The notes under the pieces: model-generated
Seen by the model: the letters and a program-made list of their open reading frames with translations, nothing else
Told to the model about the DNA's origin: nothing
Databases searched by the model: none
From: Gemmatimonadota bacterium
Lineage (GTDB): Bacteria > Gemmatimonadota > Gemmatimonadetes > Gemmatimonadales > Gemmatimonadaceae
Reading direction: 5' to 3'
NCBI GenBank assembly: GCA_031127085.1
Contig: JARIEY010000014.1
Coordinates: 1-32,275 of the forward strand
Length of the DNA stretch: 32,275 nt
Translations under genes and position numbers: made by a program
Shown here: positions 1 through 32,275 of the stretch, piece after piece
Numbering within the stretch: position 1 is the first letter of the stretch
How the letters are laid out: each line of letters begins with the position of its first letter

Positions 1-435
1 TCGCAGGCGCGCCTGTGCGGCGTGGCGACGTATCTGCTCCTGTTTCATCCGCTGGACGACTTCCTCCTCCTCCGCTGCGCTTTGTGGATTGCGCTCGGTT
101 AGATAGATGATGTCGTCGAAGAGCCAGACGTAGGCGCCAAGATCCGGCCGTACCTCACGGACGGACGCAATGGCGTAGAACGGCAGAGGTGTCGCCTTGG
201 ATTGGCGGTACTCTGCTACGGTAAGAAACGGCTCGACGGGCAAATACAGCGTTTTTTCTCCGCGCCCTAACCTGATCTCGAGCTTCCAAGCGGGCGCGCT
301 GGCACCTTGGGCTGCTGGAAGGCTGGTCAGCAAGCCTACCAGGTCACCGGGGCGAAACACGCTTTCATCCGTGCCCCACGGCCGGCCGCCAACCAAGTGA
401 GGTCCGGCCACGTGCCACGCCTTGAAAATCTTCAT
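1..435 (-). CDS. Hypothetical protein, C-terminus cut by the window edge
   Basis: The reading frame stays open from an ATG at 435 to the window edge, giving at least 145 residues. It begins MKIFKAWHVAGPHL and has a mixed hydrophobic and charged composition. A charged, Glu-rich helical stretch (residues about 125-140) lies near the cut end. A GGAGG Shine-Dalgarno sequence sits about 9 nt upstream of the ATG and supports this start. The gene lies 34 bp downstream of another minus-strand unknown gene, so the two are probably one operon. I recognise no signal peptide, membrane segment or family motif. Its position at the edge of a toxin-antitoxin-rich region hints at an accessory gene, but no function can be assigned. 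Confidence 0.7.
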   Translation of the reverse strand, partial: MKIFKAWHVAGPHLVGGRPWGTDESVFRPGDLVGLLTSLPAAQGASAPAWKLEIRLGRGEKTLYLPVEPFLTVAEYRQSKATPLPFYAIASVREVRPDLGAYVWLFDDIIYLTERNPQSAAEEEEVVQRMKQEQIRRHAAQARLR

Positions 436-469
436 CGGTAAACCTCCAGTCGATGCGGAGTCGGACAGG

Positions 470-907
470 CTATTCGACGACACGAACCAAGAGCGGCTCG
501 TCAATCTCCTGTTCGACACGGACGATCAGCGGCTCCTCGATGAGCGATTGTCCGGCCCAGATCTTGACCGCTCCTCCTCGAACGTCCGCTCCTCCATCGG
601 CCTCGCCGTCAACGATCATCACTTTGAGGCTCTCGTTCGCGACGACCACTTCGGACGATACCGGCGGCGGAAGCACACAGAGCGCGTTACTCCGCACCTC
701 GACACCTCCATCAAGTTCGCCGTCGACGATGATGACTTCGGTGGGGTTGGTGAGCGCGATGCAGCAGAACCCACCGTCATGCTTCTCGATGTTTAACGAA
801 AGGAGGCGGCGGCGCGACGATGTTTGCCATGCGTCGATGACGTCGTACAGTTCACGCATCGAGCCTGCTTCGAACCACTGCAGGTTGCGCTTGTTGTCGC
901 GGAGCAT
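470..907 (-). CDS. Hypothetical protein with an internal duplicated motif
   Basis: A 145-residue protein, first gene of a probable two-gene operon with the truncated gene downstream. Residues 50-110 contain two copies of a roughly 30-residue unit centred on VIIVDGELDGGVEVR and VMIVDGEADGGADVR, each followed by a short hydrophobic strand. This suggests a duplicated beta-strand or beta-helix-like fold (inference). The N-terminus (LQWFEAGSMRELYDVIDAW) looks like an amphipathic helix. The C-terminus repeats EEPLIVRVEQ and DEPLLVRVVE, another short internal echo. No signal peptide or catalytic motif is visible. The frame is supported by its length, the repeats and close spacing to its neighbour. 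I do not recognise the family. An immunity-like or structural role is possible but not shown. Confidence 0.65.
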   Translation of the reverse strand: MLRDNKRNLQWFEAGSMRELYDVIDAWQTSSRRRLLSLNIEKHDGGFCCIALTNPTEVIIVDGELDGGVEVRSNALCVLPPPVSSEVVVANESLKVMIVDGEADGGADVRGGAVKIWAGQSLIEEPLIVRVEQEIDEPLLVRVVE

Positions 908-1079
908 CGGTCCACCCCATCAATGAGTGCGTGCGCGCGCTGCGCGCACGTTAGGCTGTGCCTGACTGGCAACGACGTGAGATAAGCTACCGTCTCCATT
1001 CGGCCAACGCGATTCGGTCTCACCACCGCCGGCAGAATGGGAGGGACCGTAGGATGTGACGCCGAGCGGTTCGCTGCGG

Positions 1080-1685
1080 TTAGCTTCGGCAGAAGGTTCG
1101 GAGCGCCGACATGTCCCCTTGGTCGGCGCTTCGCAACGCGGCGATGTATCGCTCGCGCGCCGTGTTTTCGCCGGCGAGATCGGAACCGCTGCCCCATGAG
1201 AAAGCAGGCCGGCCCCACTGGCCGAGCAAGAGATCCGCCGCAAGGCGCGCATGCCGGCCATTGCCGTTGGGCCACGGATGGATGCGAACCAGCTGATGGT
1301 GAAAGTGGATGGCGATCTCATCGCATGCTTCACCGCGCGCGTCGATGGCGTCATACCGCACGCGGGTGTTGTCCACGAGTTCGCGGATCATCACGGGCAC
1401 GGCGTGCCAGGGAAAGGGCGAGATGTTGTTGTCACTGCGGCGATCGGTGCCGGCCCACGTCCACGTGTGGTCGAACATTCGGCGGTGCAGCGCGCAGAGG
1501 AACTGCACCTGCAGCACGTCGGCCGCACGCTGGCGCGACAGCCAGCGATGGCACTGCGCGATGTTCACGCTCTCCCACTGGTTCAACTCGCTACGCGAGG
1601 CAATGTGCTGGGGAATCAGTCCCTGTCGCTCGTCGTCACTGAGCGGAGTGTGTGCATTGTCGTCATCCGGCGTGGTCCCCTGCAT
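1080..1685 (-). CDS. Mobile mystery protein B, Fic/DOC-domain protein (putative toxin)
   Basis: A 201-residue Fic-fold protein. The active-site loop HPWPNGNGRHAR (residues 136-147) matches the Fic consensus HPFx(D/N)GNGRxxR, with Trp in place of Phe. Catalytic His136 and the phosphate-binding GNGR are intact. Fic enzymes transfer AMP or other phosphate-containing groups from nucleotides to target hydroxyls. The length and the pairing with an upstream Xre protein match the pair named 'mobile mystery protein A/B', which is found on mobile elements and behaves like a toxin-antitoxin pair. The start lies 7 bp after the stop of gene A, and a GGGAG Shine-Dalgarno overlaps that stop, so translation is probably coupled. 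Toxicity and target are inferred. Confidence 0.85.
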   Translation of the reverse strand: MQGTTPDDDNAHTPLSDDERQGLIPQHIASRSELNQWESVNIAQCHRWLSRQRAADVLQVQFLCALHRRMFDHTWTWAGTDRRSDNNISPFPWHAVPVMIRELVDNTRVRYDAIDARGEACDEIAIHFHHQLVRIHPWPNGNGRHARLAADLLLGQWGRPAFSWGSGSDLAGENTARERYIAALRSADQGDMSALRTFCRS

Positions 1686-1692
1686 CTGGTGT

Positions 1693-2160
1693 TCACTCCC
1701 AGAGCTTGGCGATGCGAGCCGTCATCCATTCCTTGGTCGCCGCGTCGAGGTCCAGCACTTCCTCCACTCCGTCATGCTGGTCCTCGAGTCGCATCGTGTG
1801 AATGACGCGTTCGCGTTCGGCGCGCGCCTTCGCGACGGCCTGACGATGCACCGTCTCTTCGAGCGACGTCTTTGGCCGGAACTCGATCACCACGTCGCAG
1901 TCGACGGCCTCGGCCACTCGTGCGAGCGTGGCGATGGTGACGGCGCCCCGGCGTTCGTTGCGTTCGATGCTCGTCACGGCCTGCTGGCTCACGCCGAGTC
2001 GCCGAGCGAGTTGGGCGGCCGACATCCCGAGTGCACTCCGAATGGTGCGAACCCAGGAGTCCGGCCGGCTGCCCTGAACGGGGACGAGCTGTCGCCTGGC
2101 ATCGATTTGACGGCGTTGGAGCGCGAGGTAGTCAGGATTTCGTGACGATTTGGGCCGCAT
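1693..2160 (-). CDS. Mobile mystery protein A, Xre-type DNA-binding regulator (putative antitoxin)
   Basis: A 155-residue protein with a lambda-repressor-like helix-turn-helix at about residues 46-66 (MSAAQLARRLGVSQQAVTSI) and a basic N-terminal arm. The C-terminal half is helical and charged, as is usual in the family. It is the first gene of a two-gene operon with the Fic protein. The usual model is that A represses the operon and restrains B. Two 16-bp palindromic sites lie in the leader between a sigma70-like promoter and this ATG, which fits autorepression. The divergent neighbour (phosphatase-ADP-ribosylglycohydrolase) shares the 224-bp intergenic region, so it may be controlled by the same protein (inference). 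Confidence 0.85.
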   Translation of the reverse strand: MRPKSSRNPDYLALQRRQIDARRQLVPVQGSRPDSWVRTIRSALGMSAAQLARRLGVSQQAVTSIERNERRGAVTIATLARVAEAVDCDVVIEFRPKTSLEETVHRQAVAKARAERERVIHTMRLEDQHDGVEEVLDLDAATKEWMTARIAKLWE

Positions 2161-2177
2161 GGTACCTCAGTCTCAAA

Positions 2178-2266
2178 ACAAGTTATATCTTGTATAATGG
2201 TGCAGTATACACAATCTACAGCTTGTTGCTTAATCACAGTATAGCAAATTATTGATTGTATCACAA
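2178..2266 (-). promoter_or_regulatory. Promoter and paired operators of the mobile mystery A/B operon
   Basis: On the minus strand, a -35 TTGTGA (2261-2266) and a -10 TATACT (2238-2243) are separated by exactly 17 nt. Downstream of the expected start point lie two sites of identical design, 16 bp each. One is ACAAT-6 nt-CTTGT (2211-2226) and the other is ACAAG-6 nt-CTTGT (2178-2193). They start 33 bp apart, about three helical turns. The lower site has perfect arms and ends 18 bp before the ATG at 2160. The region is far more AT-rich than its surroundings. Binding by protein A is inferred. Confidence 0.6.
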
Positions 2267-2384
2267 GCCAGACCAGTACCGCGGGCGGAGGCATGGCATC
2301 TAGCGAGCGAGCGCTGCTGAGTTCTGAGACCACCATGTCCCTGACCGGCCTCCGGCCCCCACTGTCAGACCCGTCCGCAATCAT

Positions 2385-4034
2385 ATGAGTATGACTCCTC
2401 TCCCAACCCGCCCGTGGCCCAACACCTACTGGCTGCCAGGCGGGCAGATCCTCTGCGGGGAATACCCGGGCGACCTCGATGCGGCGCGTGAGCGCGAGAA
2501 GCTTGAAGCGCTGGCCGCGTTCAACGTCTCCACCTTCATTGACCTGACGACGCCGGCCGACGGACTGCGACCGTACGAGCCGCTGCCGATTAGTCCAGAG
2601 CGGACGCGTATTCCCGGTGTGTTCCACCTCGACTGGATGGACTTCATCAAGCGCGAGGTGCATCGCTTTCCCATTGCCGATGTGAGCGTGCCGACGCGCA
2701 CCCAAATGCGCGACATTCTGGAGACCATCGACGACGCCGTGGCGCGTGGGCGCACGGTGTACGTGCATTGTTGGGGCGGCATTGGCCGCACGGGGACGGT
2801 GGCCGGCTGCTGGCTGCGCCGGCAAGGTGCGTCAGCCGATGACGCGTTGGCGATGATCGCCGAGCGGTGGAAGACCGTGGGAAAGCGCGCGGTGCACCCG
2901 CACTCGCCGGAGACGGAACAGCAGCGTCAGTTCATCCGCGATTGGCACGAGCCGTCGATGTGGAGATCGCAGCACTTCACCGTGATTGACCGGCACGACC
3001 GCATCCGCGGCTGCCTGTTGGGCGGCGCGGTGGGCGACGCACTCGGCGCGCCGGTGGAGTTTTGGTCGCACGACGAGATCGTGGCGCAGTTCGGCACGCT
3101 GGGGATACAAGAGTTCGCTCCCGCGTACGGCCGCGTGGGGGCGATCACGGACGACACGCAGATGACGTTGTTCACAGCCGAGGGCGTGCTGCGCACGCAC
3201 TGCCGCGACATGCACCGCGGGATGGCGAGCTTCGAGAATGGGGTAGGTCTCGCGTATCAGCGGTGGCTGAGCACCCAGGGGTTCCAGGCCAACACGTGGG
3301 CAACAGACCATCCCGGCTGGTTGATAGGCAACGCGGAGTTGCATCAGCAGCGTTCGCCGGGGGCCACGTGTCTCGGTGCGCTCCGTGCGGCCGCGGAGGA
3401 ACGCCAAGACTACACGAACGAATCCAAGGGATGTGGCGCGGTGATGCGCGCGGCGCCGTGCGGGTTACTGCACGGCGAGGACATTGCCGGCGTGTACGAG
3501 AACGGCGTCGCGTCCGCGCGGGTGACGCATCATCATCCCGAGGCCTATGTGAGCGCCGGCGTGTATGCCGTGCTTATTGCGCATCTCGCGCGCGGTGTGC
3601 GACTGGAGTTGGCGGTGGAGTACGCGTTGGGCACCGCGGCCAAGCATCGCCGTGAGGCGCCGTTGACGTTCAAACTGTTGGAGCGGGCCATGACATTGGC
3701 AGCGGCGAAGAACAAGCGCCCCGTGCATCGCGTGCGGACGCTGGGGCGCGGATTCGTGGCCGAAGAGGCGCTGGCGATTGGCGTGTATGCCGCGCTGACG
3801 GCGGAGTACGATTTTGAGCGCGGGGTGCGGAACGCCGTGAATCACTCCGGGGATTCGGATTCGACGGGGTCGATTGTCGGGCAGATCTTAGGCGCGTCGC
3901 TCGGGGCGCGGCACATTCCGGAGCGGTGGGTAGAGCGTGTGGAGCTGCGGGAGGTGATTGAGCAGGTGGCGGAGGATCTGGCGACGGGGTTTCGGGGGCA
4001 GGAGAATTGGTTTGGGCGGTGGCCGGGGTGCTGA
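2385..4034 (+). CDS. Dual-specificity phosphatase / ADP-ribosylglycohydrolase fusion protein
   Basis: A 549-residue cytoplasmic protein with two domains. Residues 1-190 are a cysteine-phosphatase domain with the P-loop HCWGGIGRTG (nucleophile Cys129, Arg135) and resemble small protein-tyrosine or dual-specificity phosphatases. Residues 200-540 are an ADP-ribosylglycohydrolase (DraG/ARH) domain. They carry GDALGAPVE near residue 220, the metal-binding TDDTQMT (Asp256, Asp257) and the C-terminal SGDSDSTGS (Asp490, Asp492). All expected metal ligands of both domains are present. ARH enzymes remove ADP-ribose from proteins or small molecules using Mg2+. The fusion suggests two modification-removal activities acting on linked substrates (inference). 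It is divergent from the Fic/Xre pair. Its 3' end is only 18 bp from the convergent PIN gene. Confidence 0.88.
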   Translation: MSMTPLPTRPWPNTYWLPGGQILCGEYPGDLDAAREREKLEALAAFNVSTFIDLTTPADGLRPYEPLPISPERTRIPGVFHLDWMDFIKREVHRFPIADVSVPTRTQMRDILETIDDAVARGRTVYVHCWGGIGRTGTVAGCWLRRQGASADDALAMIAERWKTVGKRAVHPHSPETEQQRQFIRDWHEPSMWRSQHFTVIDRHDRIRGCLLGGAVGDALGAPVEFWSHDEIVAQFGTLGIQEFAPAYGRVGAITDDTQMTLFTAEGVLRTHCRDMHRGMASFENGVGLAYQRWLSTQGFQANTWATDHPGWLIGNAELHQQRSPGATCLGALRAAAEERQDYTNESKGCGAVMRAAPCGLLHGEDIAGVYENGVASARVTHHHPEAYVSAGVYAVLIAHLARGVRLELAVEYALGTAAKHRREAPLTFKLLERAMTLAAAKNKRPVHRVRTLGRGFVAEEALAIGVYAALTAEYDFERGVRNAVNHSGDSDSTGSIVGQILGASLGARHIPERWVERVELREVIEQVAEDLATGFRGQENWFGRWPGC

Positions 4035-4052
4035 TGGGCGCTGACGCTTCGA

Positions 4053-4598
4053 TTACTCCGGCCGCTGCATTTCGAGAACAAAGGCCGCGCGGAACCGTCC
4101 GAGAAAGCTCGTCGTGTGCTGGTACTCCAGTTCCGTACGCGGCCGTGCGTCCACGGCCGCGGCGATCTCTTCGAGAGCGCGCAAATGGTCGTGCACGCCG
4201 AGGCGAATTGCGGCGCGCATTGTCGCTTTATCCGACGATGTGAGAATCCAGACCGTATCACCCTGCTCGATGCGAGCGAACGCATGCGCGAAGAGCATTC
4301 TCTCGCCTTCGTCCATATCAATCGCATTGGGATCATGTGCGAGGTACCGATCTTCCGCTGCTTGCGTGACCGCGTGCACGTGACTGAGGCGCGCAAGATC
4401 CTCGTGCCGCACCGCGATGTAGCCGAAGCCTGCCGTATCGCCGGCGAGCGCTTCGTCGCGGCATTTCTCGACCGTCTCTACGTGCAATGCGCCGGAGATG
4501 CGACTCCAGAGACCGGTTCGCACCGCCTCGATGATTGAGCACGTATCGATGAGCACGACGGTGCGATGAGGCGGCAGTCCCGGTAACAGCTGTGCCAT
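4053..4598 (-). CDS. PIN-domain-like protein, putative RNase toxin partner
   Basis: A 181-residue protein. The N-terminal strand VVLIDTCSII carries the first PIN aspartate (Asp18). Acidic residues follow in DMDEGE (around 94-99), and a third motif is TSSDKATM (Asp123). This spacing fits a PIN-fold Mg2+-dependent ribonuclease such as VapC-type toxins, though the protein is longer than a typical 130-residue VapC. It starts 4 bp after the stop of the upstream Xre/ImmA gene, so the two are almost certainly translated together. The association with an Xre-metallopeptidase suggests a toxin-antitoxin-like or stress-response pair. The exact subfamily was not identified, and RNase activity is inferred from the motifs. 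Confidence 0.75.
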   Translation of the reverse strand: MAQLLPGLPPHRTVVLIDTCSIIEAVRTGLWSRISGALHVETVEKCRDEALAGDTAGFGYIAVRHEDLARLSHVHAVTQAAEDRYLAHDPNAIDMDEGERMLFAHAFARIEQGDTVWILTSSDKATMRAAIRLGVHDHLRALEEIAAAVDARPRTELEYQHTTSFLGRFRAAFVLEMQRPE

Positions 4599-4602
4599 CG
4601 TG

Positions 4603-5706
4603 TTAGGCGTCGTGTGCGAGTGGACATCCGTGCTGCTCGCACAGCAGCGCGAAACCGTGCAGCGACATCCCTAACAACGCAGCCGCGCGCCGCGCCGAGA
4701 GAAAGCCGTGGTCCACCGCGTTTCGCACAGGCGCGATATAGCGCTTGCTGAAAAGCGCTGGCCGATCATCAGTGATGATCGCGGACGCTGGCAGCGCACT
4801 CTTCAGCATGCGCTTGGCCAGCAGCCCGAGGTTGTAGAGTCGAAATCGCAGCGCCTCCGGACTGACCCACAACTTCGCCGCAAGCTGAACGATGCGCGCC
4901 GCGATATCCGATGTCACCGCGACATCCCAGTGTTGCTTGATGATGCGGGCCGGCATGAGGAGCGCCGCTGCGAACTTGTTGGCAAGCTGTTCAGCGCGCC
5001 GTCCCTTTGCTCCTTTCGCATGTGCGACCTCGAGTGGACGAGGCGGCATAGCGTCCCATGTCAGTACGTGAAACAACTCGTGCGCAAGATCGAAGAAACG
5101 GCGTGACCGGCTCTCGCGACGATTGATGAGAATCGTACTGAGCCCCGGCATGTACGACGCGGCGCCCGATAGGCCCTCGGGCATGTCGACATAGAGCACG
5201 AGCGCATGGAGTTTGCGTTCGATCGCGCGCTCAAGGTGTTCGGCAGGTCGCTCTCCGAGGTTCCATTCTTCGACCAACGCCTCGGCGGCTGCCTCGACTT
5301 CCTCGTAGCTCGCACCGTCGCTGAGCTCGAGCTTCGCGCCCAGGCAATGCGAACGAACGCCGAGTCGTGCGTTGGTCTCGCGATACGTCGCAATCCACCG
5401 GCCGGCCTGAGCCTCGAACTCCCGTACAACGTCGGCATCGAGCGCCGTGGTTGAGCGAAAGCTGAACGCCGCTTCGTTTGTACCCAGGCGATACGGGTCG
5501 AGTAGATCGGCGACGGTGGTCTCGAGCGCGGCTGCGACCGCCACCAGTTCGTCGGGACTGATGGATCGTTCGCCGGCCTCGATGGCTGCCAGTGTCTGGC
5601 GATCGGCAAAGCCGACGGCTTTGCTCAGCACCTCCTGGGTGATGCTACGCTCACCGCGAAGTGCCTGGATGCGGCGGGCGGTCCGATGTTTTGAGAGCTC
5701 TGACAT
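4603..5706 (-). CDS. Xre-family regulator fused to ImmA/IrrE metallopeptidase
   Basis: A 367-residue protein. Residues about 8-70 form an Xre helix-turn-helix (ITQEVLSKAVGFADRQTLAA). The second half is an ImmA/IrrE (COG2856) zinc peptidase with HELFH (His209, Glu210, His213), followed by the conserved AEQLANKFAAALLMP helix that supplies the third ligand in this family. Such proteins sense stress and cleave or release repressor partners. An ATG exists 21 nt further upstream (5727), but I prefer 5706. The upstream ATG falls inside the promoter palindrome and has no Shine-Dalgarno, while 5706 lies 6 nt after a -10-like box. The gene is co-transcribed with the PIN protein 4 bp downstream. It could act as antitoxin and sensor for that partner (inference). 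Confidence 0.85.
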   Translation of the reverse strand: MSELSKHRTARRIQALRGERSITQEVLSKAVGFADRQTLAAIEAGERSISPDELVAVAAALETTVADLLDPYRLGTNEAAFSFRSTTALDADVVREFEAQAGRWIATYRETNARLGVRSHCLGAKLELSDGASYEEVEAAAEALVEEWNLGERPAEHLERAIERKLHALVLYVDMPEGLSGAASYMPGLSTILINRRESRSRRFFDLAHELFHVLTWDAMPPRPLEVAHAKGAKGRRAEQLANKFAAALLMPARIIKQHWDVAVTSDIAARIVQLAAKLWVSPEALRFRLYNLGLLAKRMLKSALPASAIITDDRPALFSKRYIAPVRNAVDHGFLSARRAAALLGMSLHGFALLCEQHGCPLAHDA

Positions 5707-5712
5707 GACAGT

Positions 5713-5741
5713 AGAATATCCTTGCATTACGTGTTATGCAA
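5713..5741 (-). promoter_or_regulatory. Probable promoter with operator of the Xre-ImmA/PIN operon
   Basis: On the minus strand, TTGCAT (5736-5741) and TATTCT (5713-5718) are 17 nt apart. A 16-bp imperfect palindrome with GCAT/ATGC ends (5724-5739) fills the spacer. Only 6 nt separate the -10 from the ATG at 5706, so the transcript would be leaderless or nearly so. Both boxes are weak matches to consensus, so this is a tentative call. Confidence 0.4.
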
Positions 5742-6002
5742 GCTTTGTGTCTTTCGCACGCCGTCGGCGGCGGCGCTTGCCGGCGGCTTGATGCGCGTGT
5801 GTGCGGATCCAGGAGTGCACGATGCGCGGAGAACGCGTCGCGTGCGCAAGCGTTCGCTTTCAGCTCGGAGCATTTCGTTGCCGAGGGAGCACGCCGTGAT
5901 GTCCGAGTCCTCCGGAGCAGGATCGCAGCAGGACTGTCAGAGCCGCACGCGAAGATTCCCCGCTGACTTTTCAGCGCGAGGTTTCTTCCACTTGCGAGGT
6001 AG
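5742..6002. other. Intergenic region with no recognised gene
   Basis: About 260 bp of GC-rich sequence between the Xre-ImmA promoter and the decayed gene at 6003. Open frames cross it, but none has a plausible start with a Shine-Dalgarno, recognisable protein motifs or a sensible neighbour. No tRNA, repeat or strong hairpin was noticed. It may contain the degraded upstream region of the pseudogene. Confidence 0.4.
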
Positions 6003-6431
6003 ACAAAGTTCCGAGCGAAGCATCTGGTGCTCTCACTGGCCCTCATCATTCCGTCCGTCAGTGAGGCACAGCAGGCTGCGAACGCAACGGCCGGTCCGAC
6101 AGTCGAGCAGGTCACCCGGGCGAGGTCGACGGCGAGTTCGCCGCGCAGACCATCGGCACGGCGGATTGGTTCGGCGGCGGACTCGCCAGCGGCGTCCTGC
6201 TGGGGCTCATTGGCACTGGCGTGACGTGGGCCGTAGCCGGGGCAAGCAATGTGTCATTGCCCGCTGAGACGAAGCTGCAGATCGTCAGCCAGCGGTCGGC
6301 CGTTCAGACGGCCTTCGAGTCGGCCTATCAATCGAAGGTGAAGCAGAAGCGGAAGTCCGCCGCACTGAAGGGCGGTTTGGTGGGGACCGCGGCATTTCGT
6401 CGCTGTGGTACTCGCCAGTAGTGGCGACTGA
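6003..6431 (+). pseudogene. Frameshifted small membrane protein with signal peptide
   Basis: Three adjacent frames read as one protein. The first encodes KFRAKHLVLSLALIIPSVSEAQQ, a good signal peptide, but the codon where an ATG is expected (6003) is ACA. Around the CCCGGG run at 6115-6120 the sense moves to another frame (EVDGEFAAQTIGTADWFGGG, then a hydrophobic glycine-rich segment and a Lys-rich stretch). At 6395-6398 it moves again, and reading on gives FVAVVLASSGD and a stop at 6429-6431. A one-base loss and a one-base gain would restore a single frame of about 140 residues. Such proteins have a signal peptide, a glycine-rich membrane segment and a second C-terminal hydrophobic strand. 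Sequencing error at the two shift points cannot be excluded. Confidence 0.6.
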
Positions 6432-6444
6432 CGAGCGCCGGTGT

Positions 6445-6474
6445 GGGGCGCCGCGAGGCAGATCGCGGCGCTCC
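6445..6474. terminator. GC-rich hairpin between the pseudogene and the DUF2075-type gene
   Basis: A 12-bp stem (one G-T pair) around a 6-nt loop GGCAGA; the inner 9 bp GCGCCGCGA/TCGCGGCGC are perfect. It lies between two converging transcription units. There is no clear T-run, so termination is plausible but not certain. Confidence 0.45.
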
Positions 6475-6528
6475 GGACAGGTGCAAGATGCACAGGCACG
6501 CGACGGCCGATTGCACCTTGAACCACGC

Positions 6529-8523
6529 TTAGAGCTGAGCGATGCCCAGGTCTGCTAGAAATCGCCAGGTATCGTTGTAGTACGCGGGGTCTCTAGTTGG
6601 GTCCGCTTTGGTGCCAGGCGGCACGAAGATCACCATTCCCTGCCTCGCTCGTGTTAGGAGCACACGATACGCGTTCAGCAAGTACTGCCGTCGCTCCGCC
6701 TTGCGTATCGTCGTCCACTCTGAGCCACGGAATGCGTGATAGGTCCATTCCGATGCGTTGAACCGAAGGTCGGCGTCCCAGGTCATGCACACCCAATCGA
6801 GTTCGAGCCCTTGAATGTCGAACTCCGTTGCTGCGTCCTCTAGGTAGTAGCTTGATCTCGTATCGCTAGCGTCGTTCAGGAACCAGTGAACGGGATTCAC
6901 CTGCACGCGCACGTCGATTGCGTGCGGCTTCAGGCGCTGTGCCTGCGAGGATGCGACGAGGCCAAACCTCTCGTTTCCTCTAGCGTGTGTTCTTATCCAC
7001 TCCTTCGCGACGAATAGGTCGCGCGTAAGCGCCAGTGGATAGCGTTGCGCCAAGCTCGCAAAGAGCGCGCGCGCACCATCGCGATCGCAATCGAGCACCG
7101 CCTTCACAAAACCCGACAACCTCTCGGCCCGGAACGACCGCATAGAGGTCGCGAGATGAAGTGATGGTTCCTTTCTCAGGCCGGCACGTCCTTCTACCGC
7201 GTCTAGCGCATGCCCAGCTGCGTACTCGCTGTCGGTCAGCTCAGGTGAGACATAGACAGCCCACTCCGGGAACCGCTCACGAACAGCGTCGATCCAGAGT
7301 GAAATTCCGGCCTCTCCCTTGTTGATCTCTTGCCCCCCGCCCACCAGACACACAACGACAGCCCAATCATCCCGTCGGTCCATCACAGAAAGAAGGAACT
7401 CGGGTTCTGACTGGCCAAAGTCCGGGCGCCCCTTTTTTTGCTTCATAAACTGCCGCGTTTGCTCGAGGTCCCATGCTCGCTGTGCTTCGTCAAAGATTGC
7501 GACGTGCTCAAATGGAGCGGTCGTGCGCTTGAGACCGTCGTCCCTGAAGTGGTGTACGTTCTGGATGAACGCCTGGACCTTGGTCGCGACGTCACCTTTA
7601 CGCACGAATCGCCCCGCGGTTTTCACACGACTCACCTCGTCGCGAGTCAGTGCTTCACGGAGCACGGCGACCAAGGGGCCGTTGCCGGAGAGAAACACGG
7701 CGTGCGTCGGTTCGGCCTTCGAGCGTTTGTTTGTAGCAACGCTAAGTCCGACCAAGGTCTTTCCTGCACCAGGAACGCCAGTCACGAAGACGATGGCTTT
7801 GTGACCGGCCGCACGAACCTCCTCGATGATCTCCTCAACTCTCCGAGAGGTTACGCGCAAGTTCTTAGCGCCTGCATCACTCCGTGTGATCGCATCGACG
7901 GTATGGCGGGAGTAGAGGCGCCGAGCGGCCTCGATGATCGTTGGTGTGGGGTGATATTCCGACCTCCCCCACGACGCGCCGTCGATGCTCGCCCCGGATG
8001 CCAGCGATCGTGCCTGATCAATGAGCGGCCGGAGCCCTAGTGGATTCGATCGCGCAGGTGGAAATACCAGGTCATGATGTGGGGCGCTCCATTCCTGGTC
8101 ACTCTCTGTGCTCTCAGTCGCGAGCAGCACAGGAAAGATGGGCGCCTCGTGACTCGCCCTATGGAAGTTCTTTAGGTCGAGTGCGTAATCCCACGCCTGG
8201 TTGTAATGCGCACGTTCGAACGCACGCTCTCCTACCTTAAACTCGATCGGAATGACGGCAGCGCCGATGATCACAACGACGTCGATTCGACTTCCTAGTC
8301 GGGGAACGTCGAATTCAATCAGAAGATACCCGTCCAGGCCGCCTAAACATGAACGCAAGATGGACAGTTGCGATTGCCATGCGTTGCGCTGCTCGATATC
8401 GAGCGCAAACTGGCCGTGGGCTGTCATCTGACCAAGCACGCTATCGTCCGTCGACGACAAGAACTCGTCGATGGGGGACGAGTAGTAGGAAGAGACCGCT
8501 GCCGCGTGGTTGGGTTCGCTCAT
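6529..8523 (-). CDS. DUF2075-type helicase with N-terminal nuclease-like domain
   Basis: A 664-residue protein. The N-terminal region has a PD-(D/E)xK-like pattern: Asp81 in SRIDVVV, then Glu94 and Lys96 in IPIEFKVG, which suggests a nuclease fold. A P-loop ATPase follows with Walker A GVPGAGKT (residues 249-256, Lys255) and Walker B IFDEAQRAW. Later motifs include ATEFDIQGLELDWVCM and YRVLLTRARQGMVIFVP, typical of superfamily 1 helicase motifs V and VI. This combination matches DUF2075 (Schlafen-group-3-like) proteins, found in defence contexts or alone. The open frame extends upstream to 8916, but that part is antisense to the peptidase gene and lacks motifs. I therefore start at MSEPNHAAAV, although no strong Shine-Dalgarno is visible. 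The function (nucleic-acid processing, perhaps antiphage) is inferred. Confidence 0.85.
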   Translation of the reverse strand: MSEPNHAAAVSSYYSSPIDEFLSSTDDSVLGQMTAHGQFALDIEQRNAWQSQLSILRSCLGGLDGYLLIEFDVPRLGSRIDVVVIIGAAVIPIEFKVGERAFERAHYNQAWDYALDLKNFHRASHEAPIFPVLLATESTESDQEWSAPHHDLVFPPARSNPLGLRPLIDQARSLASGASIDGASWGRSEYHPTPTIIEAARRLYSRHTVDAITRSDAGAKNLRVTSRRVEEIIEEVRAAGHKAIVFVTGVPGAGKTLVGLSVATNKRSKAEPTHAVFLSGNGPLVAVLREALTRDEVSRVKTAGRFVRKGDVATKVQAFIQNVHHFRDDGLKRTTAPFEHVAIFDEAQRAWDLEQTRQFMKQKKGRPDFGQSEPEFLLSVMDRRDDWAVVVCLVGGGQEINKGEAGISLWIDAVRERFPEWAVYVSPELTDSEYAAGHALDAVEGRAGLRKEPSLHLATSMRSFRAERLSGFVKAVLDCDRDGARALFASLAQRYPLALTRDLFVAKEWIRTHARGNERFGLVASSQAQRLKPHAIDVRVQVNPVHWFLNDASDTRSSYYLEDAATEFDIQGLELDWVCMTWDADLRFNASEWTYHAFRGSEWTTIRKAERRQYLLNAYRVLLTRARQGMVIFVPPGTKADPTRDPAYYNDTWRFLADLGIAQL

Positions 8524-8652
8524 ATGTCGGTAGACTGATCGCTCAAACGTACGAGCAGTGAGGTCGACGGAGCCAGGGCCCGAATCGCCCATTGCCAGTG
8601 ATTTGCTCAGTCCCCAACTTCTAGGCCTTCTTGCCTCTATAGACAGAGACCA

Positions 8653-10968
8653 ATGCGCCTCCGCTCTCTCGCACTCACCCTCGCCCTCCCCCTCGCCGCC
8701 GCCGGCGCCCAGGGCCACAAGCAACTCACCCCCGCCGACTACGACCGCGCCGTCAGAATGCTCGGCCCGGCGGTGAACCCGCTGCTCGTGGGCGGCCAGG
8801 TGAACCCCACCTGGACCCCGGACGGCAAGTTCTACTACCGGGCCACGCGCATTGACGGCACCAGCTGGGTGCTCGTGGACCCGGCCAAAAAGAAGTCGGC
8901 CCCGCTCTTCGACCACGCAAAGTTGGCGGCCGCCGTTAGTTCGGCGTCAGGGGCCAGCTTCACGGCCTCCACCCTCCCCTTCATCGCCATCGACCGGTCA
9001 GCCAAAGGCGATTCGATCACGTTCAATGCTGCATCAAAACGCTACACCTGCGCGCTTAAAGCGTATAGCTGCAAGCAGATAGGCGAAGCCACCAACACGG
9101 TCTTCCCGGGCATGGGCGGGCGCCGCGGCGTCCGGACCCCGGAGGTCCTGAGCCCGGACGGCAAGCGCGCCGCATTCATTAGAGAGTGGAACCTCTGGGT
9201 CCGCGATGTCGCCACCGGCGCCGCCACCCAGCTCACCACCGACGGCACCACCAACTTCGGTTATGCCACTGACAATGCGGGATGGGTCCACTCCAACCGC
9301 GCCATCCTCAAGTGGTCGCCCGACAGCAAGAAGATCGCCACCCAGCAGCAGGACGACCGCCGGCTCTCCGACTTCCATATGGTCCGCTACCAGGTGGGCG
9401 CCCCCCGCCTGGAATCGTGGAAGTACCCGTTCCCCGGCGACTCGGTGGTCAGCCGCATCCACCGCGTGGTCATCGACGTCGACAGCAAGACGGTGGTCCG
9501 ACTCAAGATGGCGCCCGACTTCCACCGCGCCATGCTGGGCGACGACATCTCCATGGACGACCTCCAGTGGAACCCCGACGGCTCGATGCTCGCCATCGCC
9601 TCCACCCCGCGCGACCACAAGTCGGCCACGCTGCGCATCGCCAACGCGGTCACCGGCGAGGTGCGCGACCTGTTCAAGGAGTCGGTCAGCACCCACTTCG
9701 AATCCATCACCGGCTACCGCGTGCTCTGGAACACCAACGAGCTCGTCTGGAACTCGCAGCGCGACAACTGGAGCCAGCTCTACCTGTACGACCTGACCGC
9801 CGGCACGCTCAAGCACCAGATCACCACCGGCGAAGGACCGGTGAGCGAGATCGTGCACGTCGATGAAAAGGCGCGCACCATCACGTACATGGCGCAGGGG
9901 CGCGTCCCCGGGCAGGACCCGTACCTGGCCCACGCCTTCCGCATCGCGCTCGACGGCAAGAGCTCGGCGGTGCTCCTCACCCCCGACGTGGGCACGCACA
10001 CCATCAAGCTGTCGCCCGACAATAAGTATCTTATTGATACTTATTCGACCGCCGACACGCCGCCGGTCTCCGCGCTGCGCGACGCCAAGGGGGCGCTGGT
10101 GCTCGCCCTCGAGCGCGCCGACATCAGCAAGCTGGTGGCCACGGGGTGGAAGCCGCCGATCCTGTTCAGCGTCAAGGCGGCCGATGGCACCACCGACATC
10201 TACGGCCAGCTCTTCCGCCCCACCAACTTTGACAGCACCAAGAAGTACCCGATCATCAACAACGCCTACCCGGGACCGCAGGCGGGGTCCGTTGGAAGCC
10301 GCAGCTTCGCCGCGGCCCGAGGCGACAAGCAGGCGCTCGCCGAGTTGGGCTTTATTGTGGTGAGCATCGATGGACGCGGGAGCGGCCCGGGACGCAGCAA
10401 GGCGTTCCACGACCACTACTACGGCGCCATGGGACGCGACAACACGCTCCCCGATCAGGTGGCCGGCATGCAGAACCTGGCCAAGCGCTACGCGTGGATC
10501 GACATCGACAAGGCCGCGATGTGGGGGCACAGCGGCGGCGGCTTCATTACGGCCGACGCGATGTTCCGCTACCCCGACTTCTTCAAGGTCGGCATCAGCG
10601 AGTCGGGCAATCACGACCAGCGCAACTACGAAGACGACTGGGGCGAGCGCTACCAAGGCCTGCTGGTGAAGGGGATCGACGGCGGTCAGGATTCCTACAA
10701 CCAGGAAGCCAACCAGACGCTCGCCGCCAACCTCAAGGGCAAGCTGCTACTCGCCCACGGCACGGCCGACGACAACGTGCCGGTGGACAACACCTTCCTC
10801 GTGGTGGACGCGCTCATCAAGGCGGGGAAAGACTTTGACCTGCTGCTGATTCCCAATGCGGCGCATGGGTACGGGGCCGCATCCAACTACATGATGCGGC
10901 GGCGGTGGGACTACTTTGTCACCCACCTTATGGGCGCTATTCCACCAAAAGAATTCGTCATTAGATAG
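8653..10968 (+). CDS. Secreted S9-family peptidase (DPP-IV-like)
   Basis: A 771-residue protein. An N-terminal signal peptide (MRLRSLALTLALPLAAAGAQ) indicates export. Residues about 45-480 form the beta-propeller typical of dipeptidyl-peptidase IV N-terminal regions, with repeated blades such as LKWSPDSKKIA. The C-terminal alpha/beta hydrolase carries nucleophile GHSGGG (Ser627), the acid in GTADDNV (Asp706) and NAAHGYG (His738), so the catalytic triad is intact. The family removes X-Pro or X-Ala dipeptides from peptides, here probably in the periplasm for peptide nutrition. It is divergent from the DUF2075-type gene (129 bp apart). Its stop codon lies inside the first copy of the repeat that punctuates the downstream toxin-antitoxin array. 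An AT-rich palindrome within the gene is reported separately. Confidence 0.93.
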   Translation: MRLRSLALTLALPLAAAGAQGHKQLTPADYDRAVRMLGPAVNPLLVGGQVNPTWTPDGKFYYRATRIDGTSWVLVDPAKKKSAPLFDHAKLAAAVSSASGASFTASTLPFIAIDRSAKGDSITFNAASKRYTCALKAYSCKQIGEATNTVFPGMGGRRGVRTPEVLSPDGKRAAFIREWNLWVRDVATGAATQLTTDGTTNFGYATDNAGWVHSNRAILKWSPDSKKIATQQQDDRRLSDFHMVRYQVGAPRLESWKYPFPGDSVVSRIHRVVIDVDSKTVVRLKMAPDFHRAMLGDDISMDDLQWNPDGSMLAIASTPRDHKSATLRIANAVTGEVRDLFKESVSTHFESITGYRVLWNTNELVWNSQRDNWSQLYLYDLTAGTLKHQITTGEGPVSEIVHVDEKARTITYMAQGRVPGQDPYLAHAFRIALDGKSSAVLLTPDVGTHTIKLSPDNKYLIDTYSTADTPPVSALRDAKGALVLALERADISKLVATGWKPPILFSVKAADGTTDIYGQLFRPTNFDSTKKYPIINNAYPGPQAGSVGSRSFAAARGDKQALAELGFIVVSIDGRGSGPGRSKAFHDHYYGAMGRDNTLPDQVAGMQNLAKRYAWIDIDKAAMWGHSGGGFITADAMFRYPDFFKVGISESGNHDQRNYEDDWGERYQGLLVKGIDGGQDSYNQEANQTLAANLKGKLLLAHGTADDNVPVDNTFLVVDALIKAGKDFDLLLIPNAAHGYGAASNYMMRRRWDYFVTHLMGAIPPKEFVIR
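10021..10045. repeat. Perfect AT-rich inverted repeat inside the peptidase gene
   Basis: Two 10-nt arms, AATAAGTATC and GATACTTATT, are perfect reverse complements around a 5-nt loop TTATT. They encode part of NKYLIDTYS in the propeller domain. The stretch uses AT-ending codons in a gene that otherwise strongly prefers G or C at third positions. Confidence 0.8.
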
Positions 10969-11113
10969 ACAACAGAGAGACTACAGAGAGACAACAGAGA
11001 GACTACAGAGGGGCACTCCGGATTGAGGGGGTGCCCTTCTGCCATCCGCCATCTGCTGTCTGCCATCACCTTGCCGCGCACAAATGGTTGGTGGTGCAAT
11101 AAAACGGTGACGG
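10965..11113 (+). repeat. Inter-cassette repeat, copy 1
   Basis: A 149-bp element beginning at the peptidase stop codon. It has four 11-bp direct repeats (consensus AGAGACDACAG). A hairpin follows, with stem GGGCACTCC (11011-11019) pairing with GGGGTGCCC (11028-11036) and loop GGATTGAG. Flanking AGAG/TTCT pairs extend the stem to 13 bp. A 7-bp periodic stretch of TGCCATC-like units comes next. The 28-bp 3' core (11086-11113) starts GGTTGGTGGTGCAAT and ends GGTGACGG. Copies follow at 11687, 12602 and 13440 in the same orientation. Confidence 0.85.
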
Positions 11114-11187
11114 ATAGCACGCGTCCCGGCGTTATCCTGCCCTGTCATCACCCAGCACACTATGAGACGACGCAAATCGACGGCCGA

Positions 11188-11222
11188 TTGGCGATTCGGC
11201 CAGAGCGCGCCTATGCTTAGGC
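11188..11222 (+). promoter_or_regulatory. Probable promoter and operator of the DUF433/HicB-like module
   Basis: TTGGCG (11188-11193), an 18-nt spacer, then TATGCT (11212-11217). A 14-bp palindrome GCCTA-4 nt-TAGGC (11209-11222) covers the -10. The ATG at 11225 begins 8 nt after the -10 ends, so a leaderless transcript is likely. The boxes are moderate matches. Confidence 0.4.
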
Positions 11223-11224
11223 AT

Positions 11225-11455
11225 ATGGAACTGCTCGCCCGTATCACCACCGATCCTGAAGTGCGGTTCGGCAAGCCGTGCGTGCGCGGAACGCGCATCA
11301 CGGTGGGCGAGGTGCTGGGCTTTTTGGCGACCGGCAGGTCTGAGGCAGAGCTCTTGGCCGAGTTTCCGCAGCTCACGCATGACGATGTGCTGGCATGTTT
11401 CGGCTTTGCCGCCGAGCGTGAACGCCGCGTCCAGTCCATACCTGCCGCTTCGTGA
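11225..11455 (+). CDS. DUF433-family antitoxin-like protein
   Basis: A 76-residue protein that opens MELLARITTDPEVRFGKPC and continues RGTRITVGEVL, the hallmark of DUF433. It then has the helical segment FPQLTHDDVLACFGFAAE. DUF433 proteins are small winged-helix-like antitoxins usually paired with a PIN-like DUF5615 toxin. Here the following gene is HicB-like instead. An upstream in-frame ATG (11162) exists, but the family begins at this methionine, and the promoter palindrome would otherwise lie inside the gene. The stop overlaps the GTG start of the next gene (GTGA), so translation is coupled. The expected DUF5615 partner is absent. Confidence 0.85.
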   Translation: MELLARITTDPEVRFGKPCVRGTRITVGEVLGFLATGRSEAELLAEFPQLTHDDVLACFGFAAERERRVQSIPAAS

Positions 11456-11670
11456 CCGTCCGCTATCTCATCATCATCGAGCCCACACCCACGGGCTACT
11501 CCGCATATGCGCCGGACCTGCCAGGGTGTGTTGCGACCGGCGACACGACGATCGCGGTCGAGGCAAATATGCGTGAGGCGATTGCGTTCCATCTCGACGG
11601 ACTGCGAGCTGACGGACACCCGGTGCCGCCACCGCATTCCATTGGAACGTACGTCGAAGTCGCGGCCTGA
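11452..11670 (+). CDS. HicB-like small protein (type II antitoxin fold)
   Basis: A 72-residue protein starting at GTG. The motif YLIIIEPTPTGYSAYAPDLPGC followed by VATGDTTIAVEANMREAI is the HicB_like partial-RNase-H fold, which normally neutralises the HicA mRNA interferase. No HicA gene is present on either side, and there is no C-terminal DNA-binding domain, so this is the short HicB form. It overlaps the DUF433 gene by 4 nt. The second repeat copy starts 17 nt after its stop. It may be an orphan antitoxin, or the pair may work by a mechanism not described here. Confidence 0.85.
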   Translation: MTVRYLIIIEPTPTGYSAYAPDLPGCVATGDTTIAVEANMREAIAFHLDGLRADGHPVPPPHSIGTYVEVAA

Positions 11671-11686
11671 ACTGGCGGGTGGAGTG

Positions 11687-11816
11687 AGAGACGACAGAGA
11701 GACAACAGAGAATCAATAGAGAAACGACAGAGGGCACTCCGGATTGAGGGGGTGCCTTTCGTTTGTCTGCCGCCTGCCGCAATCGAAGGGTTGGTGGTGC
11801 AATCATTTGGTGACGG
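11687..11816 (+). repeat. Inter-cassette repeat, copy 2
   Basis: A 130-bp element with the same order as copy 1. It has four 11-bp units (11687-11730) and a hairpin with stem AGGGCACTCC pairing across 11731-11758 (two G-T pairs) with the same loop GGATTGAG. A T-richer tail (CTTTCGTTTG) could serve termination. The 28-bp core at 11789-11816 starts GGTTGGTGGTGCAAT and ends GGTGACGG. About 100 bp without a gene follow before the HigB promoter. Confidence 0.85.
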
Positions 11817-11913
11817 TGCGGGACTGAGTTTGTTGCGGATTGGTGTATGTCTGCAATCTTTGCATTCCGTCACGCGCGTTGCGCAGCCACCGGCTGGTGT
11901 CGCCGGGCGCGGC

Positions 11914-11942
11914 TTGCCGTCTTATACAATTTATTGTATCAT
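11914..11942 (+). promoter_or_regulatory. Promoter and operator of the HigBA module
   Basis: TTGCCG (11914-11919), a 17-nt spacer, then TATCAT (11937-11942). The spacer holds a 16-bp palindrome ATACAA-4 nt-TTGTAT (11924-11939). Five nucleotides separate the -10 from the ATG at 11948, which implies a leaderless transcript. The palindrome is a likely binding site for the downstream Xre antitoxin (inference). Confidence 0.55.
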
Positions 11943-11947
11943 ATACC

Positions 11948-12283
11948 ATGACCCTGAAGCGCGTCTTCTGGGTCGGATCGTCACGGCGCACAGCGCGTGA
12001 GCTGCCGGCAGAGACACGCCTGCAGCTTGGCCGTGACCTGTATCAAGTGCAACTGGGAAGGTCGCCGTCCAGTTGGCGACCGATGAGCTCCATCGGACTC
12101 GGCGTGATTGAGTTGCGCGTGAGCGTTGCCGGGGAGTTTCGCCTGCTGTACGTCGCAAGGTTTGCCGAAGGTATCTACGTGCTTCACGTGTTCCACAAGA
12201 AGCGTCGCAAGACCTCTCCACTTGACCTCGACGTGGCGCGTGTGCGCTTTCGGATGGCCTGTCGCATGCACGCGGAGATGTGA
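11948..12283 (+). CDS. higB: HigB-type toxin (phage-derived Gp49-like, RelE superfamily)
   Basis: A 111-residue basic protein. The pattern RVFWVGSSRRTARELP, then IGLGVIELRV, GEFRLLYVARF and YVLHVFHKKRRKT, is characteristic of the Gp49-like/HigB group of RelE-fold toxins, which cut mRNA on the ribosome. The FRLLYVARF and VLHVFHKK strands with the terminal basic cluster are the conserved core. Toxin-first gene order is usual for HigBA. I choose the ATG at 11948, not the open frame upstream, because it lies just after the promoter and matches family length. The antitoxin gene begins 3 bp after the stop. Confidence 0.88.
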   Translation: MTLKRVFWVGSSRRTARELPAETRLQLGRDLYQVQLGRSPSSWRPMSSIGLGVIELRVSVAGEFRLLYVARFAEGIYVLHVFHKKRRKTSPLDLDVARVRFRMACRMHAEM

Positions 12284-12286
12284 CGC

Positions 12287-12595
12287 ATGTCAAATCGGAT
12301 CCATCGTTCCACCGGCAATGTGTTCGAAGACCTCGGCTTTCCTCGCCCCGAAGCCGAGCGTCTGCTCATCCGCAGCGACCTGATGAACCAGGTGGCGGAA
12401 CTCATCAGAAAGCGCCGGTTGACCCAAGCGCGGGCCGCGAAGCTCATGGGGGTATCACAGCCGCGGGTGAGCGACCTCGTGCGCGGTCGCATTGAACTCT
12501 TTAGCATCGACATGCTGGTGGGTATGCTCGGCTCACTCGGCGTGTCGGTGACGGTGACGACGCGCCCGATCAGCCGCAGACGACGCACGGCGTGA
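12287..12595 (+). CDS. higA: HigA-type Xre antitoxin
   Basis: A 102-residue protein. The centre is a helix-turn-helix (LTQARAAKLMGVSQPRVSDL, residues about 45-64) preceded by a helical N-terminus (FEDLGFPRPEAERLLIRSDL). This arrangement is typical of the Xre antitoxins that follow Gp49-like toxins. The C-terminal tail is strongly basic (ISRRRRTA). The protein would bind and inhibit the upstream toxin and repress the operon through the palindrome at 11924-11939. Repeat copy 3 begins 7 nt after the stop. Confidence 0.87.
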   Translation: MSNRIHRSTGNVFEDLGFPRPEAERLLIRSDLMNQVAELIRKRRLTQARAAKLMGVSQPRVSDLVRGRIELFSIDMLVGMLGSLGVSVTVTTRPISRRRRTA

Positions 12596-12601
12596 CTGCA
12601 G

Positions 12602-12754
12602 AGAAACGACAGAGAGACTACAGAAAGACAACAGAGAAACTACAGAGGGCACTCCGGATTGATGGGGTGCCCTTCGTTCGTTCTTGCTCTCGTGTCTCAG
12701 CGCCCGCCGGCGGCGCGCGATCGTTGGGTTATTCGCGCAATGAAACGGTGACGG
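12602..12754 (+). repeat. Inter-cassette repeat, copy 3
   Basis: A 153-bp element with four 11-bp units (12602-12645), the hairpin GGGCACTCC (12647-12655)/GGGGTGCCC (12664-12672) with loop GGATTGAT, and a longer, more variable middle. The core at 12727-12754 is the most diverged of the full copies in its first half (GGGTTATTCGCGCAAT) but keeps GAAACGGTGACGG. Confidence 0.83.
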
Positions 12755-12803
12755 TTCCGCTGACCACGTGCGGCATCTTATGACGTCCGCGAAACTGTGA
12801 TCA

Positions 12804-12832
12804 TTGACGAAGTGTATATACACACGTATATT
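12804..12832 (+). promoter_or_regulatory. Probable operator/promoter of the BrnTA module
   Basis: TTGACG (12804-12809), 17 nt, TATATT (12827-12832). A perfect 12-bp palindrome GTGTATATACAC (12812-12823) lies in the spacer. The BrnT ATG at 12835 starts only 2 nt after this -10, too close for the usual start point. The real -10 may therefore differ, while the palindrome remains a good BrnA operator candidate. Confidence 0.45.
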
Positions 12833-12834
12833 CT

Positions 12835-13128
12835 ATGGATGAGTTTGCGTGGGATGACATCAAGTCGGAACGCAATCTGGAACGCCGCGGCTTCGACTTT
12901 GAGTACGCAACGCGAGTGTTTCGTGGGCCAGTGATTGTCCGCGAGGACCGTCGCCGCGAATACGGCGAGGATCGACTCATAGCGCTGGGCGTCGTCGATG
13001 GCGTCAACCTCACCGTTGTCTACACCGATCGTGTGGAGCTCGGTCGCCCAGTGCGCCGCATCATCTCTGCGCGACACAGCAACCGACAGGAGCGTGCCGA
13101 ATATGGCGACTGTATATCGAAGGGCTGA
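12835..13128 (+). CDS. brnT: BrnT-family toxin
   Basis: A 97-residue protein. The opening FAWDDIKSERNLERRGFDFE matches the BrnT (DUF497) signature WDxxKxxxNxxKHGxxF. The strands VIVRED, RLIALGVVDG, LTVVYTDR and the terminal RRIISARHSNRQERAEY motif follow. BrnT is a RelE-fold ribosome-independent RNase known from Brucella. The last 26 nt overlap the start of the antitoxin gene, as is common for BrnTA. The ATG is the only start compatible with the conserved N-terminal WD motif. Confidence 0.9.
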   Translation: MDEFAWDDIKSERNLERRGFDFEYATRVFRGPVIVREDRRREYGEDRLIALGVVDGVNLTVVYTDRVELGRPVRRIISARHSNRQERAEYGDCISKG

Positions 13129-13414
13129 TCAACTCGGCCCGGGCCGAATTGACCGCAAACGCGTCCTGCGCATGACGGAAGAAGAGATCATGCGCACCTC
13201 GCCCCCGGAACTGGCGGACCTGCCTGACGACTTCTGGAAGGACGCGGTCGTGGTCGAGCCAATCCTCAAAGAGCCCATCTCGCTGCGCGTCGACGAAGAC
13301 GTGCTGGCCTGGTTCCGCAAATCGGGGCCACGATACCAGACGCGCATGAACGCCGTGCTGCGCCGCTATATGGAAGCAATGACGCGAAAGCCCAAGCGAC
13401 GCGCGGCGCGCTGA
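13103..13414 (+). CDS. brnA: BrnA-family antitoxin
   Basis: A 103-residue protein. The C-terminal half (ISLRVDEDVLAWFRKSGPRYQ, then TRMNAVLRRYME) is the ribbon-helix-helix domain of the BrnA/DUF4415 group. The N-terminal half is acidic around PPELADLPDDFWKDAVVV, the toxin-binding part of this family. The start ATG at 13103 lies inside brnT. Further upstream in-frame starts would overlap more of brnT and add no family residues. BrnA both neutralises BrnT and represses the operon, probably through the 12-bp palindrome upstream of brnT. Confidence 0.88.
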   Translation: MATVYRRADQLGPGRIDRKRVLRMTEEEIMRTSPPELADLPDDFWKDAVVVEPILKEPISLRVDEDVLAWFRKSGPRYQTRMNAVLRRYMEAMTRKPKRRAAR

Positions 13415-13439
13415 GTCACGGCGCGGCGATACCGTCAAA

Positions 13440-13466
13440 GGCTTGGTGGTGCAATGAAATGGTGAC
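13440..13466 (+). repeat. Inter-cassette repeat, copy 4 (core only)
   Basis: Only the 3' core is present: GGCTTGGTGGTGCAAT followed by GAAATGGTGAC. The 11-bp repeats and hairpin of the other copies are missing, although the preceding 25 bp separate it from the brnA stop. It marks the boundary between the BrnTA and MazEF modules. Confidence 0.7.
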
Positions 13467-13555
13467 ACAAATTCGACCGCCGACGCTATGATGGGCTACA
13501 TGAGGGCGAGAACTCAGACCCACGCGCCCACGCCGCGCCGCGCACCAGTCGGTGC

Positions 13556-13601
13556 TTGCCTCCGCCGCGGTGATACGGATATACTTAGGATATCCGTATC
13601 A
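13556..13601 (+). promoter_or_regulatory. MazEF promoter with long perfect operator
   Basis: TTGCCT (13556-13561), an 18-nt spacer, TATACT (13580-13585). A perfect inverted repeat with 12-nt arms (TGATACGGATAT at 13571-13582 and ATATCCGTATCA at 13590-13601) and a 7-nt centre covers the -10. Binding of the MazE dimer here would block transcription (inference from MazEF biology). An AGGA motif at 13601 precedes the GTG start by 6 nt. Confidence 0.65.
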
Positions 13602-13610
13602 GGACAGACC

Positions 13611-13859
13611 GTGATCACCGAGATCAAGAAGTGGGGCAATAGCCAGGGCCTGCGCATCTCCCGAGAGGTGTTGGCGCAACTACAGGTCGATGTTGGCGAC
13701 CGCGTCGACGTGACGATCCGAGACGGGCAACTCGTGATTACGCCAGCACGCCGTGTGCGCGGCGGACATGACCTGCGTGCCTTGGTCAATCGCATCCCCA
13801 CGGGGAGCACACCAAAGGACGTCGATTGGGGCCCGCCGGTGGGCCGAGAGGAGTGGTAG
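13611..13859 (+). CDS. mazE: MazE-family antitoxin (AbrB-type)
   Basis: An 82-residue protein starting at GTG. The opening VITEIKKWGNSQGLRISREV followed by VGDRVDVTIRDGQLVITP is the MazE/AbrB swapped-hairpin DNA-binding domain. The acidic, proline-containing tail ending in DWGPPVGREEW is the MazF-binding segment. The frame is open further upstream (to 13488), but that part overlaps the promoter palindrome and has no family similarity, so I chose the GTG. The stop is directly followed by the mazF ATG without a gap. Confidence 0.88.
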   Translation: MITEIKKWGNSQGLRISREVLAQLQVDVGDRVDVTIRDGQLVITPARRVRGGHDLRALVNRIPTGSTPKDVDWGPPVGREEW

Positions 13860-14195
13860 ATGCCGACGTTCTTCCCACGACAGGGTGATCTCATTACGCT
13901 CAGCTTCGATCCGCAGTCGGGCCACGAGCAACGTGGGAGGCGCCCCGCGCTGGTGGTCAGCAAGGACTTGTTCAACAAGCGCACCGGCCTGTGCATTGTG
14001 TGCCCGATCACGAAGACCGATCGCGACTTTCCGTTCCATGTGAGCATTCCGCCCAGTGGAGACGTCTCGGGATTCGTGATGGTAGAGCAGGTTAAGTCCA
14101 TCGACTACGCCACCCGCCGCGCGCGACGTGTAGGTTCGGCGCCTGCAACGGTGCTGCAGGAAGTGCTGTCTATCCTTGATGCGTGCCTTTATTAG
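13860..14195 (+). CDS. mazF: MazF-family mRNA interferase toxin
   Basis: A 111-residue protein with the family order FPRQGDLITLSFDPQSGHEQ, GRRPALVVS, CIVCPITK, FPFHV and VMVEQVKSIDY. The GDL and GxEQxGRRPALVVS motifs hold the conserved residues of MazF RNA cleavage (for example the Arg in GRRP). MazF enzymes cut single-stranded RNA at short specific sequences. It is the last gene of the plus-strand toxin-antitoxin array, and a strong hairpin follows 71 nt downstream. The domain is full length with no visible inactivating change. Confidence 0.92.
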   Translation: MPTFFPRQGDLITLSFDPQSGHEQRGRRPALVVSKDLFNKRTGLCIVCPITKTDRDFPFHVSIPPSGDVSGFVMVEQVKSIDYATRRARRVGSAPATVLQEVLSILDACLY

Positions 14196-14266
14196 TCGGC
14201 TTCACAACCGGTGCGTATCGCCGATTGAGCTAGTACGTCATCGCGTCACGAGCCAGCAGCATACGA

Positions 14267-14296
14267 CAGAGGGCGCCCATCATCGGGCGCCCTCTG
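14267..14296. terminator. Perfect 12-bp hairpin between mazF and the lipoprotein gene
   Basis: Arms CAGAGGGCGCCC and GGGCGCCCTCTG flank the loop ATCATC. It separates two convergent genes and could act on both strands. The left flank ACGACAGAGGGC is the same string that starts the hairpin of the inter-cassette repeats, so it may be a local derivative of that element. Confidence 0.7.
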
Positions 14297-14323
14297 CATG
14301 TACGGTCAATCTAGTCTTGCTGC

Positions 14324-16696
14324 TTACGGCTTCTTGTGGTCGTCATCATCATCGTCATGCTCGTCATCATCGTCGCCGCCGTGACTGTCGCGATCGGCGC
14401 GAATGACGAACTTGTACGTGTACAGCGTGGGATCGTTGCCGATACGGTAGTTCAGCGTGAAGTTGCCGGCCGTCAGCCCCTTGGTGCTGAGGTTGAACAT
14501 GTAGGTGCCGTCATCCACGCGGAACAGCATGCCGGGGTTGGCCTTGCCGGAATCGTTCAGCGACCCGGTGGGGCTGATGCTGATGGCCTTCACCGGCAGC
14601 AGCTTGGACGTGATGTTGCGACCGGCCGCATCGCAGACGCGGAGCTTCACGGGGATCGTGCTCCCCGACTTCACGCCCTTCAGGGCCTTGCTCGCCGCTT
14701 CGCCGATGTCGCCATTCGTCACCTTGCACACGGTGTACGTGATGACGATGCTGGCGCTCGCCGTGCTGCCAATGTTGTTGGCGTCGCCGGCGTACGTCGC
14801 GGTGGCCGTGCAGGTGATGCCGCCGTTGATGCAGTCCCCGCTGTACGCGATGGCCGCCGTGCCGGCCGACGCCGGGCTCACGCTTGACGTGGCGGTGTAG
14901 GCCGATCCCTTGTACGGGAACGGACCGGCGCCGAACGACACCGTGGTGGCGGTCGGACGCTTGGCGATGGTGATCGTCGCCGTGGCCTGGCTGGGGAGAT
15001 GCGTGGCATCGCCAGCGTAGGACGCCGTGGCGGTGCAGGTGTTGCCCGCGTTGATGCAATCACCGGAGTACGCGATGCTCGCCGTGCCGGCCGGGCTGAC
15101 GCTCGCCGTGGCGGTGAAGGCCGTGCCGGTGTACACGAACGGTCCGCTGCCAAAGCTCACCGTGGTCGTGGTGGGGCTCTGCGCGCCGCGCGTCGGGTCG
15201 AGCGGGTAGGCGTCGACGTTGTCGCGCACGCCGTCGCCGTCGGTGTCCGGGTTGAGCGGATCAGTGCCGAGCGTACGCTCCTCACCGTTGGTGAGCGTGT
15301 CACCGTCGGAATCGGCCACGTTGTCGTTGAGCGAATCGCACGCGTCGCCGATGCCGTCATTGTCGCCGTCGGACTGCGCCGGGTTGGCAACCTGCGGGCA
15401 GTTGTCGCTGGCGTCGTCCACACCGTCGAGGTCGAAATCGGCGTTCGGTTCCAGAGCCAGCGCGGTGCGAATGCCGAGCGTGACGCCGTGCCAGACTTCC
15501 TGATGCGGCACCGTCCAGCTGATGCTCGAGAACGTGCCGATGAAGCGGATGGTGCCGTGCCCCTCGGCGCCGTAGAGCACCTCGCCCGGATCAGCGCGGA
15601 AGGTGCCGTTGCCAAAGTAGCCCTGACCGGTGCTGACGATCTGGAACGGCTGGTCGAAGTCGTAGTAGGCCGCGTTTCCGCCGCTGCCCAAGCTGAGCAC
15701 CGGGAGGATGGGATCCTTGATCGGCTCCGAGAAGGTCATGGTGTACGTGGAGCTCGAACCACCCGAGAGCTGCACGAGGTCACACGCCGGCGGCCCGTTG
15801 AGCACCGAGGCGCTCTTGTACGGGGCAGAGTTGTTGGCCGTCCAGAACGCGGTGCCGCACCCCGTCTGCGCGCCGAGCATCGAGGCCGGCGTGCCATTGG
15901 GATTACGGACGCTGAAGTCCACGCCAATGGTCTTCCCGCCCGGGAGCGAGATGGTGCCGCTCGCCGTGCCACCGGCCGGGTTGGCCGAGGTCCAGTCGAC
16001 GTAGTAATAGAAGTTGGAGGTGTACGGTTCCGGATCGGTCGGGTTCGGCACGCCGTCGTTGTCCGAATCGAGCGGCGGCGGCGGGGTGTTGGTGGTCTCG
16101 ACGATGAACTTGCCGCCGGCCGCGCCACCACCGTCGAAGATGACGAAGGTCAGCGTGTGCGTGCCACTGAGCGTGACGCCGTACTCGAGCTTGGAGGGCG
16201 TGTGGTCATCGGTCTGCACGCCGACGAGGGTGTTGTCGAGGTAGATCCACGAGCAGTTGTCAGCCATCAGCCTGACGACTGCGGGGCCGGTGCCCGTGAT
16301 GGTGGTCTGGTACTTGGTCCAGTTGTAGTTCGGCGAGACGCTGTTGCCGCCTGACGAAGCCAGGTAGTCCCACGCATTGATCCACGGCGCGAAGAAGACG
16401 TCGTTGGCCCAGGGGTGCCCCGTCAGCACCGACGCCGGGTGCGACCCGGTCCAGCTGGACGAGTTCGGCGCGTACTTGGGCGTGGCCTTGCAGTAGGCCG
16501 CGCCGTAGTCGCCCGGCTGGATGGGTTCGGCGATGGGGTTCCACGCCGTCACGCCGGACCCGCTCGTGAACGTCAGCTTGGCGCCGTTCGACCGCGCCAA
16601 CAGGGCGGCGGTCTCCGGCTGCGTAGCGGGACGCGTGTCGCCAGAGCAGGCCGCGGCAAGCATCGACGCGGCGAGCACCAGAGCGCGGTATTTCAT
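14324..16696 (-). CDS. Large lipoprotein with thrombospondin type 3, Ig-like and PxKF domains
   Basis: A 790-residue exported protein. The signal peptide MKYRALVLAASMLAAAC ends in a lipobox with Cys17, so it is probably anchored in the outer membrane. Residues 210-225 and 420-505 contain calcium-binding thrombospondin type 3 repeats (DSDNDGVPNPTD, DGDNDGIGDACD, DTDGDGVRDNVD). Two Ig-like repeats follow at about 505-580 and 580-650 (TTVSFGSGPFVYTG, TTVSFGAGPFPYKG). A PxKF domain is at about 650-770 (SGSTIPVKLRV, MFNLSTKGLTAGNFTL). The last 19 residues are almost all Asp, His and Gly, a metal-binding-like tail. I prefer the second methionine because the lipobox then sits at the usual distance. 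A surface or adhesion role is likely, but no ligand can be named. Confidence 0.85.
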   Translation of the reverse strand: MKYRALVLAASMLAAACSGDTRPATQPETAALLARSNGAKLTFTSGSGVTAWNPIAEPIQPGDYGAAYCKATPKYAPNSSSWTGSHPASVLTGHPWANDVFFAPWINAWDYLASSGGNSVSPNYNWTKYQTTITGTGPAVVRLMADNCSWIYLDNTLVGVQTDDHTPSKLEYGVTLSGTHTLTFVIFDGGGAAGGKFIVETTNTPPPPLDSDNDGVPNPTDPEPYTSNFYYYVDWTSANPAGGTASGTISLPGGKTIGVDFSVRNPNGTPASMLGAQTGCGTAFWTANNSAPYKSASVLNGPPACDLVQLSGGSSSTYTMTFSEPIKDPILPVLSLGSGGNAAYYDFDQPFQIVSTGQGYFGNGTFRADPGEVLYGAEGHGTIRFIGTFSSISWTVPHQEVWHGVTLGIRTALALEPNADFDLDGVDDASDNCPQVANPAQSDGDNDGIGDACDSLNDNVADSDGDTLTNGEERTLGTDPLNPDTDGDGVRDNVDAYPLDPTRGAQSPTTTTVSFGSGPFVYTGTAFTATASVSPAGTASIAYSGDCINAGNTCTATASYAGDATHLPSQATATITIAKRPTATTVSFGAGPFPYKGSAYTATSSVSPASAGTAAIAYSGDCINGGITCTATATYAGDANNIGSTASASIVITYTVCKVTNGDIGEAASKALKGVKSGSTIPVKLRVCDAAGRNITSKLLPVKAISISPTGSLNDSGKANPGMLFRVDDGTYMFNLSTKGLTAGNFTLNYRIGNDPTLYTYKFVIRADRDSHGGDDDDEHDDDDDDHKKP

Positions 16697-16910
16697 CTGC
16701 AGTCTCCTCGGGTCACCTGGACCCATCCAACTGGGGGCGGGGTGCTGTTCTTAATCGAAACACCTACTTGGTGTAGGCATTTCCAGCGCGTCAATTGTGT
16801 GTATTTCCTGTACAATTAGCAAGAGTGGCCGTCATTTGGCGTAAATTTCTGGTTCTGACGGACGAAATGTTCGTGTTGCGGGGGGGGACATTCGACTCAG
16901 AAAATCGAAG

Positions 16911-16941
16911 AGGGGGCACCCGGCATCGCCGAGCGCCCCCT
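16911..16941 (-). terminator. Two-level hairpin downstream of the S15 peptidase
   Basis: Outer stem AGGGGGC (16911-16917)/GCCCCCT (16935-16941) encloses an inner CGGC/GCCG stem with loop ATC. On the minus strand it is followed by a T-rich run (CTTCGATTTTCTG). It ends the minus-strand transcript from 16974. The remaining bases up to 16696 hold only the AT-richer upstream region of the lipoprotein gene, without a confident promoter call. Confidence 0.6.
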
Positions 16942-16973
16942 ACCCGTCAGACGGCCACACTACCGCCGGGTGG

Positions 16974-18869
16974 CTACCACTTGCTTCCGCCCACCACCGG
17001 TAGCGTCAGGTACGTCTTCGACAGATCCACGGTCAGCGTGGTCCCCGCCTGCGGCCATAGCGTGAAGTCGCGGTCGGAGCTCATGATCATCAGCGCGAGC
17101 CGCTTGCCGGGCGGGATCATGCGGTCGCCAGGCTGCAGGTCGAAGGTGAGATCATAGAACGTGCCGGGGACGAGCGGCTCACCGGGGAGCATACTGTTGT
17201 AGTTACCGCCCTTGGTAAGCGACGCGTGGTTCTGCGGATCGGCCCAGCCGCGCGACTGCACGCCAACCGCTCCCTCGCTGCCGATCTTGGTACTGTCGAA
17301 GGGGAGTGTGACCAGCCACACGCTGAGGTTCGCCGCCGGCTTGCTCGACGCCAGGCGAATGGTCACCTGCGGCGTGCCGCTCCAGTGCAACGTGTCCTTT
17401 AAGAGAGGGGCAGAGTACAACAGACGGTGGGGCGAGAGCGCGAGAGACGCGAGCGCGGCACCGGAGAAGGCGGCGTTGTCCGTGAGGATCGCAGTTCCCT
17501 TCCCCTTTCCCTTCCCACACCCTGCTCCCTTCCCCTTCCCACCCCAGATCCCCAACCCCTCCCCCTGTATACACAAAACCACCGCCCGCGCCTCAGGATT
17601 CGGATAGTCCGCATACGCCGTCGGCACTCCCCCACGCACGGGCTGCCCCTCGCGCACCACGTACAGCCGCGGGTCGCGATCGATGCCGTTGTCCACGCCG
17701 TACAGGTAGTGCGAGAACCACTTGTTGCGCAGTTCGAGCGTGGGCGGTCCCCCATGCCCGCCCTGATGCAGGTACAACGCGGCCGGCGTCCCCTGCTTCT
17801 TGAGCGCTTCGTAAATGCGCGTGCTGTGCTCGAGCACCACGTTCCAGTCGTTCTCGCCGTGTGCCAACAGCGTGGCGGCCTTCACCCCGCTGATCTTGTT
17901 CAGCAAATCACGCTCGGCCCAGAACGCGTTGTAGTCGCCGTGCTGCCGGTCGCGTCCTGCGACATATAGCCCGTCGCGAATCGTCGCGTTGCACCCGGCG
18001 CGCAGTGCGGTATCGCCGCTGAAGATGAAGTCGTACAGGAAGTCGATGTCTTCGCCCAGCCAACCGCCCGGGTGACGCACCAACCCATTGCTGCGGTAGT
18101 ACTGGTAGTAGCCCGTGTTGGGCGCGATAGGGATGATCGCCTCGAGCCCGGCCACGCCGGTGGTGGCGGCGGCCAGCGGAATGGTGCCGTTGTAGCTGGT
18201 GCCCGTCATTCCCACTTTGCCGGTGGACCACGTCGCCTTCACTTCGTCGCCGCCGACGCGCGCGGTGAAGCCCTTGGCGCGCCCATTGAGCCAATCGATG
18301 ACCGCGCGCGGCGCCTGCTCTTCAGGGAGTCCGCCCACGGTGGGGCATCCCTGCGACAATCCCGTCCCCGGCGCCTCGCTGTGCACCACGGCAAAGCCGC
18401 GCGGCACCCAGGTGTTCACTTCGCTGGTGCTGATGCTCGTACGATCGCCCTTGAACGGAATCTCGGGTTGATGCGTGCGCGGCGGCGGCGGTGCGCCAAC
18501 TTCCTGCTGCACGTTCCATAGGTACTTGGTGTCGCCCGACGTGCCGGCGAAGTAGGGCGAGCTTTCGTAGACCACCGCGACCTTCAGTCCTTCGGTCTCC
18601 GTCTGCCGCGGACGCGTGACGTCGACGTGCATGCGGTCCTTCTTGCCGTCGCCATCGCTATCGAACGACGTCTCCACCCACAGCCGCTGCCGCACCCAGA
18701 GCGTAGCGTCCTGAAACTCCGGGACGATCTGCGCCTGGCCGTCGACAAACCGCGGAGTGGCGCGCGGTACCGTCGCGCCCTGCTGGGCAGGGAGATGTCC
18801 GACCGCGATGGTCACCGACGCTAGTGCGCTCAGTACCATCGCAGCGCGGGAATGAAATGAAGGTTGCAT
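16974..18869 (-). CDS. Secreted Xaa-Pro dipeptidyl-peptidase (S15/CocE-type)
   Basis: A 631-residue protein with a signal peptide (hydrophobic MVLSALASVTIAVG, cleavage near PAQQ). The alpha/beta-hydrolase triad is complete: nucleophile in GMTGTSYNG (Ser225), acid in GENDWNV (Asp341) and HQGGHGG (His372). A C-terminal jelly-roll region (about 410-631) carries RLALMIMSSDRDF, as in S15 and CocE enzymes. It would release X-Pro dipeptides from proline-rich peptides outside the cytoplasm. Residues about 435-458 are an odd Gly/Lys-rich insert (GGKGKGAGCGKGKGKG) encoded by a purine-rich tract, in frame and inside the C-terminal domain. An unknown gene lies 15 bp upstream and is probably co-transcribed. 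Confidence 0.88.
   Translation of the reverse strand: MQPSFHSRAAMVLSALASVTIAVGHLPAQQGATVPRATPRFVDGQAQIVPEFQDATLWVRQRLWVETSFDSDGDGKKDRMHVDVTRPRQTETEGLKVAVVYESSPYFAGTSGDTKYLWNVQQEVGAPPPPRTHQPEIPFKGDRTSISTSEVNTWVPRGFAVVHSEAPGTGLSQGCPTVGGLPEEQAPRAVIDWLNGRAKGFTARVGGDEVKATWSTGKVGMTGTSYNGTIPLAAATTGVAGLEAIIPIAPNTGYYQYYRSNGLVRHPGGWLGEDIDFLYDFIFSGDTALRAGCNATIRDGLYVAGRDRQHGDYNAFWAERDLLNKISGVKAATLLAHGENDWNVVLEHSTRIYEALKKQGTPAALYLHQGGHGGPPTLELRNKWFSHYLYGVDNGIDRDPRLYVVREGQPVRGGVPTAYADYPNPEARAVVLCIQGEGLGIWGGKGKGAGCGKGKGKGTAILTDNAAFSGAALASLALSPHRLLYSAPLLKDTLHWSGTPQVTIRLASSKPAANLSVWLVTLPFDSTKIGSEGAVGVQSRGWADPQNHASLTKGGNYNSMLPGEPLVPGTFYDLTFDLQPGDRMIPPGKRLALMIMSSDRDFTLWPQAGTTLTVDLSKTYLTLPVVGGSKW
17496..17567 (-). 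repeat. G-run low-complexity tract inside the S15 peptidase gene
   Basis: On the coding (minus) strand this 72-bp stretch holds about ten runs of three to five G separated by A-rich or short spacers; the plus strand is nearly all pyrimidine. It encodes the Gly/Lys insert. Such G-runs can form quadruplexes in the mRNA or DNA. Period-6 units of the type GGGAAG suggest slippage expansion. Confidence 0.7.
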
Positions 18870-18884
18870 ACAGGCCAGGACAAG

Positions 18885-19502
18885 TCAGAGCATGAATGGA
18901 TCGCGCGGCGGATGCGTTGGCGGCGCGTCCAGGGGTGCACGGGTACCCGGTGCATCTTCCAAGAAGTCTTCTATGCTTTCGAGCGGGCCGTGAATCGCCG
19001 CACGCCCTTCCTCGCGACGCGCGTCCCACTGAAACACGCGACGACGCATCGCGGCCTCCTCGTGCGCGCCTGCTTCTTCGAGTACCTCAATCTCGAGCGC
19101 ATCGGCACGCGCGGCCCACGCGTCACTTAACCGTCGGACATCTGGTGGCTGCGCGTCGAGAAAGTCCCATTCTTCCTCATCGACACCGAGTTCGACCGCA
19201 CGCTGGCGCTGCAAGGCGCTCAGGCGTGTCAACTCCGGATCACTGTCCATGCGCGCCAGTGCGACATTCTCCGCGGCAAAGGCAATGCAGAAGAACCCAA
19301 TATGCGGAGGCAACGCTCCAAGATCGCGCATCGTGAGCGCGCTGCGCAGCCAGCGCAACAAGCCGACGGGATCCTCCAGGCCTTCCTGCGACATCGCATA
19401 GCGAATCGTCTCGAGCACGTCTCTCGAGTGAAAATCAGCGACCGCCATCCACATCAGGCCGATATCGTCGTCCGATACTGCCGGAACACTGGGTCGTCCC
19501 AT
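18885..19502 (-). CDS. Hypothetical acidic protein
   Basis: A 205-residue, acidic, alpha-helical protein without signal peptide or membrane segment. It begins MGRPSVPAVSDDDIGLMWMA. A central region reads HIGFFCIAFAAENVALARMD, and long charged helices follow (ALEIEVLEEAGAHEEAAMRRR). The C-terminus is proline-rich. The sequence has normal amino-acid balance for a real protein, and it ends 15 bp before the S15 peptidase start, suggesting one transcript. No family was recognised, and no Shine-Dalgarno is obvious at this ATG, so the true start could lie further in. Confidence 0.6.
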   Translation of the reverse strand: MGRPSVPAVSDDDIGLMWMAVADFHSRDVLETIRYAMSQEGLEDPVGLLRWLRSALTMRDLGALPPHIGFFCIAFAAENVALARMDSDPELTRLSALQRQRAVELGVDEEEWDFLDAQPPDVRRLSDAWAARADALEIEVLEEAGAHEEAAMRRRVFQWDARREEGRAAIHGPLESIEDFLEDAPGTRAPLDAPPTHPPRDPFML

Positions 19503-19559
19503 TGCTCATGCTCTGTGAAGGAGGTCCCTCGAAAGTATCGAGGCAGCGGGCAGTTCGCA

Positions 19560-19585
19560 GGACGCCTGGCCGGGGCCCGGCGTCC
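19560..19585. other. Intergenic hairpin
   Basis: A perfect 7-bp stem GGACGCC/GGCGTCC with a GGCC/GGCC inner pairing, in the 199-bp divergent gap between two unknown genes. It may be a leader structure for the gene at 19702 or a transcription pause. No promoter could be placed with confidence in this gap. Confidence 0.35.
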
Positions 19586-19701
19586 GAGGGTCCCAATCCT
19601 CAATCATTCCGTGTGGACATCCGAGAAACTTGGAGCCAAATCCGCATTCGCCCAGTCAATTGGGTTAGATTGAAGGGCAGCCCCCCTCAAGCAAGGACTA
19701 C

Positions 19702-20007
19702 ATGATCAAAGGATTCGAGTTCGCGGCCGAAGGGCGCACCTACGTGTGCACGCTTGAGGAACGCCGAGGCACGGACGGCGAGTTCTGGTGGTGGTTCTCC
19801 GTCACCGGCGACCAGTCCAGCTACGCCGTGTTTCAGGCGGCTTCGGCGGACACGCGCAGCTCGGTACAGGAACGGGTGCTGCAGTTCTATAACAACCGCG
19901 TCTTCAAGCGCTCGCAGCCGCCCACGCGTGGCGGGCACTGGGGCCGTCGTCCGCCGACCCCGGCCGATGCGGCCGCACCGGCGCCCGATCCCAAGGCCGC
20001 GTCGTAA
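19702..20007 (+). CDS. Hypothetical small protein
   Basis: A 101-residue protein preceded by an AAGGA Shine-Dalgarno 8 nt before the ATG. Residues 1-70 look like a compact alpha/beta domain (MIKGFEFAAEGRTYVCTLEE, FWWWFSVTGD, SSVQERVLQFYNNR) with a cluster of three tryptophans. The last 30 residues are a disordered Pro/Ala/Gly-rich tail. No signal peptide is present. I do not recognise the family. A strong hairpin follows between this gene and the convergent Fic gene, consistent with a single-gene transcript. Confidence 0.75.
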   Translation: MIKGFEFAAEGRTYVCTLEERRGTDGEFWWWFSVTGDQSSYAVFQAASADTRSSVQERVLQFYNNRVFKRSQPPTRGGHWGRRPPTPADAAAPAPDPKAAS

Positions 20008-20061
20008 CGCGCCAGAATCGATAGGCCGCTATCGGATTGGGCGGCCTGGCGGAATCTACGG

Positions 20062-20099
20062 AGAGAGTTGGCACCCGGAATTTGGGTCGCCAGCTCTCT
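20062..20099. terminator. Long hairpin terminator between convergent genes
   Basis: Stem AGAGAGTTGGC/GCCAGCTCTCT (one G-T pair) continues through ACCC/GGGT with a one-base bulge and loop GGAATTT. The plus strand then reads TTGGTGTTTG. It lies between 19702-20007 (+) and 20116-21585 (-) and can serve both. Confidence 0.75.
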
Positions 20100-20115
20100 T
20101 GGTGTTTGTAGCCAG

Positions 20116-21585
20116 TTACTCGTTCGTCTCCGCGCGCTCGAGTGCTCCGACGGTCTGCAGCGGTGGCGGCGAACCCCCCACGCGTGGGGCGGAGGCTTCG
20201 CTGCGAAAGCGCGCGCGCCACGCCATGACCTCTGCCGGACGAAGCTGGTATCGCAGCGCCGACGCATCGTCAAGATTGAGCATCTCGGTCATCGCGATCT
20301 TCGCGAATGCCTCCAGATCGTCTGCCCCGACGCCAGATGCCGCGGCGGCGGCGCGCACAAGGCTGGCCGTTGGTGCCTCGCCAGCGCGGACCGTCTCGCG
20401 GAGCACCTCGCGCAGATGGGCACGGTAGCGCAGGCGCAGCGGATCCGGCTGATGGACGGACTCGCGGACCACGCGATACTGTGCGCATGACCGCTCATAC
20501 GCCCATGCGAACACGTCGCGCAACAGATCCACGTTGCGCGCTTCGTAGACTGCCAGCGTGCCTTGGATGTACGCGCGCTCGGGGACATCCACGAACGACA
20601 GGGGACTCAGGTTCGCGTGAAGTAATGGCCAGTTGGCTGCGACGCGCGACGTGCGTTTGTTGATGTCGACGAACGGTTGCAGATATGGCACGTGGACCAT
20701 GAGGAAGAACGCCTGTTCCAACGGATCGGGAATGGCGCTGACCGTTTCGATGATCCGGTCATGGCAAGCGCGCACGATCTGGGGAATCGCGGTGGGGGTG
20801 TACCTGGTGCCCGTGATCTCGACGGCGCGTTCGCGCACGCGGCCTACATCGGCCGGGTCCTTCAGGAGGTTTTCGGACAGCGCCCCGTGCAGGACTCGGA
20901 GGAGCATGGGAGGGAACTGCGGCGCATCGGCCGTGTCGACCAGATATTCGATGGCGGCCTTGTGGTTCAGGATCATCTGCGCTTCTTGCGCGTCCTTGCC
21001 TTCCGCCTGTAACCCGAACTCCAACAGGTTCCGCGTGTCAAGCCGACTGTAGGTATTGCCTTCCAATCGACTTGACGCCCACGAGAGGTCGATCAGCAGT
21101 CTTCCCAGGATATCGCGGGCGAACGTATCCGCAGGGCGCGTGTCATCCGGGGTCCGCCCCAGCTCGTGGAGCCGGCGTCGCATACCCACCGGGAGATACC
21201 ACGTCTTTTCGGGGCGATACGAAAACAGCAATTCTTGGTCGTACCCGACCGGCTGGCGCTGCGTAATGGGTCGCGTCACGAGTGCTTGCGCGGCGCGTCC
21301 GCGGGCCGTCATCGGGACCTCGTCCGCTCCGGCTTCCGGCGGGACTTCGTCCGGGGTTATAGCGCGATAGGTTGCCGCAGGGCCACCCTTCTCGGGTTTG
21401 ACGCGTCCACGTGCGGCTAACTCTCCGAGGCGGCGGAGTAGCGTGCGAGGTTCGATATGCCGGCCATACGCCGCGTGATAGGCCTCCCCAAGCGCCACTC
21501 GGCCAATGCCGTCAGGATGCCGCTGCACCAGGGCGGCGATCTGGTCTAGATCGGCAGAGATTTGCTCGCGTGTCGGTCTCGTCAA
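20116..21585 (-). CDS. Fic-family protein lacking the catalytic histidine
   Basis: A 489-residue protein. Residues 1-75 are a winged-helix-like segment (VALGEAYHAAYGRHIEPRTLLRRLGELAARG). An inhibitory helix motif SSRLEGN, matching the (S/T)xxxE(G/N) autoinhibition sequence, lies near residue 170. The Fic loop reads HVPYLQPFVDINKRTSRVAAN: Gln303 stands where the catalytic His of HPFxxGN(G/K)R belongs, while Asn309, Lys310, Arg311 and Arg314 are kept. Related PYLQPF-type proteins form a recognisable group. Adenylylation by the normal mechanism is therefore doubtful, and nucleotide binding, another chemistry or DNA-linked regulation are alternatives. The upstream region carries seven phased repeats, which hints at self-regulation by the N-terminal domain (inference). 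Confidence 0.85.
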   Translation of the reverse strand: MTRPTREQISADLDQIAALVQRHPDGIGRVALGEAYHAAYGRHIEPRTLLRRLGELAARGRVKPEKGGPAATYRAITPDEVPPEAGADEVPMTARGRAAQALVTRPITQRQPVGYDQELLFSYRPEKTWYLPVGMRRRLHELGRTPDDTRPADTFARDILGRLLIDLSWASSRLEGNTYSRLDTRNLLEFGLQAEGKDAQEAQMILNHKAAIEYLVDTADAPQFPPMLLRVLHGALSENLLKDPADVGRVRERAVEITGTRYTPTAIPQIVRACHDRIIETVSAIPDPLEQAFFLMVHVPYLQPFVDINKRTSRVAANWPLLHANLSPLSFVDVPERAYIQGTLAVYEARNVDLLRDVFAWAYERSCAQYRVVRESVHQPDPLRLRYRAHLREVLRETVRAGEAPTASLVRAAAAASGVGADDLEAFAKIAMTEMLNLDDASALRYQLRPAEVMAWRARFRSEASAPRVGGSPPPLQTVGALERAETNE

Positions 21586-21623
21586 GGCGATACGATGCTG
21601 AGAGGTTTCTGAGTGCGCTGGTG

Positions 21624-21750
21624 GTCACCTGGCCAGTGATCACGTCATGTATTCTACCTTACGGTCACACAATCCTACTACACGACATATAAATTGCTAT
21701 CGCGACACATACTAGACTTTCTCGTCACATAATGTCACTTCTGGTCACAT
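21624..21750. repeat. Seven iteron-like repeats in an exact 20-bp register
   Basis: Heptamers start at 21624, 21644, 21664, 21684, 21704, 21724 and 21744: GTCACCT, GTCATGT, GTCACAC, GACATAT, GACACAT, GTCACAT and GTCACAT. Positions 1, 3 and 4 are invariant (G, C, A). In six of the seven units the heptamer is followed by an A-rich trinucleotide. An extra GTCAC at 21734 sits half a period away. The array fills the AT-rich 323-bp gap between the Fic gene and the Lrp gene and begins 39 bp before the Fic start. It looks like a multi-site operator or replication-type iterons. Confidence 0.75.
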
Positions 21751-21859
21751 AAAGCAACGGGCGAGCGGCTGCCTGACACAGTGAAGCGGGAATGGAGATT
21801 CTACATGCTTTTGCGCAGAGCCGTTGTACACCTGAAATACACAGCACCGCATTATAACG

Positions 21860-21902
21860 ATATCTTTGTGATATTGCAGACAGACTAACGATTCATTAGT
21901 CT
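21860..21902 (+). promoter_or_regulatory. Two palindromes in front of the Lrp/AsnC gene
   Basis: ATATC-5 nt-GATAT at 21860-21874 and AGACTAA-7 nt-TTAGTCT at 21882-21902 are both perfect in the arms. The second ends 6 nt before the ATG at 21909. Lrp/AsnC proteins bind such AT-rich palindromes and often control themselves, so these are probable autoregulatory sites. A TATAAC at 21853 could be a -10 but lacks a matching -35. Confidence 0.5.
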
Positions 21903-21908
21903 ATACAG

Positions 21909-22370
21909 ATGGACACGATTGATAGACGCCTTGTCATCCGCCTGCAGCATGCCGGCCGCGAAACATGGGCCAAGCTCGGTGATTCCCTGGGGCTCACGGG
22001 ACCTGCAATCGCCGAGCGGGTACACAAACTCCAGCAAGTTGGTGTTCTTAAAGGGTTTGCGGCCTTGGTATCGCCTGATGCGGTGGGGGTGACCGTCACT
22101 GCATTCATTGGTGTGTCCATGGAGCGTCCCGCGCTCCGCGATGTCTTCTTGAGTCGGGTGGCGGCGATCCCCGAAGTTCAAGAATGCCACGCCGTGACCG
22201 GAGACGACGACTTTCTGCTGAAGGTGCGCTGCCGCAGTCCGCTCGACCTGGACCGGGTGGTCAGCCAGGAACTCAAAGGAACGCCCGGCGTGGTGCGCGC
22301 CCGTACGACGGTTGTACTGCGGACCACCAAGGAGACGACTTTCGTGCCTATTCCTCCGGATGTCGGGTAG
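21909..22370 (+). CDS. Lrp/AsnC-family transcriptional regulator
   Basis: A 153-residue protein. The N-terminal winged helix-turn-helix (DTIDRRLVIRLQHAGRETWA, then LGLTGPAIAERVHKLQQVGV) is followed by the RAM ligand-binding domain (VTVTAFIGVSM, VQECHAVTGDDDFLLKVRC). In that domain the GDDDFLLK motif is the family hallmark. Such proteins form octamers and sense amino acids or related small molecules. The gene lies 9 bp upstream of the NamZ-like gene, so it probably controls cell-wall or amino-sugar use together with itself. The length is normal and the domain order intact. Confidence 0.92.
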   Translation: MDTIDRRLVIRLQHAGRETWAKLGDSLGLTGPAIAERVHKLQQVGVLKGFAALVSPDAVGVTVTAFIGVSMERPALRDVFLSRVAAIPEVQECHAVTGDDDFLLKVRCRSPLDLDRVVSQELKGTPGVVRARTTVVLRTTKETTFVPIPPDVG

Positions 22371-22379
22371 GGGGGCGCC

Positions 22380-23567
22380 ATGACTCCGGTTCGCTTTGGC
22401 GTCGATCGCCTGATCGCCGACCCTGCCCTGCTGGGCACGGTGGCGCGCGTGGGGTTGGTGACCAACGATGCCGCGCGACTGGCGGCCGATGCCACGCGCC
22501 ATTCTCGAGGCGCGCTGATTGCCGCCGGGGTGCCGGCGGTGCGGCTGTTCGGTCCCGAGCATGGCCTCACCGCCGCGGCCGACGACGGCGCGGCGGTGGC
22601 CGATGGCGTGGATCCGCTGACCGCGCTTCCGGTGGTCTCGCTGTACGGCGAGCGGATGCGCCCCGACGCCGCGTCGCTGCAGGAGCTGGACGCGGTGCTC
22701 TTTGACATCCCCGATGTGGGGGCGCGGTTCTACACGTACACGTGGACGCTCTTCCATATGATGGCCGCCTGCGCCGAGCACGGCGTGCGGCTGGTGGTGC
22801 TCGACCGGCCCAATCCGTTGGGTGCTCGTATTGAAGGGGCCGAGGGACCCGTGCTTGAGGACGGGTGTCGGTCGTTCGTGGGCGAAGACGCGATTCCCAT
22901 TCGCCACCAGCTCACGCACGGCGAACTGGCTCGGCTCTGGCAACGCGAGCGGTTCGGCGCCTGCGCGTTGGATGTGATTGCCTGCAGCGGTTGGACGCGC
23001 GCGATGCGCTGGCCCGAGACGACGTTGCCGTGGGTCCCCACGTCGCCGGCGATGCCGTCGTTCGAGAGCGCGGCGTTGTACACCGGGACCTGTCTGTTTG
23101 AGGCGGCCAACTTGAGTGTGGCCCGAGGCACCGACGCGCCGTTTCAGATGATCGGTGCGCCATGGCTCGACGTCGCCGCGGTGCTGGCCGATCTCGCGCG
23201 CCGCGTCCCCAAGGGGGTGGAGTTCGAGGAGGTCACATTCGTGCCGTCGCTCAAGCCGTACGCTGGCGAGCCGTGCCGCGGGGTGCGCATTCACGTGACG
23301 TCGCCCGGTGCGCTGCGCCCGGTGGCGTTGGGAATGTTGCTGATGGCGGCGATTGCCAGCACGCACCGGCTGCGCTTTCAGTGGGCCAAATATCCGACGG
23401 CCGCGAACCCGGGCGGCGATGGCCACTTTGAGCGGCTCGTGGGACGGCGTGATATCCGTCGCGTGTACGACCGCGCCCCGGACTCCATCGACGCCGATCT
23501 CGTGCGCGAGTGGACGTCGACCGGCGACTGGGCGCAGCGTGTGGAGCCGGTGCTGCTGTACGTGTAG
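22380..23567 (+). CDS. namZ: NamZ-type exo-beta-N-acetylmuramidase (DUF1343)
   Basis: A 395-residue protein with the DUF1343 motifs in order: VGLVTNDAARL, LFGPEHGLTA, VSLYGE, VLFDIPDVGARFYTYTWTL, VLDRPNPLGA, SVARGTDAPFQMIGAPW. NamZ enzymes release terminal MurNAc from peptidoglycan fragments during cell-wall recycling or uptake. In Bacillus the enzyme is secreted, but here no signal peptide precedes MTPVRFGVDRL, so it is probably cytoplasmic and acts on imported muropeptide sugars (inference). The Shine-Dalgarno GGGGGG lies 4 nt upstream of the ATG, directly after the Lrp stop. Confidence 0.88.
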   Translation: MTPVRFGVDRLIADPALLGTVARVGLVTNDAARLAADATRHSRGALIAAGVPAVRLFGPEHGLTAAADDGAAVADGVDPLTALPVVSLYGERMRPDAASLQELDAVLFDIPDVGARFYTYTWTLFHMMAACAEHGVRLVVLDRPNPLGARIEGAEGPVLEDGCRSFVGEDAIPIRHQLTHGELARLWQRERFGACALDVIACSGWTRAMRWPETTLPWVPTSPAMPSFESAALYTGTCLFEAANLSVARGTDAPFQMIGAPWLDVAAVLADLARRVPKGVEFEEVTFVPSLKPYAGEPCRGVRIHVTSPGALRPVALGMLLMAAIASTHRLRFQWAKYPTAANPGGDGHFERLVGRRDIRRVYDRAPDSIDADLVREWTSTGDWAQRVEPVLLYV

Positions 23568-23590
23568 CTGGGACTGCAACCGCGATGGGC

Positions 23591-23620
23591 GAAGGGCGCG
23601 AAGGGGCGCGAAGGGGCGCG
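23591..23620. repeat. Short tandem repeat, 10-bp unit
   Basis: Three units of (A/G)GGGCGCGAA in a row, just after the namZ gene. It could be slippage-prone or part of a larger intergenic element together with the inverted repeat 56 bp further on. Confidence 0.6.
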
Positions 23621-23675
23621 AAGGCCTGGGCGCACGATGGAGCCGATACGCTCGAGCGCCCGCCCCGATGATCGC

Positions 23676-23748
23676 GCACGACGACAGGGGGTCCCTCCCG
23701 CGGCTTATGGGTCATGGAAGCCGAGGGAGGGACCCCCTGTCGTTGTGC
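23676..23748. repeat. Large inverted repeat with 31-nt arms
   Basis: The left arm (23676-23706) and the right arm (23718-23748) pair over 31 positions with one mismatch and one G-T pair. An 11-nt loop ATGGGTCATGG separates them. The inner part includes ACGACAGGGGGTCCCTCCC on the left. It lies 60 bp before the ATG of the spermidine-synthase-like gene. It is longer than a typical terminator, and no T-run follows. A REP-like or MITE-like element is possible. Confidence 0.8.
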
Positions 23749-23808
23749 AATCACCCGAACACCGGGCGCGGTGCCCGACCCGTGCCCAAGACGCTAGGTT
23801 TTTCAGCC

Positions 23809-26800
23809 ATGAACGTCTTTCAACTCGCGCTCACTGTCGCGTTCATCCTGTCCGGCGCCGCTGGACTGATCTACGAGTCCATCTGGAGCCGCTACCTCGG
23901 GCTCTTTGTCGGTCACAGCGCCTACGCGCAGACGATCGTGCTGGTGATGTTCCTCGGTGGCATGTCTGCCGGCGCCGCCTGGGTGGCGCGGAAGTCATCG
24001 ACGCTCAAGTCACCGCTGCTGTGGTACGCGCGCGCCGAGGCCGCGTGTGGCGTGATTGGGCTTGGCTTCCACACGATTTTCACCAGCGTCACGGCCTTCT
24101 GCTACGACACGCTCTTTCCCGCGCTTCCCGGCGGCACCACGCTGCTCGTGGTGAAGTGGGTCATCGCGGCGCTGCTGATCCTGCCGCAGTCGGTGCTGCT
24201 CGGCACCACCTTCCCGCTGATGAGCGCGGGCTACCTGCGCGCAGCATCGCCCGATGGCCGCACGGGGAGTGGCAAGGTGCTCGCCAATCTCTACTTCGCC
24301 AACTCACTTGGCGCAGCGGGGGGCGTGCTGCTCGCCGGGTTCACGCTGATCGCCGCCTTCGGATTGCCGGGAACGCTCACCACCGCCGCCATTCTCAACG
24401 TGCTGGTGGCGGCGATGGTGGTGGCCGCCGTGCAGTTGGCGCAGGAAGCGCGCGAGGCGCCGGTGGACGACGTGCCGGTACCCGCGCAGGCCGAGGGCCC
24501 GACGAGCCCGTGGCTGCCGCGCACGCTGCTCGTGGTGGCTGCGGGCACTGCGGTGTCGTCGTTCATGTACGAGATCGCCTGGGTGCGCATGCTCTCGCTG
24601 GTGCTCGGGAGCGCGACGCATTCGTTCGAGTTGATGCTGTCGGCGTTCATTCTGGGACTCTCGCTGGGCGCATTGTGGGTGCGCACGCGCGCCGACACGT
24701 TTCGCGATCCGCTGCGCGCGTTGGCCATCACGCAGTGGGTGATGGGCGCGCTCGCCATCCTCACGATGTCGGTCTACATGACCAGCTTCACGTGGATGGT
24801 GTCGCTGCTGCAGGCGCTGGCGAAAAGCGACGAAGGGTACGCGCTGTTCTCGTTTACGCGCTATGCCATCTGCCTGGCGGTGATGCTGCCGGCGACATTC
24901 TGCGCCGGCATCACGCTCCCGCTCATCACGCGGATGCTGCTGGCGTCGGGGGCGGGCGAGCGCGCCATCGGCGCGGTGTACAGCATCAACACGCTGGGGA
25001 GCATCGTGGGCGCGGCGCTCGCCGCGTTGGTGCTGATGCCGCTGATTGGCCTCAAGGCGCTTCTGGTGAGCGGTGCGGTGATCGACATGGCGCTGGGCGC
25101 GTGGTTGCTGTGGACGGCCGGCAGCGCATCGCGCACGACGCGGCGAATGGCCATCGGCCTGACCGGCGCCACGGTGGTGATGACGCTGGGCTCCACGCTC
25201 AACGCCCCGTTCACGCGCGAGGTGCTGACGAGCGGCGTCTACCGGTATGGACGCATTGAGCGCGGCACCAAGAATGTGGTCTTCTACGAGGACGGACGCA
25301 CGGCGACGGTGAGCGTGCGCAAGTCGTCGGACACGCGGGAATACTCGCTCTCCACCAACGGCAAGCCGGACGCGTCTATCTCGGCTGCCTGGTTCGACAC
25401 GGTGGTTACCGGCCAGCGGATGATGAACGGCGATGAGAGCACGCAGATTCTGCTCCCGCTGGTGACGCTGGCGCACGCACCGAAGGCGCGCACGGGGGCG
25501 GTGATTGGGCAGGGGTCGGGGATGTCGTCGCACTTCCTGTTGGGAAGCCCGTACCTCAAGGAGCTGACGACGATCGACATCGAGAAGGAGATGGTGCGCG
25601 GCTCGCACACCTTTTATCCAGCGAACCGACGCGTCTTTGACGACCCGCGCTCACGTTTTGTGTACGACGACGCGCGGTCGGTCTTTGCCGCGGCGCGACG
25701 GCCGTACGACTTCATTCTGTCGGAGCCGTCGAACCCGTGGGTGAGCGGCGTAAGCGGGTTGTTCACCGATGAGTTCTACCGCAGCGCACGCCGGTACCTG
25801 GCGCCGGGCGGCGTCTTTGGCCAGTGGCTGCACCTCTATGAGATAGACGACGCGCTGGTGCTGAGTGTGGTGCGCGCGGTGCACCGCAACTTTGCCTCCT
25901 ATCGCATCTACCTCACGATGGACGTGGACATTCTCATCGTCGCGTCCAACGACTCCACGCTGCCTGAGCCGGCGTGGGACGTGTTCGACTATCCGGAAAT
26001 CGCCAAGGACCTGCGGCGTTTCCGGCGCGTGTCGCCGGAAGCGCTGGAGGGGACACTGCTCGCAACACGCGCGTCGCTGGCGCCGCTGATGGGAGCGCGC
26101 GGCCCGATCAACTCGGACTTTCATCCGGTGCTCGACCTGGGCGCCGAGCGCACGCGCTATCGCAAGATCGCGGCGCGCGGCTTCATGGATATGACGGGCG
26201 ACCGGTTCGACATTCTGGCCGCACTCGACGGACGGCGCGTGGGCTTTGGCGCGGAGACGCGCGAGTCGCTGGTGCTGCCACGCGCGGCCAAGCGTGCCGA
26301 GTCGGCGCGTCTACGGGCGGGCGAGCCACCGGCGGAGCTCGACACCACCGACACGGATCGCGAATACCGGCAGATCCGCGCGCGCGTGGCGGCGTTCCGC
26401 GATGTGATGGCCGCCCCGCACGCGCCCACCGATTGGTGGACCTGGTTCCGCATGGCCATCGAGGTGGAGCGCGACATCCACGGCGGCGTAAGCGGCGTGA
26501 TTGATTCGTCGTACTACGCCGAGGTGGAACGCTATATGACCAAGTGGAAGGCGCCCGATGCGGCGCATTCGGCGTGGCGGTTCATGCGCGCGGCCGGCAC
26601 GTACAATTGGGAGGGTGTCACCGCCGAGGTGGCGGCGCAGTTGAAGGCGCGCATCGCGGGGCACACGTGGCTGCCCGTGGACATCATCCGTCCCGCATCG
26701 GTGGTGGCACTGGTGAAGACCGGCGACCGCGTGAAGGCGCGCAAGGTGTTTGAGGTGCTCGATCGTTATTCGGTGCTCGAGGCCGGCGATCTGCGCGTGG

Positions 26801-26856
26801 AGATTCTGCGCGCGCTCGTGCCACCGCCCAAGGCGGTGCGGACCGACCTCCAGTAA
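23809..26856 (+). CDS. Membrane-fused spermidine-synthase-like protein
   Basis: A 1015-residue protein. Residues 1-470 hold about a dozen hydrophobic helices with the duplicated motif SGAAGLIYESIWSRYLGL and SSFMYEIAWVRMLSLVLG, typical of fused MFS/spermidine-synthase proteins. The next 250 residues form a Rossmann-type domain with a variant S-adenosylmethionine loop IGQGSG (567-571), TIDIEKEM (Asp590, Glu592) and SEPSNPWVSGVSGLFT (from Glu639). The last 220 residues are an additional helical extension. The family probably transfers aminopropyl or related groups, but true polyamine synthesis is unproven. I start at MNVFQLALTV because the upstream frame crosses the 31-nt inverted repeat and has no signal. 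Confidence 0.87.
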   Translation: MNVFQLALTVAFILSGAAGLIYESIWSRYLGLFVGHSAYAQTIVLVMFLGGMSAGAAWVARKSSTLKSPLLWYARAEAACGVIGLGFHTIFTSVTAFCYDTLFPALPGGTTLLVVKWVIAALLILPQSVLLGTTFPLMSAGYLRAASPDGRTGSGKVLANLYFANSLGAAGGVLLAGFTLIAAFGLPGTLTTAAILNVLVAAMVVAAVQLAQEAREAPVDDVPVPAQAEGPTSPWLPRTLLVVAAGTAVSSFMYEIAWVRMLSLVLGSATHSFELMLSAFILGLSLGALWVRTRADTFRDPLRALAITQWVMGALAILTMSVYMTSFTWMVSLLQALAKSDEGYALFSFTRYAICLAVMLPATFCAGITLPLITRMLLASGAGERAIGAVYSINTLGSIVGAALAALVLMPLIGLKALLVSGAVIDMALGAWLLWTAGSASRTTRRMAIGLTGATVVMTLGSTLNAPFTREVLTSGVYRYGRIERGTKNVVFYEDGRTATVSVRKSSDTREYSLSTNGKPDASISAAWFDTVVTGQRMMNGDESTQILLPLVTLAHAPKARTGAVIGQGSGMSSHFLLGSPYLKELTTIDIEKEMVRGSHTFYPANRRVFDDPRSRFVYDDARSVFAAARRPYDFILSEPSNPWVSGVSGLFTDEFYRSARRYLAPGGVFGQWLHLYEIDDALVLSVVRAVHRNFASYRIYLTMDVDILIVASNDSTLPEPAWDVFDYPEIAKDLRRFRRVSPEALEGTLLATRASLAPLMGARGPINSDFHPVLDLGAERTRYRKIAARGFMDMTGDRFDILAALDGRRVGFGAETRESLVLPRAAKRAESARLRAGEPPAELDTTDTDREYRQIRARVAAFRDVMAAPHAPTDWWTWFRMAIEVERDIHGGVSGVIDSSYYAEVERYMTKWKAPDAAHSAWRFMRAAGTYNWEGVTAEVAAQLKARIAGHTWLPVDIIRPASVVALVKTGDRVKARKVFEVLDRYSVLEAGDLRVEILRALVPPPKAVRTDLQ

Positions 26857-26863
26857 ACACCAC

Positions 26864-26900
26864 GGGGGCGCCGCTCACATCCGTCGTGAGCGACGCCCCC
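26864..26900. terminator. Bidirectional hairpin between convergent genes
   Basis: Stem GGGGGCG (26864-26870)/CGCCCCC (26894-26900) with a 2-by-2 internal loop and inner GCTCA/TGAGC, loop of 9 nt. It lies 8 bp after the spermidine-synthase-like stop and 19 bp before the end of the convergent S9 gene. Confidence 0.75.
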
Positions 26901-26918
26901 GCGCAATGCGTGCAAGGA

Positions 26919-29621
26919 TTACGGCTGGACGGCGGGCTTCTTCTTGGCCAGCGCCATGCCGTCGTTCTTGACGTAGAGGTCGAGCCACGTCGTCCAGCGC
27001 GCCCACTGGTCGAGCAGCGTCTCCTTGGTGACGGGGCCGTGGTCTTCGTACGGATACATGAAGAGCGACGCCGTCTTTCCGTTGGCGCGCAGCGCCTGCA
27101 TCATGCGGATGGAGCTCACGGGATCGGTGCCGACGTTCTGGTCCTCGAGCGAGTGGTACATGAGCAGCGCACCCTGGAGCTTGTCGGCGTTGAGCATCGG
27201 CGACATGTCGAGGTAGGTCTTCTGGCCGCTCCACAGATCGCGCCGCTCGCTCTGGAAGCCGGTGGGCGTAAGCGTGCGGTTGTACATGCCGTCGCCGGCG
27301 ATGCCGGCCTTGAAGTACGGCGTGTTGACCATTGCGTTGAGCGTGCTGAACGCGCCGTAGCTATGTCCGCCGAGTCCGAGCTTTTGCCGATCAATGAAGC
27401 CCTGCCGGTCGAGCTCGTCGATGACGGCGTAGAGGTTCATGCGCAGATCCGACACATAGTTGTCGTTCATGCGCCCCGCGTCGCCGATGATGGGCGGATC
27501 GAAATTCGCCACCGCGTAGCCCTGCGTGGCGAGGAACTCGATGGTGCGCGGGCCGGAGGCCGGAAAGCGGTTCACGTTTTCCGTGCGCAGCGTGCGGTCG
27601 TAGCCGGCCTGGTCGGTGTACTCGTACGGATAGAACCAGAACATGCCCGGCAGCCGCGTGCCGGCCTGATAATTGGCCGGGAGCGTGAGGCGCACCACGA
27701 ACTTGATGCCGTCGGCGCGCGTCACGATGACGCGCTTGCGCTGCAGCGCGGTGAAGTCGGGAGCGGGGTCGACGTTCTTGGTGAGCGGCGTGACGGCGCC
27801 GGTCTTCAGATCCTTGAGGTAGGCGTTGGGCACCGCGGTGGGCGACTCGCGCGTGACCACGGCGAAGGCGCCGTCATCGTCGAGCAGCGCACCCAGCGTT
27901 TCGGCGGCGTCCTTGGCTCCTTCGAACACGCGCGTCTTCTTGCCTGAGGCGAGCTCGACCTTGTCGAGGAAGTCCTTGGGCGCGTTGGCCAGATAGTCGC
28001 GCGCGTACTGCGTCCCCTTCAGGAAGACTTCACCGGCGGCCGAGACGAGCGCCACTTCGCCGCCCACTGCGCCGCGCTTGGTGACCATTGCCCCCGGATT
28101 GTTGTAGAAGGCCGTCGTGTCGTCGGTGCCGCCGCGCGGACCGCCACCACCGAAGGCCGCCGCGCGTCCACCGCCAGCGAAGGCCGGCGTCCACCCGCGC
28201 TGCCGCACGACGGTCATCCGCTTGGTGGGCTCGGCGAGCTTGACGGCAAAGATCTCACCGGTGCCTGCATTGTTGGTCGCGACAAAGAGCGTCTGCGCGT
28301 CGTCGGTGAAGACGGCGCTTACGATGGGCGTGGTGTGCTGATAGAGCACCTTGATGTCTTTCTCGCCGAACGGCGGCAGCCACTGCACCACCTTTTCGGG
28401 ACGGCCGGCCGCTGCGCCACCGCGGCCACCGGCGGCCGGTGGGCCGCCGGCCGGAGCGCCTGCCGCACCGCCGGCACGTGCGCTGTCGCCGCGCGCTGCG
28501 GAATCCTGCGCGATGTAATAGAACCCGTCGCCCTGCGGCATCCAGGCCAGACCCTTCTTGCCGCCGGCCGCGCCGCCGCGTCCACCGGGACCGCCGGTGG
28601 TGTCGCCGGCGAAGCGAATGGCGCGCTTGGAGATCTCGGCGAGCATTCTCCCTTCGGCATCCCAGACCGCGTCGCGCGTTCCGAAGGCTGTGTACTGCAC
28701 CACATATGAGAAGGGCTTCTGAATGGTGGAAACGCGGAAGTACTTGCCGTCAGGCGACGGGTTGACCGATGAGAACAGCACCGGCACGCCGATCGGTGCC
28801 ACGGTCTTCTTAGCGATATCGATGACGCCCAGCTGGCCGCGAGTTAACCACTCGAAGAGCGCGAACTCGTAGGGCTCGCTCATCAGCGACCAGTAGTTGC
28901 GCTCGGGCGCCTTGGTCCCTTCGGTCCAGAGCCGCACCTGCGGCCCCGTGGCGATCTCGGGCTTCTTGGGCATCGGGTCGCGTTTCTCGGGGAGGAAAAC
29001 CGCGACGATGCTCTTGCCGTCGGCCGTCCAGTCGACCGTGGTGACGAGCGTGGCGAGCAGCGCCTGCTTGGCCACCTGCACCGACTTGCCGGTGGCGATG
29101 TCGGCCACGAAGACGAACGACGCGGCGTCGAAGTTGGCGATGTACGCCACCTTCTTGCTGTCGGGCGACCAGACGGGGGCGCTGACCGTCGCGCCCTTGG
29201 GCGTCTCGAGCGTGACGACGTTGCCGGTGCGCGAATCGATGAGTTGGAGCCCCGCTGCGCCGCGCGCCGTCATTATGCGCGTGCGGTTGGCTTTGGGATC
29301 AACCTGCAAGCCGCCCAGGTAGATGTGCTGTTTGCCATATGTCTGCACGCTCGGCAGGCCTTCGCTCTGCTCCCTGAGGAACCACTTCCGGTCGGGACTT
29401 GGCGTGGTGAGTGCCACCACCAGGTGGCGCGGCGCCGTGATGAGCTTGGCGATGTCGGCGGTGGGCTCGATGTACCCTTCCTTGGCGAGCGTCTCGCGCA
29501 AGGCGGTGATCTTGTCAGGCGATCCGGCGACGCCAGCGTGCTGCGCAACGACCGGCTGGGCGACGAGGAAGAGAATGGCCGCGAGGCGGCCGGCGCGAGC
29601 AAGGAGAGAGCGAGTAGGCAC
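26919..29621 (-). CDS. Secreted S9-family (prolyl oligopeptidase-type) peptidase
   Basis: A 900-residue protein when read from the GTG at 29621, which gives a proper signal peptide (RAGRLAAILFLVAQPVVAQ). An ATG at 29684 would only add an arginine- and proline-rich lead. A beta-propeller (APVWSPDSKKVAYIAN, VDWTADGKSIVAVF) covers about residues 60-590. The catalytic domain has GGHSYGAFS (Ser754), SLEDQN (Asp827) and YEDHGP (His861), so the triad is complete. Two Gly/Ala-rich inserts (GGPGGRGGAAGG and GGAAGAPAGGPPAAGGRGG) interrupt the propeller. The role is periplasmic peptide breakdown. This gene and the plus-strand HEAT-cyclophilin gene diverge from a 165-bp gap. Confidence 0.88.
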   Translation of the reverse strand: MPTRSLLARAGRLAAILFLVAQPVVAQHAGVAGSPDKITALRETLAKEGYIEPTADIAKLITAPRHLVVALTTPSPDRKWFLREQSEGLPSVQTYGKQHIYLGGLQVDPKANRTRIMTARGAAGLQLIDSRTGNVVTLETPKGATVSAPVWSPDSKKVAYIANFDAASFVFVADIATGKSVQVAKQALLATLVTTVDWTADGKSIVAVFLPEKRDPMPKKPEIATGPQVRLWTEGTKAPERNYWSLMSEPYEFALFEWLTRGQLGVIDIAKKTVAPIGVPVLFSSVNPSPDGKYFRVSTIQKPFSYVVQYTAFGTRDAVWDAEGRMLAEISKRAIRFAGDTTGGPGGRGGAAGGKKGLAWMPQGDGFYYIAQDSAARGDSARAGGAAGAPAGGPPAAGGRGGAAAGRPEKVVQWLPPFGEKDIKVLYQHTTPIVSAVFTDDAQTLFVATNNAGTGEIFAVKLAEPTKRMTVVRQRGWTPAFAGGGRAAAFGGGGPRGGTDDTTAFYNNPGAMVTKRGAVGGEVALVSAAGEVFLKGTQYARDYLANAPKDFLDKVELASGKKTRVFEGAKDAAETLGALLDDDGAFAVVTRESPTAVPNAYLKDLKTGAVTPLTKNVDPAPDFTALQRKRVIVTRADGIKFVVRLTLPANYQAGTRLPGMFWFYPYEYTDQAGYDRTLRTENVNRFPASGPRTIEFLATQGYAVANFDPPIIGDAGRMNDNYVSDLRMNLYAVIDELDRQGFIDRQKLGLGGHSYGAFSTLNAMVNTPYFKAGIAGDGMYNRTLTPTGFQSERRDLWSGQKTYLDMSPMLNADKLQGALLMYHSLEDQNVGTDPVSSIRMMQALRANGKTASLFMYPYEDHGPVTKETLLDQWARWTTWLDLYVKNDGMALAKKKPAVQP

Positions 29622-29786
29622 GGGATTCTTTTGTTGAGGTCCGGCCAAACCCGGCGGGCGGTGATGCCGCCGGGGTGCTGCCATCTAATGAATACGCAAT
29701 CCATAGACGGTTCGCTGGCGGCGGCGCGGACCCGGTAGCGGACCGCGACCTTGCGCTTGGCGGGGCCTCTTGGAGTATTGGCTGGC

Positions 29787-31355
29787 ATGAAGAGCCCTCG
29801 TCTCGCTGTGATCGCGTGCGCCGTCGGCGTCGCGCTGACGTTCCCTGTGTCGTACGCCCGCGCGCAGGCGGCCGGCACCGCGACTCCGAAGCCGTCGCGT
29901 GCGGACTCGGTGCTGCTGGGCCGCATTCTGGCCGCCGAGGATCGCCGCGATGCGACCGACGCGGCGTTGTCGCCCGAGACCGTGAGTGCCAATCCGTGGC
30001 TGGCGCCGTTTGTGAGGCGTGCGCGTGCACGCATTGGCGATGCGCGGTTCGCCGGGCGCGATTCGCTGGGCGCGTTGCCGGCCCCGCCGGTGTACGCCGA
30101 GCCTGCCTGGCGCCTGCGCTTCCGCGCGCTCACGCCAAAGACCGCCGACTGCGCCGCGATTCGCGCGGCGCTGGCCGACGAGGCCTGGCCGGTGCGGCTG
30201 CGCGCGGCCGACCTGGCCACCGCGACGTGCGCCGGTGATGCAGCGCTCGTGGCGACGCTGCGGAGCTGGCTCCCGACGGCCGACGCACGAACACGCGCGC
30301 GCGACGGGGCAGCATGGCAGCCGGCCGCGCACGCGCTGGTGGCGCTCGCGCGGGTGTTGCCCGCCGAGGGGGAGGGGCAGGTCGCGCGGTTTTCGGGGCA
30401 CCAGTCGCACTGGGTGCGTGTGTACGCCGCGCGTGCGGCGGCGGTGGTGCGCGACACGCAGGCGCTTCGGCGCTTGGCGCGCGACGCCAATCACAATGTG
30501 CAGGAAACTGCGATCGACGCACTGACCGCGCTCAGTGGGCACGCGGACGATGCCATCTATACTGAGGCGCTCGCCGCCACCGGATATCAGGCCGTGCGGG
30601 CGGGAGCTCGCGCGTTGAAGGGGGCCGCGCCAAGTCCAGAGCTGCGCCGCGCGCTGGTGCGGTCGGCGCAGCGACTGCGCGGCGACTCGAGCGAGACATC
30701 GCGCGATGCGCGCCTTGAAGTGCTGACGCGGCTTGCTGAGGTGGCCGACGCTTCGGTGGCGGCGGACGTGGCAGCGCTCGCCGTTGATTTTGATTGTGAG
30801 GTGGCCGCCCGCGCGGCGGCGATTGCCTCGGCACACGGTGCGCCCACTTTGGCACGGTGCACGCCGTTGCCGCGCACGCTGCCGGCCGACGCCGTGCGAC
30901 TGGCGTTGGGCGATGACGTGCGACTGCGCGTGGTGATGGCGCCGACGAGCGGCGGAGGGAGCTTCGTGGTGCGGCTGCGCAGTGACGTGGCGCCCGTGAT
31001 GGCGGCACGTGTGCTCGCGCTCGTGCGAGCGCGGTTTTATGACGGCCGCGCGTGGCACCGCGTGGAGCCCGACTTCGTCATCCAGGGACCAAGCCCGGAC
31101 GACAACGAGTACGTGGGGCACCCGCGGTTCCTGCGCGACGAACTGGGGACGGTGCCGCACGCGCGTGGTACGGTGGGGATGAGCACGCGCGGCCACGACA
31201 CCGGCGACGCCCAGTGGTTTGTGAACCTCAAGGACAACCTGCGGCTCGGTCGCGACTATACCGTCTTCGGGGAGATCATCGAGGGGATTGAGGTCGCCGA
31301 CGGCGTGCTTGAGGGGGACGTGATTGCCCGCATTGAGGTGGTTGGCGGGCGGTAG
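29787..31355 (+). CDS. HEAT-repeat protein with C-terminal cyclophilin domain
   Basis: A 522-residue exported protein. The signal peptide MKSPRLAVIACAVGVALTF ends near ARAQ. Residues about 40-370 are Ala-rich helical repeats of HEAT type (for example WVRVYAARAAAVVRDTQALR and NVQETAIDALTALSG). From about residue 380 a cyclophilin-type peptidyl-prolyl isomerase follows: FYDGRAWHRVEPDFVIQGPS, GTVGMSTRGHDTGDAQWFVN and YTVFGEIIEG. The typical catalytic Arg is probably the one in WHRVEPDFVIQG. Cyclophilins help proteins fold, and the HEAT part may bring clients. I chose M13 of the frame because it starts the signal peptide and has GGAG upstream. Confidence 0.87.
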   Translation: MKSPRLAVIACAVGVALTFPVSYARAQAAGTATPKPSRADSVLLGRILAAEDRRDATDAALSPETVSANPWLAPFVRRARARIGDARFAGRDSLGALPAPPVYAEPAWRLRFRALTPKTADCAAIRAALADEAWPVRLRAADLATATCAGDAALVATLRSWLPTADARTRARDGAAWQPAAHALVALARVLPAEGEGQVARFSGHQSHWVRVYAARAAAVVRDTQALRRLARDANHNVQETAIDALTALSGHADDAIYTEALAATGYQAVRAGARALKGAAPSPELRRALVRSAQRLRGDSSETSRDARLEVLTRLAEVADASVAADVAALAVDFDCEVAARAAAIASAHGAPTLARCTPLPRTLPADAVRLALGDDVRLRVVMAPTSGGGSFVVRLRSDVAPVMAARVLALVRARFYDGRAWHRVEPDFVIQGPSPDDNEYVGHPRFLRDELGTVPHARGTVGMSTRGHDTGDAQWFVNLKDNLRLGRDYTVFGEIIEGIEVADGVLEGDVIARIEVVGGR

Positions 31356-31401
31356 GCGGTTGGGGGACAGTCGGAACCGGCGGTCGGAAGCGGGCGTTCG
31401 T

Positions 31402-31425
31402 TTCACAGACGGTTTCATAGACGGT
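31402..31425. repeat. Tandem 12-bp direct repeat upstream of the TonB receptor gene
   Basis: TTCACAGACGGT and TTCATAGACGGT are adjacent, 46 bp before the receptor ATG. A third copy, TCCATAGACGGT, lies at 29700-29711 in the other divergent promoter gap. It could be a regulator site shared by the two upstream regions. Confidence 0.45.
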
Positions 31426-31470
31426 TGCCCTGACCGTCGACCGCTTGTTCCTCCCCTGATTTACCCCCCG

Positions 31471-32275
31471 ATGCCGATACGCCGTACTCTGCTCGCCGCC
31501 TGCGTCGCCGCTGCCGCAGCCGCCGGCTTTGCCACCTCAGCGCTCTCCGCGCAGGCGGCCCCACGCACCGGTGTGATTGAAGGGCGCGTGATTCACGCCG
31601 TGACGCAGCAACCCATCCCCGCCGCGCAGGTGCTGGTCCCTGGCACGGGGCGCGGCGCGCAGGCAGATGAAGCCGGGCGATTCCGCATCACGGGCGTCGC
31701 GGTGGGCGTCGTGTCGTTGCAGGCGCGCGCCATCGGCTATTCACCGGTGGCCATTCCCGACGTGGCCGTGTCGGTCACCAAGCCGGTTGAAGTGGTGGTC
31801 AAGCTCTCGCCCGCCGCGCTCAACCTCGCGGCGGTGCAGGTGCAGGCGTCGTACTTCACGCCGCCGGCCGACGCGCAGGTCTCCACCAACACGCTGAGCC
31901 GCGAGGAAACGCGGCGCGCGCCGGGCGTGCAGGAAGACGTGGTGCGCGCGGTGGCGCTGCTCCCGGGCGTCGCGGTCACGCAGGCCGGGCGCAATGATCT
32001 CGCGGTGCGCGGCGGTGCTCCGTACCAGAACCTGTTCGTCGTGGACGGCATCGAAGTGCCGAACATCAACCACTTCGGCAGTCAGGGTTCGACGGGCGGC
32101 CCGCTGTCGCTGATCAACATCCAGTTCGTCGATGAAACGCAGTTCAGCGCCGGCGGCTTTGGCGCGCGCTACGGCGACCGCACCAACTCGGTGACGTCGC
32201 TGACGCTGCGCGAGGGGAGCCGGTCGTTTGGCGGCGAGCTCAACCTGTCGGCTACGGGCTACGGCGCCTTTGTGG
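31471..32275 (+). CDS. TonB-dependent receptor with carboxypeptidase-like N-terminal domain, partial
   Basis: The first 268 residues of a longer protein cut by the window end. A signal peptide (MPIRRTLLAACVAAAAAAGF, cleavage near ALSAQ) leads to a carboxypeptidase-regulatory-like domain (GVIEGRVIHAVTQQPIPAAQ, QADEAGRFRITGVAVG, LQARAIGYSP; about residues 32-110). The plug follows (RAPGVQEDVVRAVALLPGVA, NDLAVRGGAPYQNLFVVDGI, EVPNINHFG, FGARYGDRTNSV). Such receptors import siderophores, polysaccharides or peptides with energy from TonB. The N-terminal extra domain is typical of Bacteroidota- and Gemmatimonadota-type receptors. The substrate cannot be predicted from this part. The start has no strong Shine-Dalgarno but fits the signal peptide. 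Confidence 0.92.
   Translation, partial: MPIRRTLLAACVAAAAAAGFATSALSAQAAPRTGVIEGRVIHAVTQQPIPAAQVLVPGTGRGAQADEAGRFRITGVAVGVVSLQARAIGYSPVAIPDVAVSVTKPVEVVVKLSPAALNLAAVQVQASYFTPPADAQVSTNTLSREETRRAPGVQEDVVRAVALLPGVAVTQAGRNDLAVRGGAPYQNLFVVDGIEVPNINHFGSQGSTGGPLSLINIQFVDETQFSAGGFGARYGDRTNSVTSLTLREGSRSFGGELNLSATGYGAFV

Follow-up and report, generated by a model that had tools for sequence, protein, structure and literature searches.

Upstream of a fic gene, in the region that separates it from a divergent lrp gene, seven heptamers resembling GTCACAT follow one another at steps of two helical turns, and the locus raises the question of which protein reads them and which gene they serve. The window analyzed here is the whole stretch of 32,275 nucleotides of contig JARIEY010000014.1 from a Gemmatimonadota bacterium (family Gemmatimonadaceae). 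The elements of the intergenic region and the gene on its far side are the following.

21624 to 21750, minus strand: seven half-sites, proposed fic operator; plus-strand consensus G(T/A)CA(C/T)AT, which is ATGTGAC on the fic strand
21734 to 21738, minus strand: eighth half-site, GTCAC, 10 bp (one turn) past copy 6 and 10 bp ahead of copy 7
21709 to 21738, minus strand: promoter-like site on the fic strand, within the array (GTGACA, 18 bp, TAGTAT; 9 of 12 positions)
21909 to 22370, plus strand: divergent Lrp/AsnC gene, whose orthologues have no array

The earlier note had described heptamers at exact 20-bp steps with three unchanging positions and diverged spacers, and all of this was confirmed. 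The heptamers start at 21624, 21644, 21664, 21684, 21704, 21724, and 21744 and read, in order, GTCACCT, GTCATGT, GTCACAC, GACATAT, GACACAT, GTCACAT, and GTCACAT, with G at position 1, C at position 3, and A at position 4 invariant across the seven copies. Mean pairwise identity is 75% for the heptamers versus 34% for the 13-bp spacers, which are little more alike than chance. The top seven-row periodic signal of the intergenic region (21586 to 21908) was the array itself (start 21624, period 20, score 72.8), a score that none of 1,000 dinucleotide-preserving shuffles equaled (mean 38.6, standard deviation 2.5, maximum 51.5) with any period from 12 to 40 permitted. When the whole window was scanned in 323-bp tiles, the best tile not overlapping the array scored 53.9. 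An inverted half-site is also found within the palindrome GTGATCAC near 21636. The promoter-like site is the only one detected between 20000 and 22400, where 0.8 would be expected by chance, and is weak. In a pattern search of the same genome for paired heptamers, the closest matches were those of the array, and all other hits needed two mismatches (the assembly is 82% complete).

The array stands 39 bp ahead of the TTG start of fic (position 21585, minus strand) and 159 bp from the start of lrp, and comparison with related genomes indicates to which of the two it belongs. In a same-genus genome (G007), the homologue of 19702 to 20007 is followed directly by lrp with no fic gene between them, which delimits the following segment.

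20008 to 21884, no strand assigned: approximate fic-plus-array insert, missing from G007

The array is absent upstream of orthologous lrp genes with 73 to 75% identical DNA. In another genome (G006), a fic orthologue 69% identical to that of the window sits at another place and is still preceded by five half-sites, spaced 20, 20, 20, and 19 bp apart. Because the G007 junction lacks fic, the lrp orthologues lack the array, and the G006 orthologue retains one elsewhere, the array belongs to fic and moves with it. A second orthologue has four half-sites, at 20, 20, and 21 bp. The nearest Fic orthologues, which could have lacked the repeats and thereby refuted the earlier note, thus hold four to five same-orientation copies 19 to 21 bp apart with diverged spacers. 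Before one Fic orthologue (L019, positions 60 to 135), a 10-bp tandem repeat of TGCGGCACGA grades into half-sites phased at about 20 bp nearer the gene.

We examined about 140 related genes across bacteria and observed similar helix-phased arrays in the own promoters of most of them; Fic orthologues in the same genus and family are preceded by arrays, often of other sequence. Upstream of 91 loci, direct 7-mer pairs numbered 1,000 versus 144 expected, with peaks at lags of 10, 20 to 21, 30 to 33, and 40 to 42 bp. By exact 7-mers alone, z exceeded 3 in 35 of the 91 loci, and a clear array is not present in every locus. Across 131 loci, half-site distances cluster at multiples of 10.5 bp for same, convergent, and divergent pairs (R of 0.52 to 0.57), Rayleigh values being descriptive here and not true probabilities, given that neither pairs from one locus nor related loci are independent observations. 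After thinning to 25 loci, one from each cluster at 60% identity, R was 0.39; control tiles drawn 200 times from these loci gave a mean of 0.14 and at most 0.36. This helical phasing across the family supports the earlier proposal that selection keeps proteins arrayed along one side of the helix.

The half-sites concentrate 25 to 150 bp before the start codon, as assigned by rule, and reach nine or more per locus. Promoter-like sequences were detected at 41 of 134 loci, compared with 14 after mononucleotide shuffling; in 34 of these 41, the sequence overlaps a half-site. Family operator motifs include GCGACA, GCGCCA, GTGCCA, TGGTCA, TATCGACA, and TTACxGTAA, with AATCTGCTCA in a sister clade. 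In six sister-clade genomes of 5.8 to 7.5 Mb, two copies of TCTGCTCA lie within 30 bp of each other nowhere but upstream of fic; an unrelated pair is found elsewhere in one more genome, in which fic itself has a different motif. The members of this sister clade (L145 to L158 and L194 to L198) are wHTH-Fic proteins with QPFEDGNKRTSR and with SSATVRRHL and other helices, and their arrays are built of AATCTGCTCA, CGGCTCA, TTATCA/GATAAGC, or TTGATTC. Several divergent loci in which the rule applied gave no open frame were excluded.

The protein encoded next to the array offers a candidate reader, as its annotated parts indicate.

20116 to 21585, minus strand: fic gene, 489 amino acids, TTG start; N-terminal winged helix and C-terminal Fic domain
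21346 to 21585, minus strand: N-terminal winged-helix domain, residues 1 to 80 (helices 6 to 21, 29 to 40, and 46 to 58; wing strands 62 to 64 and 72 to 75)
21412 to 21453, minus strand: start and body of the recognition helix, residues 45 to 58 (EPRTLLRRLGELAA); residue 45 tracks the variable operator base
21061 to 21063, minus strand: Glu175 codon, the class II inhibitory glutamate (SSRLEGN), kept (from alignment)
20677 to 20679, minus strand: Gln303 codon, at the position of the catalytic His of Fic enzymes (QPFVDINKRTSR) (from alignment)

That the N terminus looks like a winged helix had been guessed from the sequence, and rightly: residues 1 to 76 form a winged helix in the AlphaFold model. 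Since this domain resembles many winged helices about equally (LmrR, Zur, and TtgV, with Z scores of 10 to 11), we do not claim a specific regulator family for it.

The usual half-site of the family is (C/T/G)G-N-CA, and the base N covaries with residue 45 wherever the recognition helix reads xRRTLQRRL or similar, x being residue 45. Asn, Gln, His, or Asp accompanies A (GACA) and Ser, Pro, or Ala accompanies C (GCCA) in 92 of 93 loci, including all 27 loci fetched after the rule had been noticed. The window's own subclade (EPRT, APRT) has GTCA. For Thr, Gly, or Val at residue 45, the operator base is not predicted, and some family members use other motifs with other helices. Counts of this kind are inflated by the relatedness of the loci. 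Residue 45 nevertheless ranked top of 446 protein columns for information on the operator base (0.79 bits; the next column, 0.46), outranking the others although all columns share one history, and it again came first in a thinned set of 34 loci. When the tree was based on the Fic domain only, four to five independent switches agree with the code and none disagree; because switches are few, the phylogenetically independent test reaches only a sign-test P of 0.06 to 0.125. The sister pair L074 and L085 (Paraburkholderia) illustrates the change, their Fic domains being near equal: L074, with Gln, has six GACA sites and one GCCA, and L085, with Pro, has one GACA and ten GCCA. Among close relatives differing at the code position (Ser in L082 and L095, Gln in L099), GACA and GCCA sites occur together in the Ser members, which may reflect a code in transition. 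Given that residue 45 directly precedes helix 46 to 58, the recognition helix of the AlphaFold model, the Fic protein's own winged helix is most likely the reader of the operator, a prediction made from sequence covariation and the model.

The remainder of the protein is a Fic domain by profile (PF02661, 36.6 bits with a cutoff of 24) and by fold, FICD being its closest match (VIA-align Z of 25.4, rmsd of 2.6 Å over 236 residues). The protein does not meet the catalytic His criterion of Fic AMP transferases, HxFx(D/E)GNxxR, and Gln occupies the catalytic His position in all 148 aligned sequences, that of the window included. One search pattern contained this Gln, so that an unbiased count rests on the profile searches, which give 62 of 62 (61 without L156, whose reading frame is doubtful). 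Asp307, Asn309, Arg311, and Arg314 are retained, as is the inhibitory motif (S/T)xxxE(G/N) N-terminal to the Fic core (SSRLEGN, residues 171 to 177), with Glu175 present in 147 of the 148. With this Gln in every member examined, the Fic domain probably functions as a nucleotide-binding switch that performs no transfer chemistry; loss of catalysis and the ligand are both inferred, and a changed chemistry is not excluded.

These observations bear on who binds the array. The earlier note had left the binder as either the Fic protein or the neighboring Lrp protein. Lrp-family proteins wrap DNA over phased sites, and the start of lrp is only 159 bp away, so an Lrp/AsnC protein controlling lrp and perhaps fic from the array had to be considered. 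We regard this as very improbable, given the lrp orthologues that do without the array, the Fic-less G007 junction, the lack of a recurrent Lrp neighbor at other array-bearing Fic loci, and an operator base that follows a residue of Fic. Of the two candidates, Fic is thus the favored one. A host regulator encoded elsewhere, or a nucleoid protein, is also quite improbable: although binding by Fic itself has not been demonstrated, the motif changes with the Fic recognition helix, arrays accompany the gene in different phyla, and the paired sites of the sister clade are confined to the fic promoter. The term "iteron" used in the earlier note fits the repeats in that they are real and, at 20 bp, look iteron-like, but it should not be taken to mean a replication origin. 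That the repeats are replication iterons from an integrated plasmid, or arose by neutral tandem duplication, is hardly credible with near-random spacers and with similar phasing recurring before Fic genes in unrelated motifs, both of which also uphold the earlier rejection of a recent duplication. The immediate neighbors of the array region are fic, lrp, and namZ, with no rep gene among them (annotation for rep did not extend to the rest of the window).

Another alternative accepts Fic as the binder but holds that it activates, or that it stores or silences itself on the DNA by titration without a role at the promoter. The number of sites is beyond the need of simple repression and speaks for this alternative. 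In many proteobacterial members, however, half-sites lie between or over the −35 and −10 elements, like repressor sites, and CccR, the one studied Fic-wHTH protein that we found in the literature, represses its own gene (PMC9755527); we consider this alternative unlikely. Autorepression is suggested by half-sites that overlap or adjoin −35 and −10, by their restriction to the own promoter, and by the example of CccR, but it is inferred and not shown.

The repeats are therefore very probably a landing strip of the neighboring Fic protein, although there are no binding data. We hold with good confidence that the array is the operator of this protein for cooperative autoregulation, probably repression, in the absence of binding or expression data. 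In this model, the N-terminal winged helix would set its recognition helix on each GNCA half-site, and half-sites whole turns apart would line up several Fic proteins along the same face of the promoter, where they may bind cooperatively and regulate the gene that encodes them, most likely by repression. A spacing of whole turns, whatever the orientation, would fit side-by-side contacts of the bulky Fic domains, not one fixed dimer; cooperativity, like binding and the direction of control, is an inference. Differences in motif between family members would arise in part because residue 45 helps set one base, and the Fic domain, with Gln for the catalytic His, probably serves as a nucleotide- or ligand-dependent switch instead of an AMP transferase.

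The family is widespread: at least 571 candidate stretches encoding relatives were found in one genome collection. The gene is present in 14 of 179 genomes of the window's family, and in about one in ten of those sampled from Burkholderiaceae (39 of 398) and Pseudomonadales (41 of 391). Members also occur on plasmids and on ten virus-like contigs, and they are annotated only as "Fic family protein." No conserved partner gene was found among the loci examined; the surroundings of the gene, judged by eye from sequence, are variable, with integrase-like genes (8 loci), HsdM/HsdS-like genes, and phage tail genes among the neighbors. Searches of bacteriophage records returned only two distant Fic-domain matches, and a sister-clade protein used as the query against viruses yielded a single weak match. 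On virus-like contigs (L113 and L117), family members sit beside phage baseplate-like genes (by eye), as if phage cargo. In the six two-copy genomes in which both copies are readable (G067, G206, G336, G433, G505, and G515), the operator motifs of the copies differ in every case, with no test against random pairs. A bolder and only tentative reading is that the gene is a widespread single-gene mobile cassette, its Fic domain, without the catalytic His, having become the part that senses nucleotides in a one-component transcription factor assembling along the promoter of its own gene, and that the DNA code has diversified among cassettes, as it does among phage repressors, to keep co-resident cassettes from silencing each other.

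Elsewhere in the window, an 81-nucleotide noncoding repeat occurs in three copies (10964 to 11044, 11686 to 11766, and 12601 to 12681), each with tandem units of the AGAGAGACAACAGAGAGACTAC type followed by GGGCACTCCGGATTGAGGGGGTGCCC, a terminator-like hairpin. Open reading frames at 11840 to 12283 and 12998 to 13414 resemble, by eye, parts of toxin-antitoxin modules.

If our reading of the array is true, a group now classed as toxins or AMP transferases consists of proteins that lack the catalytic His and regulate themselves by binding DNA, and their protein-DNA code is readable and open to testing one residue at a time. The family would also give a direct route to asking what the Fic fold does without its catalytic His and why one gene carries up to nine operators for itself.

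Our literature search, from which subscription journals were mostly outside the scope, returned no description of this wHTH-Fic family or of operator arrays before Fic genes. Self-repressing Fic proteins are already known from CccR; the phased array, the N-terminal reader, the one-residue code, and the His-to-Gln family appear undescribed in the literature searched. Operators of phased half-sites, as bound by Lrp, AraC-type proteins, and phage repressors, let proteins bind cooperatively along one DNA face and allow operator specificity to diversify. The Fic arrays differ from such operators in that as many as nine or more copies, spaced at 10, 20, 30, and 40 bp whatever their orientation, precede a Fic gene. 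With FICD/HYPE and class II Fic proteins, the window family shares the Fic fold, the N-terminal inhibitory SxxxEGN, and the Asp, Asn, and Arg of the nucleotide site, whereas its catalytic His is replaced by Gln, the Gly of DGN is usually Val or Ile, and a winged helix stands at the N terminus. Matches to SoFic and to PDC-S04 (PADLOC) cover the Fic domain only (E values of 2.6e-10 and 5.8e-08), and the likeness extends to the single-gene setting. SoFic is an anti-phage abortive-infection protein, and the SoFic studied has an active His (H194), with no DNA binding described in that paper (PMC12249575), unlike the window family with its Gln. A known parallel is CccR of Yersinia pseudotuberculosis, in which a Fic domain and a winged helix are likewise combined in one protein that binds and represses its own promoter (PMC9755527), an activity only inferred for the window protein. 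CccR binds as a dimer to a palindromic operator through a C-terminal DNA-binding domain and has a working AMPylation site at H192 (PMC9755527), whereas the window protein has its predicted reader at the N terminus, an array of same-orientation half-sites as its putative operator, and Gln in place of the catalytic His.
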